Shown: one piece after another, positions 1 to 62,426 of the stretch
Numbering within the stretch: the stretch's first letter is position 1
Layout: the number at the start of each line of letters is the position of its first letter
Assembly: GCF_009674685.1 (NCBI RefSeq)
Contig: NZ_WKJI01000004.1
Location: 1 to 62,426, forward strand
Origin: Pedobacter puniceum
GTDB taxonomy: Bacteria; Bacteroidota; Bacteroidia; Sphingobacteriales; Sphingobacteriaceae
Reading direction: 5' to 3'
Length of the DNA stretch: 62,426 bases
Notes under the pieces: model-generated
What the model was told of the DNA's origin: nothing
Databases searched by the model: none
Seen by the model: only the letters and a program-made list of their open reading frames with translations
Program-made: the position numbers and the translations under genes

Positions 1-62
1 GTTAAGCCCATCAGAGCCAATGGTACTGCAGTAAAATGTGGGAGAGTAGGTCGATGCCGACT
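1..62 (+). rRNA. 5S ribosomal RNA, 3' end (partial)
   Basis: The first ~62 bases match the 3' half of a bacterial 5S rRNA. They include the loop E/helix IV segment ending in GGGAGAGTAGGTCG and the GCCGA 3' stem. The 5' part lies outside the window, so this is the tail of an rRNA operon running on the plus strand. The exact 3' end is approximate. Confidence 0.88.
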
Positions 63-82
63 TTTATTAAATAAATAAACAT

Positions 83-113
83 AAAGCTCTTGATAGAAAT
101 ATCAAGAGCTTTT
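83..113 (+). terminator. Rho-independent terminator of the rRNA operon
   Basis: A perfect 13-bp stem (83-95 with 100-112, arm AAAGCTCTTGATA) closes a GAAA tetraloop and runs into a short T-rich tail. It follows the 5S end by about 20 bases, where an rRNA operon terminator is expected. Confidence 0.85.
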
Positions 114-427
114 GTGTTTGTATAGGCTATGCTTACGATACCGTATTATACTATACTACCCCATGCTAAGGGTATACATAAATCTAAGCAACCATCCTAA
201 ATATATCACCCTTAAAGCTTCAATCTTCCGAAAGCTGTGAAGTGTTTACTGTTCATGAAACTTGATTATAATAATATCAAGGCTCTTAATAAGATTAGCT
301 GTGTAATATCCTTATCAATAGGAATAAGAGAACTCGCTTTTACTGTGTAAAGTATATGGTTATAAAGACTATCAATTACAATGGCTGTTATTTAAATCCT
401 TTCTAAATAAATGCAATTGACAAATGA
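114..427. other. Intergenic stretch between 5S rRNA and hemA, no gene seen
   Basis: About 310 AT-rich bases with no convincing ORF, tRNA or rRNA signature. There is one small hairpin near 258-282 (CTTGAT and ATCAAG arms). The stretch ends in the hemA promoter. Confidence 0.6.
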
Positions 428-461
428 TTGACATAGGTGTAACTTAGCTATTTTACATTTG
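428..461 (+). promoter_or_regulatory. Putative hemA promoter (Bacteroidota type)
   Basis: TTG at 428-430 and TACATTTG at 454-461 fit the Bacteroidota -33/-7 pattern (TTG, about 19-23 bases, TAnnTTTG). The -7 box ends 22 bases before the hemA start, giving a short leader. This is a consensus match by eye only. Confidence 0.5.
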
Positions 462-483
462 TACAGTTCAAAAAATATCATCA

Positions 484-1713
484 TTGAAGTATCTTAAAGT
501 TATAGCATTTACGCATAAGCAGATTGAGCTTGATAAGTTGGGATGTTTAGTATTATGTAATGATGCTATTGATTCTGTGCTTAATTTAGTTCGTGAGAAG
601 TTTAATATTGCCGAAATATTCTATTTAGGTACTTGCAATAGAGTAGAATTTATTTTTACGGCTGAACATGATATCACTAAAGATTTCGTGAAACGCTTCT
701 TAGATTTATTCCATAATGGGCGAATGTCCAATCAGGATTTGGATTTAATAGTTGATAATTGCTGTATTTATGAACAAGAGGATGCTCTTAATCATTTAAT
801 GAGAGTTTCTAGTTCTTTAGAGAGTTTAGTGGTAGGAGAAAAGGAGATTTTAGCTCAAGTTAGAAAAGCTTATGAGTCGTGTAAAGAAAAAGGATTTACA
901 GGAGACTTTCTAAGGTTAATCATGAACAGAGTGGTTAAAACTGCTAAAGAAGTCTATACGTATACCAATATTTCTAAAAATCCAATATCAGTTGTTTCTT
1001 TAGCTTACAGAAAACTAAGAGAGCTTAAGATTAATCCTAATAGTAGAATTTTAATCATAGGGGCTGGGGAAACTAACCAAAACCTAGCTAAATATCTCAA
1101 AAAACATAAATATCAAAACTTTTCGATTTTTAATAGGACTTTAAGTAAGGCTCAATCTTTAGCTTTGGAATTAGGTGGCGTTGCTTATAGTTTGAATGAT
1201 CTAGAAAGTTATTCCTTTGGTTTTGACGTTATTATAACTTGTACAGGTGCTACAGAGCCAATTATCACAAAAGACTTGTATATTAAACTACTTAATGGTG
1301 ATACATCTAAGAAAATCATTGTTGATTTAGCTATTCCTAATGATACTCATCAAGATGTAATCTCTGATTTTAAACTTGAGTATATTGATGTTAAGACTTT
1401 GCAAGATATTGCGGATAAGAATCTTAAAGAGCGTTACCAAGAATTAATAAATGGTGAAGCTATTATTGAAAAAAATATAAAAGAGTTTAGACCTATTTTA
1501 AAGCAGCGTAGGATTGAGCTTGCCATGAAAGAGGTTCCTGAGAAAATTAAAGAAATTAAAACTAAGGCTTTAAATTCTGTTTTTGCAGAAGAAGTAAATT
1601 CATTAGACCCTAGTTCTAGAGAGGTTCTTGAAAAAGTTATGGCTTATATGGAAAAGAAATATATTAGCGTTCCTATGGTTATGGCTAAGGATATCTTAGT
1701 TAACAATGCTTAG
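484..1713 (+). CDS. hemA: Glutamyl-tRNA reductase
   Basis: First enzyme of the C5 heme pathway. It reduces glutamyl-tRNA to glutamate-1-semialdehyde using NADPH in the cytosol. The catalytic-Cys motif GTCNRVE is present with the nucleophile at Cys51, followed by the signature SLESLVVGEKEILAQVRKAY. A nucleotide-binding GAGETNQNLAKYL segment lies near residue 195, and a C-terminal helical dimerisation region follows. The length of 409 residues is normal. The first codon in frame with the conserved N-terminus is TTG at 484; there is no suitable ATG nearby and a promoter lies just upstream. It heads a plus-strand run of hem genes, 58 bases before hemC-hemD. Confidence 0.96.
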   Translation: MKYLKVIAFTHKQIELDKLGCLVLCNDAIDSVLNLVREKFNIAEIFYLGTCNRVEFIFTAEHDITKDFVKRFLDLFHNGRMSNQDLDLIVDNCCIYEQEDALNHLMRVSSSLESLVVGEKEILAQVRKAYESCKEKGFTGDFLRLIMNRVVKTAKEVYTYTNISKNPISVVSLAYRKLRELKINPNSRILIIGAGETNQNLAKYLKKHKYQNFSIFNRTLSKAQSLALELGGVAYSLNDLESYSFGFDVIITCTGATEPIITKDLYIKLLNGDTSKKIIVDLAIPNDTHQDVISDFKLEYIDVKTLQDIADKNLKERYQELINGEAIIEKNIKEFRPILKQRRIELAMKEVPEKIKEIKTKALNSVFAEEVNSLDPSSREVLEKVMAYMEKKYISVPMVMAKDILVNNA

Positions 1714-1771
1714 TTAATAATCTACTTAAAGTACCTCCAAAAGTTTTATTTTTACTCATATTTTAAGTCAA

Positions 1772-3361
1772 TTGAACAGAACAGTTATTATAGGAACAAG
1801 AGGTAGTGATCTTGCGCTATGGCAGGCAAACCACGTAGCGGCCAAACTTAATAAGATAGGAATAAGTACTGAAATTAAAATCATTAAAACTCAAGGTGAT
1901 AATATTTTAAACTTAAGACTAGATAAATTAGAAGGGAAAGGTTTTTTTACTAAAGAATTAGAAGAACACCTACTAGCTGGAACAATTGATTTAGCTGTTC
2001 ACTCTCATAAGGATTTACCTACGGAGAATCCTCCAGGATTAAAAATAGCCGCTGTTTCTGAACGAGAAGATCCATCTGAAATCATATTAATCCTAAAGGA
2101 TTGTGTGGATTTATCGAAAAAGCTATCAATAAAACATAATGGTATTGTAGGCACATCATCTAATAGAAGGCAGTCTCAGTTATTAGCGGTTAGACCTGAT
2201 TTAGAGATTGAGGATTTAAGAGGTAATGTTAATACAAGAATTCAAAAGTTAAGAGATGAGAATTATGATGCTATTATTCTGGCTAAAGCTGGTATTAGCA
2301 GATTAAATTTGGATTTATCTGAATTTTATATTGAAGAAATTGAGCCAACTTCTGAGCTTGTACCTGCGCCAGCACAAGGGGTATTAGCCATTCAAATTAG
2401 AGATAACGATGATGAACTTCATGAGGTGTTACAGCAAATAAATGATACTGATGTAGCAACTTGTATTGCTGTAGAGAGAAAAGTTCTGAATTTATTTAAC
2501 GGAGGCTGTCATATGCCCTTGGGATGTTATTGTGAAAAGGAGGATGGGATGTTTAAAGTATGGACAACTAAAGCAGATACAGGTGATGAATTACCAGACA
2601 GACTCTATTTAGAATCATCCACTACAGAGAACTTGGCGCAAAGAATTGTCGCTAAATTTGACTTAGAAAAAAGAAGGTTAGCAAGAACAGTTTTTATATC
2701 AAGAGAATTATCTGAACATAGCTATTTCTATAGAGCTTTAATAAAACATGGTATTGAGATTGAAGCTCGTTCTTTAATTAAAACAGTACCTACTATTCAT
2801 AAGTTAGATTCTTATATTTTTAGAAATGTAGATTGGATTTTCTTTAGTAGCAAGAACGGTATAGAGTATTTTTTTAAATTAAATCCTGTATTGCCAAAAG
2901 ATGTGAAATTTGGTGTAGTAGGGAGAGGATCAGAAGATGCCTTAAGACAATTAGGGAAAGTGCCCTCTTTTGTTGGAGAAAGTAGTGATATTACAGAAGT
3001 AGCCGAGGAATTTGCCACTATAGCGAATAGAACGCATATTTTATTTCCATCGGCTAAAGATTCTTTAAAGACAATTCAAAAAGCTTTATCGCAAGAAACA
3101 CAAATCACTGATTTAACCATTTATGAAACTATTTTGGTTGATGATGTTGCTCAAAGTTTTGCAGATGTATTGGTATTTACAAGCCCTTCAAATGTTGAGG
3201 CTTATTTTGTAGACAACTTATTGGAACCAGGGCAGCAAATTGTTGCTATAGGGGCTTCTACAGGTAAGAAGTTTGAAGAGATGAATGTTCCATATATATT
3301 GCCATCATCGCCAGATGAAATTGGTTTAGCTGAGGCAGTTTTTGGTATAGATATAAAATAA
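1772..3361 (+). CDS. hemC: Hydroxymethylbilane synthase fused to uroporphyrinogen-III synthase
   Basis: A 529-residue fusion covering two consecutive steps of tetrapyrrole synthesis. Residues 1 to ~295 are porphobilinogen deaminase: GTRGSDLALWQA at the N-terminus, HSHKDLP, and the dipyrromethane-cofactor cysteine at Cys246 in NGGCHMPLGCY. Residues ~310-525 have the two-lobed uroporphyrinogen-III synthase pattern (FISRELSEHSYFYRAL, then DWIFFSSKNGIEYFF and VLVFTSPSNVEAYF, ending near GASTGKKFEE). HemC alone is about 310 residues and HemD about 250, so both halves are near full length. The start is TTG. It lies 7 bases before hemB. The HemD half is assigned by fold pattern and context because this family is poorly conserved. 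Confidence 0.93.
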   Translation: MNRTVIIGTRGSDLALWQANHVAAKLNKIGISTEIKIIKTQGDNILNLRLDKLEGKGFFTKELEEHLLAGTIDLAVHSHKDLPTENPPGLKIAAVSEREDPSEIILILKDCVDLSKKLSIKHNGIVGTSSNRRQSQLLAVRPDLEIEDLRGNVNTRIQKLRDENYDAIILAKAGISRLNLDLSEFYIEEIEPTSELVPAPAQGVLAIQIRDNDDELHEVLQQINDTDVATCIAVERKVLNLFNGGCHMPLGCYCEKEDGMFKVWTTKADTGDELPDRLYLESSTTENLAQRIVAKFDLEKRRLARTVFISRELSEHSYFYRALIKHGIEIEARSLIKTVPTIHKLDSYIFRNVDWIFFSSKNGIEYFFKLNPVLPKDVKFGVVGRGSEDALRQLGKVPSFVGESSDITEVAEEFATIANRTHILFPSAKDSLKTIQKALSQETQITDLTIYETILVDDVAQSFADVLVFTSPSNVEAYFVDNLLEPGQQIVAIGASTGKKFEEMNVPYILPSSPDEIGLAEAVFGIDIK

Positions 3362-3368
3362 AATTATT

Positions 3369-4346
3369 ATGATGATGCTTAGCAGACCAAGAAGAAACAG
3401 AAAATCTGAAGTGATTAGAAATATGGTTCAAGAGAACTTTCTTAGAGCTTCTGATTTTATTTTTCCGCTGTTTATTATTGATGGTAAAAATCAAAAAACA
3501 GAAGTTTCTTCTATGCCTGGCATTTATAGGTATTCAATTGATTTACTGTTGAAGGAAGTAGAGGCTTGTCTTAAATTAGGACTAAAGTCTTTTGATTTAT
3601 TTCCGAATTTAGAAGAGTCATTAAAAGATAAAACTGCGACAGAGAGTTTAAATAAAAATGGATTATACCTTAAAGCTATTAAAGAGGTAAAATCTAATTT
3701 TCCAGAAGCTTGCATTGTTACAGATGTAGCCATGGATCCATATAGTTCTGACGGGCATGATGGATTAGTAAAAAATGGCGAAATTGTAAACGATGAAACA
3801 CTTGAAATATTAGCTAAAATGGCTATTGCACAGGCAGAAGTTGGTGCAGATATTGTTGCTCCTTCTGATATGATGGATGGTAGAGTAGGCTATATCAGAG
3901 AAGCGTTAGATGCAGCAGGTTTTACCAATGTTTCTATTATGTCTTACACAGCAAAATATGCAAGCGCATTTTACGGACCTTTTAGAGATGCTTTAGACTC
4001 TGCCCCGCGTTTTGGTGATAAAAAAACTTATCAGATGAATCCGGCCAATCAAAGAGAAGCTTTAATTGAAGGGATGTTAGATAGCCAAGAAGGAGCTGAT
4101 TTTTTAATGGTTAAACCAGCTTTAGCTTATTTGGATGTCATTAAATTAATGAAAGATAATTTTGATTTACCTATTGCGGCATATAACGTAAGTGGAGAAT
4201 ATGCCATGATAAAAGCAGCAGCGCAAAATGGTTGGTTAGATGAAAAAAGAGCAACTGTAGAAACCTTAATGGGAATAAAAAGAGCAGGAGCGGATGTTAT
4301 TTTAACTTATCATGCTAAAGAAGTTTTAGCTAATAACTGGATTTAA
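3369..4346 (+). CDS. hemB: Porphobilinogen synthase (delta-aminolevulinic acid dehydratase)
   Basis: Condenses two 5-aminolevulinate molecules into porphobilinogen. Both Schiff-base lysines are visible: Lys196 in SYTAKYAS and Lys249 in LMVKPALAYLD. The active-site metal segment reads DVAMDPYSSDGHDG, with Asp and Ala where zinc enzymes carry three Cys. This is the magnesium-type site known from plants and Pseudomonas. The length of 325 residues is normal. Three consecutive ATG codons (3369, 3372, 3375) could each serve as start. Confidence 0.97.
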   Translation: MMMLSRPRRNRKSEVIRNMVQENFLRASDFIFPLFIIDGKNQKTEVSSMPGIYRYSIDLLLKEVEACLKLGLKSFDLFPNLEESLKDKTATESLNKNGLYLKAIKEVKSNFPEACIVTDVAMDPYSSDGHDGLVKNGEIVNDETLEILAKMAIAQAEVGADIVAPSDMMDGRVGYIREALDAAGFTNVSIMSYTAKYASAFYGPFRDALDSAPRFGDKKTYQMNPANQREALIEGMLDSQEGADFLMVKPALAYLDVIKLMKDNFDLPIAAYNVSGEYAMIKAAAQNGWLDEKRATVETLMGIKRAGADVILTYHAKEVLANNWI

Positions 4347-4374
4347 ATAAAGATTTACCCATAACAATAAGAAG

Positions 4375-5751
4375 ATGTTCGATTCGATAAAAAAGATTTT
4401 TAGTAGCGGTGAGGAAGAAACTACATCCTTAACTTCTGGTGCAAAACCAGATATATCAAGAGAAAAGTCTGCTCAATTATATGAAAAAGCTAAAACCTTT
4501 TTTCCTGGTGGAGTAAATTCGCCCGTACGAGCTTTCAAATCAGTTTATGGAACACCTCTTTTTATAGAAAAAGGTGATGGTTGTTATCTATGGGATGCAG
4601 ATGGAAATCAGTTTATTGACTTTTGCTGCTCATGGGGACCATTAATTTTAGGTCATAATCCTGCTAAAGTAAGAGAAAAGGTTATTGAAGTAATGGCTAA
4701 CGGAATGTCTTTTGGTGCTCCAACAGCCTTAGAAAATGAACTAGCAGAGCTTATTATATCAAATAATAGATATATAGAAAAGATAAGATTTACGAGTTCT
4801 GGCACAGAAGCCGTAATGTCTGCTATTCGTTTAGCAAGAGGTACTACTAAGAGAGATAAAATTATAAAATTTGAAGGTTGTTATCATGGCCATTCAGATT
4901 CTCTTCTAGTGAAAGCGGGTTCTGGTTTGGTAACTTTCGGAGAAACATCTTCTGCTGGTATACCTAAATCTTTTGCTAATGAAACTATTGTGGTTTCACT
5001 TAATGATAAAGAAGCTCTAAAAAAGGCTTTTGAAGATTTTAAGGAACAAATTGCGGCAGTTATTATAGAGCCAGTTCCAGCTAATAATGGTTTACTTTTA
5101 CAAGACAAAGATTTTCTACAATTTGTAAGAGATATTTGTAATGAAAATTGCGCTTTATTAATATTTGATGAAGTAATTTCTGGCTTTAGAGTAGGTTTTG
5201 AAGGTGCAGCAGGATATTATGATATACAGCCAGACATAGTTACTTACGGTAAAATTATTGGCGGTGGCTTACCTGTAGGTGCTTATGCGTCTTCATCGTC
5301 AATTATGTCTAATATATCTCCGGAAGGAGGGGTTTATCAAGCAGGTACATTATCTGGTAACCCGGTTGCTATGGCTGCTGGTATTGCTCAATTAACCGAA
5401 CTGAGTAAATCTGGTTTTTATAAAGAATTAAACAATAAAACTCAAGAGTTTACAGAGTCTATACAACGTTACGCTACTGCAAAAAACTACAAATTTAAAG
5501 TATTTACTATAGGTTCTATTTTTTGGTTTGCCTTCACCGATAAAGATAAAATCCAAACGGCAGAAGAAATAGACCCGGCTAGTATGGAGAAGTTTAAGGT
5601 GATGCATAAAGAATTACTTAATAGAGGAGTTTATTTCGGACCCTCAGGTTACGAGGTAGGCTTTATATCGGTAGCACATAGTAAGTTAGATTTAGAGAAG
5701 GCAAAAAGACAAATTTTTGAAACTTTAGACATCGTATTCAGAAGCAGATAA
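4375..5751 (+). CDS. hemL: Glutamate-1-semialdehyde 2,1-aminomutase
   Basis: PLP enzyme that converts glutamate-1-semialdehyde to 5-aminolevulinate, acting directly after HemA. Landmarks are the N-terminal FFPGGVNSPVRAF, the GTEAVMSAIRLARG motif, LIFDEVISGFR, and the PLP lysine Lys293 in YGKIIGGGLPVGAYA. The 458 residues exceed the usual ~430 because of a charged, serine-rich N-terminal extension of about 28 residues. The only good in-frame ATG is at 4375. It ends one base before the histidine kinase gene. Confidence 0.96.
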   Translation: MFDSIKKIFSSGEEETTSLTSGAKPDISREKSAQLYEKAKTFFPGGVNSPVRAFKSVYGTPLFIEKGDGCYLWDADGNQFIDFCCSWGPLILGHNPAKVREKVIEVMANGMSFGAPTALENELAELIISNNRYIEKIRFTSSGTEAVMSAIRLARGTTKRDKIIKFEGCYHGHSDSLLVKAGSGLVTFGETSSAGIPKSFANETIVVSLNDKEALKKAFEDFKEQIAAVIIEPVPANNGLLLQDKDFLQFVRDICNENCALLIFDEVISGFRVGFEGAAGYYDIQPDIVTYGKIIGGGLPVGAYASSSSIMSNISPEGGVYQAGTLSGNPVAMAAGIAQLTELSKSGFYKELNNKTQEFTESIQRYATAKNYKFKVFTIGSIFWFAFTDKDKIQTAEEIDPASMEKFKVMHKELLNRGVYFGPSGYEVGFISVAHSKLDLEKAKRQIFETLDIVFRSR

Positions 5752-5752
5752 C

Positions 5753-6616
5753 ATGAAACCGCTAACCATATTTTACGTTTTAGTTTTCTACGTAATTGCA
5801 CAATTATTTTGGTGGGCAACTTTACTCATTGAGTTGGAGCCTATAAGAAGAGGTATGGTAATTGGCGAAGGTATTGTTTTTGTTTCTTTGATGAGTTTTG
5901 GAGCTTATAAATTGCATAAAGCTATTAACAGAGAAAAGAAAATGAATGCCCAGCAAAAGAATTTCTTACTTTCTGTAACTCATGAGTTGAAATCGCCTTT
6001 GGCATCTATTAAATTGTATCTACAAACTATTCAGAAAAGAGATTTAGATCAAGAAACTCAAAAGAATTTTATCGGAAAGTCACTTTTAGACATAGAAAGG
6101 CTAGATGATTTAGTAGAAAATATGTTGTTAGCCTCAAAAATTGAAAATAATTCATACAGTTTTCCTAAAGAGCAACTTAATCTATCAGAGTTAATAGAGA
6201 AAATTGTAGCCAGATTACAGATACACGTTTGCAATAAAGAAGCCTTAATTACACAAATAGAACCTAATATTTTTATTACTGGTGATAAGTTTGCTATGGC
6301 TTCTGTAGTTACTAATTTAATTGAAAATGCAGTAAAATATTCACCAGAATGTGTGCCTATCCACGTAAGTTTAGAGCGTAAAAGTAATGGTAAAGTATGC
6401 TTTAAAGTTGCCGATTTAGGTATGGGTATACCAGATGCAGAAAAGCCTAAGATATTTGATAAGTTTTACAGAGTAGGCAGCGAGAATACACGTAAAACTA
6501 AAGGCACAGGTTTGGGTTTATTTATTGTTAAACAAGTGCTAGAAAATCATCAAGCACTTATTAAAGTAAAGAATAATACACCAAGTGGAACTGTATTTGA
6601 AGTTTCTTTTGGATAA
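5753..6616 (+). CDS. Two-TM sensor histidine kinase
   Basis: Membrane sensor kinase of 287 residues. Two transmembrane helices (about 4-25 and 35-53) are joined by only a short loop, so it has almost no periplasmic sensor. The HisKA domain has phosphorylatable His77 in SVTHELKSPLAS. The HATPase_c boxes are NLIENAVKYS, DLGMGIPD and GTGLGLFIVK. It starts one base after hemL ends and is followed 12 bases later by an OmpR-type regulator, a cognate pair embedded in the heme operon. The signal is unknown; heme status or an envelope cue are guesses from context. Confidence 0.9.
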   Translation: MKPLTIFYVLVFYVIAQLFWWATLLIELEPIRRGMVIGEGIVFVSLMSFGAYKLHKAINREKKMNAQQKNFLLSVTHELKSPLASIKLYLQTIQKRDLDQETQKNFIGKSLLDIERLDDLVENMLLASKIENNSYSFPKEQLNLSELIEKIVARLQIHVCNKEALITQIEPNIFITGDKFAMASVVTNLIENAVKYSPECVPIHVSLERKSNGKVCFKVADLGMGIPDAEKPKIFDKFYRVGSENTRKTKGTGLGLFIVKQVLENHQALIKVKNNTPSGTVFEVSFG

Positions 6617-6628
6617 AAAATTACAATT

Positions 6629-7330
6629 ATGGTAAATAAACAAAGAATTTTATTGATGGAAGATGAAGAACATCTTCTTGAAGCCATCAAACTAAACCTG
6701 GAAATGGAAGGCTTTTTTGTAAGAGCTGTTACCGACGGGAAAAAAGCTTTAAAAGTATTTAAAGAAGAAAAATTTAACCTTATCATTTTAGATGTTATGG
6801 TGCCAGAAATAGATGGTTTTCAGGTTGCTGAAACCATTAGACTAGAAAATAGCGAGGTGCCTATCATGTTCTTAACTGCTAAAAATACTTCTGAAGATAG
6901 AGTTACAGGACTTAAAAAAGGTGCTGATGATTATCTAACCAAACCTTTCAATTTAGAAGAGCTTATTTTAAGAGTAAATAATCTCATCAAAAGAAGTATG
7001 AAGGGTGATGATTTAAAGGAAATCAACTCTTATAAAATAGGAGATAAAACTATTTATTTCAATTCTTTTGAGTTAAAGCATGAAAACGGAACTATTACTC
7101 CATTAACCAAAAAGGAAACCATGCTTTTAAAGTTGTTGATAGAACGTAAGAATGAGGCAGTTTCTCGTGAGCAAATCTTAGAAACGGTTTGGAATTACGA
7201 TGTTTATCCATCAACAAGAACTATAGATAATTTTATCCTTACGTTCAGAAAATATTTTGAACCAGATCAAAAAAATCCAATTTATTTCCACTCTATCAGA
7301 GGCGTTGGTTATAAATTTACTGATGCTTAA
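6629..7330 (+). CDS. OmpR/PhoB-family response regulator
   Basis: Response regulator of 233 residues. The receiver domain (about 5-118) has acidic EDEE near residue 11, phosphoacceptor Asp55 in LIILDVMVPE and the conserved Lys in DDYLTKPF. The C-terminal winged helix (about 130-230) includes LTKKETMLLKLLIERKN and the DNA-recognition stretch STRTIDNFILTFRKYF. It pairs with the kinase just upstream and probably regulates transcription. Targets cannot be read from sequence, though its place between hemL and hemE makes control of the heme cluster possible. Confidence 0.93.
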   Translation: MVNKQRILLMEDEEHLLEAIKLNLEMEGFFVRAVTDGKKALKVFKEEKFNLIILDVMVPEIDGFQVAETIRLENSEVPIMFLTAKNTSEDRVTGLKKGADDYLTKPFNLEELILRVNNLIKRSMKGDDLKEINSYKIGDKTIYFNSFELKHENGTITPLTKKETMLLKLLIERKNEAVSREQILETVWNYDVYPSTRTIDNFILTFRKYFEPDQKNPIYFHSIRGVGYKFTDA

Positions 7331-7335
7331 GCAAT

Positions 7336-7851
7336 ATGTTTAGTAATAAGGCTAGGTGGTTAGTTGGTTTCTTGCTTTTAATTGTGGCCATGTTGGCTAT
7401 AACTTTAAAGGTTTACGAAATTGCAGCATTAAGCTTTTTATTTGTTGGCTTAGTTATTTGGGGTTATTTTAAAGAAGGACCTATTATTTTAGCAGCTAAA
7501 CAGTTTAAAAATAAAGATTACGAAGCAGCTAAAAATCTACTTTTAAGTATTGCTAAGCCGCAATATCTGAGTAAAAAGAGAAAACCTTATTACGAGTACT
7601 TATTAGGCTGTATAGCTGTACACCAAATGGATTATCAAACTGCTGAGAAACATTTAGAGAAAGCAGCTTTTTCAGGTCTTAAAGTCCAAGATTTAGGTAC
7701 AGCTATCATGCATTTAGCCAATATCAATCTTAGGAATAAGCAAAAAGACAAAGGTTTATTATGGATAGCAGAGGCAAAAAAGATACCTTTGCCTGCTAGA
7801 CAACAAAGCATATTAAAAAATTTAGAAAAAGAGTTACATCAAATTAAATGA
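7336..7851 (+). CDS. Small membrane-anchored TPR-like protein, function unknown
   Basis: 171 residues. Two hydrophobic helices lie near the N-terminus (about 8-25 and 28-45), followed by a soluble part rich in alternating A/L/Y helices (YEAAKNLLLSI, YEYLLGCIAVHQ, YQTAEKHLEKAA) resembling two or three tetratricopeptide repeats. That suggests a protein-protein scaffold facing the cytosol. It starts 5 bases after the response regulator, and its stop overlaps the hemE start by 4 bases (ATGA), so it is translationally coupled to hemE. No specific function is known to me. Confidence 0.8.
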   Translation: MFSNKARWLVGFLLLIVAMLAITLKVYEIAALSFLFVGLVIWGYFKEGPIILAAKQFKNKDYEAAKNLLLSIAKPQYLSKKRKPYYEYLLGCIAVHQMDYQTAEKHLEKAAFSGLKVQDLGTAIMHLANINLRNKQKDKGLLWIAEAKKIPLPARQQSILKNLEKELHQIK

Positions 7852-8885
7852 AGGATTCGTTATTTATTAAAGCAGCTTTATCTCAGCAAACAGAACGCCC
7901 ACCAGTTTGGATGATGCGTCAGGCAGGTAGATTTATGCCGGAATACTGGGAGATTAAAAACAAATATTCTTTTCTGGAAATGTGCAAAACACCAGAAATT
8001 GCTGCTGATGTAACCATGTTACCAGTCGATTTATTAGGGATTGATGCTGCTATTTTGTTTTCAGACATTCTGGTTACAGGAGAAGCAATGGGCGGAGATT
8101 TAAGTTTTGAGCAAGGCGTTGGGCCTAAGTTTGCCAATCCGGTAAGAACGGCTCAAGATATCGATGCCTTAGATGTTGATGTTACGCATCGTTTACAATA
8201 TGTTGCTGATGCAATTAAAGTTATACAGCAAAGGTTAAGCGCTTTGGGCGATAAGCAGATTCCTTTAATTGGGTTCGCTGGGGCACCTTTTACCGTGATG
8301 AGCTATTTGGTTGAAGGCGGTTCTTCTAAAGATTTTAAATTAACAAAGCTGATGATTAATAATCATCCAGAATTGGCGCATAAGCTTTTAAGTAAAATTG
8401 CAACAGTAACTGCTGATTATTTAAATCTGCAAATAGCAGCTGGCGTTAACGCAGTTCAAATATTTGATAGTTGGGCTTTGGCATTAAGCTGGGATGATTA
8501 TACTGAGTTTTCTCATCGTTATATCAATGAAATTATTAGTAAACTAAATAGGAAAGATATTCCTGTAATTTCTTTTTGTAAAGGAAGTTCTGTTTTTGCG
8601 CCACTTATGGCAGAAGCTAAACCAGATGTTGTTTCTATTGATTGGAATGTTGATTTGAGAGATATTAAACAACGTTTACCACAAGGAATGGCAGTTCAAG
8701 GAAATCTTGATCCATTTATTCTCTATGCAGATAAAAAGGTCATCAAAGAAAAAATCCATAGACTTTTTGAACGTATGCGTGGCGAAAAAGGCTTTATATT
8801 TAATTTAGGACACGGTATTATGCCTGATATTCCTTTTGATAATGTAAAATATGCTATAGAAGTAGTAAAAGAGTTTAGATATTAA
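7848..8885 (+). CDS. hemE: Uroporphyrinogen decarboxylase
   Basis: Decarboxylates the four acetate side chains of uroporphyrinogen III to give coproporphyrinogen III; cofactor-free cytosolic enzyme. Signature blocks are RPPVWMMRQAGRFMPEYW at the N-terminus, ILFSDILV (catalytic Asp), GFAGAPFTVMSYLVEGG, FDSWALALSW and FNLGHGIMPD near the C-terminus. The length of 345 residues is typical. The ATG overlaps the stop of the preceding gene. It consumes the same uroporphyrinogen III that siroheme synthesis for sulfite reductase needs. Confidence 0.97.
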   Translation: MKDSLFIKAALSQQTERPPVWMMRQAGRFMPEYWEIKNKYSFLEMCKTPEIAADVTMLPVDLLGIDAAILFSDILVTGEAMGGDLSFEQGVGPKFANPVRTAQDIDALDVDVTHRLQYVADAIKVIQQRLSALGDKQIPLIGFAGAPFTVMSYLVEGGSSKDFKLTKLMINNHPELAHKLLSKIATVTADYLNLQIAAGVNAVQIFDSWALALSWDDYTEFSHRYINEIISKLNRKDIPVISFCKGSSVFAPLMAEAKPDVVSIDWNVDLRDIKQRLPQGMAVQGNLDPFILYADKKVIKEKIHRLFERMRGEKGFIFNLGHGIMPDIPFDNVKYAIEVVKEFRY

Positions 8886-8933
8886 AGCTACTAATCTAGA
8901 TTCTATTCAGGCAAAATTTAATTAAGAAATAAA

Positions 8934-9473
8934 ATGTATCCCTACGTCTTATCAATACATATCATATTTGTTGTTAGTTGGATGGCAGGGCTTTTTTATA
9001 TCGTTAGGTTGTTTATTTACCATACAGAAGCTAATGATAGGCCTGTTGTAGAACGTGATATTTTACAAAAGCAATTCCAAGTTATGGAAGCTAAGCTTTG
9101 GAATATTATTACTACGCCAGCTATGTTATTAAGTGTTTTGGCTGGTTTAACTATGCTACATTTAAATCCGGGTTTATTACAAACCGGCTGGATGCAAGTT
9201 AAGATAGCTTTTGTTGTAGGTTTGCTTATTTATCATTTTTTATGCGGTAGAATCATCAAACAGCTAAAAAATGGCGTTTTTAAAATGACAAGTACCCAAT
9301 TAAGGTTATGGAATGAACTAGCAACTATATTTTTGGTAGCTATAGTTTTTACGGTGGTTTTAAAAAGTGCTGTAGATTGGCTCTACGGGTTAATAGGTCT
9401 AATTATTTTTAGTGCAGTCATCATGTCGGCGGTTAAGGTTTACAAGTATTACCGCCTAAAAAATAAAGTATAA
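8934..9473 (+). CDS. hemJ: Protoporphyrinogen oxidase HemJ
   Basis: Integral membrane protein of 179 residues with about four transmembrane helices. It starts with the conserved block IHIIFVVSWMAGLFYIVRLF, where the His is in the first helix, and carries the downstream conserved Lys in WMQVKIAF. This pattern is the HemJ (UPF0093) family, the oxygen-independent-type protoporphyrinogen oxidase found in bacteria lacking HemG and HemY. It ends the heme run and is followed directly by a strong bidirectional terminator. The coproporphyrinogen oxidase and ferrochelatase genes are not in the window. Confidence 0.9.
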   Translation: MYPYVLSIHIIFVVSWMAGLFYIVRLFIYHTEANDRPVVERDILQKQFQVMEAKLWNIITTPAMLLSVLAGLTMLHLNPGLLQTGWMQVKIAFVVGLLIYHFLCGRIIKQLKNGVFKMTSTQLRLWNELATIFLVAIVFTVVLKSAVDWLYGLIGLIIFSAVIMSAVKVYKYYRLKNKV

Positions 9474-9474
9474 T

Positions 9475-9509
9475 AAAAAAGCCTCTTTAATTTTTAAAGA
9501 GGCTTTTTT
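9475..9509. terminator. Bidirectional rho-independent terminator
   Basis: A perfect 16-bp stem (9475-9490 with 9494-9509) around a TTT loop has A-tract and T-tract flanks on both sides. It can end hemJ on the plus strand and the small ORF at 9511-9705 on the minus strand. Confidence 0.9.
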
Positions 9510-9510
9510 G

Positions 9511-9705
9511 TTATAACGATTTGGAGTATTTTAAAATCCTGTTTATACTTTCTTCTGATGGGTTTTTAATCAGTTTGTTTAAAGCAGGTTTTAACTGTTC
9601 ATAAAACAAATGTTCTTCTTTAGTAAGATTTTTCATAGCAGTTTCCTCCTCGTTATTTTGTTCGTGAAACAATTCAGAGTTTTGTTGTGTAAAAGTTTCT
9701 ATCAT
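9511..9705 (-). CDS. Small hypothetical protein downstream of the sigma factor
   Basis: 64 residues, acidic and glutamine-rich at the N-terminus, with a helical C-terminal half (NLTKEEHLFYEQLKPALNKL). No membrane helix or signal peptide is seen. It lies 80 bases downstream of the ECF-type sigma factor on the same strand and ends at the shared terminator. That makes it plausibly co-transcribed and possibly a small sigma-associated protein, though no anti-sigma motif (for example HxxxCxxC) is present. An internal Met at residue 24 is an alternative start. Not recognised. Confidence 0.55.
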   Translation of the reverse strand: MIETFTQQNSELFHEQNNEEETAMKNLTKEEHLFYEQLKPALNKLIKNPSEESINRILKYSKSL

Positions 9706-9785
9706 AAGCTTTAACTGTTAAAATTTGTTAAAATATAAGATAGAAACGTTTAGCTGCTGCTATTATTTTACAGATAAATAAAAAA

Positions 9786-10370
9786 TCAATTTTTTAATGA
9801 TAATTCTTTTTCTGTAATCATTTTGCGCAAATTATTTAGCGCATAACGCATTCTTCCTAAAGCTGTATTTATGCTTACTTGAGTTAAATCTGCAATTTCT
9901 TTGAAAGATAAATCGCCATAATGTCTCATAATTAACACCTCTTTTTGTTCAGATGGTAATAAATGAATCAGTTGTTTTAAGTCTTGATGGGTTTGCTCTT
10001 TTACCATTTTGTCTTCTGCACTTTCATCATAAATACCTAAAACATCAAAAATGTCAAAGCCATCGGTATTGGTAATAACTGGCGATCTTTTTTGTTTCCT
10101 AAAATAATCTATAACCAAGTTGTGGCCTATTCTTAATACCCATGGTAAAAATTTGCCTTCTTCGTTATATCTACCTTGTTTTAGGGTTTTAATAACTTTG
10201 ATAAAAGTATCTTGAAAAATATCTTCAGCTAAATATTCATCTTTTACTAATAAATAAATGGATGTATATATTCTAGATTTGTGCCTGGTAATTAATTCTG
10301 TTAGAGCAGCTTCTTTACCCTTTATGTAAAGATGTACCAGTTCTTGGTCTGATTTGGTTTGATAGCTCAT
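9786..10370 (-). CDS. ECF-type RNA polymerase sigma factor
   Basis: 194 residues. Sigma region 2 is about residues 15-85, with DIFQDTFIKVIKTLKQGRY and ILRIGHNLVIDYFRKQKR for core and -10 recognition. A linker is followed by region 4, about 130-180 (LLPSEQKEVLIMRHYGDLSFKEIADL and SINTALGRMRYALNNLR). The length and motifs are those of Bacteroidota RpoE-like factors. No adjacent anti-sigma with a transmembrane helix is seen, so it may be one of the common orphan factors of this phylum. It is divergent from uvrA. Confidence 0.92.
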   Translation of the reverse strand: MSYQTKSDQELVHLYIKGKEAALTELITRHKSRIYTSIYLLVKDEYLAEDIFQDTFIKVIKTLKQGRYNEEGKFLPWVLRIGHNLVIDYFRKQKRSPVITNTDGFDIFDVLGIYDESAEDKMVKEQTHQDLKQLIHLLPSEQKEVLIMRHYGDLSFKEIADLTQVSINTALGRMRYALNNLRKMITEKELSLKN

Positions 10371-10669
10371 AATTCCTCCTAGTTAATTCTTCCTTGTGTT
10401 AGTTCTAATTAAGTAAGAGTTTTCTCTATAAGCTAAAAATTTGAGTTGTTAAATTTATTATTACCAAATGAAATAATAATTTTATAAAAATCAAAATGTA
10501 AACATCAAGTTTTTTATAAGATATAGTATTTTAATCAATTGGAATAAAAAATGAAAAAGTTAATTAAAATCCTAATACGTTAGCTTTTATTAATTTGCTA
10601 CATCTTTGCAAGATATATTAAAAATAAGTCAAAATACTTAATAAAGTGCAAAACAATTTTTAGAAGCCC
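10371..10669. other. Divergent intergenic region between sigma factor and uvrA
   Basis: About 300 AT-rich bases without a supported gene. An imperfect inverted repeat of TTATTATT and AATAATAA type lies near 10450-10482 and could be an operator or a weak hairpin. The uvrA -7 box is at the right end. No clear -7 box for the sigma gene was found. Confidence 0.5.
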
Positions 10670-10677
10670 TACTTTTG
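10670..10677 (+). promoter_or_regulatory. Putative uvrA -7 promoter element
   Basis: TACTTTTG matches TAnnTTTG exactly. It ends 7 bases before the uvrA ATG, implying a leaderless or very short-leader transcript. No clear -33 TTG was found at the right distance. Confidence 0.4.
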
Positions 10678-10684
10678 TAAAAGG

Positions 10685-13477
10685 ATGATAGAAGATAAAA
10701 ACTCGGTAAAAAATATAATTATAAAAGGGGCAAGGGTTCATAACCTAAAAAATCTGGATGTAGCTATACCAAAAAATAAACTTGTAGTAGTTACGGGTAT
10801 GTCTGGCTCGGGGAAATCATCTTTGGCTTTTGATACACTTTATGCTGAAGGTCAAAGAAGATATGTAGAAAGTTTATCTTCTTATGCAAGGCAGTTTCTA
10901 GGTCGGATGAATAAACCTGATGTAGATTACATCAAAGGTATCGCTCCTGCAATTGCTATTGAGCAAAAAGTTATTACCTCTAACCCTAGGTCTACCGTTG
11001 GTACATCAACAGAAATTTACGATTATTTAAAGCTGCTTTTTAGTAGAATAGGAAAAACTATTTCTCCGGTTTCTGGTGCTGTTGTTAAAAAAGACTCGGT
11101 TACTGATGTTGTAAATTACATATCAGCCTTACCTGAAGAGTCTACAGTTACTATTTTATGTCCTTTACATCCGCACAATAACAGAACTTTAAAAGAAGAG
11201 TTAGCTGTATTGTTGCAGAAAGGCTTCGCCAGAGTTGTTTTTAAGGGCGAGATAAAAAAGGTTGAAGCTATTTTAGAAGATACTAGCATTAAGAACGAAT
11301 ATTTAGCCGATGAGCATGCAATCTTAATCCTGATAGATAGGGTAGTAACCAATCAAGAAGATGAAACTTTAAGTAGAATTGCAGACTCTGTACAAACTGC
11401 TTTTTTTGAAGGTAAAGGAGATTGTTTTGTTGATTATAACGATGATAGAAAGCATTTTACTGATAGGTTTGAGTTAGACGGGATAAAGTTTGAAGAGCCA
11501 AGCCCAAATTTCTTTAGTTTTAATAATCCTTATGGAGCATGCCCTAAATGCGAAGGTTATGGAAAAGTAATCGGTATTGATGAAGATTTGGTTATCCCAG
11601 ATAAATCAAAATCTATTTATGATGGTGCTATAGCTCCTTGGCGAGGTGAAAAGATGCGAGAGTGGTTAGATAAGCTCATCAAAAATGCATCTAAATTTGA
11701 TTTTCCTATTCACAGACCTGTTAGTCAGTTAACCGTTGCAGAGCGTAAATTGCTTTGGAAAGGAAATAAATACTTTGAAGGTTTAGATGAATTTTTTAAA
11801 TACTTAGAAGAACAAACTTATAAAATTCAATATCGGGTAATGCTATCACGTTATCGTGGTAAAACCAACTGCCCAGATTGTTTGGGTACACGTTTACGTC
11901 CAGATGCTGCTTATGTTAAAGTTAATGGCTTTTCTATTACAGATTTGGTTTTAATGCCTTTAGAAAAACTTCTGGAGTTTTTTAAACATATCGAATTAGA
12001 TGAGCAGCAGCAGAAAATCTCTAAAAGATTGTTATTAGAAATTACTAATAGAGTAGTTTTTTTAAACGAGGTTGGTTTAGGATATTTAACTTTAAATCGT
12101 TTATCCAACACCTTATCCGGTGGCGAGTCGCAAAGAATTAATTTAGCAACATCTCTTGGCAGTTCTTTGGTAGGCTCTGTTTATGTTTTAGATGAGCCAA
12201 GTATAGGCTTACACCCAAGGGACACTAACAGACTGATAGGTGTTTTAAAATCTTTACGAGATGTTGGTAATACCGTTTTGGTGGTAGAGCATGAGGAAGA
12301 AATTATGCAAGCCGCAGATCATATCATTGATATTGGCCCCGAAGCAGGTACACAAGGGGGAAATTTAATTTTCGAAGGCTCTTACCAACAGATTCTTAAA
12401 GATGAGAAGAGTTTAACCGGTAAATACCTGAGTGGAAGAGAAGCAATTGCTATTCCTAAAAATAGAAGAAAGCCAGTAGATTTTATAGAAATAAAAGGAG
12501 CAAGAGAAAATAATCTTCAAAATATCAATGTAAAATTTCCGCTTAATGTATTAACTGCTGTTACAGGAGTATCGGGTTCGGGTAAAACATCTTTGGTAAA
12601 AAGAGTTTTATTTCCTGCTTTACAAAAAGTTTTAGGTAATTATTCTGGTGAGCAAACCGGTTTGTATGATGGTATAGATGGGGCTTATGATTTATTAAAT
12701 CAGGTTGAGTTGGTAGATCAAAATCCAATAGGGCGTTCGTCTCGTTCAAATCCTGTTACTTATGTTAAGGCTTGGGATGAGATAAGAGCTTTATACGCAG
12801 CACAACCTGCGGCTAAAGCAGCCGGATTAAAACCAGCGGCCTTCTCTTTTAACGTTGAGGGCGGTAGGTGTGATGTTTGCCAAGGCGAAGGCGAGGTGAA
12901 AATAGAGATGCAATTTATGGCAGATATATTCTTGCCATGTGAAGCTTGCGGAGGAAAACGTTTTAAACAACACGTTTTAGATGTTACTTATAAAGATAAA
13001 ACGGTATCAGAGGTTTTAGACTTGACCATTGATGAAGCTTTGGTATTCTTTGAATCTGAGCAAAAAATCATCAATAAAATAAAACCTTTGGCAGATGTTG
13101 GTTTGGGTTATGTACACTTAGGACAATCATCAAATACGCTATCTGGAGGCGAGGCACAAAGGATAAAATTGGCATCTTTTCTTATAAAAGGTAATAATAG
13201 TCACAAAAATTTATTCATTTTTGACGAGCCAACCACAGGTTTGCATTTTCATGATATTAAAAAATTGCTAAAATCTTTTGAAGCATTAATAGAGCAAGGC
13301 AATACTATTATTGTGATAGAGCATAATATGGATGTTATAAAATGTGCAGATTGGATAATAGATATTGGCCCAGAAGGTGGCGATAAAGGTGGTAACCTAG
13401 TTTTTGAAGGCACACCAGAACAGCTCATCAAAGAACAAAAATCATATACTGGGGAATATTTGAGAGAGAGGTTTTAG
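10685..13477 (+). CDS. uvrA: Excinuclease ABC subunit A
   Basis: DNA damage-recognition ATPase of nucleotide excision repair. Of its 930 residues, the first ABC half has Walker [21 protein letters not shown] and signature LSGGESQR. The second half has [10 protein letters not shown] and LSGGEAQR. Zinc-binding CxxC pairs are visible (CPKC, CPDC, CDVC, CEAC). The length is close to the usual ~940 of class I UvrA. The ATG at 10685 precedes the conserved [12 protein letters not shown]. It is monocistronic by spacing, and a repeat-rich 120-base gap follows. Confidence 0.97.
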
Positions 13478-13489
13478 ATGAAGACAGAG

Positions 13490-13592
13490 GTTTGATGACC
13501 GAAGTCCGAAGTTTGGAAGGCTAACTAAAACTGGCAATGGTCAACTGACAACGAGAAACTGATAACTGTCAACTAAAAACTGACAACTGAAT
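13490..13592. repeat. Intergenic repeat-word cluster (two word families)
   Basis: The gap between uvrA and metZ holds GACCGAAGTCCGAAG (13497-13511), followed by degenerate tandem copies of an AACTGACAACT-like word (13528-13591). The first word closely resembles one inside leuS at 30822-30836 (13 of 15 positions). The text is repetitive and unlike promoter or coding DNA. Confidence 0.75.
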
Positions 13593-13596
13593 AAAG

Positions 13597-14766
13597 ATGA
13601 AAGAAGAATCAAAATTAATAAGAACACAAACAACAAGATCACAAAATAGAGAACACTCTGTGCCTTTATACCTAACATCAAGTTTTATATTTGATGATGC
13701 TGAGCAAGGTAGAGCTATTTTTGCTGATGAAATACAAGGTAATATTTACTCAAGATACTCTAATCCAAATACAACGGAGTTTATTGAAAAAGTATGTGCT
13801 TTAGAAGGAGCAGAGGCAGGTTTGGCTTTTTCTTCTGGTATGGCGGCTGTATTTGCATCATTTGCAGGCTTATTAAAAAGTGGCGATCATGTAGTGGCTT
13901 TCCGTTCTATTTTTGGTTCTACCCATCAGCTTTTAACAACTTTGTTTCCTAGATGGGGCATTACCTCAACTTATGTTGATGCTGCAAATCCAGAAGGCTT
14001 AGAGGCAGCCATACAAGAAAATACCAAGATGATTTTCTTAGAAACGCCATCAAACCCAGGTCTTGAGCTGGTTGATTTAGAGTGGCTTTGTAAAATCAAA
14101 GAAAAGTATCCAAACATTATTATCAATGTAGATAATTGCTTTGCAACTCCATATCTACAAAAACCTATCGCTTACGGCGTTGATATTGTGAGTCACTCGG
14201 CCACAAAATATATGGACGGACAAGGACGTGTTTTAGGTGGTATTGTTGCCGGAAGAGCAGATTTAATTAAAGAGATGATGTTCTTCATTAGGCATACAGG
14301 CCCGGCTATGTCTGCATTTAACGCTTGGCTATTATCTAAAAGCTTAGAGACTTTACCTGTAAGAATGGATAGGCATTGTAGCAATGCTTTGAAAGTAGCA
14401 GAAGCTTTAGAGGCTAGTACAGAAGTTGAAGTAGTTAGATATCCGCATTTACCATCACACCCACAGTATGATTTGGCAAAAAGACAAATGAAACAAGGCG
14501 GTGGAATTGTAACTTTTGTTATAAAAGGTGGTTTTGAAAGAGCTAAGCGTTTCTTAGATGCTTTAGAAATGGTTTTAATTTCTTCAAATTTAGGGGATTC
14601 AAGAACCATCGCAACACATCCGGCATCTACTACACATTCTAAATTATCAGAAGAAGAGCGTAAGCAGATTGGTATTTTTCCAGGTAGTATCAGAATTTCT
14701 GTAGGTTTAGAAAATATTGATGATATTGTGGAGGATATTTCTAGAGCTTTAGAGGTTAGTAAGTAA
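13597..14766 (+). CDS. metZ: O-succinylhomoserine sulfhydrylase (MetZ-type PLP enzyme)
   Basis: Cys/Met-metabolism PLP enzyme of 389 residues. The PLP lysine lies in SHSATKYMDGQGRVLGG. The DGQGR variant after the lysine is typical of MetZ rather than of cystathionine gamma-synthase or lyase (GHSD type). Other blocks are NIYSRYSNPNT, ALEGAEAGLAFSSGMAA and the C-terminal LGDSRTIATHPASTTHSKL. It would join sulfide to an activated homoserine to make homocysteine, using the sulfide produced by the downstream sulfite reductase genes. Cystathionine gamma-synthase activity is the alternative. Confidence 0.88.
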   Translation: MKEESKLIRTQTTRSQNREHSVPLYLTSSFIFDDAEQGRAIFADEIQGNIYSRYSNPNTTEFIEKVCALEGAEAGLAFSSGMAAVFASFAGLLKSGDHVVAFRSIFGSTHQLLTTLFPRWGITSTYVDAANPEGLEAAIQENTKMIFLETPSNPGLELVDLEWLCKIKEKYPNIIINVDNCFATPYLQKPIAYGVDIVSHSATKYMDGQGRVLGGIVAGRADLIKEMMFFIRHTGPAMSAFNAWLLSKSLETLPVRMDRHCSNALKVAEALEASTEVEVVRYPHLPSHPQYDLAKRQMKQGGGIVTFVIKGGFERAKRFLDALEMVLISSNLGDSRTIATHPASTTHSKLSEEERKQIGIFPGSIRISVGLENIDDIVEDISRALEVSK

Positions 14767-14879
14767 GTTTATTAGTAGAGATAGTTCAATAGTGAATAGT
14801 TAGATTCAAGTTTATTTGAGTAATATGAGATGATAAGTTTTGTTTAATGATTTTTAGAAAATTTTATCTTAAGATAAGC

Positions 14880-14936
14880 AAGTCTCAATACACATTTCTC
14901 AATACTCAAATCTAAAATCAATACTCATATCAAAAA
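14880..14936. repeat. Low-complexity AATACTCA / AAATC word cluster before the OsmC gene
   Basis: Repeated words of the form TCAATAC(A/T)CA and TCAAATCTAAAATC fill the 60 bases before the OsmC gene. This looks like a degenerate tandem accumulation rather than a regulatory site. Confidence 0.55.
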
Positions 14937-14938
14937 AA

Positions 14939-15355
14939 ATGAAAGTAGAATTAAATAGAGTTAACGATGCAGTACATTTTGAAGCTGCAAGTAGTTTTAG
15001 TGATATTAAAGTACATATAGACGGTTCTCCGGAAATTGGTGGTGAAGGTTTAGGCGCAAGACCTATGGAGCTAGTTTTAATGGCGTTAGCGTCTTGCAGT
15101 TCTTTAGATCTAATATCAATACTAAAAAAACAAAGACAAGTTATAGAAGATTTAAAAGTGGTAGTAGAAGCCCAAAGAAAAGATGCTATACCAGCAGTTT
15201 TCACTTCTATACATATGATTTTTAAATTTAAAGGTAACTTAGATTTGCAAAAGGTAGAAAAGGCAGCAGAATTGGCTGTGAAAAAATACTGCTCTGTACA
15301 TGATATGCTTGCAGCTGGTGGTGTTGATATTACCTATGCTATAGAAATAAATTAA
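14939..15355 (+). CDS. OsmC/Ohr-family protein
   Basis: 138 residues. The two conserved OsmC cysteines are visible: one in LMALASCSSLDLISIL (start of the central helix) and one in KKYCSVHDMLAAG. The fold family reduces organic hydroperoxides through this Cys pair. The sequence looks closer to the YhfA/OsmC-like group than to Ohr, for which peroxidase activity is less established. It lies one base before an Rrf2 regulator and within the sulfur cluster, suggesting a thiol-related role. Confidence 0.88.
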   Translation: MKVELNRVNDAVHFEAASSFSDIKVHIDGSPEIGGEGLGARPMELVLMALASCSSLDLISILKKQRQVIEDLKVVVEAQRKDAIPAVFTSIHMIFKFKGNLDLQKVEKAAELAVKKYCSVHDMLAAGGVDITYAIEIN

Positions 15356-15356
15356 A

Positions 15357-15788
15357 ATGTTATCCAAGAAAACCAAATACGCTATTAGAGCACTTATTGC
15401 TTTAGGAGAACGCTACCAGAAAGAATCTGTTAATATTTCTTTTATTGCAGAAACAGAGAAAATTCCTAAGAAATTTCTCGAACAAATTTTGCTAGAGTTG
15501 CGTAACGCTGGATTTTTATACAGTAAAAAAGGTGCTGGCGGTGGTTATTCTTTATTAAAAGATCCTCAAGAGATAAATCTTGTGCAAGTAATGCGCTTGA
15601 CAGGGGGGCCAATAGCTCAATTACCTTGCGTAAGCTTAAATTTTTATCAACGTTGCGATGAGTGTAAAGAGGAAAGCACTTGCGGTATCAGAGATACTTT
15701 TAAAGATGTAAGAGACGCAACTTTAAAAATTTTATCTGAGACTACCATCGCAGATTTAATTGCTAAGGAGAAAAGATTAGCTGGCTAA
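15357..15788 (+). CDS. Rrf2-family transcriptional regulator
   Basis: 143 residues. The winged helix-turn-helix starts MLSKKTKYAIRALIALGE, and the GAGGGYSL wing turn is characteristic of Rrf2. A cysteine cluster near residues 93-112 (PCVSLN...RCDECKEESTCGI) has four Cys and could hold an Fe-S cluster as in IscR, or sense thiols. Its place directly upstream of sulfite reductase suggests a CysR-like role in sulfur assimilation (inference). It starts one base after the OsmC gene, so the two are probably co-transcribed. Confidence 0.88.
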   Translation: MLSKKTKYAIRALIALGERYQKESVNISFIAETEKIPKKFLEQILLELRNAGFLYSKKGAGGGYSLLKDPQEINLVQVMRLTGGPIAQLPCVSLNFYQRCDECKEESTCGIRDTFKDVRDATLKILSETTIADLIAKEKRLAG

Positions 15789-15833
15789 GCTAATTTTTTT
15801 CAAAAAATGTCTACTAATTCTGTATACTTTATA

Positions 15834-15841
15834 TATATTTG
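15834..15841 (+). promoter_or_regulatory. Putative sulfite reductase -7 promoter element
   Basis: TATATTTG fits TAnnTTTG. It lies ~165 bases upstream of the sulfite reductase ATG, leaving room for a structured leader. No good -33 TTG is seen, which may mean activator dependence. Confidence 0.5.
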
Positions 15842-15887
15842 CAGGAGTCAAAATTAGTTTGATGATTTACAGTTGAATTTTGCCTGC
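15841..15887. promoter_or_regulatory. Long inverted repeat over the transcription start region
   Basis: GCAGG-3 nt-CAAAATT at 15841-15855 is complementary to AATTTTG-CCTGC at 15876-15887: 12 bp with a 3-base bulge and a 20-base loop. It overlaps the last base of the -7 box and the likely start site. It may be an operator for the adjacent Rrf2 protein or another regulator, or the first hairpin of the leader RNA if the start lies further upstream. Confidence 0.5.
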
Positions 15888-15900
15888 AAAAAATAAATAG

Positions 15901-15993
15901 TTGAGGTGGGTACAGGAGAGCAAGCACATCAAAATATTATTTCTAGTGTGTTAATTGAAAACCTCTTCTGATTTGTTTCAGGGAGGTTTTTTT
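15901..15993 (+). promoter_or_regulatory. Candidate attenuator/riboswitch leader of the sulfite reductase operon
   Basis: A terminator hairpin (15958-15990, arms AAAACCTC and GAGGTTTT with inner CTGA/TCAG) is followed by seven T (15987-15993). It sits only 14 bases before the ATG of the sulfite reductase gene. CAGGAGAG at 15913-15920 can pair over 8 bp, with one G-U, with CTCTTCTG at 15963-15970, which would break the terminator. A small CACAT/GTGTG hairpin (15925-15950) fits inside that alternative loop. The mutually exclusive pairing is the standard layout of transcription attenuation. I do not recognise a known riboswitch class, and the ligand is unknown. Confidence 0.6.
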
Positions 15994-16006
15994 ATATAAA
16001 AATATT

Positions 16007-18112
16007 ATGCAAAGCTTTAGAACAGAACTTGAAAATCCTTTAGTAGAAAAAGAAATTATAGATCTTGAACAAAAGATTAGAGCTTTTCGTGAAGGAAAAA
16101 TTCATGATGAAAAATTTAGAAGTCTTAGGTTGGCAAGAGGCGTTTACGGCCAAAGACAGCCTGGCGTTCAAATGGTTCGTATTAAATTGCCTTTTGGTAA
16201 AGTTACTTTTAAGCAAATTTTAAAAATTGCAGATATTTCTGATGAGTATGCATCAAAAAATCTGCATTTTACTACCCGTCAAGATATTCAAATTCATTAT
16301 GTAAGTTTAGATAGAACGCCAGAATTATGGGCAAAACTTGCAGAAGATGATATTACTTTAAGAGAAGCTTGCGGTAACACGGTAAGGAATGTTACAGCAT
16401 CGCCAACTTCAGGAATAGATCCTAAAGAACCATTTGATGTTTCTCCTTATGCACAGGCATATTTTGAGTATTTTTTAAGAAATCCTATCTGCCAAGAAAT
16501 GGGTAGAAAAATTAAGATTTCTTTTTCTTCAAGTGATGATGATACTGCTTTTTCTTTTATTCACGATTTAGGTTTTATCCCTAAAGTAAAAATAGAGAAC
16601 GGCCAAGAAGTAAGAGGTTTTAAAGTTTTATTAGGTGGTGGTTTGGGTGCACAACCTTCTCTAGCTCATGTAGTAAGCGAGTTTATGCATGAAGACGATA
16701 TTATTCCTTTTGGGGAAGCGGTACTTCGTGTTTTTGACAGACATGGCGAGCGTAATAATAGAAATAAAGCTCGTATGAAGTTCCTAGTTAATAAAATCGG
16801 TATAGACGAGGTTTTAAAATTAGTTGAAGAAGAAAAAACCGCTATAAAAGTTAAAACTTTTAAAATTAATAGAGATACCGTTAAAGCTCCGGTTTTACCA
16901 TTAAAAGTTACTGAGCAAGTAACCGTTATAGATGAAGTAGAATACCAAAAATGGTTGGCTACTAATACCTTCGAGCAAAAGCAAAAAGGCTTTTTTGGGG
17001 CTTATATCAAAGTAAGTACCGGTGATATGCCTACTGCGCAAGCAAGGTTATTGATTGATGGTATCAAGAATTTAGTTGCTGATGAGATTAGAATTACCAT
17101 TAACCAAGGTTTACTTTTAAAATATGTGCCAGCAGAAAATTTACCTGCTTTATATAATGTTTTAAAATCATTAAATCTGGTTGCATTAGGTTTTGATAGC
17201 GTTTCCGATGTAACTACCTGCCCAGGTACAGATACTTGTAATTTGGGTATTTCTAATAGTACCGAGTTAAGCCGTATTCTAGAATCAGTAATTTATGAAG
17301 AATATCCAGATTTGATTTACGATAGAGATATCAAAATTAAAATTAGTGGATGTATGAATAGCTGCGGTCAGCATGGTTTAGCACATATTGGTTTCCACGG
17401 AAGTTCTTTAAAAGCCAATGGTAAAGTTTTACCAGCGGTACAAGTACTTTTAGGTGGTGGTATTGTTGGCGATGGTTTAGGCAGAGCAGCAGATAAGGTT
17501 TTAAAAGTTCCATCTAAAAGAGCGCCACAGGTTTTAAGAAATGTATTGGATGATTTCCATACAAATGCATCAGAAAATCAAACATTTCATGCTTATTACG
17601 ATGAAAAAGGTAAAGATTATTTCTACCAATTATTAAAACCGTTGGCAGATAGTACTTTATTTACAGATAGTGATTTTGTTGATTGGGGGCATGAAGAAAC
17701 TTTCCAAACAGCTATCGGTGTGGGAGAATGTGCCGGGGTTGTGATAGACTTAGTAGCTACTTTAATATTTGAAGCTGAAGAGAAATTTAGCTGGGCAGTA
17801 GAAGCTTTTGAAAAACAAGCTTGGTCTGATGCTATTTACTATTCTTATAGCGTATTTGTTAGCGGTGCTAAAGCATTATTGTTAGATTTGGGAGTGAATA
17901 GCAGTACACAATCTGGTATCATTAAAGAATTTACAGAGCGTTTTGAAGGTCAGTTTGTAGATGGGTCTTTTAGTGATTTAGTTTTGCAAATCAATAAAAA
18001 TGAGCCTACAGCAGATTTCGCAGAGTCTTACCTTGCACAAGCTAATGATTTTCTTGAGAAGGTTAAAAGTTACAGAAATCAGCCAGAGTTAGAGAAATCT
18101 GCAAACGCATAA
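16007..18112 (+). CDS. Siroheme-dependent sulfite (nitrite/sulfite) reductase with C-terminal HEPN-like extension
   Basis: 701 residues. Residues 1 to ~555 form the duplicated nitrite/sulfite reductase fold that reduces sulfite to sulfide using siroheme and a 4Fe-4S cluster. The four ligand cysteines are Cys405 and Cys411 (TCPGTDTCNLG) and Cys449 and Cys453 (SGCMNSCGQ). The N-terminal half carries the LHFTTRQDIQIHYV substrate-site block. Residues ~565-690 form an added helical domain (SWAVEAFEKQAWSDAIYYSY...) resembling HEPN domains, absent from standard CysI. The context (Met8-like protein, cysH, cysD, cysN) supports sulfite as substrate. It lies behind an attenuator-like leader. Confidence 0.9.
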   Translation: MQSFRTELENPLVEKEIIDLEQKIRAFREGKIHDEKFRSLRLARGVYGQRQPGVQMVRIKLPFGKVTFKQILKIADISDEYASKNLHFTTRQDIQIHYVSLDRTPELWAKLAEDDITLREACGNTVRNVTASPTSGIDPKEPFDVSPYAQAYFEYFLRNPICQEMGRKIKISFSSSDDDTAFSFIHDLGFIPKVKIENGQEVRGFKVLLGGGLGAQPSLAHVVSEFMHEDDIIPFGEAVLRVFDRHGERNNRNKARMKFLVNKIGIDEVLKLVEEEKTAIKVKTFKINRDTVKAPVLPLKVTEQVTVIDEVEYQKWLATNTFEQKQKGFFGAYIKVSTGDMPTAQARLLIDGIKNLVADEIRITINQGLLLKYVPAENLPALYNVLKSLNLVALGFDSVSDVTTCPGTDTCNLGISNSTELSRILESVIYEEYPDLIYDRDIKIKISGCMNSCGQHGLAHIGFHGSSLKANGKVLPAVQVLLGGGIVGDGLGRAADKVLKVPSKRAPQVLRNVLDDFHTNASENQTFHAYYDEKGKDYFYQLLKPLADSTLFTDSDFVDWGHEETFQTAIGVGECAGVVIDLVATLIFEAEEKFSWAVEAFEKQAWSDAIYYSYSVFVSGAKALLLDLGVNSSTQSGIIKEFTERFEGQFVDGSFSDLVLQINKNEPTADFAESYLAQANDFLEKVKSYRNQPELEKSANA

Positions 18113-18130
18113 TAGCTTACCAACAGAAAA

Positions 18131-19645
18131 ATGAATCAAACATTAGCTCAAGATAGTGAAAAAGAAAAAGCTGGAAATCAGCTTTTTCCTATTTTCTTAA
18201 AGCTGCAAAACTTCAATACCTTATTGGTAGGTGGTGGTAATGTGGGTTTAGAAAAGCTTGAAGCTATGTTAAACAATAGTCCTGATGCAAATATTACCGT
18301 AGTTGCAGATAGGTATTTAGACGAAGTTTTTACCTTGTTAGAGAAACATCCGCAAGTAAAAACTATTCATCGTCAATTTCAAGTATCAGATTTAGAAGGC
18401 AAGGAGCTGGTGATATTAGCTACTGATAATTACGAGCTTCATCAACAAATACAGCAATTATGTAAGGTAAACGGCATATTGGTTAATGTTGCTGATACTC
18501 CGCATCTATGTGATTTTTATCTAGGCTCAATCGTAAAAAAAGGAAATCTTAAAATTGCTATTTCTACCAACGGTAAATCGCCAACGGTAGCTAAAAGGCT
18601 AAAACAGGTTTTAAACGAAAGCTTGCCAGATGAGTTAGATCAAACTCTAGATAACATCAACAAAATAAGAAATACCTTAACAGGAGATTTCGCTTATAAA
18701 GTTAAAAAGCTAAATGAAGTTACCGCTAGTTTGGTTGATGAACAGCCTAAACAGAAAATTTCTCCTAAAGCTTTAGGTTGGATTATCTGGATAACTGTTC
18801 TGGCCTTTGCAGGGATCACATTTTTTGCCCTTTGGAATCAAGACCCGGCTTTTAAGAATTACTTGCTTACCGTTAATCCATACTTTTATTATTTTTTAAT
18901 AGCTGGTTTTATTTTCGCTATGGTTGATGGCGCTATTGGAATGTCATACGGCGTAACATCAACAACTTTTTCGCTGTCTATGGGTATTCCTCCAGCATCA
19001 GCTAGTACGGCGGTGCACATCTCAGAAATATTAAGCAATGGTATAGCTGGTTGGATGCATTTTAAAATGGGCAATGTTAATAAGAAGCTTTTTAAAATGT
19101 TGGTTATCCCTGGAATTATTGGTGCTGTTACAGGCGCATACTTATTATCATCATTAGAACATTATAGTCATTATACAAAGCCTTTAATCTCTATTTATAC
19201 TTTTGTTTTAGGGGTAATTATCATCAGAAAAGCTATTATAGCCAACAGAAGAAAGAACGAGCCTGCAAAGAAAAAAATTACAAAAGTAGCTCCTCTAGGT
19301 TTTACAGGTGGTTTTGTAGATGCTGTTGGCGGCGGTGGTTGGGGTACCATTGTTTTATCAACCCTTATTGCTGGCGGCAGACATGCCCGTTATTCTTTAG
19401 GCTCAGTAAAACTGAGTAGATTTTTTGTGGCTTTAATGAGCTCCTTAACCTTTGTTACCATGTTGAATGATTTGCATTGGTACGCCGTAAGCGGTTTAGT
19501 TTTAGGAAGCGCCATAGCATCGCCCATAGCCGCTAAAGTATCAAATAAAATATCAGCTAAAACTATCATGTTTGCAGTAGGTATTATTGTGATTTTAGCC
19601 AGTAGCAAAAATATCATAGGTTTTATCATGAAATTTTTAGCATAG
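18131..19645 (+). CDS. Fusion of precorrin-2 dehydrogenase (Met8-like) and TSUP-family permease
   Basis: 504 residues. Residues ~10-190 match siroheme synthase N-terminal/Met8 domains: the Rossmann glycine motif LLVGGGNVGLEK, VILATDNYELHQQIQ, VNVADTPHLCDFYLGS and AISTNGKSPTVAKRLKQ. This part oxidises precorrin-2 to sirohydrochlorin and may chelate iron. A transmembrane helix follows (~212-235), then a TauE/SafE permease (~245-504, with DGAIGMSYGV and GFVDAVGGGGWG repeats), usually an exporter or importer of sulfite, sulfonates or related anions. The fusion ties siroheme supply for sulfite reductase to sulfur-anion transport. It starts 18 bases after sulfite reductase. The transported ion and direction are unknown. 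Confidence 0.9.
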   Translation: MNQTLAQDSEKEKAGNQLFPIFLKLQNFNTLLVGGGNVGLEKLEAMLNNSPDANITVVADRYLDEVFTLLEKHPQVKTIHRQFQVSDLEGKELVILATDNYELHQQIQQLCKVNGILVNVADTPHLCDFYLGSIVKKGNLKIAISTNGKSPTVAKRLKQVLNESLPDELDQTLDNINKIRNTLTGDFAYKVKKLNEVTASLVDEQPKQKISPKALGWIIWITVLAFAGITFFALWNQDPAFKNYLLTVNPYFYYFLIAGFIFAMVDGAIGMSYGVTSTTFSLSMGIPPASASTAVHISEILSNGIAGWMHFKMGNVNKKLFKMLVIPGIIGAVTGAYLLSSLEHYSHYTKPLISIYTFVLGVIIIRKAIIANRRKNEPAKKKITKVAPLGFTGGFVDAVGGGGWGTIVLSTLIAGGRHARYSLGSVKLSRFFVALMSSLTFVTMLNDLHWYAVSGLVLGSAIASPIAAKVSNKISAKTIMFAVGIIVILASSKNIIGFIMKFLA

Positions 19646-19668
19646 GGTTTTATAAAGTTTAAGAATTG

Positions 19669-19676
19669 TATTTTTG
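19669..19676 (+). promoter_or_regulatory. Putative cysH -7 element, decides the start
   Basis: TATTTTTG fits TAnnTTTG and lies 14 bases before ATG 19690. It overlaps the first codons of a longer in-frame reading that begins with TTG at 19666, so the shorter start is preferred. Confidence 0.4.
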
Positions 19677-19689
19677 CCGAAATTTTAAA

Positions 19690-20400
19690 ATGAATAAAGC
19701 AGAAGAAATAAAAGAAATTATAAAAGGTCTTAGTCCTGAAGAGGTTTTAGCAGTTTTAGCAAAAAGCTACGAGGGAGAGATTGTTTTTTCAACAAGTTTT
19801 GGTTGGGAAGACCAAGTAATTTCACACATAATTTTTACTAAAGACCTACCCGTAAAGGTATTTACTTTAGAAACAGGTAGATTGTTTCCAGAAACTTATT
19901 ATGTATGGAATAGAACTTTAGAAACCTATCAGAAGCCTATTCATACCTATTTTCCTGATGCTACTTTGTTACAAGAGTTTGTATCAGCCAAAGGTCCAAA
20001 TAGTTTCTACGAATCGGTAGAAAACAGAAAAAGCTGCTGCGGTATAAGAAAAGTAGAACCTTTAAATAGAGCTTTAAAAGACCAGAAAATTTGGATTACA
20101 GGTATCAGAGCAGATCAATCTGCCAACCGTGAAGATATGGATTGGGTAGAGTGGGATGAAGCACATCAATTGGTAAAAGTACATCCAATTTTTCATTGGA
20201 CTTTAGATGATGTTAAAAAGTATGTTGCTACAAACAACATCCCATATAACCCTTTACATGACAAAGGTTTCCCTAGCATAGGTTGTGCCCCATGTACCAG
20301 AGCTGTAAGAGAAGGAGAAGATTTTAGAGCAGGAAGATGGTGGTGGGAAGACCAAAGCAAAAAAGAATGCGGGTTGCATGATTTAGAAGCGAAAAGCTAA
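19690..20400 (+). CDS. cysH: Assimilatory adenylyl-sulfate (APS) reductase, CysH family
   Basis: 236 residues from ATG 19690. An upstream in-frame TTG at 19666 would add 8 residues (MYFCRNFK) but lies in a promoter-like box. The PAPS-reductase fold shows FSTSFGWEDQVISH, SCCGIRKVEPL and GIRADQSANRE. Four cluster cysteines are present (Cys116-Cys117 and Cys199-x2-Cys202) plus the catalytic C-terminal Cys227 in ECGLH. The CC...CxxC set marks a 4Fe-4S APS reductase rather than a cluster-free PAPS reductase, consistent with no cysC in the cluster. It makes sulfite for the upstream reductase from the APS made by CysDN. Confidence 0.93.
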   Translation: MNKAEEIKEIIKGLSPEEVLAVLAKSYEGEIVFSTSFGWEDQVISHIIFTKDLPVKVFTLETGRLFPETYYVWNRTLETYQKPIHTYFPDATLLQEFVSAKGPNSFYESVENRKSCCGIRKVEPLNRALKDQKIWITGIRADQSANREDMDWVEWDEAHQLVKVHPIFHWTLDDVKKYVATNNIPYNPLHDKGFPSIGCAPCTRAVREGEDFRAGRWWWEDQSKKECGLHDLEAKS

Positions 20401-20478
20401 AGGGGAAAAGCCCAAAGTAAAAAATATAAAATTTATAAGAAGCTTTTAGCCTTAGGCTTTCAGCTTTCAGCATTAAAA
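20401..20478. repeat. Low-complexity AGCTTT-word intergenic spacer
   Basis: The 79-base gap between cysH and cysD contains reiterated words (AAGCTTTTAGCC, AGGCTTTCAGC, TTTCAGC), a pattern like the other word clusters in this window. No promoter box is seen; it separates two genes of the same pathway. Confidence 0.5.
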
Positions 20479-20479
20479 T

Positions 20480-21370
20480 ATGGATTATTTAGATCAGTTA
20501 GAGGCAGAAGCAATTGCAATTTTAAGAGAAGTTGCAGGGCAATTTGAGAAGCCTGCACTTTTATTCTCGGGAGGTAAAGATTCTATTACCCTTGTGAAAT
20601 TAGCAGAAAAGGCATTTCGTCCAGGAAAATTTCCTTTTCCTTTGGTACATATTGATACAGGCCATAATTTTCCTGAGACTATTGAATTTAGAGATAAGTT
20701 AGTAGAAAAGCTTGGAGAAAAACTTATTGTAGGTTACGTTCAAGATTCTATAGACCAAGGCAAAGTAATAGAGCAAACAGGTAAAAACGCTAGTAGAAAT
20801 GCTTTACAAACGGTTACACTTCTAGATACCATTTTAGAAGGTAAGTTTGATGCTTGTATTGGTGGGGCTAGAAGAGACGAAGAAAAAGCAAGAGCTAAAG
20901 AGAGAATTTTTTCTGTTCGTGATGAGTTTGGCCAATGGGATCCAAAACGCCAACGTCCAGAGCTTTGGAATATCTACAACGGAAAAATCCATAAAGGAGA
21001 AAATGTTAGGGTATTTCCAATTAGTAACTGGACAGAACTTGACGTTTGGAATTATATTAAGCGTGAGAATATAGAATTACCTTCTGTTTATTTTGCTCAT
21101 GAACGTGACGTGATTATGCGTAATGGGCAATGGATGGCAGCTTCAGAATATCTAAATATGGATGAAGAAGATATCATCACTAGAAAAAAAGTAAGATTTA
21201 GAACCGTTGGTGATATGACTTGTACCGCAGCTGTAGAGTCTGATAAAGACCAAATAGATGATATTATTTTAGAGATTTCGCAATCTAAAATAAGTGAGCG
21301 TGGTGCTAGAATGGATGATAAAGTTTCAGAAGCGGCTATGGAAGACCGTAAAAAAGGAGGATATTTCTAA
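20480..21370 (+). CDS. cysD: Sulfate adenylyltransferase subunit 2 (CysD)
   Basis: Catalytic subunit of heterodimeric ATP sulfurylase, making APS from sulfate and ATP. 296 residues, usual length. It has the PP-loop LLFSGGKDSITLVKLAEKAF, the block IDTGHNFPETIEFRD, GGARRDEEKARAKER and the C-terminal RKKGGYF end. The stop codon overlaps the cysN start (TAATG), so the pair is translationally coupled, as expected for a complex. Confidence 0.97.
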   Translation: MDYLDQLEAEAIAILREVAGQFEKPALLFSGGKDSITLVKLAEKAFRPGKFPFPLVHIDTGHNFPETIEFRDKLVEKLGEKLIVGYVQDSIDQGKVIEQTGKNASRNALQTVTLLDTILEGKFDACIGGARRDEEKARAKERIFSVRDEFGQWDPKRQRPELWNIYNGKIHKGENVRVFPISNWTELDVWNYIKRENIELPSVYFAHERDVIMRNGQWMAASEYLNMDEEDIITRKKVRFRTVGDMTCTAAVESDKDQIDDIILEISQSKISERGARMDDKVSEAAMEDRKKGGYF

Positions 21371-22617
21371 TGGATATTTTAAAGTTTTTAACAGCAGGAA
21401 GTGTTGATGATGGTAAAAGTACCTTAATTGGTAGAATGCTGTACGATACAGAATCTATTTTACAAGATCAATTAGAAGCTATCCAAAACTCTAGTCGTAA
21501 AAACGATGATGGTTCTATAGATTTAGCCATTTTAACCGATGGTTTAAAAGCAGAACGTGAACAAGGTATTACAATTGATGTTGCTTATAAATATTTCCAA
21601 ACAGAGAAACGTAAGTTCATCATTGCTGATACACCTGGTCATATCCAGTACACCAGAAATATGGTTACAGGTGCTTCTAATGCAGATTTAGCTATTATCT
21701 TGATAGATGCCCGTAAGGGTGTTATAGAACAAACCATTCGTCATTCTTATTTAGTTTCGCTACTTGCTTTAGAGCATGTGGTAGTTTGCGTAAATAAAAT
21801 GGATATGGTTGATTATAGCGAAGAAGTTTTCGAGAAAATACATGCAGATTACCATTCTTTAGCTATCAAGCTAAATTTACATGAGGTTACTTTTATTCCT
21901 GTAAGTGCGTTAAAAGGAGATAACATCGTAAATAACTCTTTAAACATGCCTTGGTATAAAGGTAAAAGCTTGTTAGACCATTTAGAAACGGTACCTGTTA
22001 GAGAAATGGATGCGCTTTTGCCAGCCCGCTTCCCTGTACAATGGGTAATTAGGCCACAAACAGAAGAGCTTCATGATTATAGAGGTTATGCTGGCCGTGT
22101 GGCAAGTGGTGCCTTTAAAGTAGGAGATACGATAAAAGTATTACCTTCTGGAATGAAATCAAAAATTGCTAAAATAGAAACTTTTGATGGCGAGCATGCT
22201 ATTGCAGAGGAAGGAAAATCTATCACTATGCATTTAGAAGATGAGATAGATATCAGTAGAGGAGATATGATTTCTGAGGCCGAAAGACAGCCTATCGTTT
22301 CTAATTTAATTGAGGCTGATATCTGCTGGATGGATACTCGTGAATTAGATACATCAGCTACATATTTTATTCAGCATAATAGTAAACTTACGCGATGCAA
22401 AATTCAAGAGATACTATATAAAGTAAATATCAATACACTAGAAAAAGTAAATGCAGATGCTTTTGGATTGAATGACATTGGTAGGGTAGAAATTAAAACA
22501 GCTGATGAACTAGCTTTTGATCCTTATGAAACAAATAAAAGAAACGGTGGTGCCATTATTATTGATAGCAGAACCAATGTAACTGTTGGTGCTTTAATGC
22601 TAAGAGCCGCACTTTAA
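21370..22617 (+). CDS. cysN: Sulfate adenylyltransferase subunit 1, GTPase (CysN)
   Basis: GTPase subunit that drives APS formation by CysD. 415 residues. The G-motifs are G1 GSVDDGKST (10-18), G3 DTPGH and G4 NKMD, with the EF-Tu-like domain II at ~225-300. It ends with a typical CysN C-terminus (GAIIIDSRTNVTVGALM). No APS kinase domain is fused, which matches the direct APS reductase upstream. It is the last gene of the sulfur run and is followed by a terminator. Confidence 0.97.
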   Translation: MDILKFLTAGSVDDGKSTLIGRMLYDTESILQDQLEAIQNSSRKNDDGSIDLAILTDGLKAEREQGITIDVAYKYFQTEKRKFIIADTPGHIQYTRNMVTGASNADLAIILIDARKGVIEQTIRHSYLVSLLALEHVVVCVNKMDMVDYSEEVFEKIHADYHSLAIKLNLHEVTFIPVSALKGDNIVNNSLNMPWYKGKSLLDHLETVPVREMDALLPARFPVQWVIRPQTEELHDYRGYAGRVASGAFKVGDTIKVLPSGMKSKIAKIETFDGEHAIAEEGKSITMHLEDEIDISRGDMISEAERQPIVSNLIEADICWMDTRELDTSATYFIQHNSKLTRCKIQEILYKVNINTLEKVNADAFGLNDIGRVEIKTADELAFDPYETNKRNGGAIIIDSRTNVTVGALMLRAAL

Positions 22618-22635
22618 GATATAATTTATGATGGT

Positions 22636-22667
22636 AAAAGCTGTTGCAGAAATGTAGCAGCTTTTTT
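22636..22667. terminator. Terminator between cysN and the convergent transporter gene
   Basis: The 13-base arms at 22636-22648 and 22653-22665 (AAAAGCTGTTGCA with G-U pairs) close a GAAA loop with T7 after it. It ends the sulfur operon and, with its A-tract, may serve the minus-strand gene too. Confidence 0.8.
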
Positions 22668-22670
22668 TAT

Positions 22671-23609
22671 TTAATGGCTTTTAGCCGATGAGATTTTGGT
22701 ATAATATAACATACCTACGGTTATCAATATCATTCCTATAATACTTAATGCTGATGGAGCTTTGCCATTTAAGAATAAAAGTTCTAGCATTAAGGTAATA
22801 CCAATCTCGGCAGATTGTGTTGCTTCTACCGCACCCAAAATAGAAGTATTGCTACCGGCCATTTCTGTAGCTTTAAAAAATAAAATAGTAGCAATTACAC
22901 CAGACGATAAAGCAATTACACCAGATTGTACAACCTCTGCTGATGATGGTGCACCACTCCTAAAATAAGCTATAGCGGCAACTATTATCCATAAGGGCAT
23001 AGATCCTAAAGTCATCCCGGCAACACGTTGTATAGCATTTAATTTAATATGCTCTTCTTCTTGAAATAGTAAAATCATCCTATTACCTAAAGGAAACATA
23101 AAGGCAGAAAATATTACCAATAAAGCTCCAATTATGATATGAAGCAAGGAAGATGATTTAACTTCTCCAATCTGAGAAATAATTACACCTAATAAGATGA
23201 TACAGGTAGCAATAAAGGCCTTTTTAGGGATGATTTTTCGCTCGTCTTTGTAGATAAAAGGCGAAAGAAGTAAACCTGCAATAATAGTAGTTTGAAAAGT
23301 ACCTGCAACCAACCATGCTGGGCTAAAAGATGCCGCAGCGGTTAAGGCTATATAAAAAAGTCCGAAACCTACACTACCCCATAATAACCAAGGTAAGGGA
23401 TTATTAAAAACTGCTTTAAATAAGATTTTACCTCCTTTACTTAATAAAGCTACCATCAAAATAATGGGTAAGGTAATGATGTATCTTAAACATGCCGACC
23501 ATAAAAAATCTCCTCCGGCACTAGCCATACTTTTATTTAAAATATAAGTGGCACTAAAAAATAGTGCAGATAGTAAACCAAATAGAATTGCTTTTAAAGG
23601 ATTAGACAT
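22671..23609 (-). CDS. EmrE-like/DMT-superfamily efflux transporter
   Basis: 312 residues and about ten hydrophobic helices with an internal repeat of the drug/metabolite-transporter type. It starts MSNPLKAILFGLLSALFFSATYILNKSM. The overall pattern resembles the family annotated 'multidrug resistance efflux transporter', distinct from the classical EamA repeat. The substrate cannot be read from sequence. It is convergent with cysN and divergent from the LysE-type gene. Confidence 0.82.
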   Translation of the reverse strand: MSNPLKAILFGLLSALFFSATYILNKSMASAGGDFLWSACLRYIITLPIILMVALLSKGGKILFKAVFNNPLPWLLWGSVGFGLFYIALTAAASFSPAWLVAGTFQTTIIAGLLLSPFIYKDERKIIPKKAFIATCIILLGVIISQIGEVKSSSLLHIIIGALLVIFSAFMFPLGNRMILLFQEEEHIKLNAIQRVAGMTLGSMPLWIIVAAIAYFRSGAPSSAEVVQSGVIALSSGVIATILFFKATEMAGSNTSILGAVEATQSAEIGITLMLELLFLNGKAPSALSIIGMILITVGMLYYTKISSAKSH

Positions 23610-23690
23610 GTGATAATTTTTTGCAAAAGTATTATTTTAACTCAAAGAAAAAACGTCTCCTTTGTTAGAGTTAATATGAAATAAGCCATA

Positions 23691-23698
23691 TATATTTG
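23691..23698 (+). promoter_or_regulatory. Putative -7 element of the LysE-type gene
   Basis: TATATTTG matches the TAnnTTTG consensus. It ends 5 bases before the ATG, implying leaderless translation. A TTTG at 23661-23664 is a possible, rather distant -33 element. Confidence 0.45.
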
Positions 23699-23703
23699 CA
23701 GCC

Positions 23704-24318
23704 ATGTTTTTACTCACCTTTATAGTTGCTGTAGTTGTAAATTTTGTAGGTTATTTGCCTTTCGGCAATATTAACCTTACGGCTGTTCAAATGTCTGTGA
23801 ATAAAGGCATGAAACAAGCATTGGTATTTATACTCACCTTCTCTATTTTTGAGGCCTGTTTTACTTATGTATTGATGCGCTTTGCAGAGTGGTTTGCTAC
23901 TAAAAAAGATATGATGCATTGGTTAGATTGGGTATTAATAGCTGTTTTTATCATTTTAGGGGTAAACAGCTGGCGTACAGCAAAAAAAGAATTAAAACCT
24001 GATACTAATCACAGAAAAAGAGACAGCATCAAAACTGGTATCATTTTAGGGATATTTAATCCTATGCAAATACCTTTTTGGATGATTGGTGGGACTTATC
24101 TTATTTCTCATGAATGGATTACTACAGAAGGGTTTGGACTAGAAATTTTTGCAGTAGGTGCGGCAATAGGGGCTTTTTCTGCCTTGTATTTATTTGCCAG
24201 ATTTGCCCAATACATTCAAAATAAGTTTGCTTTAAGCCATCAAATCATCAATAAAAGCGTAGCTTGTATATTTTTTGCTCTAGCCATTATTCACGTTGTG
24301 AAGCTTAGTTTTTTTTAA
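23704..24318 (+). CDS. LysE/RhtB-family translocator
   Basis: 204 residues with about six transmembrane helices. The N-terminal block FVGYLPFGNINLTAVQMSVNKGMKQAL matches LysE-family exporters (PGP-like turn, then a glycine-rich amphipathic start), and GIFNPMQIPFWMIGG fits the second-half NP motif. The family exports amino acids or small organic compounds; the substrate is unknown. It is monocistronic by context. Confidence 0.85.
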   Translation: MFLLTFIVAVVVNFVGYLPFGNINLTAVQMSVNKGMKQALVFILTFSIFEACFTYVLMRFAEWFATKKDMMHWLDWVLIAVFIILGVNSWRTAKKELKPDTNHRKRDSIKTGIILGIFNPMQIPFWMIGGTYLISHEWITTEGFGLEIFAVGAAIGAFSALYLFARFAQYIQNKFALSHQIINKSVACIFFALAIIHVVKLSFF

Positions 24319-24398
24319 TAAATCTGATAGATAAAACAATTATTGTTTTTATATGTTTAAACACGTATATTAGATTGTAAATTAAAAATAAAAGGCAT

Positions 24399-24932
24399 AT
24401 GTCAAACATCGGAAAATGGGTTGTAGACCCTATGCACTCAGAAGTGCAATTTAAAGTGAAACATTTGGTAATTTCTACCGTAACAGGAACTTTTAAAGTA
24501 TTCGATGGTAGTTTAACAACAGAAAGCGAAGATTTTACGAATGCATCTATAGATTTTTCTTTGGATGTTACCAGCATAGACACTAACCAAACAGATAGAG
24601 ATAACCACTTAAAATCTGCTGATTTTTTTGATGCAGAGAAATTCCCGGTAATGAAATTTATCTCAACCGCTTTTACTAAAAGCGGAGATGATTATAAATT
24701 GGAAGGTCATTTAACTATTAAAGATGTAACTAAACCAGTTACGCTTGATGTTGAATTTGGTGGTACAGCAACAGATTTCTATAATCAAGAAAAAGCAGGT
24801 TTTGAGGTTACAGGTAAAATAAGTCGTACTGCATTTGGCTTAACTTGGAATGGCGTAACCGAGGCAGGTAAAATTGTTGTGGGCGATGAAATTAAATTGG
24901 CTATTAACGTACAATTTACAAAACAAGCATAA
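24399..24932 (+). CDS. YceI-family lipocalin-like protein
   Basis: 177 residues. The start WVVDPMHSEVQFKVKHLVIS and the DVTSIDTNQTDRDNHLKSADFFDAEKFP block are diagnostic of YceI, a beta-barrel that binds long isoprenoid-type lipids. There is no signal peptide (it begins MSNIGKW), so this member should be cytosolic, unlike E. coli YceI. A good terminator follows. Confidence 0.93.
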   Translation: MSNIGKWVVDPMHSEVQFKVKHLVISTVTGTFKVFDGSLTTESEDFTNASIDFSLDVTSIDTNQTDRDNHLKSADFFDAEKFPVMKFISTAFTKSGDDYKLEGHLTIKDVTKPVTLDVEFGGTATDFYNQEKAGFEVTGKISRTAFGLTWNGVTEAGKIVVGDEIKLAINVQFTKQA

Positions 24933-24965
24933 TTTAGAACACACACTAACACACTAATATATCTT

Positions 24966-24992
24966 AAAGCCCTTCAAATTTGGAGGGCTTTT
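24966..24992. terminator. Terminator between the YceI gene and the convergent membrane protein
   Basis: A 10-bp stem (AAAGCCCTTC at 24966-24975 with GGAGGGCTTT at 24982-24991) around AAATTT, with A and T flanks. It overlaps the end of the minus-strand gene. Confidence 0.8.
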
Positions 24993-26028
24993 ACTTTTTT
25001 AGGAATTCTAGATTCCAAATTTTTTCTGCTTTACGCCCAATCAACCAAAAAGAAATAGCTAAAATAAAGAAGAATAAAGCTTTATGCCAGCTATCCCAGA
25101 AATATTCAAAAAACCTGCTGTATAAGTTAATGATGAGAAAGGTAGCCCCAAACTCTCTAGCCATTTCATCTTTAAACTTAAAGCCAATAAATAGGGTAAT
25201 GATACAGATGGAAATAGAAAGTAAAGCCCAAGCAAAAAGCTGTATTTGGTTTACCTGATACCATTGGTCTATGGAAGCAAAATTTCCGAAAATTGATAAG
25301 AGCCAAAGTGCCGAAAATGAGTATAATAAACCAATAAAATAAGTGGTTTGAAAAAGAAATTGATGTTTTTTAATATTCTTTAATGTAAAAGATAAAGCAG
25401 TTAGTATAGCTCCAAAACAAACAAAACGTAAAGGGTAATTCATCCCTAAGAAATAAAAATTACTTCTTGATAGATAGCTGCTTTCTGTACCAAACCAAGC
25501 GCCTAGGGAGAATAGCGCAAAAGCCCATATCAACCTAGATTTAAAGAAATAGCCTAAAAATGCATAAACAGGTATCGCCATCAGGAAAATAGTAGAATAT
25601 CTATCAGTATTACCTTGAAAAGATTTTCCTAAGTAAGCTAAACCATTTGCAATAAGCATCACACCTATAAAAAGTAAGGCTTCATTTGTGAATTGCTGTT
25701 TAGGTAAGATTATTCTTCTTTTATTGCCCCTATGAAGTATCCAAGCGGCTATAGCAAAAGATAATAAACTGATGACATAATTTGGAGCATCGTAAATTTG
25801 ATAAATAAAATTTAGTATTTCATCATCAATAAGGAGGGAGCCTAAAGCAAATACACCACAAGCTAGTGCAATATAAATAGAGTATTGTGCTAATTTGCGC
25901 CAATCAAATGCTTTGGTTTCATAAGAAGATTTTAGCTTTTTGGCAGTTTCTTCTTCAATGATAGATTCTTGTTGCCAATAATCTATCATTTCATCTAAAA
26001 ACTCTGCTTTCTCGCGGTCTATATTCAT
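24991..26028 (-). CDS. DUF2157-type multi-pass membrane protein
   Basis: 345 residues from ATG 26028. A longer reading from 26067 would add 13 residues but overlaps a TATTTTG promoter-like box. A soluble N-terminal ~60 residues (EFLDEMIDYWQQESIIEEETAKKLKSSY) precede about ten transmembrane helices. The N-terminal helix pair followed by a polytopic domain is the DUF2157 pattern. Function is unknown for the family. It is convergent with the YceI gene and lies downstream of ribF on the same strand. Confidence 0.78.
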   Translation of the reverse strand: MNIDREKAEFLDEMIDYWQQESIIEEETAKKLKSSYETKAFDWRKLAQYSIYIALACGVFALGSLLIDDEILNFIYQIYDAPNYVISLLSFAIAAWILHRGNKRRIILPKQQFTNEALLFIGVMLIANGLAYLGKSFQGNTDRYSTIFLMAIPVYAFLGYFFKSRLIWAFALFSLGAWFGTESSYLSRSNFYFLGMNYPLRFVCFGAILTALSFTLKNIKKHQFLFQTTYFIGLLYSFSALWLLSIFGNFASIDQWYQVNQIQLFAWALLSISICIITLFIGFKFKDEMAREFGATFLIINLYSRFFEYFWDSWHKALFFFILAISFWLIGRKAEKIWNLEFLKK

Positions 26029-26078
26029 ATTTAACCCTTTAAAATAAGCTGGCAAAATATCAGCCAATAGCTATAAAT

Positions 26079-27080
26079 TTAAGATACAAATATTTTCTCT
26101 ACAGCAATTTTATCTTTAGCAAGTTGAGCGGTAAGTTGCTCTAGATTTTCGAATTTAATATCATGTCTAATAAAGTGAAGAAAATCTAATTGAATATGTT
26201 GATGGTAAATATCATCGGCAAAATCAAAAATATTTACTTCAATATTTTGGCTCATTCCGTTAATGGTTGGCCTGTGGCCAATATAAGCCATGCCTTTATA
26301 TATTTTTGATTTTTGATTTTTGATTTTTGATTGATTTGGTTGAAAAGGGTTATCAATCACTTGATTTTTATTTCTCAAATCCTGAATTTTAACCTCTACA
26401 GCATAAATCCCGTCAGACGGAATAAGCTTATAGTTTTCTTCAATAAATAAATTGGCAGTAGGGTAGCCAAGGGTACGCCCAATTTGGTCGCCTTTGATAA
26501 CTTTTCCGGTTAAAGAAAAAGGATGCCCCATAAAATCATGAGCTGTTTTTACATCACCAGCTAAAATAGCTTCTCTTATTTTGGTTGATGAAACTGTAAC
26601 ATCGTTAATATCTTGCTCGGGTATTTCTTCAACTTTATAATTAAAAGTAGTTGAAAAATGTTGGAGCTCTTTTAAGCTTCCGCTACGGTCTTTACCAAAC
26701 CTGTGGTCGTAACCAATAATGATGGTTTTGGTTCCAATTTTATCAACAAGAATGTCTTTGATATAGTTCTCAGGACTTAGGTTAGAGAAATCTCTGGTAA
26801 AGGGTGTTATAATTAGATGGTTTACACCTAAGCTACTTAGTAAAGCAGCTTTTTCTATCATGTTATTGATAAGTTTTAGCTGATGATCTTCAGGATGAAG
26901 AATCATTCTTGGATGCGGAAAAAAAGTGAGGATAACTGTTTCTCCGTTTGTTTTGGCAGCTTCTTCAACAAGTTTTCCTATTATTTTTTGATGACCTAGA
27001 TGTACACCATCAAAAGTACCTATGGTAACTACAGCGTTATCTAGCTTCTTAAACTCATTTATATGATTATAAATCTTCAT
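26079..27080 (-). CDS. ribF: Bifunctional riboflavin kinase/FMN adenylyltransferase
   Basis: Makes FMN and FAD from riboflavin. 333 residues. The FAD synthetase domain (~1-185) has TIGTFDGVHLGHQKI at 19-33 and GYDHRFGKDRSG. The flavokinase domain (~190-333) has GRTLGYPTANLF and HRPTING. It is about 20 residues longer than the usual ~310 because the kinase domain carries an insert (about residues 235-260) made in part from a low-complexity repeat (QSKIKNQKSKI). It is first of a minus-strand pair with truB immediately upstream (9 bases apart). Confidence 0.95.
   Translation of the reverse strand: MKIYNHINEFKKLDNAVVTIGTFDGVHLGHQKIIGKLVEEAAKTNGETVILTFFPHPRMILHPEDHQLKLINNMIEKAALLSSLGVNHLIITPFTRDFSNLSPENYIKDILVDKIGTKTIIIGYDHRFGKDRSGSLKELQHFSTTFNYKVEEIPEQDINDVTVSSTKIREAILAGDVKTAHDFMGHPFSLTGKVIKGDQIGRTLGYPTANLFIEENYKLIPSDGIYAVEVKIQDLRNKNQVIDNPFQPNQSKIKNQKSKIYKGMAYIGHRPTINGMSQNIEVNIFDFADDIYHQHIQLDFLHFIRHDIKFENLEQLTAQLAKDKIAVEKIFVS
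26302..26332. repeat. TTTTTGA tandem repeat inside ribF
   Basis: About four tandem copies of a 7-base unit (TTTTTGA on the plus strand, read as AAAAATC-type words in ribF). 7-base units encode a QSKIKNQKSKI peptide and stay in frame over the whole tract. Similar words occur at 46155-46180 and 14890-14930. Confidence 0.8.
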
Positions 27081-27089
27081 GATACTGAA

Positions 27090-27815
27090 TTATTTAAAAT
27101 CAGGGTTTTGTTTAATCTCTCTGATGTGATTTACCAATTCCATAATCTCAAAAGCATCATCAATATTAAAATTACCACTTTTGGTTCTTCTAAGTTTACT
27201 TAAATAAGCGCCGTTATTTAGTTTTTTACCAAAATCATGAGCCAGAGAACGTATATACGTTCCTTTACTACAAACCACTCTAAAATCTATTTCAGGAAGT
27301 TCTATTCTAGTAATTTCAAACTCAGAAATGGTAACTTTTCTTGACTTTAGTTCAACATCTTCACCTCTTCTTGCTTTCATGTAAAGCCTTTCACCATCTA
27401 CTTTAATGGCAGAATGTGCTGGTGGAAATTGGTCTAGTTCGCCAATAAAATGTTTGGTATTGTCTTTTATAGCATCTTCTGTAAGTGCAGAAGTATCAAA
27501 ATGTTGGTCAACCTCTGTTTCTAAATCATAAGAAGGAGTAGTAGCTCCAACAGTTATAGTGCCTGTATATTCTTTCTCCTCGGCCTGATAAGTGTCTATT
27601 TGTTTGGTGAGTTTTCCTGTACAAATGATTAATAAACCTGTAGCTAATGGGTCTAAAGTACCTGCATGACCAACTTTTAATTTTAAGGGCTTAAAGGAAT
27701 TACGCAGTTTACCTACTACATCGAAAGATGTCCATTTATAAGGCTTATTAATCAATAAAACTTCGCCTGCAGTAAAATTAAAATCTGGGAATTTCTTTTC
27801 TTGAACTTCTTCCAT
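27090..27815 (-). CDS. truB: tRNA pseudouridine(55) synthase
   Basis: Forms pseudouridine at position 55 of the tRNA T-loop. 241 residues. The catalytic Asp55 is in GHAGTLDPLATG; KPYKWTSFDVV precedes it, and CSKGTYIRSLAHD lies in the C-terminal part. The start overlaps the uppP stop by one base, so the two are coupled. TruB next to ribF is a common bacterial arrangement. Confidence 0.97.
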   Translation of the reverse strand: MEEVQEKKFPDFNFTAGEVLLINKPYKWTSFDVVGKLRNSFKPLKLKVGHAGTLDPLATGLLIICTGKLTKQIDTYQAEEKEYTGTITVGATTPSYDLETEVDQHFDTSALTEDAIKDNTKHFIGELDQFPPAHSAIKVDGERLYMKARRGEDVELKSRKVTISEFEITRIELPEIDFRVVCSKGTYIRSLAHDFGKKLNNGAYLSKLRRTKSGNFNIDDAFEIMELVNHIREIKQNPDFK

Positions 27816-28609
27816 TACATCACTTGTAGGTTGGCTCCGCTTAATATAAAAGCAATTAATATGGCTCCAACTATAATTCTGTATATTCCAAATACTTTAA
27901 AGCCATGCCTGCTTAAATAACCTATAAAACTTTTTATGGCAATTAATGCTACTACAAAACCAACTATGTTGCCAATTAAAAGTAAGTTTAATTCCTCGGT
28001 GGTAATGGTATTGCCGTCTTTATAGAAATCGAATAGTTTTTTTGCTGTTGCTGCAAACATGGTAGGCACAGCTAAAAAGAAAGAAAATTCTGCAGCTGCT
28101 TTTCTACTCAATTTTTGTGTCATCCCACCTATAATACTAGCCGCCGACCTAGAAACGCCAGGTATCATCGCAATACATTGAAACAAGCCTATTTTAAAAG
28201 CTGTTGGATAGTTAATAGCATCAGAATCATCTATATTTCCATCTTTAAACCATTTATCAACAAATAGTAAGATAACACCTCCTACCAATAAAGAAATGGC
28301 TACCGTAAGTGGGCTTTCTAATAATTCGTCTATTTTATCGCTAAAAAGAACACCAAAAATAATGGCTGGTATAAAGGCTACTAATAGTTTGAAATAGAAC
28401 TCTATAGATCTAAAAAATCTTTTAAAATAAAGTACAAAAACCGATAGAATAGTACCTAATTGTATGGCAACGGTAAATAGTTTAACAAAGTTATTTGATT
28501 GTATGCCCATTAAAGAAGAGGCAATAATCATGTGGCCAGTAGAAGAAACTGGTAAAAACTCTGTTAAACCTTCTATAATGGCTAAAATAATAGCTTCTAA
28601 AAGATTCAT
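27815..28609 (-). CDS. uppP: Undecaprenyl-diphosphatase
   Basis: Integral membrane phosphatase that recycles undecaprenyl pyrophosphate for cell-wall synthesis; family also called BacA, linked to bacitracin resistance. 264 residues, about seven to eight helices. The active-site blocks are [15 protein letters not shown] (residues ~14-28) and [13 protein letters not shown] (~155). It sits in an ftsX-DUF3098-uppP-truB-ribF array with 1-base overlaps. Confidence 0.97.
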
Positions 28610-28845
28610 TAATGAGATTTAGGTGTTGATTTTTTTAAGATAGCATAAAAGCCTAAAGCAAAGCCAGCTAAAACCACAATAGGTGCTAAAACAGTTTTTC
28701 TAAAATCGTAAATATCTTTATCGCCTGTCATTAAAGCAAAACCAATTATTACGATAGCAATACTAATCACCAAAAACTGATAATTGCTTTTACCAAAAAC
28801 AAATTGAACTTTATTTTCTGGAGTTGATGTTGGTTTTTGAGACAT
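28609..28845 (-). CDS. DUF3098 small membrane protein
   Basis: 78 residues with two transmembrane helices (about 20-40 and 52-70), preceded by a polar N-terminus. The pattern FALMTGD between helices and its place between ftsX and uppP match DUF3098, a Bacteroidota-specific family of unknown function. The one-base overlap with uppP suggests coupled expression and perhaps a role near cell-wall lipid recycling or division. Confidence 0.85.
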
Positions 28846-28848
28846 GGT

Positions 28849-29727
28849 TTATCTGTATAAATCGTAAATTTTTAATTTCAAATATTTTGTAACAGCGAAG
28901 TAAGTACTTAAGCAAGATATAAAGATACCAACGCCAATTACAGCTATAAATACAACTGCAAACTCATAATAATTTTCTAATATTACCAGTTCAGGAATTT
29001 GCTGTTGTGCAAAATATAAAGTTAAAAGCAACAAAATAATGGCTATTAAACCGGCAATTAAGCCGTGTAAAAAGCCATATACTAAAAAAGGTTTTCTTAT
29101 AAAACTTCTTGTGGCACCTACCAGCTGCATACTTTTTATTAAGAAACGTTGCGAGTAGATGGCTAGTCTTATAGTATTATTAATTAATGCAATAGCAATA
29201 ATTAAAAGTACAGCACCAAATCCAAAAATCACTAATGAAATAGTTCTGATATTTTGGTTAATCATATCTACCAAAGATTTTTGATACCTCACTTCATTAA
29301 TCATCGGATTTTTTTGAAGCTGTTTACTTAAAATCTCAATACTTTGATTATTTGCATATTCTGCTTTTAAATAAACATCAATAGAAGAAAGTAAAGGATT
29401 ATAGCCCAAAAACTTAATAAAATCTTCACCTAAATCTTTAGTAAGGTTTACAGCAGCTGTTTCTTTACTCACATATTGTGTAGATTTTACATAACCATTT
29501 GCTTCTATTTGTTTTTGTAGAGCTAAAATATCAACTTCTTTTGTGCCCTCGTTAATTACCAAGTTAAGCACAATGTTTTCTTTAACGTAGTTTGATAAAT
29601 TTTTACCATGTACCAGAATTAAACCTAGTAAACCTACCATTAATAACACTAAAGAAATGCTTATAACGGTTGAGATATAAATGGTTTTGGTTTTTTTTGA
29701 TGCTCTGCTATCTTCAAATTCTTCCAT
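28849..29727 (-). CDS. ftsX: Cell-division permease FtsX
   Basis: 292 residues. An N-terminal transmembrane helix (~20-42), a periplasmic domain (~45-165) and three C-terminal helices in the MacB/FtsX permease fold (with LVGATRSFIRKPFLVYGFLHG). FtsX works with the ATPase FtsE to activate peptidoglycan hydrolases at the septum. ftsE is not adjacent, as is usual in Bacteroidota. It heads the minus-strand operon and is divergent from leuS. Confidence 0.93.
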   Translation of the reverse strand: MEEFEDSRASKKTKTIYISTVISISLVLLMVGLLGLILVHGKNLSNYVKENIVLNLVINEGTKEVDILALQKQIEANGYVKSTQYVSKETAAVNLTKDLGEDFIKFLGYNPLLSSIDVYLKAEYANNQSIEILSKQLQKNPMINEVRYQKSLVDMINQNIRTISLVIFGFGAVLLIIAIALINNTIRLAIYSQRFLIKSMQLVGATRSFIRKPFLVYGFLHGLIAGLIAIILLLLTLYFAQQQIPELVILENYYEFAVVFIAVIGVGIFISCLSTYFAVTKYLKLKIYDLYR

Positions 29728-29748
29728 AAAAACTGACGATTATTTCTG

Positions 29749-29756
29749 CGAAAATA
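29749..29756 (-). promoter_or_regulatory. Putative ftsX -7 element
   Basis: On the minus strand this reads TATTTTCG, one base from TAnnTTTG, and ends 21 bases before the ftsX ATG. The same octamer lies at the matching place before leuS. Confidence 0.4.
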
Positions 29757-29913
29757 AGAAACCTTAGTCTAAAATAAGCATGATTACTTGTAAACTGTAG
29801 AATTTAACATTTTTTGGCTTTTAAAATATTTAAATAACGTTTTTGTTTCTTGATATTTTATAAACTCAACATCTTAAAATAAATAAAACCCTAAAGCCTA
29901 TACATTAATTTTT

Positions 29914-29921
29914 TATTTTCG
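29914..29921 (+). promoter_or_regulatory. Putative leuS -7 element
   Basis: TATTTTCG followed by CAC, 20 bases before the leuS ATG. It is one base off the TAnnTTTG consensus and identical to the ftsX box on the other strand. Confidence 0.4.
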
Positions 29922-29941
29922 CACAAATAAAGAATTGCGAA

Positions 29942-32900
29942 ATGGATTATCAATTTAAAAGTATAGAAGCTAAGTGGCAAAATTTCTGGGCTCAAAACCA
30001 AACTTATAAAGTAGAAACCGATACCACCAAACCCAAATATTATGTCTTAGATATGTTCCCTTATCCATCTGGTGCAGGTTTACATGTTGGGCATCCACTG
30101 GGTTATATAGCTTCTGATATTTTTGCTCGTTATAAAAGATTAAAAGGCTTTAACGTTTTGCACCCTATGGGTTATGATTCTTTTGGTTTACCAGCAGAAC
30201 AATATGCCATACAAACGGGGCAACACCCGGCAATTACCACAGAGGCTAACATTAAAAGATATCGTGAGCAATTAGATAATCTAGGCTTTTCTTTTGATTG
30301 GAGTAAAGAAGTGCGTACCAGCTCTCCTGATTATTATAAATGGACGCAGTGGATTTTTATGCAATTGTTTAACGCTTGGTATAATAAATCTACTGATAAG
30401 GCAGAGCATATTTCTACGTTAATACATCATTTAGAAACACAAGGAACTGCTAATTTAAATACCGTTTCTGATGATGATACACAAAAACTTTTACCAACAG
30501 ATTGGGCTGCTTTTTCTGAAGAAGAGAAACAAGCAGAATTGCTAAAATACCGTTTAACCTTTTTAAAAGAAAGTACTGTTAATTGGTGCCCGGCTTTAGG
30601 TACCGTATTAGCTAATGATGAAGTTAAAGATGGATTTTCTGAGCGTGGTGGCCACCCTGTAGAGCAAAAGAAAATGATGCAGTGGAGTATGCGTATTACC
30701 GCTTACGCTGAGAGATTGCTACAAGGTTTAAATGATATAGATTGGCCAGAGCCTCTAAAAGAAATGCAGCGCAACTGGATAGGGAAGAGTGTTGGAGCGA
30801 TGGTGAAATTTAGTCTGGAAAGACCGACGTCCGAGGTCGGAAGCCAGGACTCTTCGGACCTCCGTCTGCGGACTTCGGACTTGATTGAAGTTTTCACAAC
30901 CCGTGTAGATACCATCTTTGGTGTTTCATTCTTGGTGTTAGCTCCAGAGCATGAATTGGTAGCGCAAATTACTACGGCTGCACAAAAAGCAGAAATTGAA
31001 GCTTATATTGCTCAAACCAAAAAGAAATCAGAATTAGATCGTATGGCCGATACTAAAACGGTTTCAGGAGCTTTTACAGGAGCTTATGCCATCAACCCGG
31101 TTGATGGTGCCAGAGTGCCAATTTGGATAGCTGATTACGTATTAGCAGGTTATGGTACAGGTGCTGTTATGGCTGTTCCTTCCGGAGACCAGCGTGATTA
31201 TTTATTTGCACAGCAGTACAATTTGCCAATCATCCAAATCTTAGATGCACAGCAAATGGAAAACGAGGCCGATCCAACTAAAGAAGGTCAGTATGTTAAT
31301 TCAGGATTTATCAACGGCTTAAACTATAAAGAGGCAACAGCTAAAGTTATTGCATTTTTAGAGCAAGAAGGTATGGGGTACGCAAAAATAAATTACCGTA
31401 TGCGTGATGCTATTTTTGGTCGCCAGCGTTATTGGGGAGAGCCTGTTCCTGTTTATTTTAAAAATGGCCTACCATACTTAATAGATGAAAGCGAATTGCC
31501 ATTGATGCTGCCAGAAGTTGATAAATACTTGCCTACAGAATCTGGTGAACCACCGCTAGGAAGAGCCAAAGACTGGAAATATAAAGACGAATACGAGTAC
31601 GAATTAAGTACCATGCCAGGTTGGGCAGGTAGTAGTTGGTATTGGTATCGTTATATGGATGCAAAAAATGAAAACGCTTTCGCTGATAAAGATAAAATAG
31701 CTTATTGGAAAGATGTTGATTTATACATAGGTGGTTCTGAGCATGCTACAGGACACTTATTATATAGCCGTTTTTGGAATAAATTCTTAAAAGATTTAGG
31801 CTATGTAACAGAAGAAGAACCTTTCAAAAAATTGATTAACCAGGGGATGATTCAGGGAAGGTCTAATTTTGTTTATAGGATTAACAATCTTTCTACAACT
31901 GGTTTTGGGGATAAATTTGATGATGACTTATTCAACAGGAATCTAAAAAGAATATTTATTTCTTATAATCAGTTTAATCTTTTAATGCAGTTTTTTAAAC
32001 ATAATGATGCTTATTTAACATTTACTGCGAACACAATTTCCTTAGGTTTCAAGGATATAGTTATTACTGAAAGTACTAAGTTTTTGTACGATTTTAAAGA
32101 TGTTCTATTTAAAGTGGCTGTGGAAGGAACACAAACAATAACTATATCAAAAGATTCATTTGTAGACCTTCACGTTGATGTCAATATCGTAAACAATGAC
32201 ATATTAGATACTGAAAAATTCAAAGCATCAAGACCTGAGTATAAAGATGCTGTCTTTATTTTTGAGGATGGAACCAACTCCCTCTCCTTTGGAGAGGGCA
32301 GGGGTGAGGCTAAATACATTTGCGGGGCTGAAGTAGAAAAAATGTCTAAATCCAAATTCAACGTGGTTAACCCTGATGATTTAACAGAACGTTACGGAGC
32401 AGACACCCTACGCATGTACGAAATGTTCTTAGGCCCTCTAGAGCAAAGCAAACCATGGAATACCAATGGTATAGAAGGTGTATTTAAGTTTTTAAGAAAG
32501 TTTTGGAAATTGTTTCATGATGATGCTTTCAATTTTGTAGTTTCTGACGAAGCACCAAACAAAGCCGAGTTAAAAGCTTTACATAAAATCATCAAAAAGG
32601 TAGAAGAAGATATAGAACGTTTTTCTTTCAATACCTCGGTTTCTAGTTTTATGATTGCGGTTAATGAGTTAACCGATTTAAAATGTAACAAAAGAGCTAT
32701 CCTTCAAGATTTAGTTTTGCTGTTGCACCCTTATGCACCACATGTTACAGAAGAACTTTGGGCTTTATTGGGAAATGCAGAAGGAACAATTTCTTATGCA
32801 AACTTCCCTAAATTTAATCCGGAGTATTTGGTAGAGAATGATTTTAATTATCCTATTTCTATAAATGGTAAAACCAGAACTAATTTAAGCTTCCCATTAA

Positions 32901-33025
32901 GTATGGAGCCGGCAGACATAGAGAAAGAAGTTTTAGCAAACGAAGCTGTTCAAAAATATTTAGAAGGGAAATCCCCTAAAAAGGTGATAATAGTAAAAGG
33001 AAGAATTGTTAATATTGTAGTTTAG
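29942..33025 (+). CDS. leuS: Leucyl-tRNA synthetase with three insertions
   Basis: Charges tRNA-Leu. 1027 residues, roughly 90-100 longer than I expect for Bacteroidota LeuRS. The class I motifs are intact: HVGH in [16 protein letters not shown] and KMSKS in [16 protein letters not shown]; the editing domain carries [12 protein letters not shown]. Three additions stand out: residues ~293-314, encoded by a palindromic repeat; ~648-741, a long spacer between GRSNFVYR and LHVDVNIV that is normally about 20-25 residues; and ~778-790, encoded by another stem-loop word. The reading frame is kept through all three, so the gene is probably functional. Upstream box at 29914. Confidence 0.95.
30821..30882. 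repeat. Palindromic repeat inserted in frame in leuS (editing-domain entry)
   Basis: GC-rich 62-base segment in AT-rich surroundings. An inverted repeat, GAGGTCGGAAG (30833-30843) and CTTCGGACCTC (30852-30862), matches at 10 of 11 positions. The words GACCGACGTCCGA and GACTTCGGACTT are relatives of the intergenic word at 13497. It adds about 21 residues between MVKFSLE and [12 protein letters not shown]. Confidence 0.82.
32276..32310. repeat. Stem-loop repeat inserted in frame in leuS (before KMSKS)
   Basis: Perfect 8-bp stem CCCTCTCC (32280-32287) and GGAGAGGG (32291-32298) around TTT, followed by CAGGGGTGAGG. I know this word as a widespread intergenic repeat in bacterial genomes. Here it is translated as [12 protein letters not shown] between the conserved FEDG and [11 protein letters not shown]. 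Confidence 0.85.
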
Positions 33026-33099
33026 AATTAAATAATTAAAACCGTAAATACTATCTTTACGTAACAATCTATACTAAACAAATTAACAACCCAAAAACT

Positions 33100-33531
33100 A
33101 TGAAAAATTTAATTTTTATTTTATTTGTACTGCTATGTGCTAATTTCTCAAATGCGGCTTCTTTTGATGATAAAAAATCAGATATAGTAATAGAGAATGA
33201 TGAAATCAAAGCAAAAGACAAGGTTTTAGGAAAAATTAAAGCAGATGAAAAGGAGATAGTTGCTGCAAAGTCTAAAATCAAAAATTATATAGTTTCTATT
33301 TACAACAAAAAGGGAGCTTTAATTGCTACTTACGATGTTAAATCTGTACTAAAGCAGTCGAAAAAAGATCGTAGTATATTAGAAGCATCATTAAAAACCT
33401 ATAAAGATAACGTTACCCATACAGGGTCTAACTTTTTAGATTTTAATAGTAACGTAGCAGATAAAGTAGATCAAACAGCACCACAATTCTCAAGAGTTAT
33501 TGAATATTTAATTCAAAACAAATACATGTAA
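33100..33531 (+). CDS. Secreted hypothetical protein
   Basis: 143 residues. A clear Sec signal peptide (MKNLIFILFVLLCANFSNA, cut before ASFDD) is followed by a lysine-rich, mostly helical domain (KADEKEIVAAKSKI...) with no recognised motif. Periplasmic location is likely. It is a single gene between leuS and a large terminator. Not recognised. Confidence 0.75.
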   Translation: MKNLIFILFVLLCANFSNAASFDDKKSDIVIENDEIKAKDKVLGKIKADEKEIVAAKSKIKNYIVSIYNKKGALIATYDVKSVLKQSKKDRSILEASLKTYKDNVTHTGSNFLDFNSNVADKVDQTAPQFSRVIEYLIQNKYM

Positions 33532-33557
33532 TTCTCTTTTTTAAAGAGAGGTTTGGT

Positions 33558-33617
33558 AAAGTAAGTGTTACAGGAGAAAATAATTTCTTCACTCCTGTAA
33601 CATTTACTTTTTTTTTG
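33558..33617 (+). terminator. Strong rho-independent terminator
   Basis: A 19-bp stem with one G-U pair (33558-33576 with 33592-33610, core TGTTACAGGAG) is followed by a run of T. It ends the 33100-33531 gene. A smaller CTCTTTT/AAAGAGAG hairpin precedes it at about 33535-33550. Confidence 0.88.
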
Positions 33618-33621
33618 CTTC

Positions 33622-33629
33622 TAACTTTG
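33622..33629 (+). promoter_or_regulatory. Putative -7 element of the outer-membrane receptor gene
   Basis: TAACTTTG matches TAnnTTTG and lies 20 bases before the ATG at 33650, just behind the terminator of the preceding gene. Confidence 0.45.
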
Positions 33630-33649
33630 CAAACACAACAAAACAAGGG

Positions 33650-36130
33650 ATGAAATATTTATACTTATTATTAGTTGTTTTTATATCAACTAAAACATTT
33701 GCTCAAATGCCTATGGGAGCAGGTGGCGGGTCAAGTGCCATTATCGGAAAAATATCAGGTACAGTAATAGATTCAATAACAAACAAGCCAGTAGATTATG
33801 CAACTATCGCACTATCAAAAAGTCAGCAAACAAAATCAACCAATGGCTCTTTGGCAGATGATAAAGGCGCTTTCAAAATAGAGAAAATAATACCCGGTAA
33901 ATACAGAATCACCGTTTCTTTTATTGGTTATCAAACCAAAATTATAGATCCTGTAACAACAACCAATAGTAAGCCAGATATTAATTTAGGCACCATCAAG
34001 TTGTCGCCTAACGCAAAGCTTTTAAACGAAGTTGTTGTAGAAGGACAAACATCTATAGTAGAAAACAAGATAGATAAACTGGTTTATAATGCAGAGAAAG
34101 ATGTAGCTATTGCTGGCGGTAATGCTACAGATGTTTTACGTAAAGTACCACTTTTATCAGTTGATTATGATGGTAATGTATCTTTAAGAGGAAGCTCAAA
34201 CATCAGGGTGTTAATTAATGGTAAACCATCAGGTACAATGGCAGGTAACATAGCTGATGCTTTAAAAGCAATTCCTGCAGATCAAATTAAAAACGTAGAA
34301 GTCATTACATCACCATCAGCCAAATACGATGCTGAGGGTACATCAGGGATTATCAATATCATCACCAAAAAGAATAACCTAGAAGGCATGAGCGGTTCTG
34401 TAAATGCAGGTGTTGGTATTCGCCAAAACAGTGGAAACTTAAATCTAAATCTTAAAAAGAGTAGGTTAACTGTAACTGCAAATGGAGGAGGTTATTATTC
34501 TTGGCCACAAACTTCTATCCTAGATTTCAACAGAATTAATAACAATGGAGATTTTAATTTACAAAACGGTAGAAGTACTACTGAGCGTTTAGCTACCAAT
34601 GGCTCTATTGGTGCCGATTATGATTTTAATAAATATAATTCGGTTAGCTCTACCCTTAAATTAAATTGGTTTCAGTTTGGTGTTGATGGTTTTAACGATA
34701 ATAAAAACTCTTTTGGAGGAGTACAACAAGCTTTTACCAGAGTAACTAATAATAAAAATAGGGTTACAGGTTATGATTGGAATAACGATTATACCCACAA
34801 ATTCAAAAAAGAAGGACAAGAAATTTCATTAGCTTGGCAGCTAACTCAAAGTAATTTGGTTAATGATTATGATTCTTATTTTTCTACCGTAGCTCGCCAA
34901 GAAATTGGTACAAGTGATGCTATCAATAAAGAATCTACCTTTCAGTTAGATTATACCCATCCTTTCAAAAAAATAGTTTGGGAAACAGGTGTTAAAGCTA
35001 TTCTAAGAGATATTACTAATGATTCTGGTGTAGATAGTGCGGATTTATCAGGAGGTAATAGAATCCCAGTAGATGGAAGAAACTTTATTTATGATTACAA
35101 TCAAGATGTGCTTTCTGCTTACACCACCTTTGGATTTACCTTAGCTAAAAAGTATGGTGTAAAAGTAGGAGGTAGATATGAGTTTACAGATATTAATGGT
35201 TTTGCAACCGGAACTGCAGCTTTTACACCTTTTACTAATGATTATGGTAATTTTGTGCCGAGCTTTGTGGTTTCAAGAACGTTCAAAAATTTTCAAACAG
35301 TAAAATTTAGCTATAATAAACGTTTACAAAGACCTAGTGTGTTTTTCTTAAACCCATTCTTAAATTCGGCCGATTTTTACAATCAATCTCAAGGTAATCC
35401 GCTTTTAGGGCCAGAGTTGGCAGATAATTTTGAGATTAATTACTCAACATTTGTTAAAACAACTATCATTAATGCTTCTATTTACTATAGGGCTACTAAA
35501 GATATTATTGAGAGTATTATTACTAACAGATCCGTAGACGGAAAGAACATTTCTTTTACTACTTATGATAATGTTGGTAGAAATAACTCTGTAGGATTTA
35601 ACTTTTTTGGTTCTGTTAATCCAACAAAAAAACTTACACTAAGAGGTAATTTCAATATTTATACTTACGATATTAACTTATCAGCAGCTAGTGCAAATAT
35701 ATCAGCCATAGAGGATAAAGTTTATTTGATGTACAATGGTTTCTTAAGTGCAACTTATACCATGCCTAAGGGGTTAACTTTCGAGACTTTCTTAATTACC
35801 AATTCTCCTAGAAGAACTTTTCAAGGTAGAAATCCATCATTTAATATGTGGAATCTAGGCCTTAAGAAAGAGCTCTTTAATAAAAAAGGAAGTATTGGCT
35901 TAAATGTGATAGATCCATTTAATAATCGCAAGAATTTTGAATCTGAGATTAGAAACCCGGCATTTATACAGTCTAACAACTTCTCCATACCTTTCCGTTC
36001 TGTTGGTGTTAACTTCAGTTGGAGATTTGGAAGTTTAAAGGTTAATCAAAATCCTAAAAAAGGTGTTAAAAATGACGACTTAAAACAAGGTGATGGCGGA
36101 GGCCAAGCGGGTGGAGGTATGGGAAACTAA
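33650..36130 (+). CDS. TonB-dependent-receptor-like outer-membrane beta-barrel protein
   Basis: 826 residues. Signal peptide MKYLYLLLVVFISTKTFAQ, then a carboxypeptidase-regulatory-like beta-sandwich (~30-118: GKISGTVIDSITNKPVDYATIAL). A plug domain follows (~125-240, VLRKVPLLSVDYDGNVSLRGSSNIRVLINGKP), then a long beta-barrel ending in alternating aromatic strands (NFSWRFGSLKVNQNPKKG) and a Gly/Gln-rich tail. This order is the Bacteroidota 'outer membrane beta-barrel' receptor family; no SusD partner follows, so the substrate is unknown. The barrel does not end at the terminal Phe because of the ~30-residue polar tail. Confidence 0.9.
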   Translation: MKYLYLLLVVFISTKTFAQMPMGAGGGSSAIIGKISGTVIDSITNKPVDYATIALSKSQQTKSTNGSLADDKGAFKIEKIIPGKYRITVSFIGYQTKIIDPVTTTNSKPDINLGTIKLSPNAKLLNEVVVEGQTSIVENKIDKLVYNAEKDVAIAGGNATDVLRKVPLLSVDYDGNVSLRGSSNIRVLINGKPSGTMAGNIADALKAIPADQIKNVEVITSPSAKYDAEGTSGIINIITKKNNLEGMSGSVNAGVGIRQNSGNLNLNLKKSRLTVTANGGGYYSWPQTSILDFNRINNNGDFNLQNGRSTTERLATNGSIGADYDFNKYNSVSSTLKLNWFQFGVDGFNDNKNSFGGVQQAFTRVTNNKNRVTGYDWNNDYTHKFKKEGQEISLAWQLTQSNLVNDYDSYFSTVARQEIGTSDAINKESTFQLDYTHPFKKIVWETGVKAILRDITNDSGVDSADLSGGNRIPVDGRNFIYDYNQDVLSAYTTFGFTLAKKYGVKVGGRYEFTDINGFATGTAAFTPFTNDYGNFVPSFVVSRTFKNFQTVKFSYNKRLQRPSVFFLNPFLNSADFYNQSQGNPLLGPELADNFEINYSTFVKTTIINASIYYRATKDIIESIITNRSVDGKNISFTTYDNVGRNNSVGFNFFGSVNPTKKLTLRGNFNIYTYDINLSAASANISAIEDKVYLMYNGFLSATYTMPKGLTFETFLITNSPRRTFQGRNPSFNMWNLGLKKELFNKKGSIGLNVIDPFNNRKNFESEIRNPAFIQSNNFSIPFRSVGVNFSWRFGSLKVNQNPKKGVKNDDLKQGDGGGQAGGGMGN

Positions 36131-36150
36131 AACCATTAATAAAACAATTT

Positions 36151-36189
36151 AAAACAGGGATAAATCGGATAGGTTTATCCCTGTTTTGA
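36151..36189 (+). terminator. Terminator after the receptor gene
   Basis: A perfect 14-bp inverted repeat (AAAACAGGGATAAA at 36151-36164, complement at 36174-36187) with a 9-base loop. The next gene's -7 box begins only 9 bases after it. Confidence 0.85.
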
Positions 36190-36195
36190 TTTTAC

Positions 36196-36203
36196 TATCT
36201 TTG
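36196..36203 (+). promoter_or_regulatory. Putative -7 element of the BtuF-like gene
   Basis: TATCTTTG matches TAnnTTTG; 16 bases upstream of ATG 36220. Confidence 0.45.
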
Positions 36204-36219
36204 CGGAAATTTGATATTC

Positions 36220-37143
36220 ATGAAGAGGATTATTTCTTTGTTACCTGCCGCAACCGAAATTATTTGTGCCTTAGGCTTAGAAGAAAATTTGGTTGGACGA
36301 TCTCACGAGTGCGATTTTCCGGCAAGTATCCAGTATTTGCCTATTTGCTCTGATGCAAAGTTTACTTCAACAGGTAGCAGTAAAGAAATAGACCAACAGG
36401 TTAAAGAAATTTTATCAGATTCTTTATCCATTTACAAAATTGATAAAGCTTTAATTCAAGAATTAAAACCTGATATCATCATTACCCAAGCACAATGTGA
36501 TGTTTGTGCTGTTTCTTTAAAAGATGTAGAAGAGGCTTTAGCCGATTTTATAGGTCATCAAACCCAAATTATTTCTTTAGAGCCAAAAGTTTTAAATGAT
36601 GTTTTTGATGATATTAGAAAAATAGCTGCCGCAACAGACACTATGGCTGTAGCCGAAACTTTGATAGAAGATTTAGAAGAGCGAAAAGATATCGTAAAAC
36701 ATAAACTAAAGTTTTTTAATGATAAACCTAAAGTAGCTTGTATAGAGTGGCTAGAACCTGTAATGGTATCAGGGAATTGGATTCCTGAGTTAGTAGAAAT
36801 TGCCGGGGGTAAATCATTATTGGCTCAAAATGGTCAGCATTCTCCCTTTGTAAGCTGGGAAGAAATTGCAGAAGCAAATCCTGATATCATCATCATCATG
36901 CCATGCGGATTTTCTATCTCTAGAACCATGCAAGAAATAAATGTTTTATTAAGCCAGCCACAATGGAGTAATTTACAAGCGGTTAAAAACAATAAAATCT
37001 ACGTTGCCGATGGTAACCACTATTTTAACAGAAGTGGTCCTAGGTTAGTAGATTCTATTGAGATTTTAGCTGAAATTATCACACCAAAATATTTCAATTT
37101 TGGTTATGAAGGTAATGCTTGGCTTAAGTTTGATGTGGCTTAA
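36220..37143 (+). CDS. BtuF-like cobalamin-binding/ABC periplasmic-binding-fold protein
   Basis: 307 residues from ATG 36220; an in-frame TTG at 36211 would add three. Two-lobed helical-backbone binding protein: RIISLLPAATEIICALGLEENLVGRSHECDFP at the N-terminus, LKPDIIITQAQCDVCAVS, VACIEWLEPVMVSGNWIPELVEIAGG and NPDIIIIMPCGFS. These blocks match cobalamin-binding BtuF relatives. It lacks a signal peptide and lipobox, and no permease or ATPase gene is nearby, so it may be a cytosolic cobalamin- or corrinoid-binding protein. Its stop overlaps that of the convergent gene. Confidence 0.82.
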   Translation: MKRIISLLPAATEIICALGLEENLVGRSHECDFPASIQYLPICSDAKFTSTGSSKEIDQQVKEILSDSLSIYKIDKALIQELKPDIIITQAQCDVCAVSLKDVEEALADFIGHQTQIISLEPKVLNDVFDDIRKIAAATDTMAVAETLIEDLEERKDIVKHKLKFFNDKPKVACIEWLEPVMVSGNWIPELVEIAGGKSLLAQNGQHSPFVSWEEIAEANPDIIIIMPCGFSISRTMQEINVLLSQPQWSNLQAVKNNKIYVADGNHYFNRSGPRLVDSIEILAEIITPKYFNFGYEGNAWLKFDVA

Positions 37144-37661
37144 AAAGCAATAAATTTTTCTGCCTGTTCATCACAAAATTTAACTGTATCGGCATTAAAG
37201 AAATCAGCATCTTCATTTAATTCTTTATGTACCGCTGTTACATGAATTTTTAAGGGCATAACCTGCATATTCATGTAGTTACAAACACCAGTAAAATGGT
37301 CTACACCACGTATGTTCCCATATTTGCCTGATGATATACCAACCAGTGCTGCTTTTTTGCCATAAAAAGATTGAGGGAAATCACATGCATCCATAAAAAC
37401 TTTTAAAACGCCTGGGAAACTGCCATTATATTCTGGAATAACAAATAGAAATTTATCAGCAGCAGACACCAATTGTTGTATATTCTGGAATTCGGCACTT
37501 CTTTTACCATATAAATCAGAAGCAATTAAGTTTTCTGGTAAATCTGTTAAAGATAATATAGAAGCTTCTGTGCCTTTGGCTTTTAAAATTTTTTGGTAAT
37601 ATTTTGCTACTTTAAGCGTATTACTATTCAGCCTGTTAGTTGCTGAAATTATTAAAGTCAT
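37140..37661 (-). CDS. NADPH-dependent FMN reductase-family flavoprotein
   Basis: 173 residues, flavodoxin-like fold. Starts TLIISATNRLNSNTLKVAKYY (FMN phosphate loop, SxxRxxS-like), with the FVIPEYNGSFPGVLKVFMDACDFP motif that marks NAD(P)H:FMN/quinone/azo reductases, then GKKAALVGISSGKYGNIRG. Substrate unknown. It is convergent with the BtuF-like gene, and the two stop codons overlap by 4 bases (37140-37143). Confidence 0.9.
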   Translation of the reverse strand: MTLIISATNRLNSNTLKVAKYYQKILKAKGTEASILSLTDLPENLIASDLYGKRSAEFQNIQQLVSAADKFLFVIPEYNGSFPGVLKVFMDACDFPQSFYGKKAALVGISSGKYGNIRGVDHFTGVCNYMNMQVMPLKIHVTAVHKELNEDADFFNADTVKFCDEQAEKFIAF

Positions 37662-37830
37662 ATTGATATGTTTATAAGTCTTGTAAACGTGTGGAAATTG
37701 ATATTGTTTAAATTTGTATCTTAGCCCTTTATGAAAAAGGGTTAAACGGGCTTAAAATTACAAATTTATGGCTTTTTTAAAACCCTTGTAAAAAAAACAT
37801 ACAAAGCATAATAGCATACACTTTAGGTAG

Positions 37831-38634
37831 ATGAGTAAGATAATAGCAATTGCCAATCAAAAAGGAGGGGTAGGTAAAACAACCTCTTCAATTAATTTAG
37901 CAGCAAGTTTAGCCGTACTTGAATTTAAAACTTTAATTGTTGATGCCGATCCTCAGGCAAATTCTACATCAGGTATAGGCTTTGATCCTCGTACCATCAA
38001 AACAAGTATTTACGAATGTATCATTAATGATGTTGATCCTAAAGAGGCTATTAGGAAAACAGAAACCCCTAATCTTGATTTATTACCTGCACATATAGAT
38101 TTAGTAGGTGCAGAGATTGAAATGATTAACCTTCACGAACGCGAGTTCAAGATGAAGGCTGTTTTAGAAAAAGTTAGAGATCAATATGATTTCATTATTA
38201 TTGATTGTTCTCCATCTTTAGGTTTGATAACCATTAATGCGCTTACCGCTGCAGATTCTGTTATTATTCCTGTTCAATGCGAATATTTTGCACTTGAAGG
38301 TTTGGGTAAATTGTTAAATACCATTAAAATAGTACAAACACGTTTAAATCCAGAACTACAAATAGAAGGTATTTTACTAACCATGTATGATGTACGTTTA
38401 CGTCTTTCTAATCAAGTAGTTGAAGAAGTGCGTTCACATTTTGAGGATTTAGTTTTCCAAACTATTATAGCAAGAAACACAAGATTAAGCGAGGCGCCAA
38501 GCTTTGGCATTTCTGTGATTATGCATGATGCTAACTCTAAAGGAGCAATAAACTATTTAAACCTTGCCCGAGAGATTATCAAGAAAAATGGTTTATCAAA
38601 AGAAAGTCCGGTTGATCAAAAAGAAGTAGTATAA
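37831..38634 (+). CDS. parA: Chromosome-partitioning ATPase ParA/Soj
   Basis: 267 residues. The deviant Walker A KGGVGKTTSS is at 11-20, DADPQANSTSG carries the A' Asp, and DFIIIDCSPSLG is Walker B. It moves ParB-parS complexes and influences replication initiation. It is followed 3 bases later by parB. The upstream 170 bases include TAAATTTG at 37709, a possible -7 box, and a short CCCTTT/AAAGGG hairpin. Confidence 0.97.
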   Translation: MSKIIAIANQKGGVGKTTSSINLAASLAVLEFKTLIVDADPQANSTSGIGFDPRTIKTSIYECIINDVDPKEAIRKTETPNLDLLPAHIDLVGAEIEMINLHEREFKMKAVLEKVRDQYDFIIIDCSPSLGLITINALTAADSVIIPVQCEYFALEGLGKLLNTIKIVQTRLNPELQIEGILLTMYDVRLRLSNQVVEEVRSHFEDLVFQTIIARNTRLSEAPSFGISVIMHDANSKGAINYLNLAREIIKKNGLSKESPVDQKEVV

Positions 38635-38637
38635 AGC

Positions 38638-39549
38638 ATGACTAAAGAAAGAAAATTTGGTTTAGGTAAAGGATTAGGTGCTTTACTTAATGATACTCCG
38701 GATACATCCTATCAACGTCAGCAGCCCATCGTTACAGAGAATATCAATACTGTTTCTTTGGGTTCTATCAGTAAAATTAAAATTAATCAAATACAGGTTA
38801 ATCCGTTTCAACCTCGTTTTGAGTTTGATGAAGAAGCTTTAAAAGAACTTTCAGAATCTATTAAACTGCAAGGTTTAATTCAGCCTATTACCGTTCGTAA
38901 GGTTGGAGATGCTTATCAATTAATTTCTGGTGAGAGAAGATTAAGAGCCACTAAAATGGCAGGTATTGATGAAATACCGGCTTATATACGTACCGCTAAC
39001 GACCAGCAGATGCTGGAAATGGCTTTAATAGAGAACATCCAAAGAGAAAATTTAAATGCTATAGAAGTAGCTTTAAGTTTCCAAAGAATGATAGATGAGT
39101 GCTCTTTAAAGCAAGAAGAATTGGGTGATAGGGTTTCTAAAAATCGCTCAACCATTACCAATTATTTGCGTTTGTTAAAATTACCTCCGGTAATACAGGC
39201 TGCCATCAGAGATAACCACTTATCTATGGGGCATGCAAGAGCGCTTATCAGTGTAGAAGATCCATCCAGTCAGCTATTTATTTTTCAAGAGATTATTGAT
39301 AAAGATTTATCAGTAAGAAAAGTAGAAGAATTGGTAAGAAATATCAAACAAAACGGTATTAAAAAGTCAGAATCGGCTAAAAAAGCAGATGGTGTTTCTT
39401 TCCAGTATCAAAAAATACAGGACGATTTATCTTCAAAATTTGCAACTAAAATTAAAATGAAAGTTCAGCCAAACGGAAAAGGAAGTATAGAAATTCCTTT
39501 TTTATCTGATGATGACCTGAACAGGATTTTAGAACTTTTGGACTGGTAG
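38638..39549 (+). CDS. parB: Chromosome-partitioning protein ParB/Spo0J
   Basis: 303 residues. N-terminal GLGKGLGALL, then the ParB/Srx CTPase domain (~55-150: VNPFQPRFEFDEEALKELS, SGERRLRATKMAG and ENIQRENLNAIE). The helix-turn-helix region is ~160-225 (GDRVSKNRSTITNYLRLLKL), and the C-terminal dimerisation part ends IPFLSDDDLNRILELL. It binds parS and loads partition complexes. parS sites were not found in this window by eye. It is part of a parAB-DUF5683-dapB-lepB operon. Confidence 0.96.
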   Translation: MTKERKFGLGKGLGALLNDTPDTSYQRQQPIVTENINTVSLGSISKIKINQIQVNPFQPRFEFDEEALKELSESIKLQGLIQPITVRKVGDAYQLISGERRLRATKMAGIDEIPAYIRTANDQQMLEMALIENIQRENLNAIEVALSFQRMIDECSLKQEELGDRVSKNRSTITNYLRLLKLPPVIQAAIRDNHLSMGHARALISVEDPSSQLFIFQEIIDKDLSVRKVEELVRNIKQNGIKKSESAKKADGVSFQYQKIQDDLSSKFATKIKMKVQPNGKGSIEIPFLSDDDLNRILELLDW

Positions 39550-39550
39550 C

Positions 39551-40162
39551 ATGCTTAAGCCCTTATTTTTTGCGATTTTACTATGTACTAGTGTTTTGTG
39601 TTTTGCACAAAACAAAGATACCGTATCGGTAGAAAAGCCAAAAATTTCTGTCAAGCAGCGTTTAAATAGAGATGTTTTTTCTTTATTTAAAGATAGCACA
39701 GAACTGCAATCGCCACGTAAAGCTGTTTTACGTTCGGCTATTATCCCTGGCTGGGGACAAGCAAGAAACGGCAAATGGTGGAAAGTTCCATTAGTTTATG
39801 GCGGTTTTGTAGGTATAGGCTTGGTTTACGATTTTAATCAACGTTTTTATAAAGAGTTTTTAGGCGAAAGCCAAGCCAGAAGCGAAGGGCGTAAAGAACT
39901 ACAACAATACCTTAATGCCTCAGACGTACAAATTTACAGTGCAAAAGACTTTTATAGAAGAAATAGAGATTTAAGTATATTGGCTTTTGTAGGTTTTTAT
40001 GGTATCAATATGATTGATGCCTATATAGATGCTCGCTTAGCAACTTTTGATGTTGATGACGATTTAGCCATCAAAATTTCACCTTCTATTTATACACCAG
40101 TTTATTCTTTCGGCATAAACCAAGCTCCGGTTCCTATGCTTAAATTAACCATAAAATTATGA
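39551..40162 (+). CDS. DUF5683-type envelope protein
   Basis: 203 residues. Signal peptide MLKPLFFAILLCTSVLCFAQ; then the conserved SPRKAVLRSAIIPGWGQARNGKWWKVPLVYGG block and a hydrophobic YGINMIDAYIDARL stretch. The block and its place between parB and dapB are those of Bacteroidota DUF5683. Likely inner-membrane or periplasmic, function unknown. Starts one base after parB and overlaps dapB by 4 bases (ATGA). Confidence 0.88.
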   Translation: MLKPLFFAILLCTSVLCFAQNKDTVSVEKPKISVKQRLNRDVFSLFKDSTELQSPRKAVLRSAIIPGWGQARNGKWWKVPLVYGGFVGIGLVYDFNQRFYKEFLGESQARSEGRKELQQYLNASDVQIYSAKDFYRRNRDLSILAFVGFYGINMIDAYIDARLATFDVDDDLAIKISPSIYTPVYSFGINQAPVPMLKLTIKL

Positions 40163-40905
40163 AGATAGCATTACTAGGCTACGGTAAAATGGGTAAAATG
40201 ATTGAGAGCATTGCCTTAGACCGTAATCACGAAATTGTTTTAAAAATAGATGAAAGCAATACGCATGAGCTTACATTAGAGAATCTGCAAAAAGCAGATA
40301 TAGCCATAGAGTTTAGTACACCAGCAACTGTTTTAACCAATATCCAAAAATGTATTGATGCACAAGTGCCATTGGTAGTTGGTACTACCGGATGGTATGG
40401 CCAGTTGCAGCAAGTAAAAGATGCCTGTCTAAGCGCTAATGCAACTGTTATGTATGGCTCAAACTTTAGTGTAGGGGTTAATATATTTTTCCAAATCAGT
40501 AAAATTGCCGCCAAGATGATGAATAACTTTTCTGACCAATATGATGTTGGTATGGAAGAAATTCATCATATTCATAAATTAGATTCGCCAAGCGGTACAG
40601 CCATCACCATTGCAGAAGATATTTTAGAAGAGTTTAAAACTAAAAAAGAGTGGATTGATGTAAGTGCTTCAGAAAATCATGTAACACAACACCGTCCAGA
40701 GCATCTAATTATAGAATCTTACAGAGAAGGCGAAGTACCGGGTACACATGCTGTGATTTATGATTCTGATGTAGATCGTATAGAATTAAAGCATGTAGCA
40801 CATGGCAGACAAGGATTTGCTTTAGGGGCAGTTTTAGCTGGGGAATGGTTACAAGGTAAAAAAGGTTTTTACTCTGTAAAAGAGATGTACAATTTTAATG
40901 TATAA
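40159..40905 (+). CDS. dapB: 4-hydroxy-tetrahydrodipicolinate reductase
   Basis: Second committed step of lysine/diaminopimelate synthesis. 248 residues. N-terminal Rossmann loop [21 protein letters not shown], the catalytic [17 protein letters not shown] block (His-His pair and Lys) and a C-terminal [15 protein letters not shown]. Overlaps DUF5683 by 4 bases and precedes lepB by 11. Feeds peptidoglycan precursor supply, fitting the cell-cycle and envelope theme of the operon. Confidence 0.97.
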
Positions 40906-40916
40906 ATAATACACAC

Positions 40917-42026
40917 ATGAATTTTAAATTCTGGGAGAAGAACAAAAACAAAAAAACACCAGCAAAAAAGAAAAGTGCAGGTAGAGAGTGGCTCGATGCT
41001 ATCATTTTTGCTGTTATAGCAGCTACTTTAATTCGTGGTTTGTTTATAGAGGCCTATACCATACCAACAGGTTCAATGGAGCGCTCCTTATTAGTAGGCG
41101 ATTTCTTATTTGTAAGTAAAGTTAATTATGGTGCTCGTACACCTATAACACCTATAGCCTTTCCTTTTGCTCATCATACGATGCCTATAACAGGTACTAA
41201 AGCTTATTGGGATGGTTGGCAATTACCTTATTACCGTTTGCCTGGTTTTCAGGATATTAAGCGTAATGATGTAGTGGTTTTCAATTACCCTATGGACGCT
41301 GATGAACCTTTAAATCGTCCAATTGATAAGCGTGAGAATTATATTAAAAGATGTTTAGCCATTGGCGGCGATACTTTAAGTATAGATAATGGTATTGTTT
41401 TCGTAAACGGAAAACAGGTTGATATTCCAGAAAGAAGTCAAACAACCTATTACGTTAAAACTGATGGTAGCGAATTTAATCCTAAAGCTTTAGAGGATAT
41501 AGATACTGATGTAGAGCGTGTAAGTGCCGATGAATATGTTTTTATTATGCCATCTACAGAAATCACTAAAGTGAAAGCTTTCTCAAATGTGAAAGTTTTT
41601 ACGCCTATGATAGCTCAAAAAGGAGAGTTTAAACAAGAGATATTCCCTCATGATCCTAATTTGAAATGGAATGAAGATAATTACGGGCCTATCATAGTTC
41701 CTAAACAAGGCTGGACAGTTACTTTAGATAGCTTAACTTACCCTATCTATAAAAGAGCCATTCAATTGTACGAGGGTAACCAATTAGAAGTAAAGGGTAA
41801 TGACTTTTATATTAATGGGAAAAAATCTAATACCTATACTTTTAAAATGAATTATTATTGGATGATGGGAGATAATCGTCATAATTCATTAGACTCTAGA
41901 TATTGGGGTTTTGTACCCGAGGATCATATCGTAGGTAAAGCTTTATTCGTATGGATGAGCTGGAACGAAAATGGAACTTTCTTTGACAAGATAAGATGGA
42001 ATAGACTATTTATGGGGATTCATTAA
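40917..42026 (+). CDS. lepB: Signal peptidase I
   Basis: 369 residues. One N-terminal membrane helix (~25-45), catalytic Ser53 in [17 protein letters not shown] and general-base Lys144 in [14 protein letters not shown]; the C-terminal box is [22 protein letters not shown]. It cleaves Sec/Tat signal peptides outside the cytoplasmic membrane. Its length reflects a large insert between box D and box E (about residues 160-320), usual for Bacteroidota LepB. Last gene of the parAB operon, followed by a strong terminator. Confidence 0.97.
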
Positions 42027-42044
42027 TTCTCATTTAAGCTTATA

Positions 42045-42083
42045 AAAAAAGCGAACTTCTATTCTGCTGAGGTTCGCTTTTTT
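42045..42083. terminator. Bidirectional terminator between lepB and the Ldh-family gene
   Basis: A 14-bp stem (42045-42058 with 42070-42083, core GCGAAC/GTTCGC) with A- and T-tracts on both sides. Confidence 0.88.
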
Positions 42084-42105
42084 AATGACTAATTATTAGA
42101 TTATT

Positions 42106-43188
42106 TTATAATTGCTGTAAACCAAATTTGGCAGCAACCTCGTTCATATCTTTAACAACAGCTTCTATTAAAGGTATACCATTAATTTTTCTGTCCTTTT
42201 CTGCTTCTAATTCTGGTTCACCAGGGATGATAACTTTTTGATTTTCGTTAATAGGCTTAGCTTCTTTAAAACGCTTTATCCAATTATCCATGTGTGCTTT
42301 AAAATCTGCTTTAGGTCTAAAGCCATCAACACGCATAGCGCCTAAGAAGTGACCAAGTCCTTGCCCTGGTTGATTTGGCAGTGGATCCATAAATGCTACA
42401 AAAGGCGGAGCCCAAGGCCCATAACTAGCACCAGATAATACTGCCGATAAAATATCAACCGTAGCACTTAAGCCAAATCCTTTATGGCTGCCATGTTCTC
42501 TATCAGAGCCTAGTGGTAGTAAAGAACCACCAGCTTTTAATCCGTGGGGGTCTATGGTAGCATTTCCTTCTTTATCTTGTATCCAACCGCTAGGTACTTC
42601 TGTGTTTTTTCTTTGTGCTATTTCTAATTTGCCATTAGCTGCTGTTGAAGTTGCCATATCTACCACCATTGGCGGGTAGTTTTCTGCTGGAAAAGCGTAA
42701 CAAATAGGGTTGGTCCCTAGCATTCTTTCGGTAGAAAAGGTTGGTGCCACCAAAGGACTGGCATTGGTTACAGCAAAGCCAATCATATCTTGTTCTACAG
42801 CCATCAAAGTGTGGTAAGCGGCAATACCAAAATGGTTCGAGTTTCTTACTGCTACCCAGCCAGAACCACATTCTTCGGCTTTTCTGATAGCTACTTGCAT
42901 AGCCCAAGGCGCAACAATAAGCCCTAATCCTGCATCGCCATTAACGGTAGCCGTACTATTAGTTTCGTGTACTACTTTAATATGAGGCTTGGTATTAATT
43001 CTTTTTTTCTCCCATAGCCTTACATATCCTGTTAAACGGGCTACGCCATGAGAGTCTATTCCTCTTAAATCAGCTTTTATTAAAACATCAGCAGCTAGTT
43101 GGGCATGCTCATCAGAACATCCCATGGCTTTAAAAATATTTTCTGTAAAACTTCTTAATTGCTGCTCAGGGAAAATATGGTATTCCAT
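42106..43188 (-). CDS. Ldh-family (malate/lactate/ureidoglycolate-type) NAD(P)-dependent oxidoreductase
   Basis: 360 residues of the type 2 malate/L-lactate dehydrogenase (LDH2) family. Blocks: DLRGIDSHGVARL (active-site His), GWVAVRNSNHFGIAAYH, MIGFAVTNASPLVAPTF and HKGFGLSATVDILSAVLSGA. The exact 2-hydroxyacid substrate cannot be told; malate, ureidoglycolate and 2,3-diketogulonate are family options. The start overlaps the bshC stop by one base, so the pair is transcribed together. Confidence 0.92.
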   Translation of the reverse strand: MEYHIFPEQQLRSFTENIFKAMGCSDEHAQLAADVLIKADLRGIDSHGVARLTGYVRLWEKKRINTKPHIKVVHETNSTATVNGDAGLGLIVAPWAMQVAIRKAEECGSGWVAVRNSNHFGIAAYHTLMAVEQDMIGFAVTNASPLVAPTFSTERMLGTNPICYAFPAENYPPMVVDMATSTAANGKLEIAQRKNTEVPSGWIQDKEGNATIDPHGLKAGGSLLPLGSDREHGSHKGFGLSATVDILSAVLSGASYGPWAPPFVAFMDPLPNQPGQGLGHFLGAMRVDGFRPKADFKAHMDNWIKRFKEAKPINENQKVIIPGEPELEAEKDRKINGIPLIEAVVKDMNEVAAKFGLQQL

Positions 43189-44774
43189 TAAATAAGTATG
43201 GTAAATTTAAAATCTAAAGGTATAAAATGTTGGATTAGGTTTTGGATAAAATCATCTCCTTGAGCTACATAAAATAAGCCGAAATTCTCTTTCCGTTCTT
43301 GCAAACCTCCACCAGGGAATAGGGCAGATTTTATTTTATCTAGATTGTTCATCGCGTCAGCAAAATTCTTTTTTTCGGCTTTTAAGAGTTTCTTCTCGAG
43401 ATTCAGAATGGCTTTTTCTAGTCTTACTTTTACAGCTTCTGTACTTGGCGATAAAGTAGGATCTATCTTATGGGCTCTTAATTTTAACTTTTCAAAAATA
43501 CATTCAAGCTCTCGCCACTCGTTTTTTAAGTCTAAAACATGGTTAGAGTGTACTTTTAGCCAACGAGCTTTTAAGGTATCTATATCCTCGAAAATATCTT
43601 TAAAATCTAATTTTAGTCTACTTAATTTATCCTTAAGTTTAGTATTGGCAATCATGGCCGAGTTTCTAAGTATCAAAATAGGGAAATCTACTTTATAGAA
43701 ATCAAAATTTGATTTTAGTTGTAGCCAATAAATAACCTCGGCACCACCGCCTATATAAGCTATGTTGGGCAATATCACTTCTTGATAAAGTGGGCGCATC
43801 ACCACATTTGGACTAAATCTTTCAGGATTATTTTCTATTTCCTGCTTTAATTCATCCTCAGAAAACCTAATCGCCGTATTTAATACTTGGTATTGATTAT
43901 CTTCAAAAACGATTCGCTCACGTAAATCATCGGTTAAATAAAAGAAATTAATCTCTCTGGCATTAACTTGCGGTGTTATCCCAATGTCCGTTAATGCTTC
44001 ATTAGTAGCAGAGATATTTTTGAAGCTATGCTGCCCAATAATATCTTGTTTAATGATAGGGATAAATTGTTTTTTTAATTTAGGATGATCTGCATCTATA
44101 ATCACCAAACCGTGTTTCCCGAAAAGCTCATTCACTAAATATCTGGTAGCATCAGCAAGTTTAGTAAACTTGGTATAGGCTTTATCAATTATTTTACTCA
44201 ATTGTAAAGCATTATCAGTAAGACCTAAAATTCCTTTATATTCATTTAAAGCTTGGATGATGGATTTCGTATCTACTCTGCCTGTTGCACCAGCTGTTTC
44301 TTTTTTCCACGCTATTTTTTTACCTCCAATATAAGTATGGTTAATTTCTTCAAAATCATGATCTTCTGAAGCCATCCAATAAACAGGAATGAAATTTTGG
44401 TTAGGAAACTCTTTTTTAAGGTCTTTGGCTAAATTAATAGCAGTTACTATTTTGAATATAAAATAAAGCGGACCTGTAAAAATATTGAGTTGATGACCGG
44501 TTGTAATAGTATAACTATTATCTTCTAATAGTTGGTTGATATGAGCTTGTGTAGCAGCAGATTGGTTGTTGATTTGTTGATATTGTTCTTTTAAAACCTC
44601 AACCAAAGTTTGCCTGTTGGCGATGACTTTTTTATCTGTTAACAAAGCTTTAAAACCTGCAATATTTGCTGGGTGCTTATAAAAAGGCTTTAAATCGGCA
44701 TCTTGCCGAATGTATCTGATTAAGGCCGTTGAGAAACATCGGGTTTCTTCATAATCAATATACTGAGCTTCCAT
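43188..44774 (-). CDS. bshC: Bacillithiol biosynthesis cysteine-adding enzyme BshC
   Basis: 528 residues. TTGHQLNIFTGPLYFIFKI (nucleotide-binding-like HxGH region), VYWMASEDHDFEEINHTYI and VMRPLYQEVILPNIAYIGGGAEVIYWLQL identify BshC, which ligates cysteine to glucosaminyl-malate in the last step of bacillithiol synthesis. A C-terminal coiled coil (~380-470, LRAHKIDP...LEKKLLKAEKK) is typical. Indicates the organism uses bacillithiol; bshA and bshB are not in the window. Confidence 0.95.
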   Translation of the reverse strand: MEAQYIDYEETRCFSTALIRYIRQDADLKPFYKHPANIAGFKALLTDKKVIANRQTLVEVLKEQYQQINNQSAATQAHINQLLEDNSYTITTGHQLNIFTGPLYFIFKIVTAINLAKDLKKEFPNQNFIPVYWMASEDHDFEEINHTYIGGKKIAWKKETAGATGRVDTKSIIQALNEYKGILGLTDNALQLSKIIDKAYTKFTKLADATRYLVNELFGKHGLVIIDADHPKLKKQFIPIIKQDIIGQHSFKNISATNEALTDIGITPQVNAREINFFYLTDDLRERIVFEDNQYQVLNTAIRFSEDELKQEIENNPERFSPNVVMRPLYQEVILPNIAYIGGGAEVIYWLQLKSNFDFYKVDFPILILRNSAMIANTKLKDKLSRLKLDFKDIFEDIDTLKARWLKVHSNHVLDLKNEWRELECIFEKLKLRAHKIDPTLSPSTEAVKVRLEKAILNLEKKLLKAEKKNFADAMNNLDKIKSALFPGGGLQERKENFGLFYVAQGDDFIQNLIQHFIPLDFKFTILI

Positions 44775-44783
44775 TGAAAACGA

Positions 44784-44814
44784 AAATAGGAGAAATTCAT
44801 CATTTCCCCTATTT
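44784..44814 (-). terminator. Hairpin after rimO
   Basis: Arms AAATAGGAGAAAT (44784-44796) and ATTTCCCCTATTT (44802-44814) pair at 12 of 13 positions. The minus-strand tail is T-rich, so it probably ends rimO transcripts. Confidence 0.6.
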
Positions 44815-44821
44815 CTATCAA

Positions 44822-46150
44822 TTATTTGACAATAGTTCCATAAAGGTCAAAGTCCTCGGCTCGGTCTATTTTAACTTGAACAAAACTGCCAGTAGTAGCA
44901 TAATTATCCGCAGCATGTAGTAAAACTTCGTTATCTACTTCCGGAGAATCAAATTGTGTTCTGCCCACAAAATAATCGCCTTCTTTTTTATCAATTAAAA
45001 CTTTGTATGTGTTGCCAACTTTCTGCTGGTTAAGGTCAAAAGAAATACCTTGCTGCACTTCCATAATAGCCTCAACACGTTCTTCTTTTACTTCTTGTGG
45101 TACATCATCAATCAAATCATAAGCATGGGTTTTTTCTTCATGCGAATAAGTGAAACAGCCTAATCTATCAAATTTGGTTTCTTCAACCCAATTTAACATT
45201 TCCTCAAAATCTTGTTGAGTCTCGCCTGGGTAACCGCAAATCAAGGTGGTTCTCATAGCAATATCAGGTACTTTATCTCTAATCTGATTAACCAAGTCGA
45301 TGGTTTTCTGTTTAGTTGTGCCTCTGCGCATAGATTTTAACATATTATCGCTAATATGTTGTAGTGGCATATCTAAGTAATTACAAATATTAGAGCGCTC
45401 ATTCATCACATCCAAAATATCCATAGGGAAACCAGACGGATAGGCATATTGTAATCTTATCCATTCAATACCATCAACATCAGAAAGGTGGCGCATTAAA
45501 TCGGCCAATTTACGCTCATTATAAAGGTCTAAACCATAATAAGTAAGGTCTTGAGCAATTAAAATAAGTTCTTTTGTACCATTTTTAGCTAAATGTTTAG
45601 CCTCTTTTACCAATTCTTCAATAGGTTTTGATAGGTGTTTGCCACGCATTAAAGGAATAGCACAAAAAGAGCATGGTCTGTTACAACCTTCGGCTATTTT
45701 AAAATAGGCAAAATGCGATGGTGTTGTTAAAAGCCTTTCTCCAAGTAACTCATATTTGTAGTTGGCACCTACCGAGGTTAGTAGGTTTTGTAAATCGTTA
45801 GTACCAAACCAGGCATCAACATTGGTGATTTCTGCTGATAATTCTGGAGTATAACGTTCTGATAAACATCCGGTAACGATAACTTTTCCAACTTTTCCTT
45901 GTTCTTTTAACTCGCTAAACTGCAATATCGTATCAATAGATTCTTGCTTAGCATTATCTATGAATCCACAAGTATTGATAACAATAATATCGTTTTCTTG
46001 CACACGATCTGCCTCATGAACAACATCTATTTGATTACCTTTTAATTGCCCCATAAGAACCTCAGAGTCATAAGTGTTCTTAGAACAGCCTAAGGTAACT
46101 ACATTAACACGTGGTTTTATGATAGGGGATTTTGTTGATTTTACTTTCAT
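44822..46150 (-). CDS. rimO: Ribosomal protein S12 methylthiotransferase RimO
   Basis: 442 residues. N-terminal UPF0004 domain with Cys22 in TLGCSKNTYDSE, radical-SAM Cys156-x3-Cys160-x2-Cys163 in GCNRPCSFCAIPLMRG, and a C-terminal TRAM domain (~375-440). It adds a methylthio group to an Asp of S12. The RIGHT 'GCSKN' form and MRGKHLSKP separate it from MiaB. A GxxExxY gene sits between it and ftsY. Confidence 0.96.
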   Translation of the reverse strand: MKVKSTKSPIIKPRVNVVTLGCSKNTYDSEVLMGQLKGNQIDVVHEADRVQENDIIVINTCGFIDNAKQESIDTILQFSELKEQGKVGKVIVTGCLSERYTPELSAEITNVDAWFGTNDLQNLLTSVGANYKYELLGERLLTTPSHFAYFKIAEGCNRPCSFCAIPLMRGKHLSKPIEELVKEAKHLAKNGTKELILIAQDLTYYGLDLYNERKLADLMRHLSDVDGIEWIRLQYAYPSGFPMDILDVMNERSNICNYLDMPLQHISDNMLKSMRRGTTKQKTIDLVNQIRDKVPDIAMRTTLICGYPGETQQDFEEMLNWVEETKFDRLGCFTYSHEEKTHAYDLIDDVPQEVKEERVEAIMEVQQGISFDLNQQKVGNTYKVLIDKKEGDYFVGRTQFDSPEVDNEVLLHAADNYATTGSFVQVKIDRAEDFDLYGTIVK

Positions 46151-46186
46151 TATTTTTTGATTTCACCGATTTTTTGATTTCACTGT
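46151..46186. repeat. TTTTTTGATTTCAC tandem word between rimO and the GxxExxY gene
   Basis: Two copies of a TTTTTTGATTTCAC word at about 46155-46168 and 46171-46184. Related to the TTTTTGA words in ribF. No regulatory signal recognised. Confidence 0.5.
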
Positions 46187-46188
46187 AT

Positions 46189-46569
46189 TTAAACAGAGAA
46201 TCTTTTTACTTCACAGCTTGTATTGCCGAAATTTATTAACAAACCGGTTTTTACTTTACTAGCTTTTAAATAAGATATTACTTGACTTTGAAAAAGTTTA
46301 GGCATTATTCCGGTAACTGATTTTAATTCAACAATAATTTTATTTTCTACTAAAAAATCACATCTAAATTTACCTACAGATTGTCCTTGAAATAAAACTG
46401 TGAATTCTTTTTCATACTCAAATTTCAAATTCTCCTTACTAAATTGAAGTATAAGAGCTCTAGCGTATATTTTTTCTAAAAAACCTGAGCCTAATTCTTT
46501 ATGCACTTCATAACAGTATCCAATTATCTTATGTGTAAGAGTATCTTTTACTAAATTTGATTCTGCCAT
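46189..46569 (-). CDS. GxxExxY protein
   Basis: 126 residues. The family signature GSGFLEKIYARAL (G-x-x-E-x-x-Y form) follows HKIIGYCYEVHKELG. Later comes a PD-(D/E)XK-like core: KFRCDFLVENKIIVELKSVTGI with Asp, Glu and Lys in nuclease order. Biochemical role unknown; the family is scattered and often close to repeats. It interrupts a rimO-ftsY neighbourhood and may be a recent arrival. Repeated TTTTTGATTTCAC words follow its stop. Confidence 0.9.
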   Translation of the reverse strand: MAESNLVKDTLTHKIIGYCYEVHKELGSGFLEKIYARALILQFSKENLKFEYEKEFTVLFQGQSVGKFRCDFLVENKIIVELKSVTGIMPKLFQSQVISYLKASKVKTGLLINFGNTSCEVKRFSV

Positions 46570-46619
46570 GTTATAGATAGATTATCTTGAGATTAGTGTA
46601 ATCAAATCAATCTGAGTAA

Positions 46620-47588
46620 TCATGTATTAAACAAACTATCCACAAACTCTTTTTTATTGAAAAGCTGTAAGTCGGTCATTTTTTCGCCAACACCAATATA
46701 TTTTACTGGGATTTTAAACTGATCAGAAATTCCGATAACTACACCGCCTTTGGCTGTACCATCTAATTTAGTTAGTGCTAAGGCGTTTACATCTGTTGCT
46801 TGTGTAAATTGCTTACACTGTTCAATAGCATTTTGCCCTGTAGAGGCATCTAAAACCAATAAAATTTCATGAGGTGCACCAGGTACAACCTTATTCATAA
46901 CATTTTTAATCTTAGAAAGCTCGTTCATTAAGCCCACCTTATTATGTAACCTTCCGGCTGTATCAATAATGGCTATATCTTCTTGGTTCGCAACAGCAGA
47001 TTGTAAAGTGTCAAATGCAACAGAGGCAGGGTCGGCATTCATGCCTTGAGACACTACTCTAACGTTAACACGCTCTCCCCAAAGTTTAATTTGGTCTACA
47101 GCTGCAGCTCTAAATGTATCGGCAGCACCTAAAACAACTTTTTGCCCAGCTTCTCTTAATTGATAAGCTAACTTGCCTATGGTGGTAGTTTTTCCAACGC
47201 CATTTACACCAACTACCATAATTACATACGGTTTTTGGTTAGTGTAAGAAGCTAGATTCTCAAAGTCCGAAGAATTATTTTCTTCTAATAATGCTTGGAT
47301 TTCTTCTTTAAGAATACCATTAAGTTCACTCGTATTTAAATATTTATCTCTAGCAACTCTTGCTTGAATTCTTTCAATAATTTTTAAAGTAGTGCTAACA
47401 CCAACATCAGAGGTTACCAGTATTTCTTCTAACTCGTCTAGTACGTCATCGTCAACTGTAGATTTTCCAATAACAGCCTTACTTATTTTAGAAAAAAAAG
47501 TGTCTTTGGTTTTTTCGAGCCCTTTATCTAGTGCTTCTTTTTCTTCAACAGTTTTTTCTTTTTTCTTAAAGAAATCAAATAGTCCCAT
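46620..47588 (-). CDS. ftsY: Signal recognition particle receptor FtsY
   Basis: 322 residues. Charged N-terminus (FFKKKEKTVEEKEAL), helical N domain (~30-110), then the G domain with GVNGVGKTTTIGKL at 127-140, DTAGRLHNKVGLM and TKLDGTAKGGV. GTPase that receives SRP-ribosome complexes at the membrane. Short N-terminal A domain, as usual in Bacteroidota. It is 74 bases downstream of the DUF4295 gene, behind a hairpin that may limit read-through. Confidence 0.97.
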   Translation of the reverse strand: MGLFDFFKKKEKTVEEKEALDKGLEKTKDTFFSKISKAVIGKSTVDDDVLDELEEILVTSDVGVSTTLKIIERIQARVARDKYLNTSELNGILKEEIQALLEENNSSDFENLASYTNQKPYVIMVVGVNGVGKTTTIGKLAYQLREAGQKVVLGAADTFRAAAVDQIKLWGERVNVRVVSQGMNADPASVAFDTLQSAVANQEDIAIIDTAGRLHNKVGLMNELSKIKNVMNKVVPGAPHEILLVLDASTGQNAIEQCKQFTQATDVNALALTKLDGTAKGGVVIGISDQFKIPVKYIGVGEKMTDLQLFNKKEFVDSLFNT

Positions 47589-47610
47589 AGGGTATAAAAT
47601 TAAATAAAAA

Positions 47611-47640
47611 AAGCCATTCCAATAATTATTGGAACGGCTT
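47611..47640 (-). terminator. Terminator of the rpmB-rpmG-DUF4295 operon
   Basis: 15-base arms (AAGCCATTCCAATAA and TTATTGGAACGGCTT) with one mismatch; on the minus strand a T-tract follows. It lies between the ribosomal genes and ftsY, 22 bases before the ftsY ATG, so ftsY must be read through or have its own start. Confidence 0.75.
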
Positions 47641-47661
47641 CAATATCATAGAAGTATTAAA

Positions 47662-47835
47662 TTAAGCGTTAGTGCTCTCTTTTGCAGCAACGATAGCATC
47701 TTTAATATGATCATTGTGTGCAATAACTTCTTTAAAGGTATAAGCGCCTGTTTTAGGAGACTTTACCATAGTAATAACCTTTGAATACTCTTTACCGGTT
47801 CCGGTTTTTAGGGTTGCAACTACTTTCTTTGCCAT
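47662..47835 (-). CDS. DUF4295 small basic protein
   Basis: 57 residues, found by translating the gap between ftsY and rpmG. It begins MAKKVVATLKTGTGKEYSKV and ends IVAAKESTNA. Lysine-rich, soluble. Position next to rpmG and rpmB and the sequence match the Bacteroidota-specific DUF4295 family, probably ribosome-associated (inference from context). 36 bases after rpmG. Confidence 0.9.
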   Translation of the reverse strand: MAKKVVATLKTGTGKEYSKVITMVKSPKTGAYTFKEVIAHNDHIKDAIVAAKESTNA

Positions 47836-47871
47836 GTTAAATATTATTTTATGCTAACAGGTAGCTATTTC

Positions 47872-48054
47872 TTACTTAATTTCTTTGTGTAAAGTAACTT
47901 TCCTTAAAATAGGGTTAAATTTCTTTATCTCTAATCTCTCTGGAGTGTTTTTACGGTTCTTAGTAGTGATATACCTTGAAGTACCCGCCATTCCGCTTTC
48001 TTTATGTTCAGTACATTCTAAAATTACTTGAACTCTATTGCCTTTCTTAGCCAT
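47872..48054 (-). CDS. rpmG: 50S ribosomal protein L33
   Basis: 60 residues. [46 protein letters not shown]... is the full L33 pattern, ending with HKEIK. It has a single Cys (ECTEH) instead of the CxxC pairs of the zinc form, so this is a zinc-free (C-minus) L33. Follows rpmB by 27 bases. Confidence 0.97.
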
Positions 48055-48081
48055 TCTATTTCGGTTTTAAAAGTCTTAAAT

Positions 48082-48315
48082 TTAAATAGATCCTTTATTG
48101 ATGAATCTGTTAATAGCCTCGGTAATACCGATTTTATTGATAGTTTTTATTGCTGATGTGGAAACTTTTAAAGTTATCCAACGGTCTTCTTCAGGGATAT
48201 AAAATCTCTTTAATTGAAGGTTAGGATGAAACTTACGTTTGGTTTTCACGTTCGAGTGAGATACGTGGTTACCTACTAATGATGCTTTTCCTGTTAAATC
48301 ACAAATTCTTGACAT
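48082..48315 (-). CDS. rpmB: 50S ribosomal protein L28
   Basis: 77 residues. Starts MSRICDLTGKASLVGNHVSHSNVKTKRKFHPNLQ, the L28 signature, ending FINKGSI. One Cys only, so no zinc ribbon. First gene of the rpmB-rpmG-DUF4295 operon with a good promoter upstream. Confidence 0.97.
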   Translation of the reverse strand: MSRICDLTGKASLVGNHVSHSNVKTKRKFHPNLQLKRFYIPEEDRWITLKVSTSAIKTINKIGITEAINRFINKGSI

Positions 48316-48363
48316 GACTATATCGTGTTTTTTCTATTAAAACTCAGTTTTACAAAGAGTTTG

Positions 48364-48394
48364 CAAATATCAGAAAATATTTCTTAATTGACAA
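48364..48394 (-). promoter_or_regulatory. Putative promoter of the rpmB operon
   Basis: On the minus strand TTG (48392-48394), 20 bases, then GATATTTG (48364-48371), one base from TAnnTTTG. Located about 50 bases upstream of rpmB. Confidence 0.55.
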
Positions 48395-48459
48395 GTACTC
48401 ATCAAATTTATTTCAATATAATTTTAAAAGAAGTGTTTTAATTAATAAAAACTGTTACA

Positions 48460-48957
48460 TTATGGTGTGTTTTCTATAAAAAAAAACTGAAAATCAATAT
48501 TAAATTCCATCCACACATCATCTGTTTTAGTAGGTCATCCCACGTTAAACGAGAATGAAAGACTAAGCAATGCATCGTATAACACGTGTGTAATTCTTTT
48601 AAAGGGTGGTTGTTACAAAATTTATACTCGTTCCAGTTGATGTTCAAAAAATATTTATCTAGAAAACTAGTGGTCGGTATTCCGAAATCTCTTATTTCAA
48701 AAAATGGATTACCAATTTTTGTTTTGTGCTTTTTGTTGAATACTTCATTTTCACTCCATAAAGATAGAGTAGTATTTATATTGTAATCATCATTAAGTTT
48801 GTTTTTTATATAGAATTTTTTTGTCCGAATTTCTTCAAGTCTTAGTTTATCATTTAGTTCTACTAATCTTTTTAGGCTATGGGGTGTAAATTCGTAATTT
48901 GAATTACATGATAATAAAGGATAATCATATTTGTCTATACAAAATATGTTATCTACA
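48460..48957 (-). pseudogene. Decayed gene fragment (5' truncated, one frameshift)
   Basis: A minus-strand frame stays open for ~150 codons, beginning after a stop at 48958-48960, without any ATG in its first 130 codons. It reads DKYDYPLLSCNSNYEFTP...HSLKRLVELNDKLR...WNEYKFCNNHPLKELHTCYTMHCLVFHS...LTWDDLLK. At an A4 run (about 48524-48527) the frame breaks. One added A restores TDDVWMEFNIDFQFFFIENTP and a stop at 48460-48462. Codon use and composition look genic. This is the 3' part of a lost protein-coding gene. I do not recognise the family; a short Trp/His/Cys-rich C-terminal region resembles uncharacterised Bacteroidota proteins. The plus-strand 66-codon ORF overlapping it is a shadow. 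Confidence 0.6.
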
Positions 48958-48960
48958 CAC

Positions 48961-49171
48961 TACGCAGCCATAAAATGGCGGAGTTAATTGAAAAAATCAG
49001 ATTTTTTTAAATTTTTAGAGCTTAAGCTTCTTTTAGTAGCTCTTTATTGAGCTCAAATAGTAGTCGGAAAAAGCCGGGATTAAAATAAAATTTATAATTT
49101 ATGTAATTAATTATTCTGTTTAAGTTATTACTAATTAATTGTTATATAGTCAGAATAAAAATATTATCCAA
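48961..49171. other. Gap between decayed gene and metallophosphoesterase, no gene seen
   Basis: 210 AT-rich bases, with short imperfect hairpins such as GAGCTTAAGCTTC near 49018-49030 and GAGCTC-type words near 49055. No ORF or promoter is convincing. Confidence 0.4.
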
Positions 49172-49807
49172 TTAAATAAGAATATCAACGGGTGGGTGTA
49201 ATAATTTATAATATGGCTGATGTGAACCGGTAATGTTGCTGGTTATTGCAGCATTAATATATGCTGTTCCGTTTTTTTCTTGTGTACCATAATGTTCGTG
49301 AATATGACCAAAAACTGCTAATTTGGGTTTAACTTTTTGTAAAGTTTTGAGCAAATCTTCACACCCTAGTTTATTATCCATTATGGTAAATGGTGGTGTG
49401 TGGGTGATTAATATATCTGTATTTAGAGGAATTTTATTCCAAATTTTTCTGATTTCATCCCCTCTTTTCCGATTAAAAGCCATGCCTAAATAGTACGGTG
49501 TTACAGGGCTACCGTAAATATTAATTCCATTAATGTTAATGCCTTTGTTTTCTAAATACGTAATATTTGGTGGTATAATAGCTTTCTTTTGTTTTTTAGA
49601 AATGTTTTCCAAGCATAAATCGTGGTTGCCAGCTATGAAAATTTTATGGGTATAATTTTGTTTGGTAAACCAATAAATAAAATCTTCTAGTTCATCTTCT
49701 GTACCGTATTCGGTTACATCTCCACAATGGATAAGGAAATCTCCACCACAAAGTTTTAATTTGTGATGGAGATTGTGGGTGTCTGATAAGATGGTAAAAG
49801 CAGGCAT
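49172..49807 (-). CDS. Calcineurin-like metallophosphoesterase
   Basis: 211 residues. All metal motifs are present: SDTHNLHHKL (D-x-H), HCGDVTEYG (GD), AGNHDLCLEN (GNHD), LITHTPPF and VFGHIHEHYG (GHxH). It belongs to the UPF0046/MPPED-like branch of cytosolic phosphodiesterases, substrate unknown. It lies 103 bases downstream of the DUF262 pair on the same strand, so membership in that operon is possible but not proved. Confidence 0.9.
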   Translation of the reverse strand: MPAFTILSDTHNLHHKLKLCGGDFLIHCGDVTEYGTEDELEDFIYWFTKQNYTHKIFIAGNHDLCLENISKKQKKAIIPPNITYLENKGININGINIYGSPVTPYYLGMAFNRKRGDEIRKIWNKIPLNTDILITHTPPFTIMDNKLGCEDLLKTLQKVKPKLAVFGHIHEHYGTQEKNGTAYINAAITSNITGSHQPYYKLLHPPVDILI

Positions 49808-49910
49808 AACGCAACATTAGAAATTTCACGAAGTTTTTAGATTTCGAAAGTCTTTCTATAATTGTTTAAAATATGAACATAGGGGTTTAAGTTATTTCCT
49901 ATTAAGTTTA

Positions 49911-52151
49911 TTAATTGGTTTTACATAGCTCCTTGATAAAGCTTAATGCCGAATCTCTGTCATCAAATTCATGCGTGTTGACCCAGTCTTTGTTTTCTGT
50001 CCAAAAGAATTTCTTAGAGTTACTATTGAATGCGATTTGAATTCCATTTATTTCAAAGTATTTGCATTCATTTGTTGAATTTTGATGGTGATATATTAGG
50101 TTTGGATTGTTTAATTCAAGGAAAAGAGAATATGAATAATATGTTCTATGTTCTCCGTTTGTTTGTGTTGTCTTTAACAAAAGAATATCAAAATCGCTAT
50201 TCTTACGGATTAATTTTTCCTTCCCACAAACGGTAATCATTTCATGATGTTTAATGAAATAATAACGCCAATCATTTTTGTCTGAAAATTCATCTATAAT
50301 TTTTTGTAAATCGTTTGTTAAATTTAGAGTAGATACTTTATCAAATAATTGTTTTAAAATCTCTCGCTTTTGGTTATTATCTCTAAGGAGTCTTTTCCAG
50401 CTAATATCACGTTCATTGTTGATGAGAAAGCTGAGATTCTTACCTTTGCTTAACAAATAATCTCCTGTTGCTAATAAGGCTCTTTCAAAAAGAAAATTGT
50501 CAAATTTATTCAACCCTTCATTACTAAATACGGCATTTGATTTTTCTGAGTATGCTTTGAATTTATCAATATTGTGTATTCCGTTTTCGTCTTTACACCA
50601 ATCTAAAATAAAGCCGATTTGTCCTTTGAAATATCGGTGATTTTCAATTTCAATAATTGCGTTTTTCCAATCATCATTTTGTGTAATAAGTTTCGCTTTT
50701 AGTTTTTCTTCTATAAATTGCTCACTAATGAAACCCGAAAGCGAATTAATTTGTGTGTCTGCGAAGTGATCAACGATTGAATTTCTATGTTGCAACAATT
50801 CGTTTATAGAACGTAGAGCATTTGCAAAATCATTAGCATTGTTAAATAAATAGGGTCTGCTACCTTCTACCAGATTACGAACAATACGCAACCAACTTGT
50901 TAATTTTTCTATTTCAATATCTTCTTCTAATGCTAAATATTGATAGTATGCAAATGCAATAACTAAGTCAGGGTATGATAAGTCATTTTTAATTACGCCA
51001 TTAAAAATTTCTACCTCATTTACATAAGTCGTGTCAAAAAGAAATGTTTTCAATCCGCTTTTATCAGAAATTTTATTTAAAACGAATTTCAATGTTTTAA
51101 AATAATCATCATCAAAACAGCCTAACTCCAAATATTGATTGAATGAAACTTTTTTTGAATTGTTTGTTAATAAATCAATATTGGTTCTGAAAACATCACT
51201 CTTTGATTTGTCTGCTTTTAAAGTGTAATTTATTACAGCCATTGTTCTGAAAAAATTCAGAAGCTGTTCGTCAAAAATATTTTCGGTTTTATCACGATAA
51301 TTCCAAAACAAATCTGTCCAAAGTGTATCAATTTGATGTGAGAATGATTCGGTGGCTTCTGCATTGCTTTCCCAACTCTCTTTGGTTATATGTTGTTCAA
51401 ACTTTGCTTTAAAATTCTCAAAATCAGTAAGAGGTTTACCTCTTGCGTTCATTTTAATATACAAATCATCAGAAAGACCGAAGTTTTGTAATTCTATGTA
51501 GTGGAAACTAATGTTGTTTAGTTTGTCCCATACTTCCTTTGTATCCTTAAAAGTATGATAAATAGAATCAAGCATGTTAAGCATTGATTTTATGGTGGGG
51601 TCTTTTTTCCAAGAAAGGTAAAACCAATAGCTGTTAGTTATAGTTTTTGACAGCTCGTTGTTTTTGGGTTTTGTTTTTTCTTTGTCTAGGTAATCAGTCT
51701 CAATTAGATTTTTAAAGTCTATTCCTTTGTTTATTAAATCTTGACAAAATTCTCTTGAACTGGTTCGTGTTTCGTAAGTGAATTTGGTCAATAGTTTTCT
51801 TAGCTCATTATCTAACTTATCTTCTTTGACTGCAACAAACCAATGCAACAAAAACAAGGTTGTTAATCGTTGTTGTCCGTCAAGCGGTTGAAAAACATTG
51901 TCTTTTAAGCTGCCATAAACAAAATCTAACTCTAAAGATTTTCCATTAGTAGCTTCAAATAAAGAATTTAAAAAGTTTTTTCGCAGTTCTTCTTTACTTT
52001 CTCTTCCTTGAGCATAATCACGCTGAATAATTGGAATTTCAATTTTACTATGCGGTTGCCATTCCAAATTATTACATTGTTTACAAACATTAGAGTCGTT
52101 TGACAGTAATTGTAAAAAAGTAAGTTTTTTAGATGTCGGATTATAGCTCAT
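49911..52151 (-). CDS. Large DUF262-domain protein (GmrSD-like), second of a pair
   Basis: 746 residues. DUF262 nucleotide-binding/hydrolase motifs: IIQRDYAQGR at 41-50, PLDGQQRLTTLFLLHWF at 90-106 and the YIKMNARGKPLTDFENFKAKFE block near 230. An N-terminal CKQC at 23-26 could bind metal. No HNH/DUF1524 motif is evident; the middle has an EEKLKAKLI...IENHRYFKGQIGFIL region and the ~150-residue C-terminus is unassigned. It begins within the last 11 bases of the upstream DUF262 gene, so the two are translationally coupled. The family includes GmrS of type IV restriction and phage-defence proteins, so an antiphage role is likely by inference. Confidence 0.85.
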   Translation of the reverse strand: MSYNPTSKKLTFLQLLSNDSNVCKQCNNLEWQPHSKIEIPIIQRDYAQGRESKEELRKNFLNSLFEATNGKSLELDFVYGSLKDNVFQPLDGQQRLTTLFLLHWFVAVKEDKLDNELRKLLTKFTYETRTSSREFCQDLINKGIDFKNLIETDYLDKEKTKPKNNELSKTITNSYWFYLSWKKDPTIKSMLNMLDSIYHTFKDTKEVWDKLNNISFHYIELQNFGLSDDLYIKMNARGKPLTDFENFKAKFEQHITKESWESNAEATESFSHQIDTLWTDLFWNYRDKTENIFDEQLLNFFRTMAVINYTLKADKSKSDVFRTNIDLLTNNSKKVSFNQYLELGCFDDDYFKTLKFVLNKISDKSGLKTFLFDTTYVNEVEIFNGVIKNDLSYPDLVIAFAYYQYLALEEDIEIEKLTSWLRIVRNLVEGSRPYLFNNANDFANALRSINELLQHRNSIVDHFADTQINSLSGFISEQFIEEKLKAKLITQNDDWKNAIIEIENHRYFKGQIGFILDWCKDENGIHNIDKFKAYSEKSNAVFSNEGLNKFDNFLFERALLATGDYLLSKGKNLSFLINNERDISWKRLLRDNNQKREILKQLFDKVSTLNLTNDLQKIIDEFSDKNDWRYYFIKHHEMITVCGKEKLIRKNSDFDILLLKTTQTNGEHRTYYSYSLFLELNNPNLIYHHQNSTNECKYFEINGIQIAFNSNSKKFFWTENKDWVNTHEFDDRDSALSFIKELCKTN

Positions 52152-53880
52152 TTTCTGATAATATTGCTTGTGGTAAATATTGATTTATTACTTTTTGTAT
52201 TTTTTCAAAATATGAAGTTCTATCGTTTTCATTCCAAACTTCAATGTCTTTCACGTTTGCTGAATAATATTTCATAAAAACATTTTTTGTACAAATTGGA
52301 ATAAAAGTTCCATTCATTTCTCTTTCAATAATTTTTCTCCTTTTTTCCTTGAAAGAATCGTTTTTGTATGATCGATTGGTTCCTCTATCTAACAAACAAA
52401 GGTTTTGCAACTTATTATCCTCTTCACCTAAAACATATTCCACAATAGATTTGAATTCATTTTCATCAATCAGGTTGTTGTCATGTATTGTGCAACAAAT
52501 TTTATTATTAAACTCCTCGTTTTGATGATTGTCTGTTTTTATGAAGTTGTTTTTTAGCCATTCAACTTGATTTTCCTTTTTAACTTTTACCTCGGTGGCA
52601 ATTGCGTGAATGTGTTCAACATCCCAAAATTCTTTTTTGTATCGGTCAAAAGGGAAACGATTAGTTTCGTTTTCGTTGTTAAGCATCGTTTGTATGTTGT
52701 GAAGCAATAAAATTTCACGAACATATTTTCCGTTATATTCGACTTCTTTCAAATTCACATTTTCAAATTTGGATTTTATTTTTTGGTCTATCCAATATGA
52801 AAACTCCGTTTTTGATTTTTCTTTTTTCTCGTTAAGAATAGTTTTCAAGTCAGTTCCAACTGTAATCAGATAACCAATTTTGTGATATAATTCTCTGTTA
52901 TTGTACCACTCTTCAAGTGTTTGGAAATACTTTTTTATTTCCTTCCAATTGTCGTTTATTTCTTTTTCTGATTTGGTTTTGAATTTTTCATTAAAGAAAT
53001 GGAAAGTTGAATACTTATCATCACTTGGCTTGTCTGACATTAAATTGAAAATAAACTCAATTCTAGTTGCCAAGTTATTTTCATTTTTGTTGATAAAATA
53101 CCAAAAAGAATCGTCTTGTAAGGCATATTCAATTCTGTCCCATTCTGAAGCAATTTCTAATTGTTTTAGACGTAGTTTTTCATTGTCTGCTTGTGCAAAA
53201 TTTGAACTATTTAAAAACAAAGCCTTAATCAATTCAGCATTTGTTAGCGGAATTTTACCACTGTTGATTCTTGTGAAAATATCGATAGAATCGTCATTAT
53301 TTTCCGATTCGTCCTTTTTAGAAGTTTCGTACCAAATGATTTTAACTTTCTCTAAAAATGGCGTAATAAACTTTGAACTTATTGAGGTATGCCCTTCATT
53401 TACTTTTTTTTGAAACCAAGTCTTAATAGTCGTGTGGGAATTGTAAATATGAAAATAATCAACATTTTTTTTAGAATCAACTTCTGATTTGCTGTCTAAT
53501 TTTATCAAAAAGTCTTCACTGCCTTTTCGTGTTTCATATTGTATTTTGAAGTTATTTCTTTCACTTTCAACAAAGCGTTCTAAGTTTTTTAAGACAAGGA
53601 ATGTTGTTGTTAATCGTTGCTGTCCGTCAATTACATCGTACCAATCTCCAATTAAATTATTATTGTTTTTTGTTTTATCATCGCTCTTGATTACTACAAC
53701 TGGTTGCAAACAGTAAAATTCATCATCCTTTTTATTTGGTTTGTTTATAAAATCCCATATATCATTCAATAATTCTGTTACTTGTTGTTCTGTCCAGCGA
53801 TAGCCTCGCTGATACGCAGGAATAAAAAAATTCATTCCTAATAATTCACTAATTGGTTTTATAGATATGTTGTTACTCAT
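52141..53880 (-). CDS. DUF262 plus HNH/DUF1524-type nuclease protein, first of a pair
   Basis: 579 residues from ATG 53880; a TTG at 53910 would add ten. DUF262: IPAYQRGYRWTEQQV (QRGYRW at 24-29), DVIDGQQRLTTTFLV (DGQQRLTT at 85-92) and FTRINSGKIPLTNAELIKALFL. The C-terminal half carries FWDVEHIHAIATEV with D420, H423 and H425, the HNH-like motif of DUF1524, followed by QNLCLLDRGTNRSYKNDSF. This is the GmrSD layout: a DUF262 NTPase joined to an HNH nuclease. GmrSD cleaves DNA with modified cytosines; specificity here is unknown. It overlaps the next gene by 11 bases. Confidence 0.9.
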   Translation of the reverse strand: MSNNISIKPISELLGMNFFIPAYQRGYRWTEQQVTELLNDIWDFINKPNKKDDEFYCLQPVVVIKSDDKTKNNNNLIGDWYDVIDGQQRLTTTFLVLKNLERFVESERNNFKIQYETRKGSEDFLIKLDSKSEVDSKKNVDYFHIYNSHTTIKTWFQKKVNEGHTSISSKFITPFLEKVKIIWYETSKKDESENNDDSIDIFTRINSGKIPLTNAELIKALFLNSSNFAQADNEKLRLKQLEIASEWDRIEYALQDDSFWYFINKNENNLATRIEFIFNLMSDKPSDDKYSTFHFFNEKFKTKSEKEINDNWKEIKKYFQTLEEWYNNRELYHKIGYLITVGTDLKTILNEKKEKSKTEFSYWIDQKIKSKFENVNLKEVEYNGKYVREILLLHNIQTMLNNENETNRFPFDRYKKEFWDVEHIHAIATEVKVKKENQVEWLKNNFIKTDNHQNEEFNNKICCTIHDNNLIDENEFKSIVEYVLGEEDNKLQNLCLLDRGTNRSYKNDSFKEKRRKIIEREMNGTFIPICTKNVFMKYYSANVKDIEVWNENDRTSYFEKIQKVINQYLPQAILSENEL

Positions 53881-53950
53881 TTTATTTACTTTGTGATATA
53901 TTAAAAACAATTCGGCATAAACTTAGCATCGCTTATAGCATTATTTAATT

Positions 53951-54184
53951 TTAACTCCTCTTACCCCAAGTTCTTCCGCCATTAGTTGAATAATAAAGAC
54001 CTTTTGATGTTGTAGCCAAAATTTCTTTTCCGTTGTCTGTTAAATCTTGAAAATCACCAGTAGATGATGACCCTGAGTAACGAAGAACCCATGTTCTCCC
54101 GTCATTGGTAGAATACTCAATTTTGTTTTGTTGTTTTGAACTAATTCTGATAAGTTCTTTACCTGTGTTGATTATTTGAGCCAT
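53951..54184 (-). CDS. 77-residue two-repeat Asp-box protein
   Basis: Two internal copies of a TGKE/NGKE ... YSTN-G-RTW unit: INTGKELIRISS...IEYSTNDGRTWVLR and DNGKEILATTSKGLYYSTNGGRTWGKR. The STNDGRTW and STNGGRTW words match the Asp-box (BNR) turn of beta-propellers, though two units cannot make a closed propeller alone. Soluble, no signal peptide. It lies 22 bases after the FtsA-like gene and 70 before the DUF262 pair, so it is probably in that operon. It may oligomerise into a propeller. Function unknown. Confidence 0.7.
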   Translation of the reverse strand: MAQIINTGKELIRISSKQQNKIEYSTNDGRTWVLRYSGSSSTGDFQDLTDNGKEILATTSKGLYYSTNGGRTWGKRS

Positions 54185-54206
54185 AATTTTTTGATTTTTA
54201 TGATTG

Positions 54207-55502
54207 TTAATGTTTCTTAAATTCTAATTCTAAAATTCCTAATGCAGATGTATATGTAGGTTGATTTAATAATTTTTTTATTTCAGGGTTGATTGTTGTG
54301 AATATAGGTTTAATTTTGAAATCATAAAAATAATTTGTTTTAAATATAGGTTTAAGTAATTTTTTAAATTGAGGTGTATTTGAAGGCCCTCCTGTAAACA
54401 CTATTCCATAAATTATTTGATGTTTATCAATATGAGAGCTAATAATAAAATTAATAAGTTCTAGTATTTCAATAAGGCGACATTGAATTACAAACGCTAA
54501 GTCTTTTTTAAATACTGCCTTTTTGTAGTGTTTAAATAATTTCGCTTCAATAGTTTCATTATCATCTATATTTAAATAGATGGCATTGCCATGTTTGATT
54601 TTGATTTCTTCGGCATTTTTTAAGAACAAACCAGTATACTTTGCAATATCCTTCGTAATCATGTTGCCGCCGTAAGGTATTCTCTCAGTAAAAAAAAGGC
54701 TACTGTTTTTATAAATTGCTATATCAGATTTTTCTGCGCCAATATCTACAACAATAACGCCTTCTGCTTTTTCTTCTCGATTTAGAATACTTTCTGCAGA
54801 AGTTATAATAGAAGGATAGGTCGTTTTTAAAGAAATACCAATCAAATCACAACATCTTCTCAAATTTTTAATACATACAGAAGGGCAAGTAAGAACTTTA
54901 AAAATTCCTTCAATGCTTGTGCCGTTCATCCCTATTGGATTTATTATTTCATCAACCCCGTCTACATTAAAATGCATGGACTCGGTATATAAAATATATT
55001 CATTTGCATACAATCGGGATTGATGTATAGCTAATTTCAACTTCTCAATATCATCTGAAATTATTTCTGAATGCCGCTTTCTGACGCATATCTCTTGGTG
55101 TTCATAAGCTTTTACTGCACATGAAATACTAGCACAAATACTTTTTGGAATAAAATCTGCTTGTTTTGCTGCCTTATCAATAGCGTTTTTTAAACATTGT
55201 GATACTTTAGAGTAATTTGCAATTATACCTTTTTTGATACCTTCTGTTTTTGATTCTCCAAAACCAATAATTTCGATTTTTTTACTGGCGTTTAAACGAG
55301 CAATAAAAACTGCTATTTTATAATTACCAATATCTGCAACCGTAATAATCTCATCACTTTGATGATGCTCATTCTCTATAGTATTATAATTTACAGGAGG
55401 TTTTATAATATTAATACTATCTCCGTAAACTCTTTGGTTGATAACGGATATGCGGTTAAATATCTTTTCAAGATTAAAATTAAATAAGGCTTTAAGATTC
55501 AT
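54207..55502 (-). CDS. Orphan FtsA-like actin-fold ATPase
   Basis: 431 residues. Actin/FtsA landmarks: VADIGNYKIAV at 55-65 (phosphate 1), GFGESKTEGIKKGIIANYSK, a 1C-like region with EYILYTESMHFNVDGV, VIVVDIGAEKSDIAIY with Asp253 (phosphate 2) and VFTGGPSNTPQFKKLL (adenosine loop). The order fits FtsA, but the gene is far from any division cluster. It has no C-terminal linker and amphipathic helix; the N-terminal ~25 residues (LKALFNFNLEKIFNRISV) look amphipathic instead. This is a diverged FtsA paralogue in an accessory operon, role unknown; it might bind FtsZ or membranes. Confidence 0.85.
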   Translation of the reverse strand: MNLKALFNFNLEKIFNRISVINQRVYGDSINIIKPPVNYNTIENEHHQSDEIITVADIGNYKIAVFIARLNASKKIEIIGFGESKTEGIKKGIIANYSKVSQCLKNAIDKAAKQADFIPKSICASISCAVKAYEHQEICVRKRHSEIISDDIEKLKLAIHQSRLYANEYILYTESMHFNVDGVDEIINPIGMNGTSIEGIFKVLTCPSVCIKNLRRCCDLIGISLKTTYPSIITSAESILNREEKAEGVIVVDIGAEKSDIAIYKNSSLFFTERIPYGGNMITKDIAKYTGLFLKNAEEIKIKHGNAIYLNIDDNETIEAKLFKHYKKAVFKKDLAFVIQCRLIEILELINFIISSHIDKHQIIYGIVFTGGPSNTPQFKKLLKPIFKTNYFYDFKIKPIFTTINPEIKKLLNQPTYTSALGILELEFKKH

Positions 55503-55570
55503 TATATTTTAAGTTGAAGACAAAAATATATTTGTACCCAGCCAAAACATGGCACAGTTAAGCCTCCTCT

Positions 55571-55912
55571 CTAGAGAAATTTCTCTGTTTTTAAAAAGTT
55601 GATATAGTTATTTAATAAAGATTGTATTTGTACTCTCGCAATAGGGTTGGCCGAGTGTACACGAAACTGTAAGTTTCTTAAATCTATATCGCTTTCATAT
55701 ACCAGCCATTTAGCACAAGCATAACCATCAGGAAGAATATTTTTGTTTTCATCTTCACCTAAATCATTATCAAAACTAATGAAACAAGGTAGCCCTTGAT
55801 TTTTAATGTATCTGACAAAATCGTTATAGTTTCTTACCACAACAAAGTTATCAGCATTGTTATAAACATCTGTTATATTTCTTATATCATCTAAGAAAAG
55901 TTTATATGGCAT
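55571..55912 (-). CDS. Cyclic-phosphate-processing receiver (cREC)-like protein
   Basis: 113 residues. Begins YKLFLDDIRN with an acidic pair at Asp8-Asp9; CFISFDNDLGED places Asp48 and Asp50 where receivers hold the phosphoacceptor; FRVHSANPIAR carries His86. This set matches the stand-alone receiver variants predicted to process cyclic phosphates in RNA or nucleotide-based conflict systems. No output domain. It lies between the WYL regulator (62 bases) and the FtsA-like gene (68 bases), same strand. Confidence 0.75.
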   Translation of the reverse strand: MPYKLFLDDIRNITDVYNNADNFVVVRNYNDFVRYIKNQGLPCFISFDNDLGEDENKNILPDGYACAKWLVYESDIDLRNLQFRVHSANPIARVQIQSLLNNYINFLKTEKFL

Positions 55913-55974
55913 ATTATGTGATTAATACTATAAGTTATAGCGTTTAGAATCAGTATTAAAAAGTGTTAAATTTT

Positions 55975-56874
55975 CTATCTGAAATTTTCTAATGCTCTCA
56001 TGTAGATGTTTCTAATTTCATTTCTTAAACCTTTTGGTTGGATAATTTTAACTCGATCGCCGTAAGAAAGTATTTCCATGATGAAGTCAAACGATGTTAA
56101 TACATTTAGGCTAATTTGAAATTCTTGAGCATTGTCTTTTAATACTTGTTGACTGCTATGCAAAGGAAAACTTTTGATATATTTTCCCTGTTCTACATCA
56201 AAAGAAAGCACAATTTTTTCGGGTTTAAGATCTTTAGGATTAATGATGCCGAAACAATTAGCGAATCTTTCGTTTAAATCAAACCCGGAAGGATAATTAA
56301 ATTTTTTAGCAGTAATTTCTAACTGGGTGATACGGTCGAGACCAAAGGTTTTTACTTCTCCGTCTTTTTCATCTTTACCAATAACGTACCAACGGTTTTT
56401 GAATTCTTTTAATCCATAAGGCGCAATTAGTCGAGTAGAGATTTCATCATTCCAATACTTGTGATAAATATATTTTATCATTTTAGAATTTTGAATAGCA
56501 TGTAATATACCATGAAAATTCTCGGTACCGTTTGGTCTGCGCTTTTCAAAATGGATAAATCTTGAAATACCTTCGGTTTGATTTAAGGCATTAAATGTAT
56601 CGAAAGCTTCTAGCATCCGGTTGTTTAAATCAGGTTCATCTTGTGATACAATGCGATAAACTTTTGTAGAGAAATCATATTGGATGTCTATTTTATAAAG
56701 ACTAAATATGTCTTCAAGATCGCGTTTTAGCGTACGTTTAGAAATTCTAAAATCATAACCCTGAATTTCAGATTCTCTTTCTAGATAATTGTTGATATCT
56801 TTTAAAGTGGCAGGAGATTTTCTTATTCTGTTAATAATAAGACTATAACGATTGATAACTTCCTTTTTAGACAT
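55975..56874 (-). CDS. WYL-domain transcriptional regulator
   Basis: 299 residues from ATG 56874 (MSKKEVINRYSLI), the usual family start; upstream ATG 56898 and 56916 are alternatives. N-terminal winged helix (~1-70, ISKRTLKRDLEDIFSLY), then the WYL domain (~115-190) with the motif as RWYVIG, and a WCX C-terminal domain. WYL regulators bind ligands and repress phage-defence loci (BrxR, CapW) in known cases. An inverted repeat with 10-bp perfect arms lies upstream. First gene of the minus-strand accessory array. Confidence 0.9.
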   Translation of the reverse strand: MSKKEVINRYSLIINRIRKSPATLKDINNYLERESEIQGYDFRISKRTLKRDLEDIFSLYKIDIQYDFSTKVYRIVSQDEPDLNNRMLEAFDTFNALNQTEGISRFIHFEKRRPNGTENFHGILHAIQNSKMIKYIYHKYWNDEISTRLIAPYGLKEFKNRWYVIGKDEKDGEVKTFGLDRITQLEITAKKFNYPSGFDLNERFANCFGIINPKDLKPEKIVLSFDVEQGKYIKSFPLHSSQQVLKDNAQEFQISLNVLTSFDFIMEILSYGDRVKIIQPKGLRNEIRNIYMRALENFR

Positions 56875-56905
56875 ATTGAGATTATTTTTCGTAAACATAC
56901 GAATC

Positions 56906-56930
56906 AACAAAGACAAAATATGTCTTTGTT
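56906..56930. promoter_or_regulatory. Perfect inverted repeat, likely WYL operator
   Basis: AACAAAGACA (56906-56915) and TGTCTTTGTT (56921-56930) with a 5-base AAATA centre. It lies 32-56 bases upstream of the WYL start and over its promoter: on the minus strand TATGTTTA at 56889-56896 is a near -7 box. It also lies 67 bases upstream of the divergent gene at 56997. Size and symmetry fit a homodimer operator. Confidence 0.7.
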
Positions 56931-56996
56931 TAAGATAAGGGTTGTGATAAATTTAAAATTGTAGTTCTAAAATTTATTGCTAATTTGCTATAGTTT

Positions 56997-57428
56997 ATGA
57001 ATGTATCAAAAAAAGTTAAAAAAACTTGTCCCAAGTGTCAATCTCGTGAGGTTGTAAAAAGCGGAATTATCAATGATAAACAACGCTTTAAGTGCAAAGA
57101 TTGCCTATATTATTTTACTGTAGATAAAATAGGTAAACAAGTAGATAATTATTACATTATCAAAGCTTTGCAGCTATATGTAGAGGGAGTTTCTTATAGA
57201 GAAATAGAACGTTTGTTGGGTGTAAGCCATGTTTCCGTAATGAAATGGGTTAAAAAGTTTCAGTTAACAAGACCGGTTAAAACGGTCTATAAACCTTCAT
57301 ATAAAATACTTAAACATCAAGAATTGATAGATTTTTATGCTCAGGAAGAGAATTTAAAAGGAGCAGGAATGATTGTTACAGAATTAGGAGACAAATATAT
57401 GCTCATCAAGTGGGATAGGTTTAAATAA
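56997..57428 (+). CDS. IS1-type zinc-ribbon/HTH DNA-binding protein (domesticated transposase N-terminus)
   Basis: 143 residues. A zinc ribbon (~10-40: CPKCQSREVVKSG...QRFKCKDCLYYF, two CxxC) precedes a helix-turn-helix (~55-90, YVEGVSYREIERLLGVSHVSVMKWVKKF), the arrangement of IS1 InsA/transposase N-termini. There is no DDE catalytic domain; the last ~45 residues are a short unrelated tail. No inverted repeats or partner ORF were seen, so it is not an active IS. It precedes the MHS transporter by 105 bases and may regulate it. Confidence 0.85.
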   Translation: MNVSKKVKKTCPKCQSREVVKSGIINDKQRFKCKDCLYYFTVDKIGKQVDNYYIIKALQLYVEGVSYREIERLLGVSHVSVMKWVKKFQLTRPVKTVYKPSYKILKHQELIDFYAQEENLKGAGMIVTELGDKYMLIKWDRFK

Positions 57429-57533
57429 GCTTATGTATATAGTTAGCATTTTTAAGATTGGGGTTTGTTTTTAAGCGACTTTATAACAAGCTTTATAAAA
57501 CTTTTATAAACCAAACAACCTAGAATTTTAATT

Positions 57534-59105
57534 ATGTTAGAAAGTGTTCCGCAACAAAAGGTGGATAAAAAAAACCTTTGGAAAGTAATTGGTGTCTCCA
57601 GTGCAGGCACCCTCATTGAATGGTATGACTTCTATATCTTCGGAAGCTTAGCCGTTATTATTGCAACTAAATTTTTCCCGCAAGACAATCCCACAGCAGC
57701 GTTTTTATCAACTTTAGCCACCTTTGCAGCAGGTTTTGTGGTAAGGCCTTTTGGCGCATTGTTCTTTGGTAGATTAGGCGATATCATAGGAAGGAAATAC
57801 ACCTTTATGGTAACGTTATTATTGATGGGCTTCTCAACTTTTGCCATTGGCTTAATACCAAGTTATGATACTATTGGTTTTATAGCTCCAGTTTTAGTTT
57901 TGATTTTAAGATTATTACAAGGATTAGCTTTAGGTGGCGAATACGGTGGCGCAGCAACCTATGTGGCAGAGCATTCTGAGCCTAACAAAAGAGGTTTAAG
58001 AACCGCGTGGATACAAACTACAGCCACGGTAGGTTTATTTATTTCGCTTTTTGTGATTCTGATTACTAGAAATGCAATGGATAAAGCTTCTTTTGAAGAC
58101 TGGGGATGGCGTGTACCGTTCTTAATTTCCATTGTGATGGTAGCTGTTTCTTACTTCATCAGAAGAAATATGGATGAATCTCCATTATTTAAGAAAGCTA
58201 AAGCCGAGGGTAAAACCGTTGCTAATCCTTTAAAAGAGTCTTTCGGGAAAAAGTTAAACTTCAAATTTGTTTTACTAGCCTTATTTGGTGCAACTATGGG
58301 GCAAGGTGTGGTATGGTATACTGGGCAGTTTTATGCTTTATCATTCTTACAAACCGTTTGTCATATAGAGTTTGATCAGACCAATTATATTATTGCTTTA
58401 GCTTTAATGTTAGGAACTGGATTCTTCGTATTTTTTGGATGGTTATCAGATAAAATTGGTAGAAAAGGAATCATGATGGTGGGGATGCTTATCGCGATTT
58501 TAACTTACAGACCAATCTATGATAAAATCTATCAAACCGCAGATGTAGCCAATAAAGTAGAACTTCAAGATCAATTAAAAACAGATATTGCTGTTTCGCT
58601 TAAAGAAGGTACTTCTGATTCTATCAAAACTGTAACAACAACCAAATATTATACAGATGGAACTATCTATACAGAGGTTTCTGAACAAGCTATTTCAGCA
58701 TCAGCGCAAGCTAATAAAGCTAAAATTACTAAAATAGTAAATGTGGGTAATGAGAGCTTTTATATTCTGGTTGCTTTAGTACTGATACAGGTTATTTATG
58801 TGGCCATGGTTTATGGTCCAATTGCAGCATTTTTAGTAGAGATGTTTCCAACCAATATCAGATATACATCTATGTCTTTACCATACCATATTGGAAATGG
58901 GGTTTTTGGAGGATTATTACCTGCTATTGCTACTTATTTAGCATCTCAAGCTAGCACAGCTAACGAGGCTGCCGTAGCAGCAGGGCTAGTATTACCTTTT
59001 GATAAGCCTTATTTAGAAGGTTTATGGTATCCAATTATTATTGCTGGTGTATGCTTTATTATAGGTGTACTCTACATTGGTAAACAAAAAGCTATGAACG
59101 ATTAA
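57534..59105 (+). CDS. MHS-family MFS transporter (proton:metabolite symporter)
   Basis: 523 residues, about 12 helices. Starts with GVSSAGTLIEWYDFYIFGSLA (the MHS first-helix signature). Then GRLGDIIGRKYTFM (loop 2-3), ALGGEYGGAATYVAEH (helix 4/5 signature) and GWLSDKIGRKGIM (loop 8-9). A ~75-residue polar insert (~335-405) lies between helices 9 and 10, so the protein exceeds the usual ~430. MHS members carry osmolytes, dicarboxylates or aromatic acids with protons; substrate not readable. Neighbouring small proteins and a symporter-like kinase suggest a nutrient-uptake module. Confidence 0.92.
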   Translation: MLESVPQQKVDKKNLWKVIGVSSAGTLIEWYDFYIFGSLAVIIATKFFPQDNPTAAFLSTLATFAAGFVVRPFGALFFGRLGDIIGRKYTFMVTLLLMGFSTFAIGLIPSYDTIGFIAPVLVLILRLLQGLALGGEYGGAATYVAEHSEPNKRGLRTAWIQTTATVGLFISLFVILITRNAMDKASFEDWGWRVPFLISIVMVAVSYFIRRNMDESPLFKKAKAEGKTVANPLKESFGKKLNFKFVLLALFGATMGQGVVWYTGQFYALSFLQTVCHIEFDQTNYIIALALMLGTGFFVFFGWLSDKIGRKGIMMVGMLIAILTYRPIYDKIYQTADVANKVELQDQLKTDIAVSLKEGTSDSIKTVTTTKYYTDGTIYTEVSEQAISASAQANKAKITKIVNVGNESFYILVALVLIQVIYVAMVYGPIAAFLVEMFPTNIRYTSMSLPYHIGNGVFGGLLPAIATYLASQASTANEAAVAAGLVLPFDKPYLEGLWYPIIIAGVCFIIGVLYIGKQKAMND

Positions 59106-59116
59106 TTTTAAAAGAC

Positions 59117-59341
59117 ATGAACTTTATAAAAAGAATATTAGGAATAGTATGGATTCTTCTGGGTATTGCAGCTGGTTATTATTTACTGGTAAGTCAAGCC
59201 TTTCCAAAATTTGCTACTGGCAGTACAGAAGATTTAGTGCCTGCCATTATTTACTGCTTTATTTTAGCTCCTATTATAGTAGGTGGGATGTTTGTTTTTG
59301 GCTTATACGCTATGCAGGGCGAATATAATCAGGAAGATTAA
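59117..59341 (+). CDS. Small two-TM protein downstream of the MHS transporter
   Basis: 74 residues with two helices (about 6-26 and 42-64): GIVWILLGIAAGYYLLVSQ and AIIYCFILAPIIVGGMFVFGLYAM. Starts 12 bases after the transporter stop, so probably co-translated. The Bacteroidota pairing of such a protein with this transporter suggests an accessory subunit. Possibly the DUF6814 family, from memory only. Confidence 0.7.
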   Translation: MNFIKRILGIVWILLGIAAGYYLLVSQAFPKFATGSTEDLVPAIIYCFILAPIIVGGMFVFGLYAMQGEYNQED

Positions 59342-59346
59342 GAGAA

Positions 59347-59547
59347 ATGAAAGAGCGATTAATGAATGAAAAGTTGGTTTTCTTTAGCGCCATATTTTGT
59401 GTGCTATTGCTATATCCTTTACTTTCTATTTTTAATCGCTCTTCTTTGATTTGGGGTATTCCAACCTTGTATTTATACCTATTTTCTGCTTGGATTTTCA
59501 TCATCGCTGTATTGTTTTATATGGTAAGAAAGGATAGTCGAGAATAG
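59347..59547 (+). CDS. Small two-TM protein upstream of the symporter-like kinase
   Basis: 66 residues; ATG 59362 (MNEKLVFFSAIF) is an alternative start. Two hydrophobic helices (~8-28 and 38-58) and a charged C-terminus (VRKDSRE). It precedes a sodium-solute-symporter domain by 2 bases, as small partner proteins do for SSS transporters (for example the YhdT/DUF485-like subunits). Probably a small subunit of that protein. Confidence 0.65.
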   Translation: MKERLMNEKLVFFSAIFCVLLLYPLLSIFNRSSLIWGIPTLYLYLFSAWIFIIAVLFYMVRKDSRE

Positions 59548-59549
59548 AT

Positions 59550-62273
59550 ATGAATACTTTATTGGTTGTCATATTTTCTTTTGGTTACCTGCTTTTATTG
59601 TTTGGTGTGGCTTATTGGGCCGAGAAAAGATCTAACCAAAACAGTAATACACTTAAGCCTTACGTTTATGCGCTTTCTATGGCGGTTTATTGTACTGCAT
59701 GGACTTTTTATGGCAGCATTGGCAGGGCGGCAGATTTTGGCCCTGATTTTTTAGCTATTTACATAGGGCCTACCATTGCAGCACCGCTTTGGTTCTTGAT
59801 TCTCAGGAAGATGATAAGAATCTGCAAAGCACAAAGAATTACTTCCATTGCCGATTTTATTTCTGCCCGTTATGGTAAAAATACCTCTTTAGGTACTTTA
59901 GCAACTATTGTTTGTGTGTTGGGCGTAATTCCGTACATTTCCTTGCAAATAAAGGCTATCGCTATAACCTTTGCTTTTTTAGTTAATCATCCTCAGCATA
60001 CCAATTCAAGTACAAACATCTCTTTATCAAGTAATATTCCCTTTTGGATAACTGTTTTACTAGCTATTTTTATCATCATTTTTGGTACACGTAAAGTAGA
60101 TTCAACAGAAAGACATGAAGGGATGGTAACCGCGGTAGCCTTTGAGTCGATAGTGAAATTATTAGCTTTTCTGGTAGGTGGAATTTTTGTTGTTTTCTTT
60201 CTTTTTAATGGCTTTGATGATATTTTTAGCAGAGCAGCCGCTATACCCGCATTACAAAAGAGTTTTACTTTTGATGCCGCATATAACTATACCGATTGGA
60301 TGGTGATGTGTATCTTATCTATGTTTGCTGTGTTGTTATTGCCAAGGCAGTTTCAAGTTGCGGTGGTAGAAAATGTTGATGAAAAGCATCTTTATAAAGC
60401 TATTTGGTTATTCCCTCTGTATCTTTTAGTTATTAATGTATTTGTATTACCCATAGCTTTAGCGGGGCAGTTAATACCTACATCATCTAGCTTTGAGGCT
60501 GATTTTAGCATACTCTCTCTGCCATTTGTGCATCATCATCAAGGGATTACTTTATTGGTTTATTTAGGAGGTTTTTCGGCTGCAACCGGGATGATTATTG
60601 TAGAAACTATTGCTTTAAGCACCATGTTGAGCAATAATTTGTTGATACCCCTTATCCTTAAAGTAGCACCTTTTAAAAAGATTTTTATTGATAAAGTAGA
60701 GCGTTCTATTAAAAATATCAGAAGGTTATCTATCATCCTAATCCTGCTTTTGGCTTATGCTTATTTTGCTGAGATAGCAGAAAGTTACTCGTTAGTTTCA
60801 ACAGGTTTAATTTCTTTTGCAGCAGTAGCACAATTTGCACCTGCTGTTATTGGCGGAATGTTCTGGTCTCGGGCCAATAAAAATGGCGCTTTATTAGGTG
60901 TCATTAGCGGTTTTACCATATGGTTTTTTACCTTAATCATCCCAGCTATTATTGGTGCGGGTTTGTTACCAAAAGAGATATTAAGTGATGGTTTATTTGG
61001 CGTTTATCTGTTAAAACCAAATCAATTATTTGGTTTGGATGCTTTTACACCCTTAACACATGCCTTCTTTTGGAGCATGTTTATCAATATTTTACTGTAT
61101 GTTTTAGGCTCTTTATATACAAAATCAAGCAATCAGGAAGAAATACAGGCCGAGCTTTTCATCAACGTATCAAAATATAAAACTGCTTTTGAAACATCAG
61201 TAAACAGGACAGGGCAAATCAAAATAAAGGAAATTAAAAGTTTAATGGAGCAATTCTTAGGACAAGAGAAAACCAAGCAACTTTTAACAAATTTTTCTAA
61301 AAGATATCAGCTCAACTTATTGCAAGAAGATACCAATGCAGACCAACGCTTAATAACTTATGCTGAGAAAATTTTATCAGGTGTTATTGGTTCTGCATCA
61401 TCAAGAATACTAATAGAATCTATTGTTAAAGAAGAAGAAATAAGCTTAAATGAAGTTGTAGAAATCCTTAAAGAATCTCAGCAATTTATCAGCTTAAATA
61501 AAGAATTGCAGCAAAAATCAGAACAATTAAAAAAAGCTTCTGATGCCTTAGAACTGGCCAATATGCAAATGAAAGAGGCAGAAATTATTAAAGATGATTT
61601 TCTGTACAGCATTACGCATGAGTTACGTACACCGCTTACATCTATTAGGGCTTTCTCTGAAATTTTATATGATAACCCCGAGTTGGATACCTTGCAAAGA
61701 CAGCAGTTTTTAGCCACCATGATTAAAGAAATTGAGCGCTTAAGTAGGTTAATTACTCAGGTTTTGGATTTAGAGAAATTAGAATCTGGTAAGCAAAATA
61801 TACAGCATCAGGAAATAGCTATTAAAAAGTTAATAGAAGAAGTTTTACACGCTTTATCGCAATTAATAAAAGAGAAGAATATCAATTTATCTATTTCTTT
61901 CCCTGAGCATCTTTCATCAGTTTACGGAGATCAAGATTTATTATCTCGTGTGGTGCATAATCTGGTTTCAAATGCTATAAAATATTGTGATAAAAGTAAG
62001 GGGAGTATAAAAGTAGAGGTTTTAGAGATAGACAGATTTATACAGGTTAACATTACAGATAATGGCGAGGGCATCCCTGACAAGGATAAAAATTATGTTT
62101 TTAACAAGTTTTATCAAACAGAAAATCAAACCAAAAAGGCAGAAGGAAGCGGTTTAGGCTTAGCCATTTGCAAGAAAATTGTAGAGTTACACCAAGGTGA
62201 AATTGGTGTTATTGATGCCAAAACATCTGGTGCTTGTTTTTATTTTACATTACCTATAGAGATTATATCATGA
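59550..62273 (+). CDS. SSS-transporter-domain sensor histidine kinase (CbrA-like)
   Basis: 907 residues. Residues ~1-530 are a sodium:solute symporter with about 13 helices (YALSMAVYCTAWTFYGSIGRAADFG, ARYGKNTSLGTLATIV, FGTRKVDSTERHEGMV). A linker (~540-640) and a coiled coil (~645-680) follow. The kinase core has His690 in SITHELRTPLTSIRAFSE, NLVSNAIKYCDKSKG, DNGEGIPDKD and GSGLGLAICKK. The combination resembles CbrA, which couples uptake to signalling. No PAS domain is evident. Its stop overlaps the start of a response regulator (ATGA). Confidence 0.93.
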   Translation: MNTLLVVIFSFGYLLLLFGVAYWAEKRSNQNSNTLKPYVYALSMAVYCTAWTFYGSIGRAADFGPDFLAIYIGPTIAAPLWFLILRKMIRICKAQRITSIADFISARYGKNTSLGTLATIVCVLGVIPYISLQIKAIAITFAFLVNHPQHTNSSTNISLSSNIPFWITVLLAIFIIIFGTRKVDSTERHEGMVTAVAFESIVKLLAFLVGGIFVVFFLFNGFDDIFSRAAAIPALQKSFTFDAAYNYTDWMVMCILSMFAVLLLPRQFQVAVVENVDEKHLYKAIWLFPLYLLVINVFVLPIALAGQLIPTSSSFEADFSILSLPFVHHHQGITLLVYLGGFSAATGMIIVETIALSTMLSNNLLIPLILKVAPFKKIFIDKVERSIKNIRRLSIILILLLAYAYFAEIAESYSLVSTGLISFAAVAQFAPAVIGGMFWSRANKNGALLGVISGFTIWFFTLIIPAIIGAGLLPKEILSDGLFGVYLLKPNQLFGLDAFTPLTHAFFWSMFINILLYVLGSLYTKSSNQEEIQAELFINVSKYKTAFETSVNRTGQIKIKEIKSLMEQFLGQEKTKQLLTNFSKRYQLNLLQEDTNADQRLITYAEKILSGVIGSASSRILIESIVKEEEISLNEVVEILKESQQFISLNKELQQKSEQLKKASDALELANMQMKEAEIIKDDFLYSITHELRTPLTSIRAFSEILYDNPELDTLQRQQFLATMIKEIERLSRLITQVLDLEKLESGKQNIQHQEIAIKKLIEEVLHALSQLIKEKNINLSISFPEHLSSVYGDQDLLSRVVHNLVSNAIKYCDKSKGSIKVEVLEIDRFIQVNITDNGEGIPDKDKNYVFNKFYQTENQTKKAEGSGLGLAICKKIVELHQGEIGVIDAKTSGACFYFTLPIEIIS

Positions 62274-62426
62274 GCGTAGCTAGAAAAGTTTTAATAGTTG
62301 ATGATGATCCAGCCATAGTCATGTCTGTAGAGTTTTTATTGCGGAAAGCGGGCTATGAGGTTTTTATTGCTTTAAGCGGTACAGAAGCTATCGTGAAAAT
62401 AAAAGAGCATGAGCCAGAATTAATAC
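62270..62426 (+). CDS. Response regulator (partial, runs off the window)
   Basis: 52 codons visible. MSVARKVLIVDDDPAIVMSV carries the acidic pocket of a receiver domain; FLLRKAGYEVFIALSGTEAIVKI follows. The ATG overlaps the kinase stop (ATGA), so this is its likely partner. The output domain lies beyond the end; it cannot be told whether it is NtrC-like as in CbrB. Confidence 0.88.
   Translation, partial: MSVARKVLIVDDDPAIVMSVEFLLRKAGYEVFIALSGTEAIVKIKEHEPELI

Follow-up and report, generated by a model that had tools for sequence, protein, structure and literature searches.

A WYL-headed accessory locus with a GrwAB-like DUF262 gene pair in Pedobacter puniceum

Introduction

Two-protein GmrSD-like systems have been described only recently, and the parts of the reports drawn on here name no dedicated regulator for them (PMC12137116, PMC11411939, PMC12409362). 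In GrwAB, from V. cholerae WASA, the first gene is described as encoding a DUF262 domain with a His-Me nuclease and the second a DUF262 domain with an extended C-terminus; both proteins carry QR and DGQQR motifs, the first also has an FxxxN motif, and its catalytic histidine is followed by two asparagines nine residues apart (PMC12137116). TgvAB, from V. cholerae VPI-2, likewise consists of two DUF262 proteins, one of them with a nuclease domain, and according to its descriptions both are required (PMC11411939, PMC12409362). WYL repressors of the BrxR family have been described from defence islands with type IV restriction (PMC9122601), and the association of the stand-alone cyclic-phosphate-processing receiver domain, cREC, with WYL regulators has already been published, with a function for cREC that is predicted only (Iyer et al. 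2021, PMC7824862). Section 3.4.8 of that paper, which deals with cREC, mentions no link to a metallophosphoesterase gene or to a two-protein DUF262 system.

An inserted segment with seven genes

The window analysed here is a stretch of 62,426 nucleotides from Pedobacter puniceum, and its relevant features are collected in Table 1. Three close relatives (G018, G091 and G108) have 115-118 bp in place of an insertion of approximately 8.6 kb, and the distance between ftsY and the MFS gene is 1471 bp in these genomes versus 9946 bp in the window. From this comparison the junctions were placed at 48379 and 56968-56971; the GC content of the inserted segment is 28-30%, against 32-37% in the flanks. 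An earlier note had delimited a minus-strand gene array at 48460-56930, ends that lie slightly within the insertion (48380 to about 56968), and the seven genes claimed for it were all located on that strand, at 49172-56874. The short spacing proposed in the same note is confirmed by the coordinates: going from WYL to the metallophosphoesterase (MPE), there are gaps of 62, 68, 22 and 70 bp, an 11-bp overlap of D1 and D2, and then 103 bp. The gene identities also hold, with Pfam matches for WYL, cREC, FtsA, both DUF262 proteins and Metallophos, and a BNR match below the cut-off. The view that this region is an accessory locus headed by WYL and carrying genes of defence type is supported.

Table 1. 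Features of the inserted segment and the evidence for each.
Feature	Position	Strand	Evidence
Inserted segment, ~8.6 kb	48380..56968	.	Comparison with three close relatives
Dyad operator AACAAAGACA-N5-TGTCTTTGTT	56906..56930	-	Arms of 10 bp without mismatch; 31 bp upstream of the WYL start
WYL regulator, 299 aa, WYL and WCX domains	55975..56874	-	ATG start; Pfam WYL 56.9 bits, WCX 36.4
cREC, stand-alone cyclic-phosphate-processing receiver domain, 113 aa	55571..55912	-	PF20274 (cREC_REC) 86 bits, cut-off 27
Orphan FtsA paralogue, 431 aa	54207..55502	-	Pfam FtsA 99.5 bits; TIGR01174 247.6 bits, cut-off 175.85
Asp-box (BNR-like) protein, 77 aa	53951..54184	-	Pfam BNR 23, below cut-off of 27
D1, DUF262 (GmrSD_N) and His-Me/HNH-type C-terminus, putative GrwA-like nuclease subunit	52141..53880	-	GmrSD_N 117.7 bits
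D2, DUF262 and ~500-residue C-terminus, GrwB-like partner	49911..52151	-	GmrSD_N 77.8 bits; overlaps D1 by 11 bp
MPE, calcineurin-like metallophosphoesterase, 211 aa	49172..49807	-	Pfam Metallophos 57.1 bits

The DUF262 pair

D1 and D2 repeat the layout described for GrwAB. Motifs QR and DGQQR are present in D1 (Q24R25, 85-89) and in D2 (Q43R44, 91-95) and are invariant in the eight sequences aligned for each protein, and the FxxxN motif of the first protein is found in D1 as FTRIN (202-206). The putative nuclease end of D1 reached only 19.9 bits with Pfam GmrSD_C, below the cut-off of 23; residues E422-H423-I424, N493, N502, N507 and K513 are invariant in 8/8 aligned sequences, an H..N..N arrangement of the His-Me type in which the two asparagines are nine residues apart as in GrwAB. 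This likeness is one of described layout and motifs, and two differences stand beside it: the third motif of D2 is YIKMN, that is, YxxxN, and the window pair is accompanied by WYL, cREC and MPE genes behind a WYL-type operator (PMC12137116). TgvAB departs further, since as described its DUF262-only protein is named first (A), the pair lies within a type I RM operon, and the H-to-N spacing of TgvB (H571/N602) is shorter than that of D1 (PMC11411939, PMC12409362). The layout is closer to that of two-protein GrwAB than to single-chain GmrSD. The predicted model of D2 (pLDDT 73.9, pTM 0.58) gave no meaningful match in Foldseek (best E 0.08). D1 lies directly before D2 in all 27 loci found through D2, namely the window, six plasmids of 17 matched records, 8/8 other genomes of the class search and 12/12 viral contigs.

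The WYL regulator and its operator

In the window regulator the WYL domain is accompanied by a C-terminal WCX domain. A BrxR-like repressor would be expected to have an N-terminal winged HTH; Pfam detected no HTH family in the N-terminus of the window protein at E<=0.1, and the alignment shows a conserved segment of the SKRTLKRD type. By description, BrxR and the window share an inverted repeat with a 5-bp spacer upstream of the regulator's own gene, with 10 perfect bp in the window repeat versus 11 imperfect bp in that of BrxR (PMC9122601). The perfect operator-like repeat that had been noticed with the WYL gene is real. It is the sole such site at up to three mismatches within the window (0.01 expected), its core GACA-N5-TGTC occurs once there, and the 23-base core has one exact match in the 3.9-Mb genome, in which two more sites appear at three mismatches, versus nine for the reversed control. 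When the 170-bp region was shuffled 5000 times by mononucleotides, 80 shuffles reached a 10-bp arm; such an arm alone is not very rare, and recurrence of the operator elsewhere is the stronger evidence. The core GACA-N5-TGTC heads WYL units in L043, L044, L045, L052 and L253, while 9 of the 15 discovery loci yielded no operator. Out of sample it heads the unit in 4 of 16 loci (L283, L285, L287 and L289), being absent from that place in 12; when arms of at least 5 were counted, the 16 test loci held 6 sites versus 0.45 in simulation (maximum 3 over 40 runs). Transcription from the operator is putative, because a scan of the minus strand across 48300-57100, the region before WYL included, turned up no promoter of the Bacteroidota type (TTG-N17-22-TAnnTTTG). 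A scan for sigma-70-type promoters was uninformative, with 56 sites versus 47.8 expected, and no terminator-like sites were found in the array gaps on the minus strand.

cREC and the metallophosphoesterase

The receiver aspartates D8, D9, D48 and D50 of cREC, together with H86, S87, N89 and P90, are invariant in the seven aligned sequences. The PADLOC candidate PDC-S10 matches MPE over residues 5-191 of 211 with 261 bits. We take the S in PDC-S10 to denote a single-gene candidate; the window-type gene differs in that it recurs with WYL. A limited PMC library yielded no publication on PDC-S10.

Among eight chosen genomes, cREC is single-copy and at most 3 kb from a WYL in every one, and MPE is single-copy in six and adjoins WYL in four; in the window 6.2 kb separate MPE from WYL. 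When the search started from cREC, 7 of 201 genomes matched, and in six of the seven, of which the window is one, a WYL lies no more than 3 kb away. The phosphoesterase had been set slightly apart from the other genes, after 103 bases, in the earlier note; in other loci the gene belongs to the WYL unit, where it overlaps WYL (L277 and L278) or lies next to it (L281 and L282).

Recurrence of the families in other genomes

The WYL profile gave 20 matches in 17 of 351 genomes of the family. Nine of the 16 new loci hold at least one of cREC, MPE, D1 and D2: D1 with D2 in eight, D1 only in one more, cREC in four and MPE in four. All five families, WYL included, are found in three (L278, L281 and L282), and in L278 D2 overlaps cREC and MPE overlaps WYL, all on one strand. 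In L283, L285 and L286 the D1-D2 pair scores low, and the fetched DNA of 7 of the 16 loci, some of them near contig ends, held none of the four partner families. Neither cREC nor DUF262 is annotated at a WYL locus on an Adhaeribacter plasmid, no match was confirmed when viral contigs were scanned with the WYL profile, and 80 control FtsA loci, mostly not from Bacteroidota, gave no match to cREC, D1, D2, WYL or MPE. The array is no chance line-up of genes: WYL, cREC, MPE and the DUF262 pair are found together repeatedly. The possibility raised beforehand, that these genes never co-occur elsewhere, fails for WYL, cREC, MPE, D1 and D2, whereas recurrence of FtsA with the rest is not supported, no FtsA kin being present in the 16 WYL loci; the Asp-box gene co-occurs in one other locus, on a Chryseobacterium balustinum plasmid, but in none of the 16 WYL loci. 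In the limited PMC library no publication was found that joins DUF262, metallophosphoesterase and WYL, or DUF262 and WYL in Bacteroidetes.

The FtsA paralogue and the Asp-box protein

The orphan FtsA is a genuine paralogue, and a diverged one. Its predicted model (pLDDT 84.8) has the FtsA fold, the best Foldseek match being 7q6g (E 2.8e-40). It is a second copy, 31% identical to the organism's own FtsA, and in contrast with canonical FtsA its gene lies inside the insertion, outside the division cluster. The protein ends at the fold, without the C-terminal linker and amphipathic membrane helix, whereas the own FtsA carries RGLFASLLEGTKKFI...; its phosphate-2 loop reads DIGAEKSD instead of DIGGGTTD. 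An N-terminal extension is present in place of the C-terminal linker and helix. Permutation gave weak support for an N-terminal amphipathic helix (p 0.09, 0.02 and 0.11), and a membrane helix at this end is suggestive only.

A search of genome contigs with the single paralogue sequence gave no match. With a three-row alignment, the best 80 of 212 matches were kept; the top two are kin, from a Pedobacter MAG (RYN_327, 36%) and P. quisquiliarum (32%), and the remainder of these best 80 are at most 32% identical and mostly beside an FtsZ motif. This motif was found in 73 of the 80 loci scanned, being absent from the two paralogue loci and five others, and none of the 80, the two Pedobacter paralogue loci included, gave a match to WYL, cREC, DUF262 or Asp-box. 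Candidates on plasmids were rejected as kin, since among the matches listed (20 of 47) identity was at most 27.5% and the annotated ones are mostly named FtsA; the 12 matches in phages, at most 29.4% identical and, where annotated, again mostly named FtsA, were also rejected. Viral contigs yielded nothing, and the limited PMC library no publication linking an FtsA paralogue to a defence island.

The Asp-box homologue of C. balustinum is full-length, 43% identical, accompanied by WYL and a DUF262 pair, and the only match in 72,556 plasmid records. No phage or viral contig matched, nor did any other of 395 genomes of the phylum at a strict E<=1e-9, which weaker homologues would escape. The best reading is that FtsA and the Asp-box protein are private cargo of the window cassette, with no recurrent partner beyond this one Asp-box locus.

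Discussion

We consider it probable that the locus is a horizontally acquired type IV restriction cassette with the two-protein layout of GrwAB, switched by WYL and equipped with accessory phosphoesterases; the array may serve a joint function in defence. A WYL dimer bound to the dyad before its own gene would keep the minus-strand array low. Repression would be lifted when, upon infection or DNA damage, the WYL pocket takes up a ligand, either a nucleic acid or a cyclic nucleotide. D1, with its putative DUF262 NTPase/sensor and His-Me nuclease, would then act with D2, with its DUF262 domain and large partner region, to cut foreign phage DNA that is probably base-modified. The predicted phosphoesterases cREC and MPE would most likely remove the WYL ligand or clean up cyclic-phosphate or nucleotide products, resetting or tuning the switch. 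FtsA and the Asp-box protein would travel as private passengers behind the WYL operator, and the FtsA paralogue might bind to the divisome or perturb it, provided that it is active.

For two-protein systems of this kind the locus offers candidates for a regulator, for its operator and for two accessory phosphoesterases (cREC and PDC-S10), which recur together. With a cassette whose restriction output can be assayed, the link between cREC and WYL ligands could be tested directly. The FtsA paralogue poses a puzzle of its own, as a division protein of the actin family that lies behind what appears to be a defence regulator.

An unlikely alternative is that two or more independent defence modules are stacked here, a WYL-cREC regulator unit, a free-standing DUF262 pair and the PDC-S10 phosphoesterase, which would share neither regulation nor function. 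Defence genes cluster anyway, and the parts do occur alone: 10 of 14 D1-D2 loci have no WYL match, cREC is present in 98 phage records (presence alone was counted), and the only MPE of G057 lies on contig C18, apart from the WYLs on another contig. Against this stand the three other loci with all five families, the two overlaps in L278, the single-copy genes that lie near WYL and the one operator core in the window.

It is also improbable that the FtsA paralogue is an integral effector, so that WYL induction would yield a membrane-associated, filament-forming variant, which would hold up division during the destruction of phage DNA by D1-D2. The FtsA fold of the predicted model and the 68- and 22-bp gaps on either side favour it, a dominant-negative form would be in keeping with the missing C-terminal membrane helix and the altered phosphate-2 loop, and in C. 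balustinum the Asp-box-WYL genes precede genes for a GTPase and for a LeoA-type dynamin, which is likewise a membrane-type NTPase. However, no FtsA kin occurs in the 16 other WYL loci, the two Pedobacter paralogues lie without WYL, cREC, DUF262 or Asp-box, and the N-terminal helix is weak. We give similarly little credence to a bolder version of the cassette, in which cREC and the PDC-S10 phosphoesterase would erase the WYL ligand, an infection-made nucleotide or RNA/DNA fragment that toggles a GrwAB-like nuclease, and a rebuilt FtsA, driven in this strain by that switch too, its membrane anchor lost C-terminally and possibly moved to the N-terminus, would be a division brake in the "membrane NTPase" slot held by dynamin-like proteins in Chryseobacterium. 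Least probable of all, the array would be a decaying remnant, weakly expressed or silent, with its partners lost. A start-less open frame at its left end (48477-48959) and the lack of the exonuclease and AAA genes present in several related loci point in this direction; nevertheless, all seven genes are open and retain their conserved motifs where aligned.

The array and its insertion site

The seven-gene minus-strand array is probably a WYL-switched restriction cassette resembling GrwAB (a two-protein DUF262 type IV system of V. cholerae), with recurrent partners cREC, a stand-alone receiver variant, and MPE, a calcineurin-like metallophosphoesterase, and with FtsA-like and Asp-box genes private to this array. 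Gene order, recurrence of the partners, the insertion and a dyad before WYL are shown below; WYL would be the switch, and the cassette would act jointly in defence. Gaps of 62, 68, 22 and 70 bp separate the genes from WYL to D1; the DUF262 genes D1 and D2 overlap by 11 bp, and MPE follows after 103 bp.

Features of the array and its surroundings in the window
Feature	Coordinates	Strand	Remarks
WYL regulator	56874-55975	-	rightmost of seven-gene array
cREC	55912-55571	-	
FtsA-like	55502-54207	-	
Asp-box protein	54184-53951	-	77 aa
D1, DUF262 protein	53880-52141	-	
D2, DUF262 protein	52151-49911	-	
MPE metallophosphoesterase	49807-49172	-	
IS1-type ORF	56997-57428	+	143 aa; zinc ribbon and HTH
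Start-less open frame	48477-48959	-	161 codons, no ATG; left end of insertion
PDDEXK_3 nuclease-family protein	46189-46569	-	128.5 bits; adjoins ftsY

The array sits in an insertion. The distance between ftsY and the MFS gene is 9946 bp in the window versus 1471 bp in three relatives (genomes G018, G091 and G108), whose FtsY proteins are 98-99% identical to that of the window. The alignment places the junctions at 48379 and 56968-56971, where the relatives hold 115-118 bp of differing sequence, and GC content is 28-30% within the insertion versus 32-37% outside. This comparison covers those 5 of 18 genus genomes, the window's included, in which an MFS gene matches at E<=1e-100; in the fifth (G103) the site is occupied by 2.4 kb of different content, including a 613-aa ORF presumably of the carbon-starvation type. 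No integrase was found among the array's seven genes.

The genes to the left of the array are taken to be of rpmB/rpmG, ftsY and rimO type, and those to the right presumably encode an MFS-type transporter and a histidine-kinase-type protein. Ribosomal-protein genes, as we take them to be, lie near several WYL units: rpmB/rpmG (window 48082-56874), an rpsK/rpsD/rpoA/rplQ-type cluster (locus L044) and an rplS-type gene (L277). The genes to the right also include the short IS1-type ORF; since the three relatives carry matching sequence at their empty site (a similar ORF occurs in G103), this ORF marks the site and lies outside the insertion. The start-less frame, with no Pfam or PHROG matches, is probably a gene remnant.

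The DUF262 pair

D1 directly precedes D2 in every locus reached through D2, i.e., the window, all 6 plasmids opened of 17 matching records (in plasmid L054 the D1 annotation is split into two pieces), 8/8 other genomes (9/395 matched in the class search, window included) and 12/12 viral contigs. The DUF262 part of D1 has QR, DGQQR and FTRIN, and its residues E422-H423-I424, N493, N502, N507 and K513 are invariant in 8/8 aligned rows; D2 has QR and DGQQR, with YIKMN in place of the expected FxxxN. In profile searches of the PDB, D1 matched DUF262 entries, SspE among them (E 1e-11), and weakly 7p9k (E 2e-4); D2 matched a single DUF262 entry only (E 4e-4). According to the sections of the GrwAB report used here (PMC12137116), nuclease-bearing GrwA comes first and GrwB, with an extended C-terminus, second; motif mutants and H/N mutants are inactive, and the targets carry modified bases. 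D1-D2 share this published layout, D1 resembling GrwA and D2 GrwB; TgvAB, from the sections used, is a second two-protein case (PMC11411939, PMC12409362). By layout and motifs, D1-D2 would belong to the GrwAB type.

A small DnaQ-type 3'-5' exonuclease repeatedly accompanies WYL and/or the DUF262 pair (L275, L277, L049, L065, L041, L044, L160), and an AAA ATPase does so in L049, L065, L277 and L278; the window's array contains neither. In L066, the ORF after D2 (11599-12144, +) starts with the 16 first residues of a WYL protein of L044/L065 type and continues into sequence resembling the end of another D2 type; it is perhaps a recombination scar.

Recurrence of the partners

The earlier note suspected that the array might be two neighbouring modules. 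The cREC search matched 7/201 family genomes, six of which (window's included) have a WYL within 3 kb; the seventh match is 49 residues with stops. The WYL search (10-row profile A7, E<=1e-60) gave 20 matches in 17/351 family genomes: the window's own, three profile members (in L043, L044 and L045, with cREC near each WYL) and 16 newly fetched. D1 and D2 are both present in 8 of these 16 (L275, L277, L278, L281, L282, and, low-scoring, L283, L285 and L286), a D1-like gene without D2 in one (L284), cREC in four (L278, L281, L282, L283) and MPE in four (L277, L278, L281, L282); WYL, cREC, MPE, D1 and D2 occur all together in three (L278, L281, L282). Seven of the 16 (L276, L279, L280, L287-L290), several close to contig ends, have none of cREC, MPE, D1 or D2. 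A control set of 80 loci taken around FtsA genes, most of them from outside Bacteroidota, gave no match to cREC, D1, D2, WYL or MPE. The suspicion of two modules is thus answered in part: five genes recur together, and the FtsA-like and Asp-box genes, found in 0/16 new loci, are private here.

L278 carries, on one strand, D1-D2-cREC-AAA ATPase (labelled by likeness to an L065 protein)-MPE-WYL, with overlaps at D2/cREC and MPE/WYL; in L281 and L282, WYL-MPE-cREC is oriented away from D1-D2. The latter two loci (genomes G317 and G368) share near-identical 120-, 217- and 73-aa ORFs, WYL, MPE and cREC, and their D1-D2 are clearly different, as if the restriction pair had been swapped beside a fixed WYL unit.

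WYL also matches 48 plasmid records, five of which were opened: it stands with a DUF262 pair and Asp-box in one place and with cREC in another (C. balustinum), with cREC (C. oryzae), with a DUF262 pair (Hymenobacter cellulosilyticus), with a single DUF262 gene (H. monticola), and with neither cREC nor DUF262 (Adhaeribacter swui). Among eight genomes picked, non-randomly, for holding these loci, cREC is single-copy (E<=1e-8) and lies no more than 3 kb from a WYL in 8/8, and MPE is single-copy (E<=1e-10) in 6/8, adjoining WYL in four (G317, G368, G321, G168), 6.2 kb from it in the window, and on a different contig from the WYLs in G057; nearness to WYL is therefore no product of many copies.

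MPE matches PADLOC PDC-S10 and shows, by eye, what we take to be the calcineurin-type motifs SDTH, GD, GNHD and GHIH; the window cREC retains the receiver aspartates in the alignment. A cREC-WYL association is reported, and processing of cyclic phosphates by cREC predicted, in the sections used of Iyer et al. 2021 (PMC7824862). We infer that cREC and MPE may act on the WYL ligand. Relatives of cREC are encoded in 98 phage records; the 20 listed are all from 310-378 kb genomes and 39.7-43.1% identical, and several among the matches listed are annotated as nudix hydrolase.

The candidate operator

Before the window WYL lies a dyad with perfect 10-bp arms and a 5-bp spacer. Its core, GACA-N5-TGTC, is also upstream of WYL units in L043, L044, L045 (twice), L052 and L253, the loci used in finding the motif, and is missing from 9/15 discovery loci. 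The outer arms vary yet remain palindromic (CAAAGACA..TGTCTTTG in the window; GCGACA..TGTCGC at one of the L045 sites and in L043 and L044). The window (minus strand), L043 and L045 share GACATATTTTGTC exactly. The 16 later-fetched loci hold six sites whose arms are 5 or longer, versus 0.45 in first-order simulations (maximum 3, 40 runs), all at most 75 bp before an ORF start; four head a WYL-containing unit (L283, L285, L287, L289), and the other 12/16 loci lack such a site at that position. No minus-strand match to the Bacteroidota-type promoter consensus and, in the array's gaps, no terminator-like sites were found. In the sections used of the report on BrxR, a WYL repressor family, an imperfect 11-bp repeat with a 5-bp spacer precedes brxR (PMC9122601).

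The FtsA paralogue and the Asp-box protein

The FtsA paralogue of the array passes the FtsA model (247.6 bits versus a cut-off of 175.85), and its predicted structure (18-row alignment) has the FtsA fold (pLDDT 84.8, residues 1-49 low), with 7q6g as best Foldseek match (24% identity); an ordinary FtsA, 31% identical, is encoded elsewhere in the genome. Such a paralogue was found in 3/400 order-level genomes only (E<=1e-56). By tree and alignment it groups with those of G418 (a Pedobacter MAG) and G050 (P. quisquiliarum), doubtfully because of long branches. The three proteins are extended at the N-terminus and are without the C-terminal linker and helix; their phosphate-2 loop reads DIGAEKSD (window) or DIGAAVTS (G418, G050) versus DIGGGTTD in ordinary FtsA.

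For the Asp-box protein a single homologue was met (43% identity across 77 aa). It is encoded on plasmid NZ_CP033935 of C. balustinum, where the gene order runs exonuclease, D1, D2, hypothetical, AAA, Asp-box, WYL, GTPase and LeoA-type dynamin; this rare gene was thus met twice, each time with WYL and a DUF262 pair.
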